From Helcobacillus massiliensis (GTDB lineage: Bacteria; Actinomycetota; Actinomycetes; Actinomycetales; Dermabacteraceae): DNA of 64,000 nt. The translations under genes were made by a program, and so were the position numbers. Of the stretch, positions 1 to 64,000 are shown piece by piece; the first letter of the stretch is position 1, and each line of letters begins with the position of its first letter. Location: the NCBI RefSeq assembly GCF_014191425.1, contig NZ_JACHWP010000001.1, forward strand, positions 806,001 to 870,000, read 5' to 3'. The notes under the pieces were generated by a model, which saw only the letters and a list, made by a program, of their open reading frames with translations, did no database searches and had not been told where the DNA came from.

Positions 1-457
1 GCAGGGATGAGAAGTCAGTGACGAGCGCGGACCCGTCGGACCGCAGCAGCAGGCCCGCACCCGGACGGTGCCCCAGGGCCAGCTCCCGCGCGTTCAGCGC
101 TTCGCACAGCTGCTCGAGGTCCCGCCGGACCGCTGCCTCTGCCTCCGCGGCCCGGGGCGCACCCGCGGCGCGGCTCTGGGTCCGCCGTCCCCGGGAGCGG
201 CGCAGCACCTCCCCCGTCTCCACCGCATAGTGGAGCACTCCGCCGCTCAGCAGCTCAGGCGCGGCACGGACCCCGTCGGCCTTCAGCGAGCGGATCAGTG
301 CCCGCTCCCGACGCACCCGCAGCGCGGCCCGCAGAGTGCGGGCGCGCACCACGGTCACCTCCTGGCCGACGGCTGTGCGAGCGGCCCAGACCTCGCGTCC
401 GTCATCGATCTCGGTCAGTGTGTGCGGGTCCAGGCCCGCGGCAGATAGACGTCCCAT
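1..457 (-). CDS. Protein-kinase-like protein, degenerate; C-terminal part outside the window
   Basis: Reading frame open from ATG at 457 to the window edge (152 codons seen). The N-terminal half looks like a kinase small lobe (IDDGREVWAARTAVGQEVTV, then a helix rich in Arg/Leu). Near the edge, residues around 130-152 read GHRPGAGLLLRSDGSALVTD followed by FSSL. This has the spacing of a Ser/Thr kinase catalytic loop plus DFG (HRDLKPxNxLL...DFG), but the catalytic Asp and Lys are missing and DFG is DFS. I infer a pseudokinase or kinase-like regulator; the fold assignment is by eye. An in-frame GTG at 472 is an alternative start, and no clear Shine-Dalgarno is visible for either. It is divergent from lipB with about 100 bp between them. 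Confidence 0.5.
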   Translation of the reverse strand, partial: MGRLSAAGLDPHTLTEIDDGREVWAARTAVGQEVTVVRARTLRAALRVRRERALIRSLKADGVRAAPELLSGGVLHYAVETGEVLRRSRGRRTQSRAAGAPRAAEAEAAVRRDLEQLCEALNARELALGHRPGAGLLLRSDGSALVTDFSSL

Positions 458-559
458 GAGCCCATCGCACACCCCAGACGGCCCCTGTGGCGCGAGGACC
501 ACTACATTGTGGATAACCGGGAGGCGGCGGCCCACCCGCGGTGGCGTAGGGTGGAGGGC

Positions 560-1249
560 GTGCTTGAGATCATTCGCGTCGGCTTCTCCGAGGATTCAGG
601 ACTGGACTCCACCCACGAGCAGTGGGGGCTGCCGCCCGGTCCCGTCGAATACCGAGCCGCGTGGGATCTGCAGCGCCGCATCCACGCCGAAGTCGTCGGC
701 GGTGAGCGCCCCAACACGCTGCTGCTGCTGGAGCACCAGCCGGTGTACACCGCCGGCAAGCGCACCATCGACGAGGAGCGCCCCCAGGACGGAGCGCCCG
801 TGGTGGATGTGGACCGCGGCGGCAAGATCACGTGGCACGGACCCGAGCAGCTCGTCGGCTACCCCATCGTGAAGCTGCCCCCGCCGATCGATGTGGTCGG
901 ATTCGTCCGCGGCATCGAAGAGGCGATCATGGCGGTGTGCGACCAGGTCGGTGTGAACACCGTGCCCATCGAGGGCCGTTCCGGTGTGTGGGTGCCCGAC
1001 CCGCTCGGCATGGACCGCAAGGTGTGCGCCATCGGGCTGCGCGTGTCCAAGCGCGCCACCATGCACGGGTTCGCCCTGAACTGCGCGAACGACCTCTCCT
1101 GGTCCCACAACGTCATCCCCTGCGGGATCGACGACGCCGGGGTGACGAGCCTCAGCGTGGAGACCGGGTGCACCATCCGACCAGCTGACGTGATCCACGC
1201 GGTCGAGGAGCAGATGCGTCAGCTCGAAGCGAACAAGGGCCTGGACTGA
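560..1249 (+). CDS. lipB: Octanoyl-[acyl carrier protein]:protein N-octanoyltransferase
   Basis: Transfers octanoyl groups from ACP to lipoyl domains (E2 subunits, GcvH), the first step of de novo protein lipoylation. Family signatures are present: GGKITWHGPEQLVGYP with His93, the catalytic Lys164 in VSKRATMHGF and the catalytic Cys188 in IPCGI, giving the LipB Lys/Cys pair. GTG at 560 is preferred because a TAGGGT -10 box (547-552) ends 7 nt upstream, suggesting a leaderless message; an in-frame GTG at 509 would add 17 residues unlike the family. Length from 560 is 229 aa, normal for LipB. lipA follows 80 bp downstream with its own -10 (TAGACT, about 1294) and a strong ribosome site. Confidence 0.95.
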   Translation: MLEIIRVGFSEDSGLDSTHEQWGLPPGPVEYRAAWDLQRRIHAEVVGGERPNTLLLLEHQPVYTAGKRTIDEERPQDGAPVVDVDRGGKITWHGPEQLVGYPIVKLPPPIDVVGFVRGIEEAIMAVCDQVGVNTVPIEGRSGVWVPDPLGMDRKVCAIGLRVSKRATMHGFALNCANDLSWSHNVIPCGIDDAGVTSLSVETGCTIRPADVIHAVEEQMRQLEANKGLD

Positions 1250-1329
1250 GTTCCCTGCATCACCCCGTTCCGGGCAAACGCGGGGCCCCTCGATAGACTG
1301 GGCCGAACCCAATTCAAGGAGGCTGAGGC

Positions 1330-2412
1330 GTGACGGTCGCATCTGAAGGACGGAAGCTGCGTCGAGTGGAAGCTCGCAATGCGGAAACTCCGATCGAGCG
1401 CAAACCGAGCTGGATCAAGACCACCGCGAAGATGGGCCCCGAGTACGCTGCGATGAAGCAGCGGGTGCACGGCCAGGGTCTGCACACGGTCTGCGAAGAA
1501 GCGGGCTGCCCGAACATCTTCGAATGCTGGGAGGACCGCGAGGCGACCTTCCTCATCGGCGGTGACACCTGCACGCGCCGCTGCGACTTCTGCGACATCG
1601 CCACCGGCAAGCCGATGCCCGTGGACCCCGCGGAGCCGTTCAAGGTCGCGATGCAGGTCAAGGACATGGGCCTGCGCTACTCCACCATCACCGGTGTGGC
1701 GCGCGACGACCTCTCCGACGGCGCCGCCGGGCTGTTCGCCGAGACCTGCAAGCAGATCCACAAGCTCAACCCCGGCACGGGCGTTGAGCTGCTGATCGAC
1801 GACATCAAGGGTGACGCCGGGGCACTGCAGAAGGTCTTCGAGGCCAAGCCCGAAGTGTTCGCCCACAACCTCGAGACCGTGCCGCGGATCTTCAAGCAGA
1901 TCCGCCCCGCGTTCCGCTACGAGCGCAGCCTCGATGTGCTGCGGCAGGGCAAGGACGCCGGCATGATCACCAAGTCCAACCTGATCCTCGGCATGGGCGA
2001 GACCACCGAGGAGATCATCGAGTCGATGCAGGCGCTGCACGATGCCGGCACCGACATCCTCACCATCACCCAGTACCTGCGCCCCTCGAAGCTGCACCAC
2101 CCGATCGACCGGTGGGTGAAGCCGATGGAGTTCGTGGACCTGTCGAAGAAGGCGTACGAGATCGGCTTCCTCGCCGTTATGGCCGGCCCGATGGTCCGCT
2201 CCTCGTACCGTGCGGGTCGTCTCTGGGCGGAGGCCATGAACAAGCTCGGCCGTCCGATCCCGGAGGAGCTGAAGCACCTGGACACCTCGACCCCTGCGAC
2301 CCAGGAGGCCGAAGCCGTGGTGGAGCGCATGAAGGAGCGCGAGGAGCGGCACGCCGCCCTCGAGGCTCGCCGTGCTGCTCGCCGCGCAGCTGACGCCGCC
2401 TCCGGCCGCTGA
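1330..2412 (+). CDS. lipA: Lipoyl synthase (radical SAM)
   Basis: Inserts two sulfurs into protein-bound octanoate to make lipoyl groups, following LipB. Both iron-sulfur sites are visible: the auxiliary-cluster cysteines 55, 60 and 66 ([12 protein letters not shown]) and the radical-SAM CTRRCDFC motif at 81-88. The conserved C-terminal RSSYRAG supplies the Ser ligand of the auxiliary cluster. At 360 aa the length is typical for actinobacterial LipA. The GTG start at 1330 has AAGGAGG about 8 nt upstream. It is followed 32 nt later by the DUF4191 gene, probably co-transcribed. The aceE gene in this window encodes E1 of a complex whose E2 needs this pathway. Confidence 0.98.
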
Positions 2413-2444
2413 CCCCTCCCGAAGCGACCTGAGCGAAGAAGGAC

Positions 2445-3188
2445 ATGGCGAAGAAGAAGACCCGCGGCGGTTCGGCCGCCGCATCCCCATCCCCCGATAC
2501 CGCGCCCGGCAAGAAGCCCGGCCGCATGAAGCAGATCTTCGAGGCGTACAAGCAGACGCAGCGGGAGGACCCGAGCACACTGCCGTGGATGCTCGGCGCC
2601 CTCATCGGCTGCATCGTGCTGTTCTCCCTCCTGCTGTGGCTGATCCTCGATGCACCGATCTACGGCGCGTTCATCGGCCTGGCGTTCGGTCTGATCGCGG
2701 CCCTGTTCATCCTGGGTCGTCGCGCTGAACGCGCCGCCTACGCGAAGATCGAGGGCCAGCAGGGCGCCGAGCTCGCCGCTATGCAGTCCATTCGCCGCGG
2801 TTGGAACGTGGAACGGGACCCGGCGGCGTTGGAGCCGCGCGGCCACACCATGCTGTTCCGCGCCTCCGGTCGTCCCGGCATCGCCCTGGTGGTGTCCGGA
2901 TCGAACGGTCCGGCCCGCAAGCTGATGGGCAAGGAGGTCTCCCGCATGGAGCGGCTCTTCCCGAATGTTCCGGTGCACGGCATCCACGTGGGGCGCGGTG
3001 AGGACGAGATCCCGCTGCCGAAGCTGGCGACGTACATGCAGCGCATGAAGCCGACCCTGACGAAGCATGAGGCCGGTGAGGTCTCGCGCCGCCTGCAGGC
3101 GATGCCGAACCCGATCCGCCAGGCTGTGCCGAAGGGTGTGGATCCGATGCGTGCGCGCCCGAACCGTCGCGCGATGCGCGGCCGCTGA
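2445..3188 (+). CDS. DUF4191 family membrane protein
   Basis: 247 aa. Lys/Gly-rich cytoplasmic N terminus, two adjacent transmembrane segments at about 48-68 and 71-91, then a soluble domain ending in an Arg-rich tail (NRRAMRGR). It matches the actinobacterial DUF4191 family, which is habitually encoded just downstream of lipA. Function is unknown; linkage suggests a link to lipoylation or envelope housekeeping, but that is only inference. The ATG has AAGAAGGA upstream. A GC-rich hairpin ends the transcript (3226-3260). Confidence 0.85.
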   Translation: MAKKKTRGGSAAASPSPDTAPGKKPGRMKQIFEAYKQTQREDPSTLPWMLGALIGCIVLFSLLLWLILDAPIYGAFIGLAFGLIAALFILGRRAERAAYAKIEGQQGAELAAMQSIRRGWNVERDPAALEPRGHTMLFRASGRPGIALVVSGSNGPARKLMGKEVSRMERLFPNVPVHGIHVGRGEDEIPLPKLATYMQRMKPTLTKHEAGEVSRRLQAMPNPIRQAVPKGVDPMRARPNRRAMRGR

Positions 3189-3225
3189 TCGCATTGGTCG
3201 CGCCGCTGCGGCGGTGATGACGGTG

Positions 3226-3260
3226 ACGGGCCCGTGGGGAGATGCTCCCTGCGGGCCCGT
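3226..3260. terminator. Hairpin terminator after DUF4191
   Basis: ACGGGCCCG (3226-3234) pairs perfectly with CGGGCCCGT (3252-3260) around a 17-nt loop, followed by a pyrimidine-rich stretch. It lies between the converging DUF4191 and RDD genes, so it may stop transcription from both sides. Confidence 0.65.
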
Positions 3261-3327
3261 TCTCCGTTCTCAGAGTGCCGCGGGGTGAGGGGGGGGACGA
3301 CGGAGTCTGCAGGCGGGGCGGACGGGA

Positions 3328-3768
3328 TCAGGAGGTGGCGCGGATCACCAGCACGCCGGCGGCCATATCGTGACCGAGCTGACGGTCCCTGCCCTGAATG
3401 ACCAGGGGGATCAGCAGCGCCATCAGCAGGGTGCGGATGAGGGCCCGCAGCACCATTGGCGAGCGGCCGCTGACGGGCATGAGGCGCAGGCCGCAGAAGA
3501 ACTGGCCGATCGTGGCGCCGAACAGGGGCAGCATCAGCAGATTGATCGCGAGGAACACGGCGGTGGACCCCCAGTTGGTGGGGCCGAACGCGAGATAGGC
3601 GCCACCGGCGGAGACCAGGGCGTCGATGATCCAGGAGGTGAAGCGGATGCCGAGACGCGCTGGGGAGCCGGGACCATCGGCGGGCACGCCGTACCGGGAA
3701 CCGGGGCGGTAGTCGGGGTCAGTCGGTGCGCCCTCCAGCCAGGTCCCCAGGTCTTTTCTCTCGATCAC
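3328..3768 (-). CDS. RDD family membrane protein
   Basis: 146 aa from the chosen GTG. Soluble N-terminal stretch with [11 protein letters not shown], then an RDD domain: [17 protein letters not shown] opens the first membrane segment, and GLRLMPVSG and the charged [12 protein letters not shown] segment are typical. Three or so hydrophobic segments. Function is unknown; RDD proteins are proposed transporters or membrane scaffolds. GTG at 3768 is chosen because a TATCTT -10 box (RC of 3775-3780) ends 6 nt upstream (leaderless); an in-frame GTG at 3840 would add 24 residues. It is divergent from glnA, an arrangement common in actinobacteria. Confidence 0.8.
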
Positions 3769-3819
3769 ATCCGAAAGATACGCGGTGGTCAGATCCGATT
3801 CAACTCTCGGGTCGCCGTT

Positions 3820-3825
3820 TAGGAT
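3820..3825 (+). promoter_or_regulatory. Putative glnA -10 box (TAGGAT)
   Basis: TAGGAT lies about 68 bp upstream of the glnA GTG, giving an untranslated leader near 60 nt. It sits between the RDD and glnA starts. I did not see a clear -35 or a GlnR/AmtR operator by eye. Confidence 0.4.
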
Positions 3826-3892
3826 GGGAGGGACATGCACCCCTCACAGGTGCTGGCAGACCGCGCGACCACGTGCGAATTGGAGGAACAGA

Positions 3893-5317
3893 GTGTTCAG
3901 CAGCCCGGAAGAAGCCGTCCGTTACATCGAAGAGGAGGACGTCAAGTTCGTCGACGTCCGCTTCATCGACCTCCCCGGTGTGATGCAGCATTTCAATCTG
4001 CCCGCGAAGTCGTTCGACCTCGAAGCCATTGAGACCGGGCAGCTGTTCGACGGCTCATCCATCCGCGGCTTCCAGGCGATCCACGAGTCCGATATGAAGC
4101 TGATCCCGGACCTCGAGACCGCCTACATCGACCCGTTCCGCGATCAGAAGACTCTGATCATCAACTTCTCCATCGTTGACCCGTTCACCGATGAGCCGTA
4201 CTCCCGTGACCCCCGGACGGTTGCGGCGAAGGCCGAGGAGTACCTGAAGTCCACCGGCATCGCCGACACCGCGTTCTTCGCCGCCGAAGCCGAGTTCTAC
4301 ATCTTCGACGACATCCGGTACAAGACCGGCATCAACAGCTCCTTCTACGAGATCGACTCGGATGAAGCCGCCTGGAACTCCGACCGCATCGAAGAGGGCG
4401 GCAACCAGGGCTACAAGACTCGCGTCAACGGCGGCTACTTCCCAGTCCCGCCCGTGGATCAGCTCGCTGACCTCCGCGACGAGATCTGCCGTGTCCTGGA
4501 CGAAACCGGCCTGGAAGTGGAGCGCGCCCACCACGAGGTCGGCACCGCCGGCCAGCAGGAGATCAACTACCGCTTCTCCACGCTGCAGCAGGCCGCTGAC
4601 GACGTCATGAAGTTCAAGTACGTGGTCCGCAACGTCGCCTGGGAAGCCGGCCGCACCGTCACCTTCATGCCGAAGCCGCTGTACGGTGACGCCGGGTCCG
4701 GTATGCACTGCCACCAGTCCCTGTGGAAGGACGGCGAACCGCTGTTCTACGACGAGCGCGGCTACGGCGGCCTGTCCGATATTGCGCGCTGGTACATCGG
4801 CGGTCTCATCGAGCACGCGCAGGCCCTGACCGCGTTCACCAACCCGACCGTGAACTCGTTCAAGCGCCTCGTGCCCGGCTTTGAAGCACCGGTCAACATG
4901 GTGTACTCCGCCCGCAACCGATCCGCTGCTATCCGCATCCCAGTCACCGGTTCGTCCCCGAAGGCGAAGCGCCTGGAGTTCCGCGCCCCGGACCCGTCGG
5001 CCAACCCGTACCTGGCGTTCGCAGCGCAGCTGATGGCCGGCATCGACGGCATCCGCAACCGCATTGAGCCGCCGGAGCCGATCGACAAGGACCTGTACGA
5101 GCTGCCGCCGGAGGAGCACGAGGCGATCGCGAAGCTGCCCGAGTCCCTCAGCGGCGCCCTGGACGCCCTGGAGAAGGACCACGACTTCCTCACCGAGGGT
5201 GATGTGTTCCCCGCAGACCTCATCGAAACGTGGATCGCGTACAAGCGGGAGAACGAGATCGAGCCGTTCCGCCTGATCCCCCACCCGCTGGAGTTCGAGC
5301 TCTACTACGACCTCTGA
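3893..5317 (+). CDS. glnA: Glutamine synthetase type I (GlnA1)
   Basis: Makes glutamine from glutamate, ammonia and ATP; central to nitrogen assimilation. 474 aa, the normal type I length. The GTG at 3893 is preceded by TGGAGGA 6 nt away; upstream in-frame codons are non-coding. Visible motifs are [19 protein letters not shown] and NRSAAIRIP of the active site. The adenylylation site Tyr402 lies in [10 protein letters not shown], so it should be regulated by GlnE, encoded 4.5 kb downstream. A second, shorter synthetase (glnA2) is also in the window. Confidence 0.98.
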
Positions 5318-5330
5318 TCCCATCGCCGCA

Positions 5331-5346
5331 CTGATCAGCTGATCAG
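5331..5346. repeat. 16-bp perfect palindrome between glnA and the amidase gene
   Basis: CTGATCAGCTGATCAG, a direct doubling of the palindrome CTGATCAG, begins 13 nt after the glnA stop. It could be a small terminator stem or an operator for the downstream amidase, whose -10 (TAGCGT, 5368-5373) begins 21 bp later. No T-run follows. Confidence 0.6.
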
Positions 5347-5379
5347 CGGCCGACGGATGCTGCGCGGTAGCGTTGTGCC

Positions 5380-6822
5380 ATGTCCCACCTGCATGAGCTC
5401 AGCGCTGCCGCGCTCCTTTCTGCCCTGAAGAACCGGGAGGTCAGCGCCGTCGACGCAGCTCGCCACTTCCTTCAGCGCTGCGAGGGCGACCAGACGAACG
5501 CGATCGTCTCGCTCGAACCCGAAAGGGCCCTGGAGCGAGCTGCCCAGGTGGATGCCGGCAATTTCACCGGGCCACTCGCCGGGCTCCCCACCGCGGACAA
5601 GGACCTGCATCAGCGCCGAGGGTGGGTCGCCACGTTCGGCACCCGCCGCTTCCGCGGCCTGCGCGCGGAACGGACCGACGCGCTCACCACGCAGCTCGAC
5701 TCCACCGGTGCCCTCTCGCTTGGCGCCACCGCCAGCCCTGAGTTCGGCTTCACGAACTACACCCGCTCGCTTCTGCACGGCACCACGACCGTTCCCGGCC
5801 GGCCGGACCTCAACGCGGGCGGCTCCTCCGGAGGCGCGGCCGCCGCGGTCGCCTCCCGCATCCTGCCCGTCGCGCCCGGCTCAGACGCCGGTGGGTCCGT
5901 GCGCATTCCCGCCGCGGCCTGCGGCATCATCGGCCTGAAGCCGTCGCGCGGCCGCATCGCCGCGATGGATGGGCAGGACGCCCTGGGCGGTCTCCCGACA
6001 GCGGGCGTCCTCGCCCGATCCGCTGAGGACGCGGGGATCCTCCTGGATGCCCTCATCACCCGCGGGGCCGACGGCGCACCCACCTCCGGTGCCGCCACCG
6101 CTCCCCCACCGCCGCAGCGTCGATCCTTCGCCGACATCCGCGACCTCGCGCCGGGCCTGCGGGTCGGGGTGATCGCGGGCCCCACCCTGTGGGACGAGGT
6201 GGTCGACTGCCCCACCAGTGCCGAAGCGGCGCAGGCGCAGGACGCCGCCATCGCGGCGCTCACCGGTCTCGGTGCTGAGGTGGAGGAGGTGCGTCTGCCG
6301 TCGTTGCCGGGGTACGCGCAGGCGTTCATGACGCTGTGGATGGCGAACGCGGCGCAGCTGCGCTCCCTGCCCTCCCCCATGGAGGAGCCGCCGCCGTTCG
6401 AAGCGCTGACCCGCTGGCTGATCGAGCAGGGCCGCAGCCTCGACCCCGGTGACGTCGCGGCATCCGTCGGCCGCTTCGCTGAGGTGGAGCGCGCCCTGAT
6501 CCGCACGTTCGCGCCCTATGATCTCGTCCTCTCCCCCACCACCGCGCTGCCGCCCCGCCCGAACGACTGGCCCGGTGACCTCGAGACCGGGGACGGGCTC
6601 GCGAACTTCCACGCCCAGTGCCAGTACAGTCCCCACACCTCCATGATCAACGTGGCGGGGCTGCCTGCTGTGTCCGTGCCGACCGTGCGGGTCGGCGACG
6701 GCGTCTCGATGAGCGTCCAGCTGATCGGGCGGCCCGGCCGGGAGGACCTGTGCCTGGATGCGGCGCAGGCACTGTCCGCGGCAACGGGGAACATCGCGCT
6801 GAGCGCCGGGGACGGCTCATGA
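5380..6822 (+). CDS. Amidase signature family hydrolase
   Basis: 480 aa. The Ser-cisSer-Lys triad of the amidase signature family is present: Lys74 (PTADKDLHQ), Ser149 in NAGGSSGGAAAAV and Ser173 in SDAGGSVRIPAAACG. These enzymes hydrolyse amides; the substrate cannot be read from sequence. It is not obviously GatA, since no gatB/gatC is nearby. TAGCGT (5368-5373) ends 6 nt before the ATG, so the message is probably leaderless. The stop overlaps the ATG of the sensor kinase (ATGA), so the enzyme and the two-component system are translationally coupled. Function within that module is inferred only. Confidence 0.88.
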   Translation: MSHLHELSAAALLSALKNREVSAVDAARHFLQRCEGDQTNAIVSLEPERALERAAQVDAGNFTGPLAGLPTADKDLHQRRGWVATFGTRRFRGLRAERTDALTTQLDSTGALSLGATASPEFGFTNYTRSLLHGTTTVPGRPDLNAGGSSGGAAAAVASRILPVAPGSDAGGSVRIPAAACGIIGLKPSRGRIAAMDGQDALGGLPTAGVLARSAEDAGILLDALITRGADGAPTSGAATAPPPPQRRSFADIRDLAPGLRVGVIAGPTLWDEVVDCPTSAEAAQAQDAAIAALTGLGAEVEEVRLPSLPGYAQAFMTLWMANAAQLRSLPSPMEEPPPFEALTRWLIEQGRSLDPGDVAASVGRFAEVERALIRTFAPYDLVLSPTTALPPRPNDWPGDLETGDGLANFHAQCQYSPHTSMINVAGLPAVSVPTVRVGDGVSMSVQLIGRPGREDLCLDAAQALSAATGNIALSAGDGS

Positions 6823-8105
6823 GCGCAGCGATGACGGTGCCACGATCAGAATCGCGGCTCGCGGCAGGGGTGCGCTGGTTCGTGCATCTGCTGCTGTACG
6901 CACTGTCGGGAATCGTGGGACTGCTGCTGCTCGCACGATCCGAACCCGGGGCAGGCCCCGCGGTCGCCGTGCTCGTCCTGCTGGTGAGCGTCTACTCCCT
7001 CGGTGCGCGGTTCTCAGTGGAGCGCCCTCAGGATCCGGCGCCCAGCGCCTCCCCGCAGTCCCTGACCGGCGTGCACCCGCGCCGCTCTCTTCTCGCCCTG
7101 CTGCTGACGCTCGCACTGTGGTTGGTGCTGTGCGTGCTCACCCCCCAGGGCGTCTGGATCGCATTCGCCCTCTTCTTCGCCGTCCTCATGCTCCCCTCCC
7201 GCATCTTGGGCATCACACTGCTGTTCCTGGTTGCGCTGGTCGCGGGGTTCGCGCCCGCGCTCCACACGACGGAAACGGCTGTTCTGGGCCCCGGCCAGGT
7301 GCTCGGCCCGTTCATCGGCGCCCTCGTGGCCCTCGGCATCATGAGCACACTGCGGACCCTGCAGAAGGAGATAGCGATCCGTGAACTCATCACCCGTGAA
7401 CTGCGCACCACCCGCGCGCAGCTCGCCCGCACCGAACGCGACGCCGGCATCGCCCAGGAACGCGAACGCATCGCCCGCGACCTCCACGACACAGTCGCCC
7501 AGTCCACCATCTCCATCAGCATGCTCCTGGAGTCCGCGCAGCGCGCCGCCGCCGACTCCGACACCGCGCGCCTGGGCGAACTGCTCGAATCAGCGCTGGA
7601 CATGACACGGCAGACCACCCGGCAGACCCGCCAGTTCGTCGACGCCGGTGCTCCCTCCGCTGCGCCGGTCGACGAGGACCCGGCCGCCGTGCTCTGCCAG
7701 GAGCTGCAGCAGCTGGTGGACCAGCATCAGCTGACGACCAGCGCCCGGATCGTTTTGCGCTGCGACCTCTCCGCCAGCGACAGCGCCCCGGGAATCAGCG
7801 CCGAGCCGGACGCCCGCCCGGCCATACGGCAGAGCGCCGCGCAGACCCTTGTCCGCGTTGCCTCCTCCCTGCTGGCGAACGCTGTCCAGCACGCCCGGGC
7901 CGACACGATCGTGGTGACAGTCGGGCAGCATGAGGGCGAGCTCATGCTGGACGTCGTGGATGACGGCGCCGGCATCCCCACCGGCCGGGATGAGGGCTTC
8001 GGTCTGCGCACCGTCCGCGCCCGCGTGAAGTCCGCCGGCGGCACCGCCACCGTGGAGACGGCGCCCGCGCACGGAACCGCCGTATCCGTGACCGTCCCCG
8101 CGTGA
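6819..8105 (+). CDS. Sensor histidine kinase, NarL/LiaS-type (HisKA_3)
   Basis: 428 aa. About five or six membrane segments span residues 20-177 with little extracellular loop, which suggests sensing within the membrane. A short coiled linker leads to the dimerisation domain with phospho-acceptor His223 in [13 protein letters not shown]. The ATPase domain shows LLANAVQHA (N box), VDDGAGIP (G1) and [11 protein letters not shown] (G2). The ATG at 6819 overlaps the amidase stop by four bases. The response regulator starts 67 bp downstream. The signal is unknown; related intramembrane kinases answer envelope stress. Confidence 0.93.
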
Positions 8106-8172
8106 CCGCCCCACGATCCGCCCCAGGGCGGCGTGGAACACTGAGAGCCGCACTGAACCGAGGAGGCCCCCG

Positions 8173-8796
8173 ATGACTCGCATCATGCTCGCCGACGACC
8201 ACGCCATCGTGCGCCAGGGGCTGCGCACCGTGCTGGAGGCCGACGGGGGCGACCTCGACGTGATCGGTGCCGAAGCCGCCACCGCGGAGGACGCGCTTCG
8301 ACTCGCGTCCCTGCACCGGCCGGACGTTGTGCTGCTGGACCTCCAGTTCGTGTCCGGCGCCGCCCGCGGCACCGACGTCATCGCTGACATCGTGGCCCTG
8401 GACAGCGCCCCCGTGGTGATCGTGCTGACCACCTACGACAACGACCAGGACGTCCTCGCGTCCATCGACGCCGGCGCCACCAGCTACCTGCTGAAGGACA
8501 CGCCGGGGCCTGAGATCGCCGCGGCGATCCGCCGCGCCGTCAGTGGGGAGTCGGTGCTGGACCGCAGGATCCGTCGGCGCCTCGACAGTGAGGCCGCGCT
8601 GTCGCAGCGGGAGCGGGAAGTGCTCGACCTCGTGGCCCGCGGCGCCACCAACGCCGCGATCTCCCGCGAACTGTTCCTCTCGCAGGCGACGGTCAAAACG
8701 CACCTCGTGCACATCTTCGACAAGCTGCAGGTGCGTTCGCGCACCGAAGCGGTGGCCCGGGCGCGTGAGCTCGGTGTGCTGCGCTCCGACGCGTGA
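8173..8796 (+). CDS. Response regulator, NarL/FixJ family (REC-LuxR HTH)
   Basis: 207 aa. Receiver domain with the acidic pair in [11 protein letters not shown], phospho-acceptor Asp56 (VVLLDLQF), Thr in VLTTYD and Lys in YLLKD. The C-terminal LuxR-type helix-turn-helix ([18 protein letters not shown], then [13 protein letters not shown]) binds DNA. Cognate partner of the preceding kinase by adjacency. GAGGAGG upstream of the ATG is a strong ribosome site. Targets are unknown, but the amidase-kinase-regulator operon itself is the obvious first candidate. Confidence 0.95.
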
Positions 8797-8874
8797 CAGC
8801 CGGCGCCCGCGAGGGCTCCTCGTCGGTCGTGCCGGACGGGCCCGCAGCGCGGGGCATGCGAGCCTCTCGAGACG

Positions 8875-9771
8875 TCAGAGCTTCGCGTTCAGCAGACTGA
8901 AGAGCAGCTCCTTCGGGTTCTGTGCGGCGTCAAGGGCGCAGTCGTCCGGCAGGAAGTCCCAGGAGCGGCGCAGCGACTGGAACACTTCCCATTCCGCGTC
9001 ACCGGTGCGCAGCGGCACCACCTGGTAGCCGCCCGCCTCCGGCAGGTGGATCACGAACGCACCGGTGAGCTCCGGCATGTCCCGAATGGTGCCGTCGTTG
9101 TCCAGCAGGTTCTCCGCGCGCACCACCGCCACCCCCTGGAGGGCGTAGTCGCCGCGCACCCGTTTGGATGTCTTGATGTCCGCTGAGAGCACCGAACCAC
9201 CGATCTTCACGATCGCGTCGGTCGTGCCGGCGTAGCCGACGGTGCGGTTCAGCACGGTCTGTTCGATCTCCACGAACTCCGGTTGGAACTCCTCGAGGAA
9301 GCGGTCGAACCCGTCGAGGCGGACATCGGCGCGGTCCAGCAGCGCGCCCAGATTGCGCTCCAGAACCAGCACCCCGTTCCCGCGCAGCTGCGTGGCGAGG
9401 TCCGACATGTCGGTGCGGCTCGGCCGCTCACCGGAGCGCTCCCACATCTCGCAGAGCGCATGCACATAGGTGCCGAAGTCGGCGGCGGTCTGCGTGTACT
9501 CCTCCGCGGCCGCCGCGATCTTCTTCTGCGTGCCCCATCTGTCGCGGGAGACGCGGCGGATCTCCTCCATGGCGCGGCCCGGGTTGCGGTCGAGGTAGGC
9601 GAACATGTCGAGGGCGCGCTGGCCGGCCATACGCGCGTACCAGGACTGCAGACTGTCCTTGGAGCGCATCCCGGCAACGGTCGTGATCGAGGGGTAGACG
9701 AGCTTCCCGCCGGGCTCCACTCGGTACATGCGGCCACGGGGCGTGCTGCCGCTCAGCTCAGGTGTAGTCAT
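8875..9771 (-). CDS. PD-(D/E)XK (RecB/Cas4-like) nuclease, last gene of the glnA2-glnE operon
   Basis: 298 aa. N-terminal YPSITTVAGM resembles the YPSVTT motif of phage-type exonucleases. The nuclease core then appears in order: His104 (GTYVHALCE), acidic Glu168/Glu170 (EFVEIEQTV), Asp185 (GYAGTTDAIV), Asp198-Ile-Lys200 (SADIKTSK) and Gln212 (YALQG). This is the RecB/Cas4 arrangement, but without the four iron-sulfur cysteines of Cas4. There is no CRISPR array or recombination partner nearby. It starts 12 nt after the glnE stop, so it is probably co-transcribed with nitrogen genes. Cellular role unknown; I infer a domesticated phage or repair nuclease. Confidence 0.75.
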   Translation of the reverse strand: MTTPELSGSTPRGRMYRVEPGGKLVYPSITTVAGMRSKDSLQSWYARMAGQRALDMFAYLDRNPGRAMEEIRRVSRDRWGTQKKIAAAAEEYTQTAADFGTYVHALCEMWERSGERPSRTDMSDLATQLRGNGVLVLERNLGALLDRADVRLDGFDRFLEEFQPEFVEIEQTVLNRTVGYAGTTDAIVKIGGSVLSADIKTSKRVRGDYALQGVAVVRAENLLDNDGTIRDMPELTGAFVIHLPEAGGYQVVPLRTGDAEWEVFQSLRRSWDFLPDDCALDAAQNPKELLFSLLNAKL

Positions 9772-9783
9772 TGCCCATCAATG

Positions 9784-12700
9784 CTACTCGCCGAACAGCT
9801 CCCTCTCGGTGACCGACCTGGCGCGGCGGGTGAGTTTCAGGTAACGATCCATCATCTCGCGCGCGGACTCCTCCGACCCGGTGATGAGGCCCGCCAGTGC
9901 CGCGAGCTCGTGCGCGTCGCCCGGCAGCACGTCGGTTTCGCGGCCCTTCCAGAGGAACAGGGCGCGCCGCAGCTGCCACGCCATCCGCCAGGCCTGGCTG
10001 AGGGTGTCGGCGTCGGTGCGCGGCAGGGTCCCGTCGGCCGCCAGCACCTCCAGGGCGGTCAGGGTGGAGGTGGTGCGCAGCTGCTCGTTCTCGTGCGCGT
10101 ACTCGGTCTGCAGCTTCTGCACCACCCACTCCACGTCGGTCATCGCACCCGGCCCCAGCTTCAGGTGATGGGTGGCGCGGGCGGCCCGCGGGAGGCGTTC
10201 GGATTCGATGCGCGCCTTCATCCGCGCCAGCTCCCGCGCGGCCGACGGGGTCAGCCCCTCCGACGGGTACCGCACCTCGTCCAGGACCTGCACCACCTGC
10301 GCCTTCGTCTCCTCCGGTCCCACGAGCGGTGCGGCCCGCAGCAGCGCCTGCTTCTCCCACCGCTCCGCGTGCTGACGGTAGTAGTCGCTGAAGGACGCGA
10401 GTGTGCGCACCAGGGCGCCGGAGCGGCCTTCGGGGCGGAGGTCGGCGTTGACCTTCATGTCGATGCCGCTGGAGGGGGCGTTGAGGATCTTCTGCAGATG
10501 CGTCACCACGGTGGTGCCGGCGGCCACGAGGTCCGAGTCGGTCAGGTCGTCCGGGCCTTCCACCACGAACTGGACGTCGGCGTCGGAGGAGTAGCCCATC
10601 TCGCCGGCACCGAACGACCCCATCGCGATGACGGTGAGGATGACCCGGGGCGCATCCGTCGCGCCCTCCTGCTTCGCCTGCAGGCGGGCGATGTGCAGCG
10701 CCGCCTGCAGGACCGCAGCCGCGAGATCGGTGAGCGCTTCCGCGACCCGGGACGGGTCGATGACGCGGGTGACATGGGCGAGGGCGATGCGGGTGATCTC
10801 GCGGGAGCGGACGTGCCGCAGAACGTCGATCAGCTCGGCGGCATCATCGGTGCGCTTCATCGTGGCGTCCAGTTCCGCCACGATCGACTCCCCGGAGCGG
10901 GGTTCGAGGTCGGCGTCACGACCGAGCCACCTCGCCGCCCCCGGCACCGACTCCAACTGGTTGCCCACGTACTTCGAACTGGCCAGCACACGGGTGAGGC
11001 GCTTCGCGGCGACACCGGAATCGCGCAGCATGCCCAGGAACCAGTGGGTGGAGCCGAGCTCATCGGACAGCCGGCGGAATGCCAGCAGCCCCAGGTCCGG
11101 GTCGATGCCGTCAGCCAGCCATTCCAGCAGGGACGGCAGCAGCTGTCGCTGGATCGCGGCCCTGCGGGACAGCCCCTTGGTGAGCGCCTCGATGTGCTGA
11201 CCGGCGCGCTTGGCGTCGCGGTAGCCGATCGCGGCGAGCCGCGCCTGCGCCGACGCCGGCGTGAGCGCGACCTGGCCATCGGACAGGCTGGCGGCGGTCA
11301 GCAGCAGCGGTCGGTAGTAGATCTCCTCGTGCAGCTGCTTCACCCGGCGGCGGATCGCATCGAGGTTCTTCTCGAACACCTGCGGGTTCATGTCCATGGC
11401 GCGGGAGAGGCGCCGCACGTCCGCCGGTGAGGTCGGCACCACCTGGGAGCGGCGCAGGCGGTGCAGCTGGATGCGGTGCTCCAGTGCCCGCATCAGACGG
11501 TACGCTCGGTCCAGCTCGGCCGCCTGGTCGCGCGCCACGTACCCACCGTCGGTCAGCTGCGCGAGAGCCGACAGGGTGTCGGGGGCGTGGATGGAGTCAT
11601 CGGTGCGGCCGTGCACCATCTGCAGCAGCTGCACGGTGAACTCCACGTCCCGCAGACCGCCGGGGCCGAGCTTGAGGTTGCGGTTCACTTCGGACTTCGG
11701 GATCAGCTCCACTACGCGGCGCCGCATTGCGCGCGTGTCCTCCACGAAGCCGTCACGGGTGGAGGCCTGCCACACCATGGGCTCCACCAGTTCCACGAAC
11801 CGCTGCCCAAGCGCCGCATCCCCAGCGGCGGGGCGCGCCTTCAGCAGCGCCTGGAACTCCCACGAGGACGCCCACCGCGTGTAGTAGGCGGCGAACGAAT
11901 CGATGGTGCGGACCAGCTCACCGTCCTTGCCCTCGGGCCGCAGGTTCGCATCCACCTGCCACAGGGCGCCCTCCTTTGTGCGGTCCGCGCACACGCGCGC
12001 GAGCTCTCGGGCGAGGGCCCCGCCGATGGCGGTGACGTCATCGGCGCTGACCTCATCGTCCGCCGCGTCGGCGGCGTAGATGACGTCCACATCGGAGATG
12101 TAGTTGAGCTCCTGGGCCCCGGTCTTGCCCATGGCGATGACGGCCAGGCGCACCTTGTCGTGGTCGGTGACCTGGGCGCGCGCCTGGGCGAGTGCGGCGT
12201 CGAGGGAGGCGCCGGCCAGGGCACTGAGTCGCCGGGACACGTCGGGCTGGGCGTCAGCGGCGTCGGGGGCGGTGATGTCCGCCAGGGCGATGCGGCAGAG
12301 GATGTCGTGGTACTCGATGCGGATGCGGTCGCGTCCGTCCTGCCCGGTGCAGGAGGAGACCGGCATGTCAGCATCCGGGTCCGCGCCGATCGCCTTCAGA
12401 AGGCGGGCGCGGTAGGAGTCCATCGGCAGAACGTCCTCCTCCACCAGGGCGAGCCGTTCGGGGTGGCGGGTGAGGAAGTCGCCGAGCGCTGCGGACACCC
12501 CGAGCAGCTGCACGAGGCGCTCCCCTGCCTCCGACCCCACCACTCGCTCGAACAGTGCGCGCTGCTCGCCGCGGTTCGCCGCTTCGCCGACCCGCAGCAG
12601 CGCGATCGTCGCCTCATCGGGGTCCGCGGTCGTGCCGATGGTGCGCACCAGGGACGGCGGCACCGCCGCCAGGTCCTCATCGGCGAGGAAACGAGCGGAC

Positions 12701-12792
12701 CGCTCCGTGTGGACGAAGCCGAGACGGGCGAGCTCGGCGTGGTTGAACGGGCCGTTCTCCTGAATCGCTTGGATCGCTGAGGTGGGGAGCAT
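9784..12792 (-). CDS. glnE: Bifunctional glutamine synthetase adenylyltransferase/adenylyl-removing enzyme
   Basis: 1002 aa. Two nucleotidyltransferase domains are visible: AMGKTGAQELNYISDVDVIY in the N-terminal half and AMGSFGAGEMGYSSDADVQF in the C-terminal half, each with the G-x8-D-x-D pattern of the GlnE family. It adenylylates and de-adenylylates Tyr402 of GlnA1 according to nitrogen status. ATG at 12792 lies 6 nt after the glnA2 stop, so glnA2-glnE is an operon, the order usual in actinobacteria. A nuclease gene follows 12 nt downstream. Confidence 0.97.
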   Translation of the reverse strand: MLPTSAIQAIQENGPFNHAELARLGFVHTERSARFLADEDLAAVPPSLVRTIGTTADPDEATIALLRVGEAANRGEQRALFERVVGSEAGERLVQLLGVSAALGDFLTRHPERLALVEEDVLPMDSYRARLLKAIGADPDADMPVSSCTGQDGRDRIRIEYHDILCRIALADITAPDAADAQPDVSRRLSALAGASLDAALAQARAQVTDHDKVRLAVIAMGKTGAQELNYISDVDVIYAADAADDEVSADDVTAIGGALARELARVCADRTKEGALWQVDANLRPEGKDGELVRTIDSFAAYYTRWASSWEFQALLKARPAAGDAALGQRFVELVEPMVWQASTRDGFVEDTRAMRRRVVELIPKSEVNRNLKLGPGGLRDVEFTVQLLQMVHGRTDDSIHAPDTLSALAQLTDGGYVARDQAAELDRAYRLMRALEHRIQLHRLRRSQVVPTSPADVRRLSRAMDMNPQVFEKNLDAIRRRVKQLHEEIYYRPLLLTAASLSDGQVALTPASAQARLAAIGYRDAKRAGQHIEALTKGLSRRAAIQRQLLPSLLEWLADGIDPDLGLLAFRRLSDELGSTHWFLGMLRDSGVAAKRLTRVLASSKYVGNQLESVPGAARWLGRDADLEPRSGESIVAELDATMKRTDDAAELIDVLRHVRSREITRIALAHVTRVIDPSRVAEALTDLAAAVLQAALHIARLQAKQEGATDAPRVILTVIAMGSFGAGEMGYSSDADVQFVVEGPDDLTDSDLVAAGTTVVTHLQKILNAPSSGIDMKVNADLRPEGRSGALVRTLASFSDYYRQHAERWEKQALLRAAPLVGPEETKAQVVQVLDEVRYPSEGLTPSAARELARMKARIESERLPRAARATHHLKLGPGAMTDVEWVVQKLQTEYAHENEQLRTTSTLTALEVLAADGTLPRTDADTLSQAWRMAWQLRRALFLWKGRETDVLPGDAHELAALAGLITGSEESAREMMDRYLKLTRRARSVTERELFGE

Positions 12793-12798
12793 CGCGGA

Positions 12799-14136
12799 TC
12801 AGACGGCGTTGAAGGTCGAGGCGAGCTCAGAGTCCGTCACCTGGTTGCGGTACTTCGCCCACTCGTCGTGCTTGTTGCGGATGATGAACTCGAACACCTC
12901 CTCACCGAGGATCTCCGCCATCAGTTCGGAGTCCTCGAACGAGTCCAGCGCCCGGTACAGGTCCGAGGGCAGCGGCTCGATGCCCATGGCTCGGCGCTCC
13001 CGATCGGTCAGGTCCCACACGGTGTCCTCCGCGCCCTCCGGCAGGTCGTACTCGCCCTCGATGCCTGCGATGCCGGCGCCGAGCAGAACAGCGAACGCGA
13101 GGTACGGGTTCGCTGCGGAGTCGAGGCCCCGGAACTCCACGCGGGAGCTCGTGCCCTTGGTGGGCTTGTGGTACGGCACTCGCACCAGCGCAGACCGGTT
13201 GTTGTGGCCCCAGCAGATGAAGCTCGGCGCTTCCTGCTTGCCCCACAGACGCTTGTAGGAGTTCACGAATTGGTTGGTGATCACCGAATATTCGGGGGCG
13301 TGGCGCAGCAGGCCGGCGATGAAGTGCCGCGCCGTCTTCGACAGCCCGTACTCGGCTCCCGGTTCATGGAACACGTTCTTCCCGTTCTGGAACAGGGACA
13401 GGTGCGTGTGCATGCCGCTGCCGGGCTGGTCCACGATCGGCTTCGGCATGAACGTGGCGACCTGGCCCATGGAGTGCGCGACCTTCTTGGTCATGGCGCG
13501 CATGGTCAGGATGTTGTCGGCGGTGGCGAGGGCGTCGGCGTAGCGCAGGTCCACTTCGTTCTGGCCGGGCCCGCCTTCGTGGTGGGAGTACTCCACGTGG
13601 ATGTTCATCGACTCCAGTTGGCTGATGAGCTCCCGCCGGTAGTTGTTCGCGGTGGGGCGCTGCACGTAGTCGAAGTAGCCGCCGTCATCGATGGGCTGCA
13701 GGGGCTCCCCGCGCCGCCAGGGCTTCTCGAACAGGTAGAACTCGATCTCCGGGTGGGTGAAGAACTCCAGCCCCATCCTCTCGGCCCGTTCGAGGGCGCG
13801 CTTGAGGACGCCGCGGGGGTCGGAGGCGGCGGGCTCGCCGTCGGGAGTGAGGACATCGCTCATCATCACGCCGGTTGTGCCGGTGGAGTCGTACTCGGGG
13901 AGGATGCGGAACGTGCTCGGGTCGGGGGCGAGCAGCATGTCGGACTCGTAGGTGCGGGTGAGGCCCTCGATGGTGGAGCCGTCGATGCCCAGGCCCTCAT
14001 CGAACGCGGTCTCCAGGTCCGTGGGCGAGATGACCACCGATTTCAGGGTTCCCACCACATCGGTGAACCACAGACGGATGTAGTCGACGTTCGCTTCTTC
14101 AACCTGACGCAGCACGGAGTCCTGTTGGCGTTCCAT
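12799..14136 (-). CDS. glnA2: Glutamine synthetase GlnA2-type
   Basis: 445 aa, about 30 residues shorter than GlnA1. Active-site motifs DGSTIEGLTR, PGSGMHTHLSL and NRSALVRVP are present, but the adenylylation stretch is replaced by MGIEPLPSDLY, so control by GlnE is doubtful. Related actinobacterial GlnA2-4 proteins are either minor glutamine synthetases or gamma-glutamyl-polyamine synthetases; sequence alone does not decide. ATG at 14136 is favoured: CACAAT (RC of 14143-14148) ends 6 nt upstream, consistent with a leaderless message, and codons further upstream look non-coding. Confidence 0.9.
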   Translation of the reverse strand: MERQQDSVLRQVEEANVDYIRLWFTDVVGTLKSVVISPTDLETAFDEGLGIDGSTIEGLTRTYESDMLLAPDPSTFRILPEYDSTGTTGVMMSDVLTPDGEPAASDPRGVLKRALERAERMGLEFFTHPEIEFYLFEKPWRRGEPLQPIDDGGYFDYVQRPTANNYRRELISQLESMNIHVEYSHHEGGPGQNEVDLRYADALATADNILTMRAMTKKVAHSMGQVATFMPKPIVDQPGSGMHTHLSLFQNGKNVFHEPGAEYGLSKTARHFIAGLLRHAPEYSVITNQFVNSYKRLWGKQEAPSFICWGHNNRSALVRVPYHKPTKGTSSRVEFRGLDSAANPYLAFAVLLGAGIAGIEGEYDLPEGAEDTVWDLTDRERRAMGIEPLPSDLYRALDSFEDSELMAEILGEEVFEFIIRNKHDEWAKYRNQVTDSELASTFNAV

Positions 14137-14201
14137 GCGGACATTGTGCCCCACGCAGCTCGGCCGGAACTGCAGATCACGGGCTGCGCTGCGGGGTGGG
14201 G

Positions 14202-14217
14202 CCCGTCGGCCGACGGG
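14202..14217. repeat. 16-bp palindrome CCCGTCGGCCGACGGG between glnA2 and panB
   Basis: Two face-to-face copies of the window-wide 10-mer GGCCGACGGG share their central GGCC. It lies in the divergent promoter region, just upstream of the panB -10 candidate (TAGGGT, 14225-14230). See the findings on this motif. Confidence 0.85.
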
Positions 14218-14266
14218 TGCCGGATAGGGTGGGGGCGATCCGTTCCCATCAGCCCCTGGAGGGTCC

Positions 14267-15184
14267 ATGACCGCGCCCGAGTCCCCCAGCCCCCGCTCGT
14301 CCGTCGACGCGGCTCCCCCGAGCCCCACCGGAGGCGCCGGCAGCACCGGCGGTGCGACCGGCGCAGGCGCCCCGGAGCAGCGTCGCTCGCCGCGGCGGGT
14401 GCGCACGCTGACGCTGCAGGACTTCAAGGAGCAGGGCCGGAAGTTCAGCATGCTCACGAGCTACGACGCGCTCACCGCCGCGATCTTCGACGACGCCGGC
14501 GTGGACGTCCTGTTGGTGGGCGATTCCGCCGGCAACGTGGTGCTCGGCTACGAAGCCACCGCCAGTATCAGCCACGAGGCGATGCAGCTGTTCACCGGCG
14601 CAGTCGCCCGCTCCGTCACGCGCCCCCTCGTGATCGCCGACCTCGCGTTCGGCACCTACGAGGTGTCCGAGCAGCAGGCCGTCGCCTCCGGCATCGACCT
14701 TGTGCGCGCCGGTGCGCACGCCGTGAAGCTGGAGGGCGGCGTGCGCTCGGCTTCCCGGATCCGTGCGCTCGTGGATGCGGGGATCGCGGTGTGCGGACAC
14801 ATCGGGTTCACCCCGCAGTCGGTGAACCAGCTCGGCGGCAACCGGGTGCAGGGCCGCGGCGATGAGGCCGCTGAGCGGCTGCTCGCGGACGCCCGTGCTG
14901 TGCAGAAGGCCGGTGCGTTCGCGGTGGTGCTGGAGATGGTGCCCGCCGCACTGGCCGAACGGGTGAGTGCCGAGCTGACGATCCCGACGATCGGGATCGG
15001 CGCCGGCGCCGGCTGCGACGGGCAGGTGCTGGTGTGGCAGGACATGGCGGGCCTGTCCGGGTTCTCCGGCAGGTTCGTCAAGCAGTACGCGCAGCTGCGC
15101 GAGACGCTCGGTGCCGCTGCCGGTCAGTACGCAGACGAAGTCCGCGCCGGGACCTTCCCCGACGCGGACCATGCGTTCGACTGA
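14267..15184 (+). CDS. panB: 3-methyl-2-oxobutanoate hydroxymethyltransferase
   Basis: Ketopantoate formation from 2-oxoisovalerate and methylene-tetrahydrofolate, the first committed step to pantothenate and CoA. 305 aa with a Pro/Gly/Ser-rich N-terminal extension of about 45 residues. Core motifs are LTSYDALTAAIFDDAGVDVL, VGDSAGNVVLGY (metal ligand Asp), VKLEGG, GHIGFTPQSV and the active-site Glu in VLEMVP. ATG has GGAGGG 6 nt upstream. It is divergent from glnA2. No panC or panD is seen nearby. Confidence 0.97.
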   Translation: MTAPESPSPRSSVDAAPPSPTGGAGSTGGATGAGAPEQRRSPRRVRTLTLQDFKEQGRKFSMLTSYDALTAAIFDDAGVDVLLVGDSAGNVVLGYEATASISHEAMQLFTGAVARSVTRPLVIADLAFGTYEVSEQQAVASGIDLVRAGAHAVKLEGGVRSASRIRALVDAGIAVCGHIGFTPQSVNQLGGNRVQGRGDEAAERLLADARAVQKAGAFAVVLEMVPAALAERVSAELTIPTIGIGAGAGCDGQVLVWQDMAGLSGFSGRFVKQYAQLRETLGAAAGQYADEVRAGTFPDADHAFD

Positions 15185-15200
15185 GTGAGACGGGAGGGGC

Positions 15201-15377
15201 TCAGCCCTCTTCCCATTCGCGGTCCTCGGCGTCCCACGCCTGGTTGCGCGCTTCCGCCTTCGCGAGGGCGTTCTTGGCCTCATCTGCGGTGGCGTAGGGG
15301 CCCATCAGCTCGTCCCCGGGGGACTTGCGGCCCTCTTCGACCTGCTTCGTGGTGAGGTTGTAGAAGAACTCGGTCAT
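15201..15377 (-). CDS. SPOR-like small protein
   Basis: 58 aa: starts MTEFFYNLTTKQVEEGRKS, then ELMGPYATADEAKNALAKA and an acidic tail (DREWEEG). This is the short soluble SPOR-domain protein often found beside map in actinobacteria. It has no membrane segment, so peptidoglycan binding is doubtful. ATG at 15377 is divergent from map, with only about 50 bp between starts. Function unknown. Confidence 0.75.
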   Translation of the reverse strand: MTEFFYNLTTKQVEEGRKSPGDELMGPYATADEAKNALAKAEARNQAWDAEDREWEEG

Positions 15378-15429
15378 GGTCAGCCTTCCGTTGAGTCGGC
15401 CCCAGTGATTCTCTGAGACACTGGTCAGT

Positions 15430-16320
15430 ATGACTGACGAACGATGGCTCCGCCCTGACAATCGGGCCCCGCTGACCCCCGGCACGATCTCCCCGCTACT
15501 GGAGGTTCCCGCCTCCATCACCCGCCCGGAGTACGCATTCAAGGACGAAGCGAAGTCCGATGACTGCGGCCCGTACGTCCAGACCCCGGAGATCATCGAG
15601 AAGGTCCGCGCCGCCTCCCGCATCGCCGCGATCGCCCTGCGGGAAGCCGGGCGAGTCGCCGAGCCCGGTGTCACCACCGATCACGTGGACCGCGTGGTGC
15701 ATGAGGTGCTGCTGGACCACGGCGCGTACCCGTCGACGCTCGGCTACCTGTCCTTCCCGAAGTCCTGCTGCACGAGCCTGAACGAAGTCATCTGCCACGG
15801 CATCCCCGACTCCACCGTGATGGAGGAGGGCGACATCCTCAACGTGGACGTCACCGCGTTCATCGACGGTGTACACGGCGACACCAACGCCACCTTCGCC
15901 ATCGGTGAGGTCGCCGAGGAGGCGCAGCTGCTGATCGAGCGCGCCGAAGAGGCGATGTGGCGGGGCATCCGCGCGGCGAAGGTGGGCCGCGAGGTCAACG
16001 TGGTGGGCCGCGTCATCGAGAAGTACGTGAGCCGCTTCGGCTACGAATCCGTGCATGACTTCACCGGCCACGGCGTGGCGGAGGGCTTCCACAACGGCCT
16101 GATCATTCCCCACTACGATTCCGCTCCGTTCTTCGACGACGTCATCGAGGAGAATATGATCTTCACCGTGGAGCCGATGGTGACCCTCGGCTCCCAGGAC
16201 TGGGACAAGTGGGAGGACGATTGGACCATCACCACGAAGGACAAGTCGTACACCGCCCAGTTCGAACACACCTTCCTGATCACGGCGGACGGCTACGAAG
16301 TCCTCACCGTCACCGAGTGA
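15430..16320 (+). CDS. map: Methionine aminopeptidase type I
   Basis: Removes the initiator Met from nascent proteins. 296 aa with an N-terminal extension of about 45 residues, as in the longer actinobacterial MetAP paralogue. Metal ligands are readable: Asp pair in [19 protein letters not shown], His in FTGHGV, Glu in FTVEPMV and Glu in [14 protein letters not shown] (15417-15422) ends 7 nt before the ATG, suggesting a leaderless message. ppgK follows 34 nt later and may be co-transcribed. Confidence 0.96.
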
Positions 16321-16354
16321 CACCGATCCACCTGCGAACACTGGAGAGCACAGC

Positions 16355-17182
16355 ATGACCAAGCCGGCCTTCGGCATCGACATCGGCGGCAGCGGCATCA
16401 AGGGAGCACCCGTTGACCTCGATGCGGGCACCCTCGCCGCCAACCGCGTCCGCATCCCCACCCCGAAGCCGTCCACCCCGGACGCCGTCGCGGACGTGGT
16501 GGCGGAGCTGATCGGGAAGTTCGACGTCTCCGACGACATGCCCGTCGGCGTCACCTTCCCGGCCGTGATCCACGAGGGCGTCGCACAGACGGCCTCGAAC
16601 GTGGACAAATCCTGGATCGGCACCGACGTGGACGCACTGCTGACAGAGCGCACCGGGCATGACGTGTTCGTGGTGAACGACGCGGACGCCGCCGGCATCG
16701 CCGAAATGGAGTTCGGTGCCGGCCGCGGCGCCTCGGGCGTGACCATCATGACGACGCTCGGCACCGGCATCGGCTCCGCCATGTTCATCGACGGCATCCT
16801 CGTTCCGAACTCCGAGCTCGGCCACCTCACCCTGCACGGGGAGAAGGCGGAGGCGTACGCTGCGTCCTCGATCTTCGAGAAGGAGAAGCTGAGCTGGAAG
16901 GAATGGGCTTCCCGCCTGCAGGAGTACTATTCGATGGTGGAGTTCCTGTTCACCCCGGACCTGTTCATCGTGGGCGGCGGCATCTCCAAGGAGGCGGACA
17001 AGTTCCTGCCGCTGCTGGATCTGAAGACCCCGATCGTCAGCGCTGACCTGCGCAATCAGGCGGGCATCATCGGCGCAGCCGTGCTCGCGAAGCGGGAGAA
17101 GAAGAGCCTTGTGAAGCAGGAGAAGAAGGCGAAGAAGTCCGAGAAGAAGTCCGGAAAGCCGAGCAAGAAGAAGTCCGCGTGA
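16355..17182 (+). CDS. ppgK: Polyphosphate glucokinase
   Basis: Phosphorylates glucose with polyphosphate or ATP, the typical actinobacterial glucokinase. 275 aa. ROK-type motifs: [15 protein letters not shown] (phosphate 1), [12 protein letters not shown] (catalytic Asp), [16 protein letters not shown] (phosphate 2) and [11 protein letters not shown]. The last about 30 residues are an unusual Lys/Ser tail ([19 protein letters not shown]), likely disordered, which might bind polyphosphate. SD-like GGAGAG precedes the ATG. Confidence 0.95.
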
Positions 17183-17202
17183 CACCACGCTGACCAAGAG
17201 AG

Positions 17203-17542
17203 GGACCAGTCAGCCTGTAAGCCGGGTTCTGTGATCGACAGTCATCTGTCTAGGACCGCCGTTGCCGACGGCCTCCAGCGGTCTACCCGGAAGCCGACCC
17301 TGGCGGCCGATGCGCTTCCTGTCTGACCTTGCTCCGAGTGGGGTTTGCCGTGCCGCATCCGTCACCGGCTGCGCGGTGGTCTCTTACACCACCCTTTCAC
17401 CCTGGCCAGCTTGCGCTGGTGGTCTGCTCTCTGTGGCACTGTCCCGCGGATCGCTCCGGGTGGGCGTTACCCACCACCCTGCCAGGAGGAGCCCGGACTT
17501 TCCTCGAGCCCGAAGGCGCGCGACTGTCCGGCTGACTGGTCC
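17203..17542 (-). ncRNA. rnpB: RNase P RNA (class A)
   Basis: Catalytic RNA of RNase P, tRNA 5' maturation. On the reverse strand the conserved GAGGAAAGTCCGGGCTCC lies near the 5' end (RC of about 17492-17509) and ACAGAACCCGGCTTAC near the 3' end (RC of about 17217-17232). The ends are fixed by a perfect 13-bp P1 helix: GGACCAGTCAGCC at 17203-17215 pairs with GGCTGACTGGTCC at 17530-17542. A TAGGGT -10 box (RC of 17550-17555) sits 7 nt before the 5' end. About 340 nt, normal for class A. Divergent from yaaA. Confidence 0.95.
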
Positions 17543-17572
17543 GCCGCCCACCCTACTAGACAAGGAAGAACC

Positions 17573-18328
17573 GTGATCATCCTCCTGCCCCCGTCGGAGA
17601 CCAAGACCGCACCCGCGCCGCGCGAGGCCGCGGTGGAGCTCGACACCCTGACCCGCCCGCAGCTCGGGCAGGCACGCGCCACCATGATGCGCGCCGCAGT
17701 CGCGACCGCGAAGGCGGCCGACGGGGCCGGCATGCTCGGGGTCCCGGCGTCGGCGCCGGAGCTGCAGGAGCGGATGACCCGGATCGATGCCGAGCCCGCC
17801 GGGCCCGCCCTCGAGGTGTACTCCGGGGTCCTGTTCGACGCCCTCGGTGATGCCCGCCCCACGCATGAGGACGTGCAGGTGCTCATCGCATCCGCTCTGT
17901 TCGGTGTCGTGGATGCGGCAGCGGATCGCATCCCCGCCTATCGGCTCAGCGCCGGGTCCTCCGTCAAGCGCCTCGGCAAGGTGGGCACCTGGTGGAAGCC
18001 GAAGCTCGCCCCCATCGCAAAGGAGCTCGCTGGGCATCTCGTGGTGGATGGTCGCAGCGGCGCGTACCGGTCGATGATGCCGGTGAAGGACGCACTGGAC
18101 GTGTCGCCGGTGCAGGAGCGGGACGGGAAGCGCACCGTGGTCTCCCACGATGCGAAGCACTACCGGGGCCTCGTAGCGCGGGAGCTCATGCGGGCGGACT
18201 CCCCCGCAACTTCGGCCGACGAGGTCGTGGATCAGCTGCGCTCAGCGTTCGGTGACCGTCTCGGCGTGGAGCTGGACCGCTCGAAGCTCGTGATCGTAGA
18301 CCGGTTCGAGCGCGTGGGCGGCGCCTAG
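17573..18328 (+). CDS. yaaA: YaaA family peroxide-stress/DNA-binding protein (DUF328)
   Basis: 251 aa, beginning MIILLPPSETKTAP, the LLPPSxTK signature of the YaaA family. YSGVLFDALG, YRLSAGSSVKRLG and the C-terminal FERVGG region also fit. E. coli YaaA lowers intracellular iron under peroxide stress; actinobacterial members are less studied. GTG at 17573 has AAGGAAGAA upstream; its leader overlaps the rnpB promoter. The downstream gene converges. Confidence 0.88.
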   Translation: MIILLPPSETKTAPAPREAAVELDTLTRPQLGQARATMMRAAVATAKAADGAGMLGVPASAPELQERMTRIDAEPAGPALEVYSGVLFDALGDARPTHEDVQVLIASALFGVVDAAADRIPAYRLSAGSSVKRLGKVGTWWKPKLAPIAKELAGHLVVDGRSGAYRSMMPVKDALDVSPVQERDGKRTVVSHDAKHYRGLVARELMRADSPATSADEVVDQLRSAFGDRLGVELDRSKLVIVDRFERVGGA

Positions 18329-18347
18329 CCCGAACGCGCCCGGCCCC

Positions 18348-19224
18348 TCAGCCGACGCGGCCGGTGAACGGGTCGGTGCTGACGGAACTGATGCGCACCT
18401 CGAGATCGGGCAGGCGTTCAGCGAGCAGCTCCTTCGCCAGGGGCAGCCAGAGGGATTCGCTGGCCGAATGGGCAACGTCGATGAGCGCGGGCACCGCTGT
18501 CTCATCCGCCGCGGATTCGAGGTGCTCGGAGGCGGGGTGGTGGCGCAGGTCGCTGGTGACGTAGCCGTCGACACCGGCGGCGGTCGCGTCAGAGAGGAAT
18601 GAGTCGCCGGAGCCGGGGCATACCGCGACACGCCGCACCGGCCGGTCCCCGTCACCGGTGAAGCGGATGCCCTGCGCGGTCGCGGGGACGCGGGCGGCGA
18701 TGTTCTCAGCGAGCTCGCGCACCGTTGTGGGCTCACGCAGCGCGCCGACGGCGCCCAGGCCGAACAGGTCCTCCCGTGCGGAGTCCGCGCCGGACGCGGC
18801 GAGCGGCTGCGGGTCCTCGAGGTCCAGAACGCGCAGCCACCCGCCGACGGTGCCGCGGATGGACCGGTCCACATTCGTATGACCGCACCACAGGCCGATG
18901 CGCGATCGGATCAGTTCGGTGATGACAGCGCCCTTGCCGGTGTGCGCCGGCAGGAAGCTGACGGGCTTCAACAGCAGCGGATGGTGCGCGATGATCAGGT
19001 CTGCGCCGATCTCGCGCGCTTCGCGGACCACTGCGAGGGTGGGGTCCACGGTCAGCAGCACCCGTCGGACCGGTTCGTCCCGGACGCCCGCGACGAGGCC
19101 CACCCGGTCCCAGTCCTCCGCCCAGTCGAGCGGGTAGGCGTCCTCGAGGACGTCCTGGACGGCGCCGAGGGTGAGGCCGATGGGGTTGTGCCCGAAGGTT
19201 CCCTCAGCGGGGTCGGGAGCGGTC

Positions 19225-19235
<11 letters not shown>
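18348..19235 (-). CDS. Nif3-like dinuclear metal-centre protein (YbgI/GTP cyclohydrolase I type 2 family)
   Basis: 295 aa. Metal-binding His/Asp motifs of the Nif3 family: IIAHHPLLLKP, CGHTNVDRS and, near the C terminus, DVAHSASE. The biochemical role is uncertain; family members form toroidal hexamers with a di-metal site. The ATG at 19235 lies inside the end of sufU (11-nt overlap), so it belongs to the sufS-sufU operon, which suggests a link with iron-sulfur or metal homeostasis. Confidence 0.88.
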
Positions 19236-21966
<2,731 letters not shown>

Positions 21967-22170
21967 CCCGGCAGGATAGCGGCGGCACACGGTGGACGCG
22001 CGCTCAGTCCAGGTGCCCGGCTTCGACCAGGCACCTCCCTCACCTGCAGTGATGCCGATGCGGTCACATTTCGGCAAAGAGCAGACAAAGCCTTGGAGGG
22101 CAACGCAGGTCACATGCTGTAATGAGCCTCACCTTCGGGTGCCCTTTCCCCCCTCTAAGGAGAATCCCCC

Positions 22171-24924
22171 ATGGCTGAACGCCGCCCCTCATCCCACCGT
22201 GCCCGCACCGTCGGTGCCGGAGCCGCCGCAGCCGCCCTGTCCATGAGCCTCGGCCTCCCCGCCTCCACCGCCACCGGTGACGTCACCGTCATCGGCTCCG
22301 CCTCCGACCTCGGCGGCGCGGTCGCGACGATCTCCCCGGACGGCCTCAAGCTGGAGCGTGTGCGCGTCCACAACCGCTACCTCGTGCAGACCGAGGGCAA
22401 GGCCATCGCCCACGGCGGCAGCAGGTCCGCCATCAAGAGCGCCCAGCAGCGCGCCAAGGCCGGTGCGAAGGGCCAGGGCGTCACCATGAAGGTGGACCGT
22501 GAGTACTCCGACGTGTGGAACGGCATGTCGGTCACCGTGGATGACTCCGAGGTGGAGAAGCTGCGCGCCGCTGACGGCGTCGTCGCCGTCTACCCGGTGT
22601 ACGAGGTGGAGCGCCCCGAGCCGGTCGACAATGCCGAGCCGCAGAACGAGTTCGCGCAGAAGATGACCGGTGCGGACATCGCCCGCAACGACATGGGCCT
22701 CACCGGCAAGGGTGTGAAGGTCGGCGTCATCGACTCCGGCATCGACTACAACAACCCGTCCCTCGGCGGCTCCGGCACCAACAACGAGAAGGCCGACTTC
22801 CCCAACAAGCGCGTGGTGGGCGGCTACGACTTCGTCGGCGACGACTACGACGCCTCCGGCAGGGACGGCAGCCCCACTCCCACTCCGGATGAGTTCCCCG
22901 ATGACACCGGTGGTCACGGCACCCACGTGGCCGGCATCATCGGCGGCGACGGCGACGTCCAGGGCGTCGCCCCCGAGGCGGACCTGTACGCGTACCGCAT
23001 CTTCGGAACCAACGGCAGCGCCTCCACCGATGTCATCCTCGCCGCGATGGACCGTGCTGCGCAGGACGGCATGGACGTGGTGAACATGTCGCTCGGCTCG
23101 GGCCTCATGACGTGGAAGGACTACCCGACTGCGCAGGCGGCCGACGCCATGCACCGCGAGGGCATCTCCATGATCGTCGCGATGGGCAACGACGGCGCTT
23201 ATGGAACCTTCACCGGTGGTTCCCCGGGCACCGCGGACGAGGTCATCTCCGTGGGCTCCGTGGACAACACCCACTACCGCAGCCCGTTCTTCACCACTGA
23301 GGCCGGCGCCGAGATCGCCTACGCTCCCGGCAGCCCGGCCCCGCAGCCGCCGACCTCCGGCACGATGGAGCTCGTCGCCGCCGGTGCCGATGATGACAAG
23401 AACGCGCTGGCCTGCAACGGCACCGACCTGCCGAAGGCGACCGGTGAGCAGGCCCTGCTGATCAAGCGCGGCGAGTGCAGCTTCCACGAGAAGGCCGTCA
23501 ACGCTGAGAAGGCCGGCTACAAGGCCGTCATCATCTACAACAACACCGCCGGCACCATCAACGCTTCCCTCGACGGTGACCCGAAGATCGGCATCCCCAC
23601 CGTCACCATCACGCAGGCCGACGGGCTCGCCCTGCAGAAGGACATCGCCGACGGCGGCGCCACCTTCACCTGGCAGGACGGCACGGTCGCCACGGAGAAC
23701 GAGACCGGCGGCTACATGTCGGACTTCTCCAGCTACGGCCTGACCGCGGACCTCGACCTCAAGCCGACGGTGTCCGCACCAGGCGGGGCCATCTGGTCCA
23801 CCATCCCGGTGGAGCAGGGCGGCGAGGGCGCCATGTCCGGCACCTCGATGGCGACCCCGCACGTGGCCGGTGTGGTCGCGCAGATGCTGCAGGACAACCC
23901 TGACCTCACCACCGATGAGATTCGCATCCGCCTGCAGAACACGGCTGACCAGCTCGACTTCGGCCTGAAGCCGAACGCCGGCCTGAACGCCCCGGTGCAC
24001 CACCAGGGCGGCGGCATCGTCAACGTCCCGGAGGCGGTGAAGACCTCCACACTGATCACGACCGATCGCGGCCATTCGCATCTTGCTCTGGGTGAGGGCG
24101 AGCAGGGCCCGGTCACGAAGACGATCACGATCCGCAACACCTCGGACAAGCCCGTCACCTACGACCTGGGGGTCCGCTACAGCGTCGCCACCGGCGGCGA
24201 GGAGACCCACGACCCGACGTTCATGGAGGCGAAGGCGGACGTCACCTTCTCCAAGGACACGGTGACGGTGCCCGCGGGCGGCTCCGAAACGGTCGATGTC
24301 ACCTTCTCCGAGGACTTCGGCCAGAACGGCATCATCCACGGCGGCTGGATCACGGTGACGGACCCGATGGAGGAGCACACGGTGCCGTTCGCGGGTATGT
24401 CCGGTGACTACCAGGCGCTGCCGCTGCTGGTGGACGGCGGCATGGGTCTGCCGGTGCTCGGTAAGGCGAAGGGCGACTCGGTGGACATCGCCGGGAAGCA
24501 CCCGACCTACACGATGCAGGGCGATGACCGCCCGTACATCATCTACCGGCTGAACCTGCCGGCCGAGACCGCGAAGCTGGAGATCTTCACGGCCAACGCC
24601 GACGGCTCCAAGGGCGCACCGGTCCACCCGAAGTTCAACACGGCGTGGGAGGACCAGCACGTCACGAAGTCCGCGGACTACTTCATCGCCGATTGGACCG
24701 GCGAGGTGCAGGGCAACAACGGCAACAACAAGAGCCGCACGGTCCCAAGCGGTGACTACGTCATGGAGCTGAAGGTGCTCAAGCCGATGGGTGATCCGAA
24801 GAACCCGGCGCATTGGGAGACCTGGGAGTCCGGCTCGTTCACCATCGATCGCCCCGGCGAGAAGCAGAACCCGGGCAAGGGCAAGAAGCCCGCGAAGCCC
24901 GGCAAGGGCAACGGGAAGGGCTGA
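22171..24924 (+). CDS. Secreted subtilisin-like serine peptidase (S8) with PA insert
   Basis: 917 aa. Sec-type N terminus (Arg-rich, then hydrophobic GAGAAAAALSMSLGLPAS). Inhibitor-I9-like propeptide at about 100-150. Catalytic triad Asp188 (VGVIDSGID), His249 (GGHGTHVAG) and Ser559 (GTSMATPHVAG). A protease-associated domain is inserted at about 390-490, and an Fn3-like region follows near 640-740. The C terminus is Lys/Gly/Pro-rich (KGKKPAKPGKGNGKG) with no LPXTG anchor, so it is probably released or held by charge. TAAGGAG precedes the ATG. Likely extracellular proteolysis; a single-gene unit ended by the hairpin at 24961. Confidence 0.93.
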   Translation: MAERRPSSHRARTVGAGAAAAALSMSLGLPASTATGDVTVIGSASDLGGAVATISPDGLKLERVRVHNRYLVQTEGKAIAHGGSRSAIKSAQQRAKAGAKGQGVTMKVDREYSDVWNGMSVTVDDSEVEKLRAADGVVAVYPVYEVERPEPVDNAEPQNEFAQKMTGADIARNDMGLTGKGVKVGVIDSGIDYNNPSLGGSGTNNEKADFPNKRVVGGYDFVGDDYDASGRDGSPTPTPDEFPDDTGGHGTHVAGIIGGDGDVQGVAPEADLYAYRIFGTNGSASTDVILAAMDRAAQDGMDVVNMSLGSGLMTWKDYPTAQAADAMHREGISMIVAMGNDGAYGTFTGGSPGTADEVISVGSVDNTHYRSPFFTTEAGAEIAYAPGSPAPQPPTSGTMELVAAGADDDKNALACNGTDLPKATGEQALLIKRGECSFHEKAVNAEKAGYKAVIIYNNTAGTINASLDGDPKIGIPTVTITQADGLALQKDIADGGATFTWQDGTVATENETGGYMSDFSSYGLTADLDLKPTVSAPGGAIWSTIPVEQGGEGAMSGTSMATPHVAGVVAQMLQDNPDLTTDEIRIRLQNTADQLDFGLKPNAGLNAPVHHQGGGIVNVPEAVKTSTLITTDRGHSHLALGEGEQGPVTKTITIRNTSDKPVTYDLGVRYSVATGGEETHDPTFMEAKADVTFSKDTVTVPAGGSETVDVTFSEDFGQNGIIHGGWITVTDPMEEHTVPFAGMSGDYQALPLLVDGGMGLPVLGKAKGDSVDIAGKHPTYTMQGDDRPYIIYRLNLPAETAKLEIFTANADGSKGAPVHPKFNTAWEDQHVTKSADYFIADWTGEVQGNNGNNKSRTVPSGDYVMELKVLKPMGDPKNPAHWETWESGSFTIDRPGEKQNPGKGKKPAKPGKGNGKG

Positions 24925-24960
24925 CCACCGGACCGGTCTGCTGATCGGGTGAACAGAACA

Positions 24961-24994
24961 GGGGCGGCATCTGCAGATCTGCGGGTGCCGCCCC
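24961..24994. terminator. Hairpin terminator between subtilase and lipoprotein genes
   Basis: GGGGCGGCA (24961-24969) pairs with TGCCGCCCC (24986-24994) around a 16-nt loop. It lies between two convergent genes, so it probably serves both strands. Confidence 0.7.
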
Positions 24995-25011
24995 TCATCG
25001 TGCTCGGGGAC

Positions 25012-26180
25012 TCACTGGTAGGAGACGAACCAGGGCCGCGGTTCGATGGCGTAGGTCTCCTCGGGGGTGAACATGGGCTTGTCCTCGTCGATGAAGTTCT
25101 TCCACGCCATCCAGATGCCCTCAGGAAGGTCGGTGCGGAGAGCATCCCAGGTGGCCATCTTCTCGCTGCGCACACCGTGCCCGTCGGCGTGCAGAGTGAT
25201 GGCGAGCTCCTCTCGGGAGGTGTCGACGTCCTGACGGCTGCGGATCATGGCGAGCTGGAACTGGTGGAGGATCAGCACCTTCTGCGGCAGCCGGTTCGAC
25301 TTCACGAGGTCGGCGAGCCAGGTGATGACGGTGTTGATCTCGGCGGCTTCAACGGATCCGATCTGCCGCATGTGCTTCTGGTCGGGCTTGAGCCGCCATT
25401 CCGGGTCGAGCGCGAGGCCCACGTGGGGGTGCTTCAAAAGGTCTTCGTACAGCTTCGCCTGGGTGAGGAAGTCAGTACGCCCGGGCTGCAGGTCCAGGAC
25501 CACATAGATCCCCTCTTTGCCGGCCGCCTCGACCCAGGGCCTGATGGTTTCGGGGTCGATTTCGGCGGAGTAGTCCCCGTCGGCCCCCGCGGCGGACGAG
25601 GCGATCGTGGTGATGATCTCGAACGCCGGCTGCACGGGGACGTCGCTGTGCGGCTGATAGTCCTTCGCGTACTGCTTCGCCAGCGCGATGGCTTCGTCGG
25701 CATGTCCGTCGCCGGGTCTGCGGCGAGGTCGAGCTCGACCGACTTCAGCTTCTCCCCCAGGCCGGTGATGTCCAGGCCCTTCGGGTGGATCACGGTGGTG
25801 GTCTTGAGGCGTGTGAGTTCGTCGGCGGTCGCGGCGCCGGTGCCGAGCAGCAGTGGGATGTGGGCCTTCGCGGCGAGGTCAGCGATCGTCGACAGGGCGT
25901 CGGCGGAGCCCGGGTCGGCGACGGCGACGTGTTCGGCGGTCTCCACCACGGCAGCGCTGACCGCCGCGGCGGCTGCGGCATCGTCCGCCGGATCGACGAC
26001 GGTGTTCGCCGCAGCGGTGGCGGCGAAGCGGGTACCGGTGCCCTTGCCGCCCTTGGTGGCCTTCTTCTGCGTCGCGTCGTCGCTGTCGGAGCAGGCGGCG
26101 AGAACGGCGGAGGTTCCGGCGGCAAGCGTGCCGGTGAGGATGAGGCGCCGGGAGGCGAGGGAACGAAGCGGTGGGTTCAC
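25012..26180 (-). pseudogene. Lipoprotein gene with a one-base frameshift
   Basis: GTG at 26180 opens NPPLRSLASRRLILTG, a Tat-like twin-Arg signal ending in the lipobox LAAC. An Ala-rich domain follows (HIPLLLGTGAATADELTRLK, TTTVIHPKGLDITG). The frame carries sense as far as VELDLAADP near 25714, then becomes nonsense. The frame shifted by one base continues as GDGHADEAIALAKQYAKDY and runs to the stop at 25012, with a barrel-like domain (IYVVLDLQPGRTDFL, HVGLALDPEWRL). One base missing in the CCCGG at about 25713-25716 explains the break. I do not recognise the family; the C-terminal part looks like a TIM-barrel, perhaps glycosidase-like. Sequencing error or real inactivation are both possible. 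Confidence 0.7.
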
Positions 26181-26352
26181 GATGCGGGGGCCTTTCGCGA
26201 CGCGGTCAGTGTCGGGATGGGAGCCGGCCACTGAACTGCGGCCGCTGCCTGAGCCGACTCCCCGCTGTTCGACTGTTCTGCACAGTCGGGGATGTGCTCG
26301 CAGAAAGCCCCTCATGCGCAGACGGATCGTCGGAGAGCGGCACAGCAGTCAA

Positions 26353-26429
26353 TGGTGGGCCATGAGGGATTCGAACCCCCGACATCCACGGTGTAAACAT
26401 GGCGCTCTAACCAACTGAGCTAATGGCCC
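26353..26429 (-). tRNA. tRNA-Val (anticodon TAC)
   Basis: Reverse strand. Acceptor GGGCCAT/ATGGCCC, D-arm GCTCAGTTGGTTAGAGC, anticodon loop TTTACAC (TAC, reads GUA/GUG) and T-arm GGGGGTTCGAATCCCTC. The discriminator A is followed by an encoded CCA (26353-26355). A small hairpin at 26270-26288 (CGACTGT/ACAGTCG) downstream may be its terminator. Confidence 0.95.
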
Positions 26430-26524
26430 GCACGGGCAGTGATCCTGCCACGCGGGGTTCCCCGGCGCAAACCCGACCGGAATCGGGGAGCCGGGCGGAA
26501 CGGCTGCAACAGCCGCGCCGGGGA

Positions 26525-26941
26525 TCAGGAACGGCTGGCGAGGCGGGTCGCCGTCCAGTCCTCAGCCACCGTGATCGTGTTCATCGAGCGCAGACCGGCG
26601 AGGTCCGCGGACTCCATGATCGTGGCGGGGTTGACGTGCTCGTCGCGCCCGGCCTTCACGGTGAGGACCCAGACGTCGCCACCGGCATCGAGGGAGCTGA
26701 TGGCGTCCTGAAGGATGTCCACAAGGTCACCGTCGGACTTGCGGAACCAGATGATCACGTGGTCCACGATCTCCTGCGAATCCTCGTCCTCCAGATCGGA
26801 GCCGATGATGTCCTCGATCGTGTCCCGGAGGTCGAAGTCGACATCGTCGTCGTATCCGAACTCCTGGATGAGCTGGTCATGGGTGAAGCCGAGCGCATCA
26901 GCGAGCTGTTTGCGGTTGTCGGCCTCGGCAGACGGTGACAA
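26525..26941 (-). CDS. DUF3052 family protein
   Basis: 138 aa from TTG at 26941. Acidic N-terminal half (LIQEFGYDDDVDFDLRDTIE), then DHVIIWFRKSDGDLVDIL and NPATIMESADLAGLRSMNTI near the C terminus, all family hallmarks. DUF3052 genes sit next to aceE in many actinobacteria, as here (divergent, 265 bp). Function unknown; linkage to pyruvate dehydrogenase is only contextual. The TTG start is chosen because AGAGGAGA ends 6 nt upstream; an in-frame GTG at 26959 lies before that ribosome site. A TAGAAT -10 lies at RC 27025-27030. Confidence 0.85.
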   Translation of the reverse strand: MSPSAEADNRKQLADALGFTHDQLIQEFGYDDDVDFDLRDTIEDIIGSDLEDEDSQEIVDHVIIWFRKSDGDLVDILQDAISSLDAGGDVWVLTVKAGRDEHVNPATIMESADLAGLRSMNTITVAEDWTATRLASRS

Positions 26942-26969
26942 GAACAATCTCCTCTTCACAGTTGAGTGA

Positions 26970-26987
26970 ACCCGTCGGCCGACGGGT
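26970..26987. repeat. 18-bp palindrome ACCCGTCGGCCGACGGGT between DUF3052 and aceE
   Basis: Perfect self-complement made of two opposed GGCCGACGGG 10-mers, 28 bp upstream of the DUF3052 start and inside its probable leader. Same element as at 14202-14217. Confidence 0.85.
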
Positions 26988-27206
26988 CCCGGAGTGACGC
27001 CCGACTCATACGGACGTGATCGCGATTCTAACGGAGCACCCCGCCCATGTCACTTGAGTCTCCCCGGGCCCCACCGCGGGGGCCTTCCTCTGCGCCCACC
27101 TGCGCGGGACAGCGTAGGCTGGGGGCGTCTGCGGTCGACTGACCGACGCGTGCGCACAGCCCAGAGCTCCAGCACGCGCGCCACCCCCGCAAGGAAGAAG
27201 GACAGC

Positions 27207-29954
27207 GTGAATTCGAACGACATCACCGGTCGTCAGGGCATCGGCCTGCCGAGCTACGCCAATGACTCCGACCCCGAGGAGACCCGCGAATGGCTCGACT
27301 CCCTCGACGCGGTCCGCAGGGCCCGCGGCGATGAGCGCGCATCGCATGTCGTTCAGAATCTGATCACGCACGCGCGCAAGAACAACATCGACGTCCCCTC
27401 CGTGGAGAACACGGACTACGTCAACACCATCTCCGTCGACGACGAGCCCGAATACCCGGGCGACCTCGCCATCGAGAAGGAGATCCGCCGCGCCGTCCGC
27501 TGGAACGCCGCGATGGTCGTACACCGTGCGCAGCGTCCCGAGATCGGGGTGGGCGGTCACCTCTCCAGCTTCGCCTCGATCTCCACGATGTACGAAGTGG
27601 GCTTCAACCACTTCTTCCGCGGGCGGCAGCACCCCGGCGGCGGCGATCAGGTCTTCTTCCAGGGCCACGCCTCCCCCGGCATCTACTCCCGAGCCTTCCT
27701 GATGGGCCGCCTCAGCGAGGATGACCTCAACGGCTTCCGGCAGGAGAAGTCCCACCCCCACGGCATGCCGTCCTACCCGCACCCGCGTGCCATGCCGGAG
27801 TTCTGGCAGTTCCCGACCGTGTCGATGGGCATCGGCCCCGTCAACGCGATTGAGCAGGCCTCGATCAACAAGTACCTGCACAGCCGCGGCCTGAAGGACA
27901 CGTCCGATCAGCACGTGTGGGCGTTCCTCGGCGACGGTGAGATGGACGAGGTCGAGTCCCGCGGCGCTCTGCACATCGCCGCCAACGAGATGCTCGACAA
28001 CCTGACCTTCGTGGTGAACTGCAACCTGCAGCGCCTCGACGGCCCCGTCCGCGGCAACGGCAAGATCATCCAGGAACTGGAGGCACAGTTCCGCGGTGCC
28101 GGCTGGAACGTCATCAAGCTCGTCTGGGGCGGCGGCTGGGACGATCTGTTCGCCAAGGACGCCGACGGCGCCCTGGTGGACCTCATGAACACCACGCCCG
28201 ACGGTGACTTCCAGACCTACCGCGCCGAATCCGGCGGTTTCATCCGCGACAACTTCTTCGGCCGCGACCCGCGCACGAAGGCCCTGGTCGAGGATCTCAG
28301 CGATGACGACATCTGGTGGGGGCTCAAGCGCGGCGGCCACGACCCGAAGAAGATCTACGCCGCGTTCAAGGCCGCGATGGAGACCAAGGGCAAGCCCACC
28401 GTCATCCTCGCGCACACGGTCAAGGGGTACGTGCTCGGCTCCAACTTCGCGGGCCGCAACGCCACCCACCAGATGAAGAAGTTCACTCTGGAGGACCTCA
28501 AGCAGCTGCGCGACACCCTGCACATCCCGATCACCGACAAGGAGATCGATCCGAACCTGTACGGCTCGCCGTACTACACCCCGGACCCGGACAGCGACGC
28601 CATGCAGTACATGCATGACCGGCGCAAGGAGCTCGGCGGCGTCATCCCCGACAACCGTCATAAGAAGGCCCTGTTCCAGGTGCCGGAGATGAAGACCTTC
28701 GATGTGGCCCGTCGCGGCTCCGGCAAGCAGGAGATCGCCACCACGATGGCGCTCGTTCGCCTGCTGCGCGACCTCATGCGCGACAAGGAGACCGGCAAGT
28801 ACTGGGTGCCGATCATCCCCGATGAGGCCCGCACGTTCGGTATGGACTCCATGTTCCCCACCGCGAAGATCTACAACCCGCGCGGCCAGAACTACCTGTC
28901 CGTGGACCGTGACCTGCTCCTCGCCTACAAGGAGTCCGAGACCGGCCAGATCAAGCACATGGGCATCAACGAGATCTCCTCCACCTCCGCGTTCACCGCG
29001 GCAGGAACGGCGTACTCGACCCATGAAGTGCCGCTGGTTCCCTTCTACATCTTCTACTCGATGTTCGGATTCCAGCGCACCGGTGACTTCTTCTGGGCCG
29101 CCGGCGACCAGATGGCGAAGGGCTTCGTCATCGGCGCCACCGCCGGCAAGACCACCCTCGCCGGTGAAGGCCTGCAGCACATGGACGGCCACTCCCCGAT
29201 CCTCGCGAACACGAACCCCGGTGCGGTCATCTACGACCCCGCGTACGGCTACGAGATCGGCCACATCATCCGCGACGGCCTGCAGCGGATGTACGGCGAG
29301 AACGAGGAGCGGGAGCAGAACGTCTTCTACTACCTCACCGTGTACAACGAGCCGATCGTGCACCCGGCGGAGCCGGAGGACCTCGATGTCGACGGTCTGC
29401 TGAAGGGCATGTACGTCATCCAGCCCGCGCCGGAGGGCGACGGCCCCGAGGTGCAGCTGATGGCGTCCGGTGTGTCGGTGCCGTGGGCTGAGCAGGCGCA
29501 GAAGCTGCTGCTGGAGGACTGGGGCGTGCGCGCCACCGTCTGGTCCGTCACCTCGTGGACGGAGATGCGCAAGGAGGCCCTGGAGGCGGAGGAGCACAAC
29601 TTCCTCCACCCGGAGGACGAGCCGCGCACCCCGTGGATCTCTCAGCGCCTCGAGGGGGCGAAGGGTCCGTTCATCGCCACCAGCGACTACGACTACCTGG
29701 TGCCGGACATGATCCGTCAGTGGATCCCGGGCGAGTACGCCGTTCTCGGTGCTGACGGCTGGGGCTTCTCCGACACCCGCTCCGCGGCACGCCGCTACCT
29801 CCACATCGACACTGAGTCGATGGTGGTGCGCGCCCTGCAGATGCTCGCGAAGGACGGCCAGATCGAGCGCTCCGTGGTGCGCGACGCCATGGAGAAGTAC
29901 GACCTGCTGAACGTCAACGCCGGCCGCACCGGCAACGCGGGCGGCGACGCCTGA
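27207..29954 (+). CDS. aceE: Pyruvate dehydrogenase E1 component, homodimeric type
   Basis: 915 aa. Decarboxylates pyruvate with thiamine diphosphate and feeds acetyl groups to the lipoylated E2. TPP motif [17 protein letters not shown] followed by [17 protein letters not shown], and homodimeric-type [11 protein letters not shown] and [15 protein letters not shown] at 27207 has AAGGAAGAAGGA upstream; the open frame before it lacks family similarity. A TAGGCT -10 candidate is at 27115-27120. E2 and E3 genes are not in the window. Ends at a hairpin built from the GGCCGACGG motif. Confidence 0.97.
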
Positions 29955-29964
29955 TCATGGCGAT

Positions 29965-29996
29965 GGGCCGACGGGTTCTGGAGGATCCGTCGGCCC
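29965..29996. terminator. Inverted pair of the GGCCGACGG motif acting as terminator stem
   Basis: GGGCCGACGG (29965-29974) pairs perfectly with CCGTCGGCCC (29987-29996) over a 12-nt loop, 11 nt after the aceE stop. No long T-run. The stem consists of two opposed copies of the window-wide motif. Confidence 0.65.
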
Positions 29997-30024
29997 CTCG
30001 CTGTCCCGCCGCACTGGAGAACTG

Positions 30025-30402
30025 ATGCCCGCTCAGCTCACCGACCTGATCAGCGTGGACCGCAGCAGCCCGGTGGCCGCTGCGGAGCAGATCCACTCGG
30101 GAATCGCCGCTGCCATCCGCAGCGGTGACCTCTCCCCCGGCCAGCGCCTGCCCGCCGTGCGCGCCCTCGCCTCCGATCTGGGGGTTGCGGCGAACACGGC
30201 CGCCAAGGCGGTCCGCTCCCTGCAGGAGGCGGGCCTGGTGACCACGCACGGGAGAGGTGGGACACGCGTCGCCGCGCCCGACGGCGTCGAATCCCAGATC
30301 GCGGCGGCGGCCCGCGAGTATGCTGAGACGGCGAGACGATCGGGCCTGTCACGCGATGACGCGATCGCGCATGTCCGCCGTGCCCTCTCCGAACTGGAAT
30401 GA
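30025..30402 (+). CDS. GntR family transcriptional regulator (YtrA/YhcF-type)
   Basis: 125 aa. N-terminal winged helix with SGDLSPGQRLPAVRALASDL and GVAANTAAKAVRSLQEAGLV, the GntR signature, and only a short C-terminal helical tail, so YtrA-like and without a ligand domain. It sits just upstream of fabD (65 nt) on the same strand. In several Gram-positives a regulator at this place controls FAS-II genes, but here that is inference. TGGAGAA precedes the ATG. Confidence 0.9.
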   Translation: MPAQLTDLISVDRSSPVAAAEQIHSGIAAAIRSGDLSPGQRLPAVRALASDLGVAANTAAKAVRSLQEAGLVTTHGRGGTRVAAPDGVESQIAAAAREYAETARRSGLSRDDAIAHVRRALSELE

Positions 30403-30467
30403 GGCGCGCCTGATCGCCCCTTCCTCTTCGCACTGACCACCATCGCCGATCGACTTGTGGAGCCACA

Positions 30468-31406
30468 TTGCTCGTCATCGCCTCTCCCGGACAGGGAGCG
30501 CAGAAGCCCGGATTCCTCAGCCCCTGGCTGGAGCTCGACTCCGTCGGATCCCTCGTGGACACCCTGTCCGACGCCTCCGGCATCGACATCCGCCGCCACG
30601 GCACCGAATCCGATGCGGACACCATCCGCGACACCGCCGTTGCTCAGCCGCTGCTGGTCGCTGCCAGCCTGATCACCCACAGTGTGCTGTTCGGCTCCCT
30701 CACCCTGCCCCGCCCCGACCTGTACGCCGGGCACAGCGTCGGTGAGATCGGCGCTGCCGCGCAGGCGGGCATGCTGTCCGAGGAGAACGCGATGCGCCTG
30801 GTGGCGGTCCGCTCCCAGGCGATGGCGCGCGCCGCTGCGGCCGAGCAGACCGGGATGGCGGCAGTCGTCGGCGGCAAGCGCGAGGAGGTCCTCGCTGCGA
30901 TTGAGCAGGCCGGGGCCTCCCCCGCGAACATCAACGGCGCCGCGCAGGTCGTCGCCGCCGGCGACGAGGCCTCCCTCGCCGCGCTCTCGGAGAACCCGCC
31001 GGCCCGTGCGCGCGTGATCCCGCTGCAGGTCGCGGGCGCATTCCACTCGCGGTTCATGGAGCCGGCGCGCGATGAGCTCGCTGAGCAGGCCGGGAAGTTC
31101 GCGACCCGTGACGCGATCATCCCCGTGGTCTCCAACGCCGATGGCTCCCTCGTGACCGACGGCGCCGCCTTCCTCTCTTCGCTCGTGAACCAGGTGGCGA
31201 GCACGGTCGACTGGGAGGCCTGCATGCACACGTTCGCCGACCAGGGCGTCACCGGCATCCTGGAGCTCGCTCCCGCCGGAACGCTGACCGGCCTGGCGAA
31301 GCGCGACCTCAAGCAGGTCGCCCGCTTCGACCTGAACACCCCCGACGACCTCGACGCCGCGCGTGCCTTCGTCTCCGAGCACGCCAGCGCCTCCAAGGAG
31401 AGCTGA
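30468..31406 (+). CDS. fabD: Malonyl-CoA:ACP S-malonyltransferase
   Basis: 312 aa. Loads malonyl units onto ACP for fatty acid chain extension. GQG motif (ASPGQGAQKPG), nucleophile Ser90 in GHSVGEIG, an Arg region at MRLVAVRSQAM, His in GAFHSRFM. TTG start at 30468 with GTGGAG about 8 nt upstream; the protein begins directly at the conserved LVIASPGQG strand, so nothing further upstream is needed. First gene of fabD-fabH-acpP-fabF; the stop is two bases before the fabH start. Confidence 0.96.
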   Translation: MLVIASPGQGAQKPGFLSPWLELDSVGSLVDTLSDASGIDIRRHGTESDADTIRDTAVAQPLLVAASLITHSVLFGSLTLPRPDLYAGHSVGEIGAAAQAGMLSEENAMRLVAVRSQAMARAAAAEQTGMAAVVGGKREEVLAAIEQAGASPANINGAAQVVAAGDEASLAALSENPPARARVIPLQVAGAFHSRFMEPARDELAEQAGKFATRDAIIPVVSNADGSLVTDGAAFLSSLVNQVASTVDWEACMHTFADQGVTGILELAPAGTLTGLAKRDLKQVARFDLNTPDDLDAARAFVSEHASASKES

Positions 31407-31407
31407 C

Positions 31408-32412
31408 ATGACCGTTTCCCTCACTCCGACGCAGCCGGTCCCCGGTTCCCAGGTCCTCGGCTACGGAGCCGCCCGCGGCGACCTGGACGTCCCCAACGAC
31501 GACATCGTCGGCCCGATCAACTCCTCCGACGAGTGGATCCGGCAGCGCACCGGCATCATCTCCCGCAAGCGCGCCAGCGCCGACGTGAGCCTGCTGGACC
31601 TGGCGAAGAAGGCCTCCCTGGAGGCCGTGGAGAACTCCGGCCTGACAGGTTCGGACATCGACGCGGTGATCGTCGGCACCATCACCTTCGAGTACCACAC
31701 TCCGTCGCTGGCTGCTCTGCTCGCCTACGAGATCGGGGCCGACGGGGCCATCGCCTATGACATGGGCGCCGCCTGCGCCGGCTTCTGCTACGGCATCGGC
31801 CAGGCCGACGCCCTGGTGCGCGCCGGCACCGCGAAGAACGTCCTCGTGGTGGGAGCGGAGAAGCTCTCCGACATCATCGACCCCACCGACCGCTCCATGT
31901 CCTTCCTGCTCGGCGACGGCGCCGGAGCAGCCGTGGTGTCCGCCAGCGACGTTCCGAAGATCGGCCCCACCGTGTGGGGCAGCGACGGCGAGAACTGGAA
32001 GACCATCTACATGACCCACTCGCTGCTGGAGTACAAGGAGAACCCGGAGCTCGGGTTCCCGACTCTGCGGCAGGAGGGGCCGTCAGTGTTCCGCTGGGCC
32101 GTGTGGCACACCGCGGACATGATCCGCGAGTCGCTGGAGCGCTCTGGCCTCAGCGTGGAGGACGTCGACGTGTTCGTGCCGCACCAGGCGAACATGCGGA
32201 TCATCGACCAGCTGGCGAAGCAGCTGAAGCTGCCCGATTCCGTGGTGATCGCCCGCGACATCGAGGACACCGGCAACACATCGGCCGCGTCCATACCCCT
32301 GGCGACGCACCGCCTGCTGCAGGAGGGCAAGGCCAAGAGCGGCGACGTCTGCGTGCAGATCGGATTCGGCGCCGGCCTCGCCTATGCCGGCCAGGTGGTC
32401 ATCCTCCCCTGA
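31408..32412 (+). CDS. fabH: Beta-ketoacyl-ACP synthase III
   Basis: 334 aa. Starts fatty acid synthesis by condensing an acyl-CoA with malonyl-ACP; in actinobacteria it often prefers branched primers. Cys-His-Asn triad: Cys123 (GAACAGFCYG), His259 (PHQANMR), Asn290 (DTGNTSAAS). NSSDEWIRQRTGI near the N terminus is a family mark. CAAGGAG precedes the ATG. About 160 bp separate it from acpP, which has its own promoter candidate. Confidence 0.97.
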   Translation: MTVSLTPTQPVPGSQVLGYGAARGDLDVPNDDIVGPINSSDEWIRQRTGIISRKRASADVSLLDLAKKASLEAVENSGLTGSDIDAVIVGTITFEYHTPSLAALLAYEIGADGAIAYDMGAACAGFCYGIGQADALVRAGTAKNVLVVGAEKLSDIIDPTDRSMSFLLGDGAGAAVVSASDVPKIGPTVWGSDGENWKTIYMTHSLLEYKENPELGFPTLRQEGPSVFRWAVWHTADMIRESLERSGLSVEDVDVFVPHQANMRIIDQLAKQLKLPDSVVIARDIEDTGNTSAASIPLATHRLLQEGKAKSGDVCVQIGFGAGLAYAGQVVILP

Positions 32413-32526
32413 CTGCCGAACGGTAACAGTCCTGGCCACACGGTTTCTTTGGCTCGGTAACCGAATCTTTATGTGACCAACCCCCGTCCAAGCGCGGCGA
32501 ATCAGTCCCTTTCCCGGCTTTGGCGG

Positions 32527-32532
32527 TAGTCT
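32527..32532 (+). promoter_or_regulatory. Putative acpP -10 box (TAGTCT)
   Basis: TAGTCT, 39 bp before the acpP ATG, fits the actinobacterial TANNNT -10; the leader then carries AAAGGAGAG as ribosome site. It would allow acpP to be expressed above fabD/fabH. Confidence 0.4.
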
Positions 32533-32571
32533 GAGCTTGCTGATTGTTCTGTCCAACCAAAGGAGAGCCTC

Positions 32572-32820
32572 ATGGCACACACCGATGATGAGATCCTCGC
32601 CGGCCTGGCCGAGATCGTCAACGAGGAGACCGGCGTGGAGACCGCCGATGTCCAGCTCGACAAGTCCTTCACCGATGATCTCGACATCGACTCCATCTCG
32701 ATGATGACCATCGTGGTCAACGCCGAGGAGAAGTTCGACGTCCGCATCCCCGACGAAGAGGTCAAGAACCTCGTCACCGTCGGCGACGCCGTCAAGTACA
32801 TCTCCAGCGCTCAGGCCTGA
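32572..32820 (+). CDS. acpP: Acyl carrier protein
   Basis: 82 aa, acidic. Carries growing acyl chains on a phosphopantetheine arm at Ser41, in DLDIDSISMM (the usual DSL is DSI here). It also donates octanoyl groups to LipB. Strong AAAGGAG ribosome site. Followed directly by a strong terminator before fabF (32828-32876). Confidence 0.97.
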   Translation: MAHTDDEILAGLAEIVNEETGVETADVQLDKSFTDDLDIDSISMMTIVVNAEEKFDVRIPDEEVKNLVTVGDAVKYISSAQA

Positions 32821-32827
32821 TCTGATC

Positions 32828-32876
32828 AGCGCCCGGGTTCTCATGCAGATGGGAGTCCCGGGCGCTGCGCTTTTTT
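32828..32876 (+). terminator. Strong intrinsic terminator between acpP and fabF
   Basis: AGCGCCCGGG (32828-32837) pairs with CCCGGGCGCT (32857-32866), and a run of six T follows at 32871-32876. It lies 7 nt after the acpP stop and 30 nt before the fabF start, in the middle of the FAS-II cluster. Confidence 0.88.
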
Positions 32877-32906
32877 GCCGCCTCGTCACAAGGACACTGC
32901 TTCACT

Positions 32907-34151
32907 ATGACTGACCAGAGCCCACGCGTCGTCGTCACCGGCCTCGGCACCTTCAACCCGCTCGGCACTGACGCGGCCACTTCGTGGAAGAACGCCCTGG
33001 ACGGCGTCAGCACCGCCACCACCCTCGACAACGACTGGGCCGAGACCTACGGCCTGTCCGTGGACTTCGCCTGCACTGTCGCCGGTGATCCGCTGGAGTT
33101 CCTCTCCCGCCCGGAGGCGCGCAAGCTCGACCCCAGCGGTCAGTACGCGATGATCGCTGCTCGCGAGGCATGGAAGGACGCCGGCAGCCCCGAAGTGGAC
33201 CCGCTGCGCCTGGCGACCGTGGTCGGCGCCGGCATCGGCGGTGTCTGGACTATGCTCGACCAGTGGGACATCGTCCGTGAGCGCGGCGCCCGCCGCGTCA
33301 ACCCCTACACCGTTCCGATGCTCATGCCGAACTCCGCGTCGGCCCATATCGAGATCGAGTTCGGTGCGAAGGCCGGCTCCCACACTCCCGTGTCCGCGTG
33401 TGCGACGGGTGCTGAATCCGTCGCTTGGGGCATGGACATGATCCGCAACGGCCGCGCCGATGTCGTCATCACCGGCGGCACGGACGCCTGCATCCACCCG
33501 CTGCCGCTGGCAGGATTCGCGAACATCCGCGCCCTCTCCACCCGCACCGATGACCCGAAGACCGCGTCGCGCCCGTACGACCGCGACCGCGATGGCTTCG
33601 TCCTCGGTGAGGGCGCCGGCATCCTCGTGCTGGAGTCGGAGGAGTTCGCCAAGGCCCGTGGCGCCCGAATCTACGCGTACGCGTCCGGTCGCGGCATGGC
33701 GTCGGACGCCCATCACATCTCCGCCCCGAGCCCGGACGGGCAGCAGCGCGCGATCCGCGAGGCCATCGAGGACGCCGGCATCGACGGCTCCGACCTGAAG
33801 CATGTGAACGCGCACGGCACTTCCACTCCCCTCGGAGACATCTCCGAGCTGGAGTCGGTGCGTGACGCCGTCGGCGCGGAGAAGTCGGATCAGATTGTGG
33901 TGAGCTCCACGAAGTCGATGACCGGTCACCTGCTCGGCGGCGCCGGCGCGGTGGAGTCGATCTTCTCGGTTCTGGCACTGCGCAACCGGGTGATCCCGCC
34001 GACGATCAACATTGAGAACCTCGATGAGAACGTCCCGCTGGATGTGGCGGTCAACGAACCGCGCGAGATGCCGGAGGGCGATGCCGCCGTGCTGAACAAT
34101 GCTTTCGGCTTCGGCGGTCACGACATCGCCGTCGTCTTCACCAACGCGTAA
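32907..34151 (+). CDS. fabF: Beta-ketoacyl-ACP synthase II
   Basis: 414 aa. Elongating condensing enzyme. Cys165 in SACATGAESVAWG, His in NAHGTSTPLGD and His in TGHLLGGAGAVE, then the C-terminal NNAFGFGGHD. CAAGGAC precedes the ATG. It is cut off from acpP by an intrinsic terminator, so expression depends on read-through or a short promoter in the 30-nt gap. DUF3145 converges from the other side. Confidence 0.97.
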   Translation: MTDQSPRVVVTGLGTFNPLGTDAATSWKNALDGVSTATTLDNDWAETYGLSVDFACTVAGDPLEFLSRPEARKLDPSGQYAMIAAREAWKDAGSPEVDPLRLATVVGAGIGGVWTMLDQWDIVRERGARRVNPYTVPMLMPNSASAHIEIEFGAKAGSHTPVSACATGAESVAWGMDMIRNGRADVVITGGTDACIHPLPLAGFANIRALSTRTDDPKTASRPYDRDRDGFVLGEGAGILVLESEEFAKARGARIYAYASGRGMASDAHHISAPSPDGQQRAIREAIEDAGIDGSDLKHVNAHGTSTPLGDISELESVRDAVGAEKSDQIVVSSTKSMTGHLLGGAGAVESIFSVLALRNRVIPPTINIENLDENVPLDVAVNEPREMPEGDAAVLNNAFGFGGHDIAVVFTNA

Positions 34152-34206
34152 GGCTTCGCCTTACATCTCATACATTGAAGGCCGGAGGTTCATTCCTCCG
34201 GCCTTC
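34148..34206. terminator. Tandem hairpins between fabF and DUF3145
   Basis: GTAAGGC/GCCTTAC (34148-34164, 3-nt loop) includes the fabF stop. It is followed by a 12-bp stem GAAGGCCGGAGG/CCTCCGGCCTTC (34177-34206, 6-nt loop). Symmetric, so probably bidirectional for the convergent genes. Confidence 0.82.
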
Positions 34207-34225
34207 GCTTCGTGACCGAGCGATG

Positions 34226-34720
34226 TCACCCCACGAGGTGGAGGCGGCGGGGCGCGCTCTCCTCGATGGCGGCGCGGCGGTAGTGCTCGAGTTCCTCATC
34301 CCAGTCGCGGCCGAGCGCTCGGTCGATCTCGTCGGGGATGCGGTGCGGCCTGTTGCCGGCGAGTGCGATGCAGTGGCGGATGCGGTCCTCGGTGAGGGTG
34401 GCGTTGCCTTCGTGGTCCATCGCGGTGTGGTGGATGCCGAGGTCGGGGGTGTACATCCACCGGGAGCCGGTGTCGGTCGCCGTGGGCTCCTGAGTGATTT
34501 CGTAGCGCAGGTCGTTCCAGCCGCGCAGCGCGGTGGCGAGCTCAGCGCCGACTGCGGCGCGGCCGCTCCAGGCGATCTCTGCGCGCTGCAGGCCGGGGCC
34601 GGCGGGCTGGTCGTACCACCTGATGCGCACGGGCACGCCGAGGACTCCGCTGGCAGCCCATTCGATGTGTGGTGCGAGGGCGCGCGAAACGGAGTGAATA
34701 TAGAGGACTCCCTGAGCCAT
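34226..34720 (-). CDS. DUF3145 family protein
   Basis: 164 aa beginning MAQGVLYIHSVSRALAPHIE, with GWNDLRYEITQEPT and SRWMYTPDLGIHHTAMDHEG, the conserved blocks of DUF3145. The family is restricted to actinobacteria and usually lies beside fabF, as here (convergent). No catalytic motif is recognisable and there is no membrane segment. GGGGAG ribosome site. Role unknown; a link with fatty acid synthesis is inferred from neighbourhood. Confidence 0.87.
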   Translation of the reverse strand: MAQGVLYIHSVSRALAPHIEWAASGVLGVPVRIRWYDQPAGPGLQRAEIAWSGRAAVGAELATALRGWNDLRYEITQEPTATDTGSRWMYTPDLGIHHTAMDHEGNATLTEDRIRHCIALAGNRPHRIPDEIDRALGRDWDEELEHYRRAAIEESAPRRLHLVG

Positions 34721-34809
34721 TGCTCCCCTTCCGGTCGAATCGAAGCGTCTTCCCCACGAATCGATTCGCTGCCCGGATGGTCTGCTGGCCCCAGGTGAGC
34801 CAGTTCAGG

Positions 34810-35295
34810 TTAGAGGGTCTCTCTGATAGCGCGCAGCGCCTTCTTTCGGACGCTGCGCTCGAGGCCGTCGATGTACAGCTCGCCGTTGAGGTGGCCGACT
34901 TCGTGCTGGATGAGGCGGGCGATGATGCCGTCGCCTTCGAGGGTGACCTTGCGGCCGTCGAGGTCGATGCCTTCGCAGGCCGCTTCCGCGCCGCGGATGC
35001 GGGGGAAGAAGAGGCCGGGCACGCTCAGGCAGCCTTCGTCGCCGTCCTGGGTCTCCTCGGAGACATGGGTGATGACGGGATTGAGGATGTAGCCGATGTC
35101 GCCGTCGATGTTCCAGGAGAACGCGCGGGAGGCCACGCCGATCTGGTTGGCGGCGAGGCCGGCGCGGCCGTCTTCGTCGACGGTCTCCAGCAGGTCCTCC
35201 ACGAGCTGTCGGACTCCGGGGGTGATGGCGGTGATGGGGTCGCACTCGGTGCGCAGGACGGGGTCCCCGACGACGCGGATACTGCGGTAGGTCAT
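34810..35295 (-). CDS. def: Peptide deformylase
   Basis: 161 aa. Removes formyl from N-terminal Met. All three motifs are present: GLAANQIG (46-53), EGCLSVP with metal ligand Cys89, and HEVGH at 131-135 (His131, Glu132, His135). The usual HExDH is HExGH; I believe some mycobacterial deformylases share this, so I do not treat it as a defect. The ATG overlaps the stop of the OsmC-like gene by four bases, so the two are coupled. Confidence 0.94.
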
Positions 35296-35762
35296 GCGTT
35301 CTGGTCCTTTTCGGCGGCGTTGATGATGGTGTGGCGGATCGCGGGGTCCGCGGTGACGGTGCGCTCCACGGTGCAGCCGCGTCCGATGACCTTGGAGAGC
35401 AGGTCGGTGAGGCGGGCCTGTTCGTCCTCGGTGAGGCCGGAGAGGTCGAGTTCGATCTCCTCGGCGATGTCGAGGTAGCGGTTCTCCTTCTCGTCGGAGG
35501 TGGCGCGTGCGGTGATGCGCAGCGCGAAGTCCTCGCCGAGACGGTGGGCGGCCGAGTTGTCCATGGTCATGCCGGCGCAGCCGATGAGGGAGAGCTTGAG
35601 CAGCTCCCCGGGGGTGATGCGGCCCTCGCCGCGGCCGATGGGGATGCTGACGCCGCGGACGTTGAAGCCAGTGAGTTCGCGCTCGGCGGTGCGCTCCACC
35701 CAGACGTCGGTTCCCTCGGGCGCGTTGTCGCGGGGGAATTCGCGTGGGGACTTCACGGACAT
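35292..35762 (-). CDS. OsmC/Ohr family protein
   Basis: 156 aa. Thiol-dependent peroxidase family. Cys62 in [12 protein letters not shown] and Cys130 in [10 protein letters not shown] occupy the two OsmC cysteine positions; an acidic hydrophobic strand EEIELDLSG lies between. Probably reduces organic peroxides, though it is not clearly Ohr or OsmC. ATG at 35762 with AGGAGA upstream; a TACACT -10 lies at RC 35836-35841, giving a leader of about 70 nt. First gene of a two-gene operon with def. Confidence 0.88.
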
Positions 35763-35901
35763 GTCTCTCCTGGGTGGTGGGCCGACGGATGCCTGCGCAC
35801 GCGAATTCTGCGGCACCGGCATGGATCCATCGGTCAGTGTATCCGGGCCCTGACCGGAGGGACGATTCAGGACGGGACCGGCGCGGTCCGCAGGCGAGGG
35901 C

Positions 35902-36117
35902 GTGAGCGAATGGACCTGGCCGGGGAGCCCCGAAGTCGACCCCGAGCCCCGAGCCCGCCGCGCGCCCTTCCAGCTGGGCGTGGTGACTGCTCTCATCGCT
36001 GTGGTGGCGCTGCTGTTCGGCGCGAAGACCATCAACCGCGGACTGAACAGGCTCGAAGGCGCGACCAGCACCCAGCTCGAAGCGGAGGCCGTGGTCGTGG
36101 GCGACATGGCGGACTGA
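35902..36117 (+). CDS. Small single-pass membrane protein
   Basis: 71 aa from GTG. Short soluble start ([16 protein letters not shown]), a basic patch, one transmembrane helix ([16 protein letters not shown]), then about 30 residues ending GDMAD. Not recognised. GC-rich coding-like codon use, divergent from the OsmC-like gene. No Shine-Dalgarno is obvious before the GTG, so this is a tentative gene. Confidence 0.5.
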
Positions 36118-36210
36118 CCCTGACCGCACTGATCTCGGCGGCGTCCGCCGAACGATTGCATGGGGCACCATCTCCCCTGCGGCCGGCTCACTGCAATGCC
36201 GGCACCAATG

Positions 36211-36265
36211 AACCCCAGGCTTGGGCCGCGCACCCGTCGGGCGCCTCGGCCGGTGGCCTGGGGTT
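36211..36265 (-). terminator. Inverted repeat downstream of tRNA-Ile
   Basis: AACCCCAGGC (36211-36220) pairs with GCCTGGGGTT (36256-36265), 10 bp perfect, with a GC-rich 35-nt loop. It lies just 3' of the tRNA at 36269 and is its likely terminator. No T-run. Confidence 0.5.
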
Positions 36266-36268
36266 TCG

Positions 36269-36345
36269 TGGTGGGCCCAGCGGGGCTTGAACCCGCGACC
36301 AATGGATTATGAGTCCAGTGCTCTGACCAGCTGAGCTATGGGCCC
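36269..36345 (-). tRNA. tRNA with CAT anticodon, probably tRNA-Ile2 (lysidine-modified)
   Basis: Reverse strand. Acceptor GGGCCCA/TGGGCCC, D-arm GCTCAGCTGGTCAGAGC, anticodon loop CTCATAA and T-arm CGGGTTCAAGCCCCG, with CCA encoded (36269-36271). The loop CTCATAA and the variable-arm TTGGTCGC resemble tRNA-Ile(CAU), whose C34 becomes lysidine. Elongator tRNA-Met is the alternative; it lacks initiator features. Confidence 0.85.
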
Positions 36346-36516
36346 TGATCAACGCTCCATTATTCCGCACGCGCCGCCGCCCAGGAAATCAGCACGCCGA
36401 CATCACTCGGCGTCACGACCATCCCGCTGTCCGGGCTGGTGGGGGCGGCCGCGTGCCGCACGAGAATCCTCTGGGTGCTCAGCGCAGGGAGCCGACGCAG
36501 TCCCGGAACACGAGAA

Positions 36517-36540
36517 GGGCCCCGGCATCAGCCGGAGCCC
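36517..36540 (-). terminator. Hairpin after tRNA-Asn
   Basis: GGGCCCCGGC (36517-36526) and GCCGGAGCCC (36531-36540) form a stem with one mismatch over an ATCA loop, 9 nt beyond the tRNA-Asn 3' end on the reverse strand. The rest of the 36346-36548 gap holds nothing else I can identify. Confidence 0.55.
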
Positions 36541-36548
36541 TCATCATG

Positions 36549-36623
36549 TGGCTCCCCCAGTTGGATTCGAACCAACAACCCCTCGATTAACAGTCGAGTG
36601 CTCTGCCGTTGAGCTATGGGGGA
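36549..36623 (-). tRNA. tRNA-Asn (anticodon GTT)
   Basis: Reverse strand. Acceptor TCCCCCA/TGGGGGA, D-arm GCTCAACGGCAGAGC, anticodon loop CTGTTAA (GTT), T-arm TTGGTTCGAATCCAA, discriminator G and encoded CCA (36549-36551). A TAGAGT element at RC 36635-36640 is a possible -10. Confidence 0.96.
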
Positions 36624-36736
36624 TCAACGAGATATGACTCTACCAGGACTGACTCGCACGAATCCAATTGAGAAGCCGCTCCCGGGCCTTTTATGACTGA
36701 TGCCACGATTCGCGCCCCGGTGGGCCCCACCGCGGG

Positions 36737-38182
36737 TCAGGACTGGGCGGCGCGCGCGGCCGCCATGTCCCGCTTCTCGCGTCGGCGGTCCACCAGAGTC
36801 AGCACGAACGCACCGAGCATCAGTGCAATGATCACCGCGACCGAGGTGCGGAACGCTTCCACCCAGGGAGCGCCCCTGTCGAGCATGGAGAACAGGATAC
36901 CGGGGATCAGTGCTGTGCCGACGGCCGCACCCATCCGCTGTCCCAGCGACAGCACACCCCCGGCGACACCGCCGAACCGCGGGTCCACCGCGTTGAGCGT
37001 CAGAGTCTGGTTCGGTGAGATCGTCAGGCCCTGACTGAAGCCGAACATGAGCAGCGCGGCCGCGAACCACCAGTGACTGATGCGACCGGACTCCACCAGC
37101 GGAACGATCAGCACCATCGTCACCATGGCGAAGAACGCCAGCGCGAAGCCGGCAGCCACGAGTCGGCGCCCGAGTCGGAGCACGTAGCGGCCGCCCAGCT
37201 GCGAGGAGAACATCGCCGCGATCGAACTGGGCAGACCGATCAGGGACGCCTCGAACGCGGAGAGGTGCAGGCTTGTGATCATGTACACCGGCACGAGGAT
37301 CCACACGCTGGTGGCGCCGAGGAAGTACACGGTGATGATGGCGATGCCGTTGCGGAACGACGGCTGCTGCAGCAGCGCCAGGTCCACCATGGGCTGGCGG
37401 CCGCGCTGCTTGTACCGCTTCTCCCACAGCGCCCACCCGGCGAACATCACCAGGGCGACGCCGAGCAGGGCGTAGACCCATGGGTTGCCGCGGGTCATGA
37501 ACGGCACCATGAACGAGATGATGCCGGCGGTCAGCAGGATCGTCCCCATCGGGTCGAGGTCCAGTTTCGAATCCACACGGACCCGGTCCTGCGGAAGCCA
37601 GCGCAGCGCGAAGACCATGGTGGCGATGCCGATCGGCACGTTCAGCAGGAAGATCATGCGCCACCCGAGCGCCGACCCGAACAGTTCGATCAGCACACCG
37701 CCGACCACGGGGCCGATCGCGGTCGCGACCGCGACAGTCGTTCCGAACATCGCGAACGCCGCTGCACGCTTCTGCCCGTGGAAGTGCTGCTGGATTAGAC
37801 CGATCGCCTGCGGGTTCAGCAGACCCGACCCGATGCCCTGCAGAATGCGGGCCACGATGAGAGTTCCCTCGTTGGGAGCGAGCGCTGAGACGAGAGAGCC
37901 GAGGGTGAAGACCCCGACACCGATGACGAGCAGCCTCCGTCGCCCGGTGGCGTCCCCAGCGCGCCCCGACGGCACCAGGAAGACCCCGAACGCGAGGGCA
38001 TAGCCGGACAGCATCCACTGCAGACCGGTGCTGGTGGTGTCGAGAGACTCGGAGATCGCAGCGAGTGCCACGTTGATGACGGAGATCGCCACCAGCGCCA
38101 TGAAGAGCGGTGCGAGCAGGACAGCGAGAATGCGCCGCGGGTGGATGGGTGCCTGGGAGATCCTCGGTTCAGCTGCGCTCAC
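36737..38182 (-). CDS. MFS drug-efflux transporter, DHA2 (EmrB/QacA) family
   Basis: 481 aa with about 14 hydrophobic segments. DHA2 motifs: TTSTGLQWMLSGYALAFG in helix 2 region and LVPSGRAGDATGRRRLLVIG (motif A loop). NPQAIGLIQQHF and IGPVVGGVLIELFG (motif C) follow. Proton-driven efflux of hydrophobic or cationic compounds is the family role; substrate unknown. The GTG at 38182 is chosen because TACAGT (RC of 38190-38195) ends 7 nt upstream (leaderless). It lies 36 nt downstream of dnaG but with its own promoter. Confidence 0.9.
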   Translation of the reverse strand: MSAAEPRISQAPIHPRRILAVLLAPLFMALVAISVINVALAAISESLDTTSTGLQWMLSGYALAFGVFLVPSGRAGDATGRRRLLVIGVGVFTLGSLVSALAPNEGTLIVARILQGIGSGLLNPQAIGLIQQHFHGQKRAAAFAMFGTTVAVATAIGPVVGGVLIELFGSALGWRMIFLLNVPIGIATMVFALRWLPQDRVRVDSKLDLDPMGTILLTAGIISFMVPFMTRGNPWVYALLGVALVMFAGWALWEKRYKQRGRQPMVDLALLQQPSFRNGIAIITVYFLGATSVWILVPVYMITSLHLSAFEASLIGLPSSIAAMFSSQLGGRYVLRLGRRLVAAGFALAFFAMVTMVLIVPLVESGRISHWWFAAALLMFGFSQGLTISPNQTLTLNAVDPRFGGVAGGVLSLGQRMGAAVGTALIPGILFSMLDRGAPWVEAFRTSVAVIIALMLGAFVLTLVDRRREKRDMAAARAAQS

Positions 38183-38218
38183 CCGATCCACTGTAGCGGG
38201 CGGACCGGGCTGACGGCG

Positions 38219-40231
38219 TCAGAGGTCGTCGGCGTGCAGGGCCCGCCGCTGCTCCTGGATCGCGGACATCCGCGTCATCACCTTCGTGTACTCCTCCTGA
38301 TCGGTGCGCGGATCCAGCCGCGCGAGGCGGTGGCGCAGCAGGGAGTACTCGTGGGTGAAGCTCAGCTCGGTCAGCCGCGTCATCAGCGACGCGCCGAGCC
38401 GCACCAGCTGCTCCTCGGTGCGGGCCGGCAGCTCCAGGGACGCCAGCTCCACGATCAGGGGCCTGAGCGTGTCCCCGGCGATCTCCATGACCGCGTCGAG
38501 GAACCGGGCAGGGCTGAGCTGGCCGGTGACGGCGTCCTCCAGGCTCGCGGTGGCGAGGATGCAGTCCCAGATGGACTGCAGCGCGGTGGTCCGGAAAGCC
38601 TCATCGGGCAGCAGTGTGACGGCAACCGGGTCGAGCACCTGCGGTGACTGCAGCATCAGCGCGAGCGACTGCATCTCCACGATGCCGACGGGGTCTCGGC
38701 GCGGCATGATGTCCCGCAGCCGCAGCGCCTGCTCCATCGGCGGCTGCTCCTCCCCCGCCGCCCCCTGGTGGGCCGACGCGGCCGCGCCGGGCTGCTGCGC
38801 GGTGGGGTCGTGTCGGTGCAGCTGCTGCTCGTTCGCCTGGTGGCGGGCCTGCTTCGCGGCGTCCTGCACGGCCCGGCCGACGGTGCGCTCATCCATCCCG
38901 AGCCACCCGGACAGCCTCCGCGCATATTCGGGGCGCAGCGCCTTGTCCCGGATCTGCGCCACCACCGGCGCTGCCATGCGCAGACCCGCGACCTGCCCTT
39001 CGGCGGTGTCGAGGTCCACATGCTTGAGGGCGGCGCGGATCGCGAACTCGAACATGGGGACACGGGAGTCGATGAGGTCCCGCAGCGCCTGGTCGCCGCG
39101 CTGGATGCGCACGTCGCACGGGTCGAGCCCGCCGGGCTCCACGGCGACGAACGTCTGTGCCACGAACCGCTGGTCCTCGCCGAACGCCTTCAGTGCGGCC
39201 TTCTGGCCGGCCTCGTCGCCGTCGAAGGTGAAGATCACTTCACCGCCGAGGCCGGCACCGCCCTGTCCGAACCCGGAGCCGAGGCGGAGTCCGGCCGTGG
39301 CGGCGGTGTCGCCCATGATGCGGCGCACCACGGTGACGTGGTCGCCGCCGAATGCGGTGCCGCAGGACGCGACCGCGGTCTCGATCCCCGCCAGATGCGC
39401 GGCCATCACATCGGTGTAGCCTTCCATCACCACCACCTGCCGCTGTGTGGAGATCGCCCTGCGGGCGAGGTCCAGGCCGTACAGGACCTGCGACTTCTTG
39501 TAGATGGGTGTTTCGGGGGTGTTGAGGTACTTCGGGCCCTTGTCGTCCTCGAAGAGGCGGCGGGCGCCGAAGCCGATGGTGGCGCCGGTGACGTCACGGA
39601 TGGGCCAGGTGAGGCGTCCGCGGAACCTGTCGTACACGCCGCGCTGCCCCTGGGAGACGAGCCCGGAGACGCTCAGTTCCTTCTCGGTGAAGCCTCGGCC
39701 GCGCAGGTGCCGCAGCAGGGTGTCCCAGCCCTGCGGCGCGAACCCGACCCCGAACTTCTCGGCGGCGGCGCGGTCGAATCCGCGCTCTCCGAGGAATCGG
39801 CGCGCGGTCTGCGCCTCCGGGGAGGCGAGCTGCTCACGGTAGAACTCCTCCGCCACGCGGTGCGCTTCGAGCAGGCGCTGGCGGGAGGCGAAATCGGTGC
39901 GGCGCTCCCCACCGGAACCGGTGTCCTCGTAGCGCAGCGTGACCCCCGCTTTGGTGGCGAGGTATTCGACCGCTTCCACGAACGACAGGTGGGAGATCTT
40001 CTGGACGAAGGCGATGACGTCGCCGCCCTCGCCGCAGCCGAAGCAGTGCCAGTGGCCGAGGGCGGGCCGGATGTGGAAGGACGGGGTCTTCTCGTCGTGG
40101 AAGGGGCACAGGCCCTTCATCGAACCGACACCGGCGGTGCGCAGGGTGACGTGCTCGGAGACGATCTCGTCCAGGCGGGATCGTTCGCGCACCAGCTGGA
40201 TGTCCTCGCGCCGAATCAGCCCGCCTGCCAT
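38219..40231 (-). CDS. dnaG: DNA primase
   Basis: 670 aa. Makes RNA primers at the fork. The N-terminal zinc ribbon has Cys42, His45, Cys63 and Cys66 (CPFHDEKTPSF, WHCFGCGEGG). The RNA polymerase core carries EKFGVGFAP and YGLDLARRAI, and the TOPRIM acidic residues lie in VVVMEGYTDV and TFDGDEAGQ. A Gly-rich insert (LGSGFGQGGAGLGG) lies between the TOPRIM motifs. The C-terminal domain should bind DnaB. ATG at 40231, 66 nt after the dgt stop; dusB-dgt-dnaG run as one cluster. Confidence 0.97.
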   Translation of the reverse strand: MAGGLIRREDIQLVRERSRLDEIVSEHVTLRTAGVGSMKGLCPFHDEKTPSFHIRPALGHWHCFGCGEGGDVIAFVQKISHLSFVEAVEYLATKAGVTLRYEDTGSGGERRTDFASRQRLLEAHRVAEEFYREQLASPEAQTARRFLGERGFDRAAAEKFGVGFAPQGWDTLLRHLRGRGFTEKELSVSGLVSQGQRGVYDRFRGRLTWPIRDVTGATIGFGARRLFEDDKGPKYLNTPETPIYKKSQVLYGLDLARRAISTQRQVVVMEGYTDVMAAHLAGIETAVASCGTAFGGDHVTVVRRIMGDTAATAGLRLGSGFGQGGAGLGGEVIFTFDGDEAGQKAALKAFGEDQRFVAQTFVAVEPGGLDPCDVRIQRGDQALRDLIDSRVPMFEFAIRAALKHVDLDTAEGQVAGLRMAAPVVAQIRDKALRPEYARRLSGWLGMDERTVGRAVQDAAKQARHQANEQQLHRHDPTAQQPGAAASAHQGAAGEEQPPMEQALRLRDIMPRRDPVGIVEMQSLALMLQSPQVLDPVAVTLLPDEAFRTTALQSIWDCILATASLEDAVTGQLSPARFLDAVMEIAGDTLRPLIVELASLELPARTEEQLVRLGASLMTRLTELSFTHEYSLLRHRLARLDPRTDQEEYTKVMTRMSAIQEQRRALHADDL

Positions 40232-40297
40232 CGATTCCGCCTTCCTTCCGCCGCTGCCGGCCCCACTGTATCCGCTCGTCGACCCCTGGTCCGGGGA

Positions 40298-41614
40298 TTA
40301 TGCCGTCGGCAGATCGGGCCCGAGGCCCGGCAGCGGTTCGTCGAGAGCGGAGGCGCTGGAGCCGCTGCCGAACAGTTCGGCGTGCAGCCGCACCGCCATC
40401 ACGTCGGTGAAGGACGCGATCTGGTCGATGATGACCCGTTCGCGCTCGTCCCCGTCGGCCGCGCGGTCCCACAGGCTGCGGAACAGAGGGTTGAGGTGGG
40501 TGCGGCCGGTGCTGCGCAGCGCGGCGTGCAGGTCGGTGATGATCTGCTCCTGCTGCTGGTACACGGGCTGCTGTTCACGGCTGCTCATCACGTAGGCGGC
40601 GGCGAGGCCCTTGAGCACGGAGATCTCCAGCGCCGTCTCCTCCGGCACCACCACCTGTCCCTGGTAGCGGGCGATCGGGTCGGTGCCGTACTCGGCCTGC
40701 GTCGCGGTGACGACGGCCGAGACGAAGCGGCCGATCAGCTGGGAGGACAGGTCCTTCAGTGCGGCGGAGTCGGCGAGGTTCCCGGTGTACTCATGGAGCC
40801 ACGCGGGGTCCGCTTCGAGGCGGGTGAGGGCGGTGTCGAGCTCGTCGATGCTGCGGGTGGGGGTGTACCAGTCCTGCACCACGTAGAGCGCGGCGCTGCG
40901 CTCCATCGGGTCCTGCAGCAGGGCGGGATTCATGCGGAACCCGGTGACGGCGTCCTCGATGTCGTGCACGGAGTAGGCGATGTCATCGGAGATGTCCATG
41001 ACCTGCGCCTCGAGGCACTGCTGCTGGGCGGGGGCGCCGTCGCGGACGAAGTCGAACACGGGGAGGTCGTCCTCGTACACACCGAACTTCGGGGACGACG
41101 GGTTCGGGCCCTCACCGCGGCGCCACGGGTATTTGATGGACGCATCCAGGGCCGCGCGGGTCAGGTTGAGGCCGTAGGAGCGGTCCGCGTCCAGCACTTT
41201 GGGTTCGAGGCGGGCCAGCAGGCGCAGGCTCTGCGCGTTCCCTTCGAAGCCGCCGACGGGATCCGCGAGCGTGTTGAGCACGCGCTCCCCGTTGTGGCCG
41301 AACGGCGGGTGGCCGAGGTCGTGGGCGAGGCAGGCGAGGTCCACGAGGTTCGGGTCGCAGCCGAGCTCCTCGGCGATGTCACGACCCACCTGCGCCACTT
41401 CGAGGGAGTGGGTGAGGCGGGTGCGGACGAAGTCGTTCTCGCCGGCGCCGAGGACCTGAGTCTTCGCTCCGAGGCGGCGCAGTGCACTGGAGTGGAGGAC
41501 CCGGGCGCGGTCGCGCTGGAACGGGGTGCGGTTCTGCGACTTCGGCGGCTCCTGGAAGAAGCGGTCGAGGTCGGCAGCGGTGTAGCCGGCGGGGATGCGG
41601 GGTGAGCGGGCCAC
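40298..41614 (-). CDS. dgt: Deoxyguanosinetriphosphate triphosphohydrolase-like protein
   Basis: 438 aa HD-domain protein. HD motif residues: His in RLTHSLEVAQVGR, HD in ACLAHDLGHPPFGHNGE and Asp in VMDISDDIAYSVHD. Removes triphosphate from dNTPs, affecting nucleotide pools. GTG at 41614 begins 3 nt after the dusB stop with GGAGG from the dusB end as ribosome site. The dusB-dgt-dnaG order is common in actinobacteria. Confidence 0.94.
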   Translation of the reverse strand: MARSPRIPAGYTAADLDRFFQEPPKSQNRTPFQRDRARVLHSSALRRLGAKTQVLGAGENDFVRTRLTHSLEVAQVGRDIAEELGCDPNLVDLACLAHDLGHPPFGHNGERVLNTLADPVGGFEGNAQSLRLLARLEPKVLDADRSYGLNLTRAALDASIKYPWRRGEGPNPSSPKFGVYEDDLPVFDFVRDGAPAQQQCLEAQVMDISDDIAYSVHDIEDAVTGFRMNPALLQDPMERSAALYVVQDWYTPTRSIDELDTALTRLEADPAWLHEYTGNLADSAALKDLSSQLIGRFVSAVVTATQAEYGTDPIARYQGQVVVPEETALEISVLKGLAAAYVMSSREQQPVYQQQEQIITDLHAALRSTGRTHLNPLFRSLWDRAADGDERERVIIDQIASFTDVMAVRLHAELFGSGSSASALDEPLPGLGPDLPTA

Positions 41615-41617
41615 GGA

Positions 41618-42853
41618 TCAGCCTCCGGAGATCGACAGTTCGGCCTCGTGGAGCCGGGTGCGGTGCTCGTCGGTCAGCTCACGGGAGATCAGCCATCCGT
41701 CGGGCATGTGGGTGCGCTTGGGGCGCCCGGCCCGGCCGCGCGGCCCCTCCACGGTCTCACCGGGGTACGGGGAGTCCCAGTCGAGGCGGGACAGCTTCTG
41801 ATCGAGGTCCGCGATGGACTCCATGGTGGCGAGGGCATGGCGCAGCTCGCCGCCGACGGGGTAGCCCTTGAAGTACCAGCCGACGTGTTTGCGCAGGTCG
41901 CGCACGCCCCGCTCCTCGGATTCGAAGAACTCGGTGAGCAGTACGGCGTGGCGGCGCAGGGTCCGGCAGACGTCGCCGAGGGTCGGGCGCACCCGGTCGG
42001 GGCGACCCGCGAAACCGGCGGCGAGGTCGGCGAACAGCCACGGGCGGCCCTGACAGCCGCGGCCCACCACAACACCGTCGCAGCCCGTCTCCTCCACCAA
42101 CCGCAGAGCGTCCTCGGCCGTCCAGATGTCGCCGTTGCCGAGCACGGGGATGTCCGTGACGGCGTTCTTGAGGGCGGCGATGGCGTCCCACTGTGCGGTG
42201 CCGGAGTAGTGCTGGTTCGCGGTGCGGCCGTGCAGAGCGATCGCGGCGGCACCGACCTCCTGCGCGATGCGGCCCGCATCCAGGTAGGTGAGGTGGTCCT
42301 CGTCCACACCCATGCGGGTCTTCACGGTGACGGGGACATCACCGGCGGCCTCCACGGCGCCGCTGACGATCTGGGTGAACAGTTCGGTCTTCCACGGCAG
42401 CACCGCGCCGCCGCCCTTGCGGGTCACCTTCGGGACGGGGCAGCCGAAGTTGAGATCGACATGGTCGGCGAGGTCCTCCTCCACGAGGAGGCCGACGGCT
42501 GCGCGGACCGTGGCGGGATCCACGCCGTACAGCTGGATGGAACGCGGGCGCTCCCGCTCCCCCATCTTCACCATGCGCATGGTTTCGGGTTTGCGCTCCA
42601 CGAGGGCGCGGCTGGTGACCATTTCGGACACGAAGAAGCCGCCGTCGTTGTCCGAGTGCATGGCGCCGAATTCGCGGCACAGCAAGCGGAACGGCTCATT
42701 GGTGACGCCGGCCATGGGGGCGAGCACCACGGGGGTGTCGGACGTCAGCGGGCCGATGGTCAGCGGCATGCGGTCAGCGCCGACGGGCGCGTCACCACTG
42801 ACGGCGGCGGCGCTCGTGGGCGCGGCGGATTCAGGCGTGGAGGGATGGGGCAT
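41618..42853 (-). CDS. dusB: tRNA-dihydrouridine synthase
   Basis: 411 aa. FMN enzyme reducing uridines in the tRNA D-loop. APMAGVTNEPFRLL at the N-terminal barrel, catalytic Cys in DLNFGCPVPKVTRKGGGAVL, VKTRMG, ALHGRTANQHYSG and GNGDIW. The N-terminal about 28 residues are Ala/Ser/Pro-rich and variable. ATG at 42853 is preferred because GACAAT (RC of 42860-42865) ends 6 nt upstream; an in-frame ATG 24 bp further up would lie before that promoter. Confidence 0.95.
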   Translation of the reverse strand: MPHPSTPESAAPTSAAAVSGDAPVGADRMPLTIGPLTSDTPVVLAPMAGVTNEPFRLLCREFGAMHSDNDGGFFVSEMVTSRALVERKPETMRMVKMGERERPRSIQLYGVDPATVRAAVGLLVEEDLADHVDLNFGCPVPKVTRKGGGAVLPWKTELFTQIVSGAVEAAGDVPVTVKTRMGVDEDHLTYLDAGRIAQEVGAAAIALHGRTANQHYSGTAQWDAIAALKNAVTDIPVLGNGDIWTAEDALRLVEETGCDGVVVGRGCQGRPWLFADLAAGFAGRPDRVRPTLGDVCRTLRRHAVLLTEFFESEERGVRDLRKHVGWYFKGYPVGGELRHALATMESIADLDQKLSRLDWDSPYPGETVEGPRGRAGRPKRTHMPDGWLISRELTDEHRTRLHEAELSISGG

Positions 42854-42892
42854 GGCCCCATTGTCCCAGAGGTGCACAGCGGTTCCTATGGC

Positions 42893-42935
42893 GACGCCTG
42901 GTCCCGTCGGTCACATGCCAGCGGGACCAGGCGTC
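42893..42935 (-). terminator. Terminator hairpin after glyS
   Basis: GACGCCTGGTCCCG (42893-42906) pairs with CGGGACCAGGCGTC (42922-42935), a 14-bp perfect stem with a 15-nt loop, 20 nt beyond the glyS stop and before the dusB promoter. Confidence 0.8.
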
Positions 42936-42955
42936 AGCTCAGGTCACTGTGCAGA

Positions 42956-44347
42956 TCAGGCACCGACGAGGCGCTGCGCGAGGTAACCGGTGACCTCGCT
43001 CAGCGGCACGCGCACCTGCTCCATCGAGTCGCGTTCGCGAACGGTGACGGCCTGGTCCTCGAGGGTGTCGAAGTCGACCGTGATGCAGAACGGTGTGCCG
43101 ATCTCGTCCTGGCGGCGGTAGCGGCGGCCGATCGCGCCGGAGGTGTCCACGTCCACGTTCCACAGTCCGCGCAGCTCATCGGCCAGCTTCGTGGAGATCG
43201 GGACGAGGTCCTCGCTCTTGGACAGCGGAAGCACGGCGGCCTTGATCGGCGCAATGCGCGGGTCCAGGCGCAGGACGGTGCGCTTGTCCACCCCGCCCTT
43301 GGTGTTGGGAGCCTCGTCCTCTTCGTACGCTTCCACCAGGAACGCCATCATGGCGCGAGTGAGGCCGAAGGACGGTTCGATCACGTACGGCACGTAGCGG
43401 TCACCGCTGGCCTGGTCGTGGTAATGCATCGACTTGCCGGAGGCCTTCTCGTGGGAGCCGAGGTCGAAGTCGGTGCGGTTGGCCACGCCCATCAGTTCGC
43501 CCCATTCGCTGCCCTGGAAGCCGAAGCGGTACTCCAGGTCGATGGTGGCGTCGCTGTAGTGGGCGCGCTCCTCATCGGGCACATCGAACTTCCGCAGGTT
43601 CTCCTCGCTGATGCCGAGGTCGATGAACCAGTTCCAGCAGGCCTCGACCCAGGAGTCGAAGTGCTCATCGGCCTGCTCAGCGGGGGTGAAGTACTCGATC
43701 TCCATCTGTTCGAACTCGCGGGTGCGGAAGATGAAGTTTCCGGGCGTGATCTCGTTGCGGAAGCTCTTGCCGATCTGCCCGATGCCGAACGGCGGCTTGA
43801 TCCGCGCGGTGGTGGCGACATTGAGGAAGTTGACGAAGATCCCCTGCGCGGTCTCGGGGCGCAGGTAGTGCAGGCCGGTCTCGTTGTCCACGGCGCCGAG
43901 GTAGGTCTTCATCAGGCCGGAGAACTGCTGCGGGTCGGTGAACTCACCCTTGGTGCCGCAGGAGGGGCAGGCGATCTCCGCAGTGCCGCCCTCGGGGGCG
44001 CGGCCCTTCTTCTCCTCGAACGCTTCGATGAGGTGGTCCTCACGGAATCGGTTGTGGCACTGGCGGCACTCCACGAGCGGGTCGGTGAAGGTGGCGACGT
44101 GCCCGGAGGCCTCCCACACGGCGGTGGGCAGGATGATGCTGGAGTCCAGGCCCACCATGTCCGCGCGGGACTGCACGAAGGTGCGCCACCAGTGACGCTT
44201 GATGTTCTCCTTCAGTTCCACACCCAGAGGCCCGTAGTCCCATGCCGACCGGGTGCCGCCGTAGATCTCACCGGCGGGGAAGACGAAACCTCGGCGCTTC
44301 GCGAGGGCGATGACGCTGTCGAGCTTGGACGGTGCGGGCTTGGCCAC
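42956..44347 (-). CDS. glyS: Glycyl-tRNA synthetase (alpha2 type)
   Basis: 463 aa, class [19 protein letters not shown] at motif 1, zinc cysteines 94/97 (ECRQCHNRF) and 127/130 (ACPSCGT), [12 protein letters not shown] (motif 2 neighbourhood), [20 protein letters not shown] and the C-terminal anticodon domain ([19 protein letters not shown]). GTG at 44347 with AAGGAG upstream starts [10 protein letters not shown], as in homologues. Single-gene unit closed by the hairpin at 42893. Confidence 0.97.
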
Positions 44348-44472
44348 GTGTGTCTCCTTCTGCGGGGTCTCCGCGGGCGGGCGATGGAGGTCCCATCCAG
44401 GATATCCGAGTCCTTCGGCACACTCGGACAGCCGGCGGGGCGGTTCTCCTTGCCGCCCACCACCCCGCTCAC

Positions 44473-44487
44473 TGATAATGGTTCCCA
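44473..44487 (+). promoter_or_regulatory. Putative Zur box overlapping the znu operon -10
   Basis: TGATAATGGTTCCCA matches 11 of 15 bases of TGAAAATGATTTTCA, the Zur operator form I recall from Streptomyces/mycobacteria. It overlaps GATAAT (44474-44479), a near-consensus -10 that ends 7 nt before the znuA ATG. A Fur-family gene is the last but one of the same operon. Confidence 0.45.
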
Positions 44488-45515
44488 TGAATGAAGTGAC
44501 TCCGTCGGCCCCCGCACCCACACCCCAGCGCACCCGCATGCCGCACCTCAGCGCCGCCCTGACTCGCCGCTCCTTCGGCGCTCTGCTGGGCGGCGGAGCG
44601 CTCGCCGCGGCCCTCGCCGCCTGCGGCGGGAAGTCGGCCGACGGGGACGGCGTGAGCGTGGTGGCCACCTGCTACCCACTGGTGCACATCGCCCAGCGCA
44701 TCGGCGGTGACGCCGTCACCATCATCAACCCCGTCAAACCGGGCGTAGACCCCCACGGCCTCGAGCTCTCGCCCGCCCAGGCCACCGAGATCACCCAGGC
44801 GGATGTGCTGGTGCACATCACCGGCTACCAGGCCGCCGTGGACGACCTCGTGAAGCAGCAGAAGCCCGACAACGTCCTCGCCGTGCACGAGGTGACCGAC
44901 CTGCTGCACGCCGGCGAGAGCGCTGAGGAGCACGCCGATCACGCCGATCACGGTGATGAGCAAGACCACGCCGGTGAGGGCCACGACGGTCACGACCACG
45001 GCATCTACGATCCGCACTTCTGGTTCGACCCCACCAAGATGGCGGAGGTCGCGACCGCCCTCGCGAAGCGCCTCGGTGAGATCGACACCTCCGGTGCCGC
45101 CGACTTCGAACAGCGTGCGAAGTCCTTCACCGCAGACATGGAGAAGCTGGATGCTCAGCTGAAGTCCACCTTCGACTCCGTGAAGGGCCCGAAGACCTTC
45201 ATCACCTCCCACGAAGCATTCGGGTACCTCGCGGCCCGCTACGGCCTCAAACAGGTCGGCATCTCCGGCATCGACCCCGAGAGCGAACCCAGCCCGAAGC
45301 GGCTGCGCGACCTGCAGAAGGTGATCAAGGACGAGGGCGTCACCACCGTGTTCTTCGAGACGACCGCGTCCCCGAAGGTCGCCAAGTCCCTCGCCGATTC
45401 CACCGGTGCGAAGGCGGAGGAGCTGGACAACCTGGAGCAGCAGCTCGATGAGAAGAAGGACTATTCTCAAGTCATGATCGAGGACGCTGAAAAACTGGTC
45501 GCATCGTGGCAGTGA
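44487..45515 (+). CDS. znuA: Zinc ABC transporter substrate-binding lipoprotein
   Basis: 342 aa. Twin-Arg signal ([14 protein letters not shown]) ending in a lipobox with Cys46 (LAAALAAC), so probably a Tat-exported lipoprotein. Metal ligands: His90 in [10 protein letters not shown], His in YDPHFWFDP, His in [11 protein letters not shown] and the Glu/Asp in [10 protein letters not shown] His/Asp/Glu-rich flexible loop at 149-171 is the zinc-sensing loop of cluster A-I zinc binders. Leaderless promoter with an overlapping Zur-like box. First gene of znuA-znuC-znuB-zur. Confidence 0.95.
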
Positions 45516-46318
45516 GGGCCGAGCACACCCCCACCGCTGCATCCCCCTCCACCCCGGCAAGCGCTGACGGCCCCGACACCTTCATCCGCTTGGAGGGCGC
45601 CACGGTGGTGCGCTCCGGTGCACGCGTGCTCGACTCCGTCTCCACCGCCATCGGCGAAGGCGAGTTCGTGGCCGTGATCGGGCCCAACGGGTCCGGCAAG
45701 TCCACTCTCATGCGCGCCATGATCGGCATCCTGCCGCTCGCGGAGGGCCGCGCATGGATCCACGGCGACCCGGTTCGGCACCGCGCCGCCCACGACTGCA
45801 TCGGCTACGTGCCGCAGACCAGTGCGGGGATCGGCAACATCGCCGCGACCGCGCGCGAAGCGGTCTCCGCGGGTCTGCTGAACTCCCGCTCGCTCTTCCT
45901 GCGCCGCGACCGCCGACGGGTCGACGAGGCCCTGGACACGGTCGGCATCTCCCACCTCGCGGACCGGCCCATCACCGACATGTCCGGCGGACAGCGCCAG
46001 CGGGTGATGATCGCCCGCGCCCTCATCCGCCGCCCGCAGGTGCTGCTGCTGGACGAGCCGTTCACCGGTGTGGACGCCTCCAGCCAGGAGCAGATCGCCG
46101 AACTGATCGGCGACCTCAACGCCGGCGGCACCACCGTCATCGTGGTGCTCCACGAAACGGGACCGCTGCGCTCCCTGCTGACCCGCGCGATCCTCCTGGA
46201 GCAGGGCCGCATCGTGCATGACGGCCCCGTCCCCGACCGCCTTCCCCACGACCCCGCCGATGACCACCACGTGGACCCGATCATTGAGGAGTGCATCGGC
46301 CAGGAGTTCACCCCATGA
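45506..46318 (+). CDS. znuC: Zinc ABC transporter ATP-binding protein
   Basis: 270 aa. Walker A GPNGSGKST, Q-loop VPQTS, signature MSGGQRQRVMIARAL, Walker B VLLLDEPF, H-loop VLHETG. Powers zinc uptake through ZnuB. GTG at 45506 overlaps the znuA stop by 10 nt and is followed by an Ala/Pro/Ser-rich stretch of about 20 residues before the ATPase core, so an internal start cannot be excluded. Confidence 0.94.
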   Translation: MAVRAEHTPTAASPSTPASADGPDTFIRLEGATVVRSGARVLDSVSTAIGEGEFVAVIGPNGSGKSTLMRAMIGILPLAEGRAWIHGDPVRHRAAHDCIGYVPQTSAGIGNIAATAREAVSAGLLNSRSLFLRRDRRRVDEALDTVGISHLADRPITDMSGGQRQRVMIARALIRRPQVLLLDEPFTGVDASSQEQIAELIGDLNAGGTTVIVVLHETGPLRSLLTRAILLEQGRIVHDGPVPDRLPHDPADDHHVDPIIEECIGQEFTP

Positions 46319-47163
46319 GCCCTTTCGAGCTGCTCAGCTCCCCCATCATCCGCGACCCGCTGATCATCGCTCTGCTCGTCGGCCTGACCGCCCCCGTGGT
46401 CGGCACGTACCTGGTGCAGAAGCGGCTCTCGCTGCTCGGTGACGGCCTCGGCCACGTCGCGCTGACGGGTGTGGCGGTCGGCTGGCTCGTCGCCTCTCTC
46501 ACCGCCCTCTCCCCCGACGTGCTGGCCGTGCCCGGCGCTCTGGTCGCCGCCGTCGCAGGCGCTGTGATGATCGAATGGGTGCGCATAGCCGGGCACACCA
46601 GCCGCGACACTGCTCTGGCGATCCTGTTCTACGGCGGCATCGCCGGCGGTGTGGTCCTCATCCAGCTCGCCGGCGGCACCTCCCAGTCCCTGATGGCGTA
46701 CCTCTTCGGGTCGCTGTCCACGGTGACGCGCTCGGACCTGCTGATCGCGGCCGTTCTCGCCGTGGTGGTGCTGCTGATCGGCGTGGGGCTGCGGCCCCTG
46801 CTGTTCGCCGTCACCAGCGACGAGGAGCATGCGCAGGCGATCGGCCTGCCGGTGCGGATGGTCAACATCCTGATCGCTGTGATGGCGGCGCTGACGGTGA
46901 CCCTGGCGATGCGGATCGTGGGTGCGCTGATGGTGTCGGCGCTGATGATCGTGCCGGTGGCGGCGGCACAGTCGATGGTGCGCGGCTTCTCCCGCACCAT
47001 GAACGTCGCCATCGTCATCGGGGTGCTGTGCTCTGTGGCGGGCCTGCTCATCACCGTGTTCGTGGATCTGCCGCCGGGCGGTGTGATCGTTCTGCTGTCC
47101 ATCGCCGTGTACATCGTGGGTCTGCTCGCATCCGCTCTTATTCCCCGCCGCGGCGTGGGATGA
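46315..47163 (+). CDS. znuB: Zinc ABC transporter permease
   Basis: 282 aa, about eight or nine membrane segments. ABC-3 family: GTYLVQKRLSLLGDGLGHVA near the N terminus, VKxx-type coupling region GLPVRMVNILIAVMAAL and VGALMVSALMIVPVAAAQ. The ATG overlaps the znuC stop (ATGA). Forms the channel with ZnuC. Confidence 0.95.
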   Translation: MSPFELLSSPIIRDPLIIALLVGLTAPVVGTYLVQKRLSLLGDGLGHVALTGVAVGWLVASLTALSPDVLAVPGALVAAVAGAVMIEWVRIAGHTSRDTALAILFYGGIAGGVVLIQLAGGTSQSLMAYLFGSLSTVTRSDLLIAAVLAVVVLLIGVGLRPLLFAVTSDEEHAQAIGLPVRMVNILIAVMAALTVTLAMRIVGALMVSALMIVPVAAAQSMVRGFSRTMNVAIVIGVLCSVAGLLITVFVDLPPGGVIVLLSIAVYIVGLLASALIPRRGVG

Positions 47164-47173
47164 TGGAGCGACT

Positions 47174-47614
47174 ATGACTAAGGTTGTCCGCCAGACTCGT
47201 CAGCGCACCGCCATCCTCAACTGTTTGGCGTCCGAGCGCGACTTCATGACCGCGCAGCAGCTGTATGACCTGTTGCGCGATGATGACCAGCCGGTGGGCC
47301 TCGCCACGGTCTACCGCAACCTGCAGTCCCTCGTGGACGCGGGCCTGGTCGATGTGCTCATCACCGATGAGGGCGAAGCGATCTACCGCCAGTGCCGCAT
47401 CGAAGAGCACCACCATCATCTGCTGTGCCGCGTCTGCGGCCACACGATCGAGTTCGTGGCGCCCGAGCTGGAGCGCTGGGCGCACCGCATTGCTCAGGAG
47501 AACGGCTTCACCGATCTCCACCACACGATGGAGATCTACGGCCTGTGCCCCAAGCATCAGGAGAGCGCTGAGGCCACGGGCGATGCTGCGGCCTCTGCAG
47601 AGCAGTCCGGCTGA
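47174..47614 (+). CDS. zur: Fur family zinc regulator (Zur)
   Basis: 146 aa. Winged helix with RQTRQRTAILNCL and LATVYRNLQSLVDAGLV, then the metal domain EEHHHHLLCRVCGHTIEF and a C-terminal GLCPKHQ. The second structural Cys of the usual C-terminal CxxC is His here. Its place in the znu operon identifies it as Zur rather than Fur; it should repress its own operon when zinc is plentiful. Starts 10 nt after znuB. Confidence 0.92.
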   Translation: MTKVVRQTRQRTAILNCLASERDFMTAQQLYDLLRDDDQPVGLATVYRNLQSLVDAGLVDVLITDEGEAIYRQCRIEEHHHHLLCRVCGHTIEFVAPELERWAHRIAQENGFTDLHHTMEIYGLCPKHQESAEATGDAAASAEQSG

Positions 47615-47617
47615 GCC

Positions 47618-48160
47618 GTGCTCGACTGGATCCGGTCACTGCCGCTGATCCCCGCGATCGCGTTTCTTCTCGTGGTGATCTACCTGCGCGCCGGCGCCAC
47701 CTATGCGCTCGGCCGCTTCGCCACTCAGTTGGCGCACCGCAGCCGCCTGCGCCGCTTCCTGGAGTCCGCGGCAGTCGCGAGCGCTCAGGACAAGCTCGCT
47801 CGCTGGGGTGCTCCGCTGGTGGCGCTGAGCTTCCTCACCGTCGGTTTCCAGACCGCGGTCAATGCTGCTGCCGGCGTCGTCCGGATGCCGCTGCGGCGCT
47901 ACCTGCCGGCGCTCGCCGTCGGAGGCTTCCTGTGGGCGGTCATCTACGCCACGGCGGGGCTGGCGGCGTTCAGCCTGTGGTGGCGCCTGCTGGTGGCGAA
48001 CCCGCTGGCAGCGGTCCTCGTGGTGCTCGCGATCTTCGGCGCCGCCATGGTGATCCGCGGGGGCCGACGGGCGCGTGCGCGACTCAGATCCCCGGCGACG
48101 CCGTTGGCTGGGGCGGCCGACCGTCAGGGCACTGGCAGCTCATCCGTCCGCGCTGACTGA
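47618..48160 (+). CDS. DedA/VTT-like membrane protein
   Basis: 180 aa. Four or five hydrophobic segments; the middle reads [20 protein letters not shown] and [20 protein letters not shown], which fits a VTT/DedA domain (re-entrant Arg-Pro segment). The tail is soluble and Arg/Ala-rich. DedA proteins are tied to undecaprenyl-phosphate recycling, and the convergent neighbour is uppS, which makes undecaprenyl diphosphate. GTG start 3 nt after the zur stop, so co-transcribed with the zinc operon. The 3' end overlaps the uppS 3' end by 21 nt. Confidence 0.78.
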
Positions 48161-48966
48161 CGCGGGGCCCTGCCCCTCGCTCACCTGTTGTGGGCGGTCC
48201 TCGGCGCCCCCGAAGCGCCGATCGCGCTTCGCGTACTCCTCGATGGCGCGCCACAGCACCACCCGGTCCACATCCGGCCACATCTCCTCGATGAACAGCA
48301 GCTCCGCGTACGCGCTCTGCCACAGCAGGAAGTTCGAGGTGCGCTGCTCCCCCGAGGACCGAAGGAACAGGTCGACTGGCGGCATATCGGGCGCGTACAG
48401 GTGGGACTCGATGGTCGAGGAGCGGATCCGTGACGGCTTCAGGCGCCCGTCGGCCGCCTCCTCGGCGATGCGGCGCACCGCGTCCACCAGTTCGGCGTGC
48501 CCGCCGTAGTTCACGCACATGTACAGCGTCAGGCGGGTGTTGTGCCGTGTCAGCTCCTCAGCGGCCTGCAGCTCGCTGATGACGGATCGCCACAGCCGCT
48601 GCGGCCGGCCGATCCAGACAATCCTCACGCCCCATTCGTTGAGGGTGTCGCGCTGGCGGCGCAGAACCAACCGGGAGAAGCCCATCAGGAACCGCACCTC
48701 CTCCGGGGAGCGCGCCCAGTTCTCGGTGGAGAACGCGTACGCGCTCAGGTGCGTGACCCCTATCTGCAGCGCGCCGGCGACCACATCCAGCAGGGCCGCC
48801 TCACCGGCTTCGTGACCGGCGGTGCGGGGCAGACCGCGGTGGTTCGCCCACCGGCCGTTGCCGTCCATCACCACCGCGATGTGCTGGGGGACGAAGCGCG
48901 CCGGGATCACTGGGGGCTGCGCGCCCGACGGGTGCTGGCCGATGGATCCGGGCAGGGGCTTCGTGG

Positions 48967-48970
<4 letters not shown>
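48140..48970 (-). CDS. uppS: Isoprenyl (polyprenyl diphosphate) synthase, cis type
   Basis: 276 aa. Makes the long-chain carrier lipid for cell-wall synthesis. Catalytic Asp in [42 protein letters not shown], and [19 protein letters not shown] with Ser-Gly-Glu-x-Arg. N-terminal extension is short and Pro-rich. GTG at 48970 overlaps the recO stop by four bases (GTGA); last gene of leuA-recO-uppS. Confidence 0.95.
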
Positions 48971-51684
<2,714 letters not shown>

Positions 51685-51691
51685 CAGCGTG

Positions 51692-52630
51692 TCAGAATCC
51701 GAGACGGCCGAGCTGCTTGGGGTCCCGCTGCCAGTCCTTGGCGACCTTGACCCGAATGTCCAGGTGCACCGGGCGGCCCATCAGCTTGCGGATCTGCCGG
51801 CGAGCGGTCGTCCCGACCTTCTTCAGGTGAGCACCGCCCTTGCCGATCACGATGCCCTTCTGCGAGTCCCGCTCCACGAACAGGGACACGCGCACCACCA
51901 GCCGGCCCTCCCCCGGCGCCATCTCTTTGAACGGGTCGCCCTCGGGGTCCTCCTCGACGATCTCCTCCACAACGGCGGCGAGCGAATGCGGCAGTTCGTC
52001 GCGGACGTCGGCGAGCGCGGCTTCGCGCACGAGTTCGGCGATGCGGTCCTCGATCGACTCCTCGGTGAGGACGCCGTCGGGGTAGAGGGCGGGGCCCTCC
52101 GGCAGGTGGGAGGCGATGACGCGGGTGACCACGTCGATCTGGGTTCCCTCCACCGCGGAGATCGGGACGATCTCGTCGGCGTCGATGAACTGGGAGACCG
52201 CCACGAGCTGATCGGCGAGCTGGTCGCGGCTCACCAGGTCCGCCTTCGTCACGATGACCACGATGACGGGCCGGGATCGGTTCGCTCGGATCTCGGCGAG
52301 GGCCTGCGCGATGTAGCGGTCGCCGGGGCCGATCTTCTGGTCCGCTGGGATGCAGAACCCGACCACGTCGACATCGGTGAGGGTTTCGTTGACGAGGTCG
52401 TTGAGCCGGCGCCCCAGCAGCGTGCGGGGCCGGTGGACTCCGGGGGTGTCCACCAGGATGATCTGGGCGTCCTCGGTGGTGAGGATGCCGCGGATGGCGC
52501 GCCGGGTGGTCTGCGGCTTGTCCGAGGTGATCGCGACCTTCTCCCCCACCAGGGCGTTGGTGAGGGTGGACTTGCCGACGTTGGGTCGGCCCACGAGGGC
52601 GGCGAAGCCGCTGCGGTGCACGTCGGTCAT
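51692..52630 (-). CDS. era: GTPase Era
   Basis: 312 aa. Ribosome 30S assembly GTPase. G1 GRPNVGKSTL, G2/G3 DTPGVHRPRTLLG, G4 VTKAD, and the C-terminal KH domain with GKGGAHLKKVGTTARRQI. The ATG overlaps the CNNM stop by four bases. Last gene of HIT-phoH-ybeY-CNNM-era. Confidence 0.97.
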   Translation of the reverse strand: MTDVHRSGFAALVGRPNVGKSTLTNALVGEKVAITSDKPQTTRRAIRGILTTEDAQIILVDTPGVHRPRTLLGRRLNDLVNETLTDVDVVGFCIPADQKIGPGDRYIAQALAEIRANRSRPVIVVIVTKADLVSRDQLADQLVAVSQFIDADEIVPISAVEGTQIDVVTRVIASHLPEGPALYPDGVLTEESIEDRIAELVREAALADVRDELPHSLAAVVEEIVEEDPEGDPFKEMAPGEGRLVVRVSLFVERDSQKGIVIGKGGAHLKKVGTTARRQIRKLMGRPVHLDIRVKVAKDWQRDPKQLGRLGF

Positions 52631-53940
52631 TCGTTCTCTCCTTCGGTGACGGGGAGCTCCCCGGTGAGGGCGGCCTCGCGGGGGGCGCGGGAGACCACGA
52701 TGGCGCTGACGCGCTTGCGGCGGCCGCTGATCTTCTCGGCCACCATGTGCAGACCGTGCGCGTCGGCCTCGGAGCCGACGATCGGGACCCTGCCGAGGGC
52801 CTTGCCGAGGAGCCCGCCGATGGTGTCGACGTCGTCGTCGTCGATCTCCATGTCGAACAGATCGCCCACCTCGGACAGCTTCTCCCGGGCGGGCACGAGG
52901 AACGCGCCGCCGGACATCGGCACGGCGGCCGCTTCATGACGGTCATGCTCATCGGAGATGTCGCCGACGATCTCCTCCAGGATGTCCTCGATCGTGACGA
53001 TGCCGGAGACGCCGCCGTACTCGTCGGTCACGATCGCGACATGCACGCGGCTGGTGCGCATCTGGTTCATGACCTCGTCCGCGCCGACGAACTCGGGCAC
53101 GAAGCGCACCTGGCGCATGATGTCGGTGACGGGGCGGTCAGCGCCCGGGTTCCACGGCGAGTGGATCGCCCGCATGACGTCCTTGAAGTACAGCATGCCC
53201 AGCAGGTCGTCGACGCTCTCACCGATCACGGGGATGCGGGAGAAGCCGGAGCGGACGAACAGGCGCATCGCCTTCTCGGCGCTGGCGTCGGACTGGATCG
53301 TGACCATGTCGGTGCGCGGCACCATCAGCTCGCGGATGAGGGTGTCGCCGAGGTCGAACACGCCGCGGATCATGTCCCGCTCGTCGTCCTGCAGCTCTTC
53401 GCCTTCGCTGGCGCGGTCCACCATCTGCCGCAGTTCGTCCGCGGTCGCGAACGGCCCGCCGGCGTACTTCCCGCCGGGTGTGGCGGCGTTCGCGATGTGC
53501 ACCAGCAGGCGGGACAGCGGACCGAGCACCGTCCGGCAGGTCCGGATCAGCGGGGAGAGGCGGATCAGGACGGCGTCGGGGCTGCGCCGGCCGATGGTGC
53601 GGGGCGATGCGGAGGACGCGATGAACGAGATCAGGCCCGCCATCACCATGGCGAGCAGCAGCGGTGTCCAGAGGCCGTCGATCGTTTCGAACAGGATCGC
53701 GGTGATGATGACGACGTACGCACTCTCCGCGAGCACTCGCCCGAGCGCAAGGGTGGACAGGGTGGTGTGCGCGTCCTGGTGCAGGTGCAGGACACTCTCG
53801 CGCTTCTTCTCCGACTTCTCCTCGAGCGCCCGCTCCAGCGAATGCTTGGATGCGGACATCATGGCGGCCTCACAGGCCGCGATCAGGGTGGCGACCACCA
53901 CGGCCAGAGCCGCGAGGACGCCGATCAGCACGAGGATCAC
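52627..53940 (-). CDS. CNNM/CorC-type hemolysin family membrane protein
   Basis: 437 aa. N-terminal DUF21 (CNNM) with three or four membrane segments to about residue 150. A CBS pair follows ([57 protein letters not shown]), then a C-terminal CorC domain. Such proteins are linked to Mg2+ efflux or homeostasis. GTG start overlaps ybeY by four bases. Position between ybeY and era is conserved across actinobacteria. Confidence 0.92.
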
Positions 53941-54428
53941 GCGCGGCCGCCCGTGTCGGTGATGTGGGCACTGCCGCCGCGGGAGGCCAGGAAGGTGAGC
54001 AGGAGCTTGCGCTGCAGGGTGAACATAACGCGCTCCTCCTCCGGCTCCACATGGTCGTAGCCGAGAAGGTGGAGGATGCCGTGGGTGGTCAGCAGCAGCA
54101 TCTCCTCCTCGGGTGAGTGCCCGGCGATGCGGGCCTGCTTCGCGGCGACCGTCGGGCAGATGACGATGTCACCGAGCAGGCCCTCGGGTGCGAGCTGGTC
54201 CTCGCTGCCCTCGCGCAGCTCGTCCATCGGGAAGCTCATGACGTCGGTCGGTCCGTCGAGGTCCATCCACCGCTTGTGCAGGTCCTCCATCGCGTCCTCA
54301 TCCACGAACAGGATGGACAGTTCGGTCGCCGGGTGGAGGAACATCTGCTCGAACACGTACCGGGCGAGGTCGGTGAACTCCCGTTCGTTCAGCCGGTGCG
54401 TGGTCTCGTTGTTCACTTCGATGGTCAT
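53937..54428 (-). CDS. ybeY: Endoribonuclease YbeY
   Basis: 163 aa. 16S rRNA maturation and quality control. Zinc motif [11 protein letters not shown] with three His, and the [12 protein letters not shown] strand. The ATG overlaps the phoH stop by four bases. The longer in-frame start 33 nt upstream lies inside phoH and is not needed. Confidence 0.96.
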
Positions 54429-55432
54429 CGGCGGTCCTTCTTCCCGCTGGCTGAGTCCCACTGAGCGTAGGCGTCGACGATGTCGGAGACGAGGCGGTGG
54501 CGCACCACGTCCTTGGCGCTGAGGTGGCAGAACTCGATGTCGTCCACCTTCTTCAGCACCTTCTCCACCATCCGCAGGCCCGACGGGTGCCCGCCCGGCA
54601 GGTCCACCTGGGTGATGTCACCGGTGATGACCATGGTGGAGTTGAACCCGAGCCGCGTGAGGAACATCTTCATCTGCTCGGGAGAGGTGTTCTGCGCTTC
54701 ATCGAGGATGATGAACGCGTCGTTGAGGGTACGGCCGCGCATGTACGCCAGCGGCGCCACCTCGATCGTGCCGGCGCCCATCAGCTTCGGAATGGACTCC
54801 GGGTCGAGCATGTCGTGCAGGGCATCGTACAGGGGCCGCAGGTACGGGTCGATCTTCTCGTTGAGCGACCCGGGCAGGAATCCGAGCCTCTCCCCCGCCT
54901 CCACGGCCGGACGGGTCAGGATGATGCGGTTGACCTGCTTCGACAGCAGCGCCCGCACCGCCTTCGCCACCGCCAAGTAGGTCTTGCCGGTGCCGGCGGG
55001 TCCGATGCCGAACACGATCGTGTTCTCTTCGATCGCGTTGACGTAGTCGCGCTGCCCGATGGTCCTGGGGCGGATGGTGCGGCCGCGGGCGGACAGCACG
55101 GTCTGGGAGAGGACCTCCGAGACGTTCTGTTCGCGGCGGCGGTCATCGCCGTACATGTGGGCGGCGCGGTGCACCGCTTCGGAGTTCACGACCTCGCCCT
55201 TCGCGGCGACGGCGATCAGGGACCGCATGATCGCGTCCGCTCGTCTGATCGCCTGCTCGGGGCCGCGCACCGTGATGCGGTGGCCGCGCATGGAGACGTC
55301 GACATCCGGCAGGATCTTCTCGATGACGTTCAGCGCCTGGTCGTTGGCGCCGAGGACGGCCACGGGGTTGAGGTGGTCGGGGATCGCGATGTCCCAGGAC
55401 CGGATGTCGGGGTCGGTGTCAGCGGATGACAA
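54425..55432 (-). CDS. phoH: PhoH-like ATPase
   Basis: 335 aa. N-terminal KH-like region ([20 protein letters not shown]), then the PhoH ATPase with Walker [30 protein letters not shown] and Walker [19 protein letters not shown]. Proposed RNA helicase/nuclease partner of YbeY. TTG start 2 nt after the HIT stop. Confidence 0.94.
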
Positions 55433-55434
55433 GC

Positions 55435-55776
55435 TCAGAGCTCTCCTTCGCTCATGTCGGTGCCGGCGAGGACGTGACCGTGCACGTGGAAGACGGTCTG
55501 GCCGGCGGTCTCACCGGTGTTGAAAAGGAACCGGAAATCACCGTTCGCCTCCTGCTGCGCGACCGTGCCGGCAGCGGAGGCGACAGCGGCGAGCAGCGCC
55601 GGCTCAGCGGACAGCGCCACCACGTTCGGCACGTGCTTGCGCGGCACCACGAGCACGTGCACGGGCGCGGCGGGGTTCAGGTCCTTGAACGCGATGACGT
55701 CCTCGTCCTCGTAGACGCGGTCGGAGGGGATGTCGCCGGCGATGATGCGGCAGAACACGCAGTCGTGATCAGTCAT
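55435..55776 (-). CDS. HIT family nucleotide hydrolase/transferase
   Basis: 113 aa HINT-type protein. CVFCRIIAGDIPSDRVYEDE at the N terminus and HVHGHVLAG as the histidine triad. ATG at 55776 has TAGGAT (RC 55783-55788) ending 6 nt upstream, so a leaderless promoter opens the HIT-phoH-ybeY-CNNM-era operon here. Confidence 0.94.
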   Translation of the reverse strand: MTDHDCVFCRIIAGDIPSDRVYEDEDVIAFKDLNPAAPVHVLVVPRKHVPNVVALSAEPALLAAVASAAGTVAQQEANGDFRFLFNTGETAGQTVFHVHGHVLAGTDMSEGEL

Positions 55777-55849
55777 GCATCCATCCTACGGGGCGCTCCT
55801 GCACCACCGTCCGAGGACGGAGCACCCCACCTGGGACCGCGGCGGGCCC

Positions 55850-56614
55850 TCACCAGCGGCCGAGAGCGGCGGACAGCACCGCGATCGCGGCCGGCCCGGC
55901 GGTGGATGCGCGCAGCACGCTGGTGCCGAGCACGCAGCTGAGGGCACCGGCGGCCTGCAGCTGGTCGAGCTCCTCGCTGCTGATGCCGCCTTCGGGGCCC
56001 ACCACGATGAGGATGTCGCGGGCATCGGCGAGGGCGTCGGTGATGGTGGTGAGGGGACGCTGTTCGGCTTCGTGCAGAACGATCGCGCGGCACCCGTCGG
56101 CCTCCCCCTCCCGGATCCGCTCCGCGAGTTCGGCGGTGGTGACCACGCCCTCCACACGCGGGAGGATGGGGCGGCGGGACTGTTTGACGGCGGCGCGCAC
56201 CGTCGCCTCCCATTTGGCGACGCCCTTGACCTTCTTCGCGCCCTGCCAGCGGACGATGGAGCGGCCCGCCTGCCATGCGAGGACGGCGTCGGCGCCCAGT
56301 TCGACGCTGCTCTCCACCGCGCTCTCGTCTCGGCCGCCCTTGGCGAGCGCCTGCACCAGGGTGATCCGGGGGCGCGGCGCCGGGGCATCGGCGGGTTCAG
56401 CGGTGAGCTCCGCGGTGAAGCGGGTCTTCGTGGTGGCGGTGACGCGCGCCGCCGCCTGCCGGCCGACGGGGTCGGTCAGCAGCACGTCCTCCCCCGCGCG
56501 CAGACGCACCACGGCGGCGCCGTGGCGGCCCTCATCGCCGTCCACCGTGATCGAGTCGCCGGCACGGTGCCCCTCCAGGGCGCCGTCCGGCAGCAGGAAG
56601 CTGAGCGCGGTCAC
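55850..56614 (-). CDS. rsmE: 16S rRNA (uracil-1498-N3) methyltransferase
   Basis: 254 aa. PUA-like N-terminal domain, then a SPOUT fold knot with VGPEGGISSEELDQL, the SAM-binding signature, and SCVLGTSVLRASTAGPAAI near the C terminus. GTG start overlaps the dnaJ stop by four bases. Third gene of hrcA-dnaJ-rsmE, a common arrangement. Confidence 0.95.
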   Translation of the reverse strand: MTALSFLLPDGALEGHRAGDSITVDGDEGRHGAAVVRLRAGEDVLLTDPVGRQAAARVTATTKTRFTAELTAEPADAPAPRPRITLVQALAKGGRDESAVESSVELGADAVLAWQAGRSIVRWQGAKKVKGVAKWEATVRAAVKQSRRPILPRVEGVVTTAELAERIREGEADGCRAIVLHEAEQRPLTTITDALADARDILIVVGPEGGISSEELDQLQAAGALSCVLGTSVLRASTAGPAAIAVLSAALGRW

Positions 56615-57759
56615 AGGTCGCGGAGACGGTCGCGGAGCTTGGAGAACCGGGACTTGCGCCCGGCAGTTCGGGGCTCGTTCGCGGCATTGCGGGGCGCCTC
56701 GGCCACGTCCGGTTCGTCGCGGGCGTCGGCGAACTGCCGCAGCAGGTCCTGCTGCTCGCGGGACAGCTTCGTGGGGATCTCCACGTCGACATCCAGGTGG
56801 ATGTCGCCGCGCTTGTCGGAGCGGAACTGGGTGATGCCGAAGCCGTCGAGGGTGATGATCTCACCGGGCTGCGTGCCCGGGCGGATCTGCACCTCCTTGT
56901 CGCCGTCGAACGTGGGCAGGGTGATGGTGGTGCCGAGGGCAGCCGCCACCATGGACACGGTGATGCGGGCGATGAGGTTCGTGCCGTCGCGGTGGAAGGT
57001 GTCGTGATCCTCGATGGCGATCTCCACGAACAGGTCGCCGGAGGGGCCGGCGGCCTCGCCGACTTCGCCTTCGCCGCGCAGCTGGATGCGGGTGCCGTTC
57101 TCCAGGCCCGACGGGATCGTCACCGTGATGGTGCGCTTCTGCTGGACCCGGCCGTGGCCGGAGCACTCCGTGCAGGGGTTCTCGATGACGTCGCCGTGGC
57201 CGTGGCACACGGAGCACGGAGCCATCTGCACCATCTGGCCGAGCAGCGACTGGGTGACGCGCTGCACGTGGCCGGTGCCGGAGCAGGTGGAGCAGCGGCT
57301 GGGACTGGTCCCGGGTTCGCAGCAGGAGCCGCTGCAGCGGGTGCAGGCCACCGCGGTGCGGAAGTCGACCTCGGCTTCGGAGCCGAACACGATGTCGTCG
57401 AGGGAGACCGCCACGCGGCGCAGGATGTCGTTGCCGCGGCGCTGACGCGGGATCGGGCCCTGGGCGCGGCCCTGGCCGCCGGTGAACATGTCGAAGATGT
57501 CGGAGAAGTCGAACGAGGCTCCACCGCCGCCGAAACCACCGAAGCCGCCGGTTCCGCCGCCCATGTCGTACATGCGGCGCTTCTCCGGGTTGGACAGCGT
57601 CTCGTACGCCTGGGAGACCTTCTTCATCTGATCCGCGGCGTCCTCACTGGGATTCACATCCGGGTGGAGCTTGCGCGCCGCCTTGCGGTAGGCGCGCTTG
57701 ATGTCGTCCGCGGATGCGTCGCGGGAGACGCCGAGCAGTTCGTAGAAGTCCTCGTTCAC
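56611..57759 (-). CDS. dnaJ: Chaperone DnaJ (DnaJ2 type, HrcA-linked)
   Basis: 382 aa. J domain with HPD in RKLHPDVNPS, a Gly/Phe-rich linker (GGGTGGFGGFGGGGASF), and the zinc region with CxxC pairs (CTRCSGSC, CSTCSGTG, CSVCHGHG, CTECSGHG). The first pair reads CxxCxGxC rather than CxxCxGxG. C-terminal substrate domains follow. GTG start 63 nt downstream of hrcA; shares the CIRCE-controlled transcript. Confidence 0.95.
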   Translation of the reverse strand: MNEDFYELLGVSRDASADDIKRAYRKAARKLHPDVNPSEDAADQMKKVSQAYETLSNPEKRRMYDMGGGTGGFGGFGGGGASFDFSDIFDMFTGGQGRAQGPIPRQRRGNDILRRVAVSLDDIVFGSEAEVDFRTAVACTRCSGSCCEPGTSPSRCSTCSGTGHVQRVTQSLLGQMVQMAPCSVCHGHGDVIENPCTECSGHGRVQQKRTITVTIPSGLENGTRIQLRGEGEVGEAAGPSGDLFVEIAIEDHDTFHRDGTNLIARITVSMVAAALGTTITLPTFDGDKEVQIRPGTQPGEIITLDGFGITQFRSDKRGDIHLDVDVEIPTKLSREQQDLLRQFADARDEPDVAEAPRNAANEPRTAGRKSRFSKLRDRLRDL

Positions 57760-57822
57760 TGATTCCTGTCCTGTCGATTCTGTGCAGTGTGATGGTCGGG
57801 GGCGTCCGGTGCCGGGGCCGGA

Positions 57823-58839
57823 TCAGCGCAGGAAGCGCGAAATGTAGGCGGCGACGGCGGAGACGGACGAAATGCCGGTGACGTAGTCCATGCGGCTGGG
57901 GCCGAGGATTGCGATGCGGCTGGGGGCGTCGTTCTGCCCGAGGCCGCTGTAGGCGGTGCCCACGAGCGCCGCCCGGGACAGCGCCTCATTGGAGAGCTCC
58001 TCACCGATGAGCACATCCACGTGGCCGGGGCTGGCGCGCATCGCGGACAGCAGCCGCAGCAGCACCAGGTTCTCCTCCAGCACATCCAGCATCGGCTCCA
58101 CGTCCGCGGCCTGCTGGGCGGCCCGAGCGAGGTTCGCGGTGCCGGCCATGACGACCCTCTCCTCGCGGCGTTCGTCCAGCAGCTCCGTCAGGGAGGCGAT
58201 GACCTCCCGGGCGGAGTCCTGCTCGCTCGGGTGGAGGGAGGCGATGAGGTCGTCGAAGGAGGAGGGGATGTCCAGGACGGAGCGGCCGATGCAGACGCGG
58301 TTGATGCGTTCGCGCAGCGCCATGTACTCCTCGGCGCTCGCCGGGTGCTCCAGGGTGATGGTCTGCTGGTCCACGCGGCCGGCGTCGGTGATGAGCACGA
58401 CGGTCAGCAGGGTGTCGGCCACCTTCACCAGTTCCACGTGCCGCACATGCGCCTGCCGGATCGCGGGGTACTGCACCACAGCGACCTGCTGGGTGAGCTG
58501 GGCGAGGAGGCGGACCGTGCGGGTGAGGAGGTCGTCGAGGTCGTGGGCGCCGTCGAAGAACGCGCGGATGGCGCGCTTCTCCGGGGCGGACAGCGGCTTC
58601 ACCTGCGCCACGTGGTCCACGAACACGCGGTAGCCCTTGTCGGTGGGGATGCGGCCCGCAGACGTGTGCGGCTGCGTGATGAGGCCCTCATCCTCCAGCA
58701 CGGACATGTCGTTGCGGACGGTGGCGGCGGAGACGCCGAGCTCGTGCCGTTCGAGGAGGGACTTGGAACCGACGGGTTCGCGGGTGGCGACGAAGTCCTC
58801 GACGATGGCGCCGAGGATGTGCAGTTTGCGGTCGTCCAC
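57823..58839 (-). CDS. hrcA: Heat-inducible transcription repressor HrcA
   Basis: 338 aa. N-terminal winged helix (EPVGSKSLLERHELGVSAAT, VRNDMSVLEDEGLI), central GAF-like domain and a C-terminal conserved NDAPSRIAILGPSRMDYV. Binds CIRCE elements to repress heat-shock genes. GTG at 58839 with GGAGGG upstream. A CIRCE lies 37 bp before it, so the operon is probably autorepressed. Confidence 0.96.
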   Translation of the reverse strand: MDDRKLHILGAIVEDFVATREPVGSKSLLERHELGVSAATVRNDMSVLEDEGLITQPHTSAGRIPTDKGYRVFVDHVAQVKPLSAPEKRAIRAFFDGAHDLDDLLTRTVRLLAQLTQQVAVVQYPAIRQAHVRHVELVKVADTLLTVVLITDAGRVDQQTITLEHPASAEEYMALRERINRVCIGRSVLDIPSSFDDLIASLHPSEQDSAREVIASLTELLDERREERVVMAGTANLARAAQQAADVEPMLDVLEENLVLLRLLSAMRASPGHVDVLIGEELSNEALSRAALVGTAYSGLGQNDAPSRIAILGPSRMDYVTGISSVSAVAAYISRFLR

Positions 58840-58875
58840 TGCGTCCCTCCTGGTCTGGTCCTGCCTGCAATCCGT

Positions 58876-58902
58876 TTAGCACTGTGCGTGCGCGAGTGCC
58901 AG
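58876..58902. promoter_or_regulatory. CIRCE operator of hrcA-dnaJ-rsmE
   Basis: TTAGCACTG - 9 nt - GAGTGCCAG, against the consensus TTAGCACTC-N9-GAGTGCTAA: 8 of 9 and 7 of 9 matches with the exact 9-nt spacer. The -10 TAGGCT (RC of 58901-58906) overlaps its outer edge, the expected repressor position. Confidence 0.88.
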
Positions 58903-59018
58903 CCTATCGGGCAGGGCCGCGCCTCCCCAAGGCCCCCTGCTCCCCTGTGAGCGAACAGGCCCGGGCGCGGGGCGCGCCGCACTGAGGGGTCGGCCCGGTG
59001 CTTTGCTACGGTCACCGC

Positions 59019-59909
59019 ATGACCTTCGACCGCTACGGATCCGACATCCTCGCCGGCACCGCACAGCCGCACCGGCCGCGTCGCCCCGCCTCCGCCCCTG
59101 TGCCCGCCGAGCGCGGCCTCGTGGTCGAGGACGCCTCCACCGGCTGGGTGGGTGCGATCACGCGCGTGGAGAAGACCGCCGGCGCTCATGTGGTCGAGCT
59201 GGAGGACCGGCACGGCCGGCTGCGCTCCTTCACCCTCGGCCCCGGGTTCCTCATCGACGGTCGGCCCGTCACGCTGACGCCGCCCCAGCGCCGCGCCCAG
59301 ACCCCGTCGGCCCCCGGCGGCTCCGGGCAGCGTCTGCGCAGCGCCTCCGGCTCCGTGTACGTGAAGGGCGCGAAGGCGCGGGTGGCGCGCGGGTCCCGCA
59401 TCTGGGTGGAGGGCCGGCATGACGCCGAGCTGGTGCAGAAGGTGTGGGGGCATGACCTGCGGATCGAGGGTGTGGTCGTGGAGATGCTGGACGGCGCTGA
59501 CAACCTCGCCGAGCGGGTGCGGGCGTTCGGCCCGGGTCCCGGGCAGAAGCTCGGGATCCTGGTGGACCACCTCGTCGCCGGGTCGAAGGAGACGCGGATC
59601 GCCGAGGAGGTGATGCGCCTGCCCGGTGCGCGGGAGCACGTGCTGATCCTCGGCCACCCGTACGTGGACGTCTGGCAGGCGGTGAAGCCGGAGCGGGTGG
59701 GCCTGCGCGAATGGCCGCATGTTCCCAAGGGCACGGACATCAAGCAGGGGTCGCTGGCGGCTCTCGGCTGGCCGCATGCCACGAAGGAGGACGTGGGGCT
59801 CGGCTGGCAGCGGATCCTGCAGCAGGTGCGGTCCTACGCGGATGTGGAGCCGACTCTGAGCGGCCGGATCGAAGAACTGATCGATTGGGTGACCGCAGAA
59901 GGCGACTGA
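59019..59909 (+). CDS. DUF3097 family protein
   Basis: 296 aa. Starts MTFDRYGSDILAG, then GLVVEDASTGWVGAITRVEK and GSVYVKGAKARVARGSRIWV. The second half, VEGRHDAELVQKVWGHDLR, EMLDGADNLAERV and LGILVDHLVAGSKETRIAEE, has the acidic Glu and DxxD spacing of a TOPRIM-like domain. Function unknown; DUF3097 is widely conserved in actinobacteria. TACGGT (59007-59012) ends 6 nt before the ATG (leaderless). Confidence 0.85.
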   Translation: MTFDRYGSDILAGTAQPHRPRRPASAPVPAERGLVVEDASTGWVGAITRVEKTAGAHVVELEDRHGRLRSFTLGPGFLIDGRPVTLTPPQRRAQTPSAPGGSGQRLRSASGSVYVKGAKARVARGSRIWVEGRHDAELVQKVWGHDLRIEGVVVEMLDGADNLAERVRAFGPGPGQKLGILVDHLVAGSKETRIAEEVMRLPGAREHVLILGHPYVDVWQAVKPERVGLREWPHVPKGTDIKQGSLAALGWPHATKEDVGLGWQRILQQVRSYADVEPTLSGRIEELIDWVTAEGD

Positions 59910-59927
59910 CCGCTTAGCATGGTCAGT

Positions 59928-60422
59928 ATGCACAGATCTCACACGGGGCTGATCACTGCCCTGGGCATCCTCACCACCGTCGTCTTCGCCGCCCTCGGCG
60001 CCTGGGACATCCTCGCGCTCAACCCGACCCGGATCGTCCCGGGCATGCCCCTGGATCAGATCTACTCCCGGATCAATGCGGAGCCCGCGGCGGGCAGCAT
60101 GACCATCAACGTCACGTTCGTGGGGGCGTTCGTGGCGATCTCTGTGCTCGCCACGATCATCTGGTCGCTGACGGCCGCGAAGCGCAACCACCCGCCGATG
60201 CTGCGGGTCATCGGGTTCCTCGCGGTCATCGCCGCGAGCGGCGCCCTGTTCCTCATCGCATCCCTGCCGATGATCGGGGACCTGTCCATCGCGTTCCTCG
60301 CGACCGCGGCCGGGCTGTCCACTCTCGGCATCACGCTGCTGGTCATCGCCGGGGCGTGCCTGCTCGCAGCCGGCATCACCTTCGCGGTCCTCGGCCGCGG
60401 GTTCATCTCCATCTGGCACTGA
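59928..60422 (+). CDS. Small four-helix membrane protein
   Basis: 164 aa with four hydrophobic segments (starting LITALGILTTVVFAALGAW, VTFVGAFVAISVLATIIW, VIGFLAVIAASGALFLIA and SIAFLATAAGLSTLGITLLV). No family recognised. ATG at 59928 is chosen because TAGCAT (59915-59920) ends 7 nt upstream; a closer in-frame ATG at 59919 overlaps that box. Possibly an independent unit between DUF3097 and the convergent hemW. Confidence 0.7.
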   Translation: MHRSHTGLITALGILTTVVFAALGAWDILALNPTRIVPGMPLDQIYSRINAEPAAGSMTINVTFVGAFVAISVLATIIWSLTAAKRNHPPMLRVIGFLAVIAASGALFLIASLPMIGDLSIAFLATAAGLSTLGITLLVIAGACLLAAGITFAVLGRGFISIWH

Positions 60423-60473
60423 ACCGGACGGTCTCCGCCCCACATCGCCGCCGCGCTGCGGGGGCCGACGGGG

Positions 60474-61664
60474 TCAGGAGACGATGTCGCGGACGACTCC
60501 GTCGGCCAGCAGGCGGCCCTCATCGGTGACGCGCAGAACGCCCGCCTCCCGCGCGGCCGCATCGAGCGTGCCGAGCCGGATGTGCTTGTCGATCTGTTCA
60601 CGGGCGTGGTCCGTGCCGAGCAGGTCGAGGGAGTCCATGGCGAGGCCGTCAGCGAGGCGCAGCTCCAGCATCAGCCGCTCCACCTCCCGGTCCTCCCGGC
60701 CGACGGTCTCCGACCCCTGCACCGGCAGTGAGGCGTCGGCGAGCATCGCCGCGTAGCGGGAGGGATGCTTGACGTTCCAGGAGCGCAGGCCGTTGCGGTG
60801 GCGGTGGGCGCCGGGGCCGATCCCCCACCAGTCGGCGCCGCGCCAATAGGCGATGTTGTGCTCGCAGCGGGTGTCGTGGGAGCGGGAGAAGTTCGACACT
60901 TCGTACCAGGAGAACCCGTCGGCCTCCAGGCGATCCGCAATCAGTTCGTAGGCGTCCGCCATGAAGTCCGGGTCCGGGGTCTCGAGCTCCCCGCGGCGCA
61001 GCTGCCGCGCCATCTTCGTGTTCCCCTCCACGATCAGCGAATACGCGCTGACATGGTCGGGGCTCATCGCGGTGATCGCGTCAACCGTGGCGGCGACGTC
61101 CTCGATCCGCTCCCCCGGCGTCCCGTAGATCATGTCGAGGGACACCTGCAGACCCGCGTCGCGCGCCCACTGGACCGCCTGCGGCACTCGTTCCGGGTCG
61201 TGTGTGCGGTCCAGGGTGCGCAGAACGCTCGGCACCGCGGACTGCATCCCGAACGACATACGCGTGACGCCGGCGTCGGCGAGACGGGCGATGGAGGCGC
61301 GGCTCACCGAGTCCGGGTTCGCCTCCGTGGTCACCTCCGCCCCGTCCGCGAGTGGGATCAGGGAGGTGAGGTGCTCCAGCATGCGCGCCTGGTCATCCGC
61401 CGGCAGGAGGGTGGGGGTGCCGCCGCCGAAGAACACGGTGGAGATCGCCTCGTAGTCGTAGCCGGCGGCGCGGTCGTCCGCGAGGACGAGGTCCATTTCG
61501 CGGCAGGCGTTGTCGGGGTACTCCCGCTGGGAGCCGCCCCCGCCGAGTTCAGTGGCGGTGTAGGTGTTGAAGTCGCAGTAGCCGCAGCGCACGGCGCAGA
61601 ACGGAATGTGAATGTAGACGGACAGGCCGGCGGCCGCCGATGGCGGCGTGGGGCGGGTGCTCAC
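60474..61664 (-). CDS. hemW: Radical SAM heme chaperone HemW (coproporphyrinogen III oxidase-like)
   Basis: 396 aa. YIHIPFCAVRCGYCDF gives the cluster cysteines 23, 27 and 30, and the Phe that follows is HemW-like. FFGGGTPTLLP, TTEANPDSV, RMSFGMQSAVPSVLRTLDR and DMIYGTPGE follow, then the C-terminal HemN domain. In this class the protein more often delivers heme than oxidises coproporphyrinogen. GTG start one base after the MOSC gene stop; third gene of unknown-MOSC-hemW. Confidence 0.93.
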   Translation of the reverse strand: MSTRPTPPSAAAGLSVYIHIPFCAVRCGYCDFNTYTATELGGGGSQREYPDNACREMDLVLADDRAAGYDYEAISTVFFGGGTPTLLPADDQARMLEHLTSLIPLADGAEVTTEANPDSVSRASIARLADAGVTRMSFGMQSAVPSVLRTLDRTHDPERVPQAVQWARDAGLQVSLDMIYGTPGERIEDVAATVDAITAMSPDHVSAYSLIVEGNTKMARQLRRGELETPDPDFMADAYELIADRLEADGFSWYEVSNFSRSHDTRCEHNIAYWRGADWWGIGPGAHRHRNGLRSWNVKHPSRYAAMLADASLPVQGSETVGREDREVERLMLELRLADGLAMDSLDLLGTDHAREQIDKHIRLGTLDAAAREAGVLRVTDEGRLLADGVVRDIVS

Positions 61665-61665
61665 G

Positions 61666-62376
61666 TCAGATCCCCCGGCCGTCGGAGCTGAGCCGGGCGG
61701 GATGGAAGTGCTCGAGGCCAGCCTTGGCGAGCGTCCGCTGCGCGGACTTCACAAGCGAGCTGTACAGGACAGTGGCGCTCTCCTCGGACCAGTCGAGCAG
61801 GGCCGAGGCCTGGTCTGCGGTGAGGCCGCGGAAGGCGTCGCGGAGCGTGACGCCGTGGTCCGGCCTGCTGATCACCTCGATGTCCTGCCGCGCCAGTATC
61901 TCGCCCTCCTCGATGACGCGGAAGTAGGCGCCCGGCATGCCGTGGTCGGTGAAGCGGCGGCCGAAGCGCGGATCGCCCGTCCGCTCGGCGAGCGTGGCGC
62001 ACGGGGTGCGCACGCAGCTGGCCTCGAGCACGGTCGTGCCGATGCGCCAGCGCTCCCCGATCACGGCGCCGTCGGTGTCGATGCCGGTGGTGACGAGGTT
62101 CTCGCCGAAGAAGCCGTCGGGGAACTCTCTGCCGAGGCTCTCCGCGAGCGCTTCGCGCTGCTCTCGCGCGTAGGCGTAGACGGCTTTGAACGTGCCGCCG
62201 TGGTGCTGGCGGTCGCCCTGAACGTCGCCCCAGATCCCCTGGGAGAGGACCTCAACGGGGCCTTCAACGGGCTCCTTGGCGATGCCGCTGATCAGACGGC
62301 CGCGTGTGGTGACGGCGAAGAGCTCGCGCGGCAGGCACACGGCAGCGAGGGTTCCGGCAATTGGGGTCGCGGTCAT
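61666..62376 (-). CDS. MOSC domain protein (YiiM-like)
   Basis: 236 aa. DVQGDRQHHGGTFKAVYAYA and DGFFGENLVTTGID mark the MOSC beta-barrel. ASCVRTPCATLAERTG carries two cysteines, one of which may bind sulfur or a molybdenum cofactor, and a YiiM-type C-terminal helix bundle follows. Family members reduce N-hydroxylated compounds or carry sulfur. ATG overlaps the upstream gene stop by four bases. Confidence 0.9.
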   Translation of the reverse strand: MTATPIAGTLAAVCLPRELFAVTTRGRLISGIAKEPVEGPVEVLSQGIWGDVQGDRQHHGGTFKAVYAYAREQREALAESLGREFPDGFFGENLVTTGIDTDGAVIGERWRIGTTVLEASCVRTPCATLAERTGDPRFGRRFTDHGMPGAYFRVIEEGEILARQDIEVISRPDHGVTLRDAFRGLTADQASALLDWSEESATVLYSSLVKSAQRTLAKAGLEHFHPARLSSDGRGI

Positions 62377-64000
62377 CGCTCTCCCGGGGTGGTGTCGGGC
62401 AGGGACAGGGTGCGCGGGGCTGAGCTCGAGGTGCTGCCGCCGAGGTCGAGGGCTGCGAACGGGTCATCGTGCGGGACGTCCCCGTCGGCGATCCAGGCGG
62501 GGATGGTGGACCGGGCCACGGTCTCGGTGAGGTCCTTCAGCTCCGTCACGTGGGGGGCGTCGTGCGCGTCGTAGACGAGCGCCGTGGTCTCCCCCGTGCT
62601 GAGGCGGTGGATGATGTGTCCCGCGCCGGGGCCGCGCTCCTTCGGGTCCTGCGATGCTGTGCCAGTGTGCTGCAGGGAGCGCTCGATGATCGCCTGGAAG
62701 GCGTCGGCACCGCCGGTCACGAGCTCCTCCGGGATGCTGGGCTCGCCGCGGCGGGTGGTCCAGCGCAGAACCGTCCCGTTCGTTGAGACGCCGAGGAGGT
62801 GCAGGAACAGCCAGTCCTCGCTCGAACGCAGCGGCTTCTTCCGCACCTGCCAGTGCACATGGAGCATGAGGGCGTGCGGTGCCTTCTGGGCGGCGGGTGC
62901 GAGGGCGCGGCGCAGCTGCTCCTGCTCCTCGACGGGCAACGGCAGCGGATTCGCCGAGCCCGGTCCGATCATGGAGACGCAGTCATAGAAGTCCGGCAGC
63001 GGGTCGACGGCTGCGAGGGCGGGAAGGACCTGCTTGAGGTATTCGAGATTCGGAATGCCACGGCCGTGCCGCAGGCCCCAGCCGGCTTCACCACTGTACA
63101 GCCTGATGGTGAGCTCATCGGCCCCGGGCTCCAGGCCGAAGAACACGCCGTAGACCCGTGTGCCGTGGTGATCGGCGAGCCCCTCCTCGAGGTGGGACTC
63201 CTTGAGGGAATCTGTCATGGCGCGGAGCACGTTCCGGTGCACGCCCTTGCGCAGAATCTGATCCATCTCCGGGGACAGCTGGACGCGTCGACCGTCCGCC
63301 GCATAGACCGTCACGTCCTTCGTCGTGCTGGTGCTGCCGCGGTTGAGCTCCACGAAGCAGACCGCGCCCGCACCGGCGAGCGGCACGGTGCAGCGCGCCA
63401 TCGCCTCGGACAGCGCGCTGATCACCCGTGCGCGGATCTCGGGCGGCAGCAGGTCCGGCACCGGTCGCCCGGCCGACGGGGCGGGCCTCGGGATCGCCCG
63501 GAGGTTGCGGCGGTGCTCGGTCTCCTGCTGCTGAACGCGCTCGAACATCAGATGGTGGCGGAACCCGTAGGCGTCGTCCACCCAGTTCGCCTGCGTGCGC
63601 ACGAGCCGGCCGTCATCCAGCAGCGTGAGGGCATCGCAGCTCTCACTGCCGGAGGCGCCTTCACGGATCGGCGTGCGCGCCCCGTCGGCCTCGGCGAGGG
63701 GGATGAGGAACTGTCGCGACGTCCCGTCGGCACCGCGGGTGGTGAGCAGCCGGGATTCGTACGGCTCGGGCACCTTCGCGGGCCCCGTGCCCTCCTCGTC
63801 GATCCACGGGACCTCGGAGGCGTCGGAGACCTCCCGGGCGCGGATCTCACCGTTCTCCTCGGTGATGAGCATCGCAAGGCCCTGAGCGCGGCGGAAGCGC
63901 TTCACGGGAATCTCCTCGAGCGGAGGGATCAGCCACGTCGACCGGCGGGAGCGGAACGTCTCGCTGTCCTCGATCTCGAAGCGGTTGCACTCCTTGTCCT
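62373..64000 (-). CDS. Uncharacterised large protein, N terminus outside the window
   Basis: Reading frame open to the right edge (at least 541 codons). Codons beyond the GTG at 63905 still read as good protein (CNRFEIEDSETFRSRRSTWL, IPPLEEIPVKRF), so the start lies past 64000. Soluble, acidic, no signal peptide or membrane segment. The middle has VCFVELNRGSTSTTKDVTVY and GTRVYGVFFGLEPGADELTI; the C-terminal tail is low-complexity (LDLGGSTSSSAPRTLSLPD). I recognise no family. Its stop overlaps the MOSC start, so the two are coupled. Confidence 0.75.
   Translation of the reverse strand, partial: DKECNRFEIEDSETFRSRRSTWLIPPLEEIPVKRFRRAQGLAMLITEENGEIRAREVSDASEVPWIDEEGTGPAKVPEPYESRLLTTRGADGTSRQFLIPLAEADGARTPIREGASGSESCDALTLLDDGRLVRTQANWVDDAYGFRHHLMFERVQQQETEHRRNLRAIPRPAPSAGRPVPDLLPPEIRARVISALSEAMARCTVPLAGAGAVCFVELNRGSTSTTKDVTVYAADGRRVQLSPEMDQILRKGVHRNVLRAMTDSLKESHLEEGLADHHGTRVYGVFFGLEPGADELTIRLYSGEAGWGLRHGRGIPNLEYLKQVLPALAAVDPLPDFYDCVSMIGPGSANPLPLPVEEQEQLRRALAPAAQKAPHALMLHVHWQVRKKPLRSSEDWLFLHLLGVSTNGTVLRWTTRRGEPSIPEELVTGGADAFQAIIERSLQHTGTASQDPKERGPGAGHIIHRLSTGETTALVYDAHDAPHVTELKDLTETVARSTIPAWIADGDVPHDDPFAALDLGGSTSSSAPRTLSLPDTTPGER

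Follow-up and report, generated by a model that had tools for sequence, protein, structure and literature searches.

Directly behind glnE, in the 64,000-nucleotide stretch of Helcobacillus massiliensis DNA analysed here (the window), lies a gene for a protein that is homologous to the human mitochondrial exonuclease MGME1 (mitochondrial genome maintenance exonuclease 1), is predicted to share its fold and has its catalytic residues intact. The gene is fixed in two related families, Dermabacteraceae and Micrococcaceae, and so is not an isolated passenger. We put at about 55% the probability that the protein is an active MGME1-like exonuclease, engaged in the routine trimming of single-stranded DNA ends and flaps in replication or repair and playing no part in nitrogen control.

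The gene and its surroundings

The nuclease gene is the final gene of a minus-strand glnA2-glnE unit and converges with a regulator gene on the other strand:

8173-8796, plus strand: LuxR-type response-regulator gene, convergent with the nuclease gene
8875..9771, minus strand: nuclease coding sequence, 298 residues plus stop, predicted PD-(D/E)XK, RecB-type, MGME1-like exonuclease
9781..9786, minus strand: putative -10 hexamer TAGCAT, promoter-like, which overlaps the stop codon of glnE and lies 9 nt from the nuclease ATG
9784..12792, minus strand: glnE, glutamate-ammonia-ligase adenylyltransferase (Pfam GlnE), the conserved upstream neighbour in Dermabacteraceae
12799..14154, minus strand: glutamine synthetase gene of the glnA2 type (Pfam), directly upstream of glnE, with an uncertain start codon, as the ORF is open to 14457

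The initial annotation described a 298-residue protein starting 12 nt past glnE, and the ORF coordinates agree: on the minus strand, 12 bases (9772-9783) separate the glnE stop from the nuclease ATG, while the plus-strand frame at 8875-9771 contains a stop. Spurious long ORFs are frequent in this GC-rich window; this one is genuine, since its product is 64–79% identical across the family (24 members) and matches the phrog_298 exonuclease profile at 2e-28. The surroundings had also been described as free of CRISPR, recombinase and prophage genes. The first part of this holds for positions 1-30000 of the window, where no CRISPR-like repeat array is found; as to the rest, a Pfam scan of ten neighbouring ORFs (509-14154) assigned nine to ordinary bacterial families and found no match for one at 1e-5.

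Fold, family and active site

Profile searches and structure prediction both bear out the PD-(D/E)XK nuclease fold that was initially proposed. Pfam PDDEXK_1 (PF12705) scores the window protein at 19.2 bits, under the Pfam gathering cut-off of 22, and a scan against NCBIfam returned 0 families for it; the phrog_298 match extends over residues 10-270. For comparisons we used an alignment (A3) of 74 relatives, a hand-picked subset made up of 14 Dermabacteraceae, 18 Micrococcaceae, 1 Frondihabitans plasmid and 41 phage or other rows, all of which match phrog_298, and 59 of which match PF12705 at E 0.1 or better. A PDB search with the single sequence gave only noise, and a first structure model, calculated from 24 close relatives alone, was set aside as poor (pLDDT 48.6). 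The model calculated from the 74 A3 rows reached pLDDT 95.1 and pTM 0.87, and the protein carries the H...D...DxK...Q pattern of RecB-type enzymes on an alpha/beta core. In Foldseek searches of solved structures with this model the top eight rows were all MGME1 (best 2.4e-07), and VIA-align likewise placed MGME1 first (Z 16.3, rmsd 2.8 over 183 residues), followed by Dna2 (13.6), AdnAB (13.1), Cas4 7mi4 (11.8, 137 residues), RecE (11.2) and lambda exonuclease (8.8), with the other Cas4 structures, SSO0001 and Pcal_0546, at 10.9 and 7.2. Among solved structures the best match of the A3 profile was also MGME1, with E 3.7e-11 against its sequence. Predicted phage proteins fit the model better still than solved structures (7.0e-18; Mycobacterium phage Thonko exonuclease 2.9e-11). 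The likeness to MGME1 is one of fold and sequence, and as such fixes neither the polarity nor the substrate of the window protein, nor its orthology.

Is the protein then Cas4-like, as had been suggested? It shares the RecB-type PD-(D/E)XK core with Cas4 and other PF12705 proteins, but we rejected Cas4 in the strict sense. Cas4 has four cysteines that bind an Fe-S cluster (PMC4176176), whereas the window protein has only C107 and C278, present in 9/18 and 0/18 of the Micrococcaceae A3 rows, respectively; there is no Cas4 model among its Pfam and NCBIfam hits, and positions 1-30000 of the window show no CRISPR array. Of the Cas4 models, TIGR00372 picks up 13 of the 74 relatives with E values no higher than 0.1 (the lowest being 6.7e-05), the window protein itself not being one of them, and PF01930 has no match in the window's genome. 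Non-CRISPR pfam12705 clades have been described in mycobacteriophages and other phages in a phylogenomic study of Cas4, in the main text of which the words 'Actinobacteria' and 'MGME1' do not occur (PMC5704561). RecB, AddAB and AdnAB were rejected as well, since they require a fused superfamily-1 helicase and the 298-residue protein has no helicase match.

The active-site residues and motifs, assigned by alignment, all lie on the minus strand:

9724..9735, minus strand: GRMY motif, residues 13-16, present in chromosomal and plasmid rows
9682..9693, minus strand: PSIT motif, residues 27-30, aligned with MGME1 PSVT (T30 = MGME1 T134)
9460..9462, minus strand: His104 = MGME1 H180, predicted metal ligand
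9217..9219, minus strand: Asp185 = MGME1 D238
9172..9180, minus strand: Asp198-Ile199-Lys200 = MGME1 D251-W252-K253
9136..9138, minus strand: Gln212 = MGME1 Q271, opening the QxxxY motif
9124..9126, minus strand: Val216, a tyrosine in phages and in MGME1 (Y275)

Counted by hand in the profile-to-MGME1 alignment, and with MGME1 numbered as in PMC6237815, ten catalytic, DNA-contact or arch positions of MGME1 are identical in the window protein: T134, W152, H180, E184 and E223 correspond to T30, W44, H104, E108 and E170, and D238, D251, K253, T254 and Q271 to D185, D198, K200, T201 and Q212, each being conserved in at least 73 of the 74 A3 rows. The residues singled out initially (His104, Asp185, Asp198-x-Lys200 and Gln212) are thus all present, and they are invariant in the 24 family members and the 74 A3 relatives. 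The kinship with phage exonucleases that had been read from the YPSITTV start is upheld by the phrog_298 match, and the PSIT within it aligns with the PSVT of MGME1, where T134 is among the DNA-binding residues reported as mutated with no obvious effect (PMC6237815). In the model, two long helices occupy the position of the MGME1 arch, with extra helices (64-86) between them as a difference from human MGME1, and the mitochondrial context is of course absent.

The other difference is in the QxxxY motif. Counterparts of MGME1 H180, E223, D238, D251, K253 and Q271 are all found, but that of Y275 is V216. In A3 the position is tyrosine in all 41 phage or other rows, valine in 14/14 Dermabacteraceae, glycine in 18/18 Micrococcaceae and alanine on the Frondihabitans plasmid, and two Rhodococcus plasmid proteins, read by eye, have alanine and glycine. 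The pattern persists in a wider set, with valine in all 30 named Dermabacteraceae contigs and glycine in all 30 Micrococcaceae loci, and among the best 80 of 170 IMG/VR loci, which contain many near-identical copies, we found 76 with tyrosine, 2 with glycine and 2 unmatched by the search pattern. The GRMY motif follows the same division, being present in the 33 chromosomal and plasmid A3 rows and in both Rhodococcus plasmid proteins and absent from all 41 phage or other rows. The chromosomal and plasmid forms therefore appear, as judged from these alignments, to share an altered site in which the metal ligands are retained.

Since V216 replaces the tyrosine, and the Y275A mutation strongly lowers cleavage by MGME1 (PMC6237815), the activity of the window protein could be weak or altered. 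Could it be a catalytically weakened derivative, which chiefly binds single-stranded ends or protects them, or which regulates a different repair enzyme? The loss of the tyrosine in the Dermabacteraceae, Micrococcaceae and plasmid rows alike would fit such a role; however, E170, K200 and the other metal-binding and catalytic residues are invariant in the rows examined, so that we regard this explanation as unlikely.

Relatives on chromosomes, plasmids and phages

Within Dermabacteraceae the gene is present in 35 of the 36 genomes listed (two overlapping sets, 24/25 and 33/34 listed), the exception being an outlying genus (G002) which has glnA2-glnE without it. It is present in all 149 sampled genomes of a second family (f6 in our sample), covering 32/32 genera. 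This family was named Micrococcaceae from plasmid sequence matches (Kocuria, Psychromicrobium and Micrococcus) and from a GlnE tree: along the 20,000 bases aligned, the second contig of one member (G376) is identical to a Kocuria sp. TGY1127_2 plasmid, and the naming presumes that Kocuria belongs to Micrococcaceae; the second contig of another (G237) is identical in sequence to that of Psychromicrobium lacuslunae (Micrococcaceae), the second contig of a third (G367) is nearest to Micrococcus plasmids, and in the GlnE tree the six f6 rows are separate from f19, the Microbacteriaceae, with which Frondihabitans (Microbacteriaceae) groups. That second G237 contig (L272, 3716 bases) carries bla-TEM and tet(C), is near-identical to segments found in thousands of plasmid records from enterobacteria and is probably vector contamination of the Psychromicrobium assembly. 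Outside the two families the gene is sporadic. An order-wide sample gave matches in 52 of 297 genomes, 23 of them Dermabacteraceae, 23 Micrococcaceae and 6 from four other families, with three of these six in ORFs of about 1190 residues. In a phylum-wide sample 17 of 396 genomes matched, including the window's genome and one Micrococcaceae, and in eight of the 17 the best match fell within an ORF of 992-1181 residues; the Microbacteriaceae genomes listed in this sample had no match.

Relatives are also found in 160 phage records, mostly of Arthrobacter (75), Microbacterium (37) and Streptomyces (26) phages. These actinophage exonucleases of PHROG 298, some of which are annotated 'Cas4 family exonuclease', have the same active site and are, among the matches listed, about 30% identical over about 92% of the protein, differing in that the QxxxY motif is kept and GRMY is absent. 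Its neighbours in the three phages that we inspected are genes of nucleotide and DNA metabolism. The top phage-record hit is of another kind: it is a 159-kb scaffold recorded as 'UNVERIFIED: Bacteriophage sp.' (L093; MT835496.1, 1-8759) with 66% identity, which begins inside the gene and has a glutamine-synthetase match nearby and a further, incomplete copy of the nuclease's C-terminal part, so this end looks like Dermabacteraceae-like chromosome rather than phage. Two Dermabacteraceae genomes (G004 and G003) have a second, phage-type paralogue (L027 and L026, respectively). Two IMG/VR contigs (L186 and L189), presumably the two glycine-bearing loci, carry near their ends a copy best matched by the Micrococcaceae version, perhaps from the host flank of a prophage beside a tRNA cluster; three to seven tRNA genes are found near the gene in the ten Micrococcaceae loci scanned.

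Nine plasmid records (Rhodococcus, 8; Frondihabitans, 1) match a Micrococcaceae query with 37-42% identity, eight of the nine covering at least 80%, while the same query finds phages more weakly, at 29% identity or less in most of the matches listed. The three plasmid sequences compared share GRMY and the absence of the QxxxY tyrosine with the chromosomal forms and differ in their mobile context and in being annotated as 'hypothetical' or 'cytochrome'; the relatives lie on large plasmids of Rhodococcus and Frondihabitans (L266, L267 and L268), and in the Frondihabitans genome the plasmid copy is the only one found.

Where did the chromosomal gene come from? An unrooted tree of A3 (74 rows) separates each of the three groups, phages, Dermabacteraceae and Micrococcaceae, by a branch from all other rows, and the AU test rejects neither the grouping of a phage clade with Dermabacteraceae (p 0.232) nor that with Micrococcaceae (p 0.0667). 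When the two Rhodococcus plasmids are added they nest among those of Micrococcaceae with a support of 91, and the midpoint root takes another position, leaving Dermabacteraceae beside phages. The suggestion of a domesticated phage gene is plausible, but the plasmid forms are closer to the Micrococcaceae version than the phages are, and the unrooted and midpoint-rooted trees are compatible with one capture or two and with a phage, a plasmid or a chromosome as the first home of the gene.

Given the relatives in 160 phage records and on large plasmids, and the Cas4-like nucleases found in defence contexts (PMC5704561), a captured exonuclease might have been fixed as an anti-phage or anti-plasmid nuclease which attacks the replication intermediates of incoming DNA. 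PADLOC has no match for the window protein and, of two other proteins run, gave weak DruK/Cas1g hits only for one Micrococcaceae member, and the gene stands alone, with no recognisable defence genes among the ten neighbouring ORFs scanned. Moreover, defence genes are usually patchily distributed, whereas this one is in every sampled Micrococcaceae and nearly every Dermabacteraceae genome, and we find a defensive role improbable. Pairing with an annealing protein of the RecT/Red-beta type for recombination, as in some phages, is very doubtful. RecE and lambda exonuclease do have the same fold, and in G004 a RecT match is found on the same strand as the phage-type paralogue, the edges of the two matches being some 420 nt from each other, but PF03837 (RecT) has no match in the window's genome and matches in only 2/25 genomes of the same family, and RecT is not annotated as a neighbour in the three phages inspected.

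Expression, selection and proposed role

The glnE linkage that had been noted is conserved in Dermabacteraceae, where glnE precedes the nuclease gene in 24/24 loci and, in an overlapping set, in 29 of the 30 named contigs, the remaining contig ending there. It does not extend to Micrococcaceae, where 39 of 40 loci, or 31 of the 32 genomes that these loci represent, have def or fmt downstream on the same strand (def in 33 loci, fmt alone in 6). The gap between glnE and the nuclease gene in Dermabacteraceae ranges between 12 and about 270 nt. In 23/24 family loci a TAnnnT motif occurs in the 90 nt before the ATG, against 5.5 expected from mononucleotide shuffling, the loci being related to each other and the TAG in several of them being the glnE stop; this excess is at most suggestive of a promoter of the nuclease gene's own, although a sigma-70 consensus scan reported none. 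In the window the glnE stop TAG is also the start of the promoter-like hexamer, and such an overlap recurs in several relatives. Because the Micrococcaceae gene is found at def/fmt, away from nitrogen genes, and the gap in Dermabacteraceae is variable and contains a promoter-like TAnnnT, adjacency to glnE is no functional clue, contrary to the initial annotation; the link is probably positional, a stable place for a gene unrelated to nitrogen. A functional partnership with GlnE, for which the linkage itself would speak, is hardly credible in view of this and of the glnA2-glnE unit without the nuclease gene in G002.

The nuclease is better conserved than its neighbour, at 64-79% identity to the window compared with 54-65% for glnE (29 named loci with both). 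In Dermabacteraceae, to which our dN/dS estimates apply, the ratio is 0.020-0.027 for the three pairs that L003-L005 form with one another, 0.052 and 0.053 for a further two pairs of close relatives and 0.14-0.18 between the window and its four nearest relatives (L002-L005); the remaining printed pairs (dS below 1.5) lie between 0.126 and 0.504 and are difficult to interpret, as synonymous change is apparently compressed by the high GC content. The gene is under purifying selection in this family.

What would the protein do, then? By analogy with MGME1, single-stranded ends such as tails and flaps may be taken under the arch of the two long helices (residues 39-62 and 88-113 of the model) and cut by a two-metal mechanism with H104, E170, D185, D198 and K200. 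We propose that this would serve the routine trimming of single-stranded ends and flaps during replication or repair of the chromosome. The Dermabacteraceae copy would have settled behind glnE, where its own promoter probably drives at least part of its transcription, and the Micrococcaceae copy before def/fmt. Replacement of a lost exonuclease was considered but finds no support: exonuclease VII is present in 39/39 relatives and the window's genome has two adjacent large ORFs with PDDEXK_1 matches, which look like AdnA/AdnB, and since these enzymes are already there no missing activity accounts for the gene.

A broader reading, which we offer tentatively, as it may well be wrong, is that in two actinobacterial families an exonuclease of the MGME1 type, which phages and plasmids also have, has become a part of core chromosome maintenance. 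It would be a bacterial counterpart of the mitochondrial clearance of flaps and linear DNA, with its site retuned as the QxxxY tyrosine was lost, and possibly essential. A general literature search found no title or abstract opening naming this gene. The change from tyrosine to valine or glycine is a clean sequence difference that can be tested, and the locus is a caution that conserved adjacency to glnE need not imply a nitrogen function. Here a type of nuclease familiar mainly from phages and mitochondria occupies two different fixed chromosomal sites, and as a near-universal gene of two families for which no Pfam or NCBIfam model scores above its cut-off, it may represent a part of DNA maintenance that has gone unrecognised in Kocuria, Micrococcus, Brachybacterium, Dermabacter and their kin.
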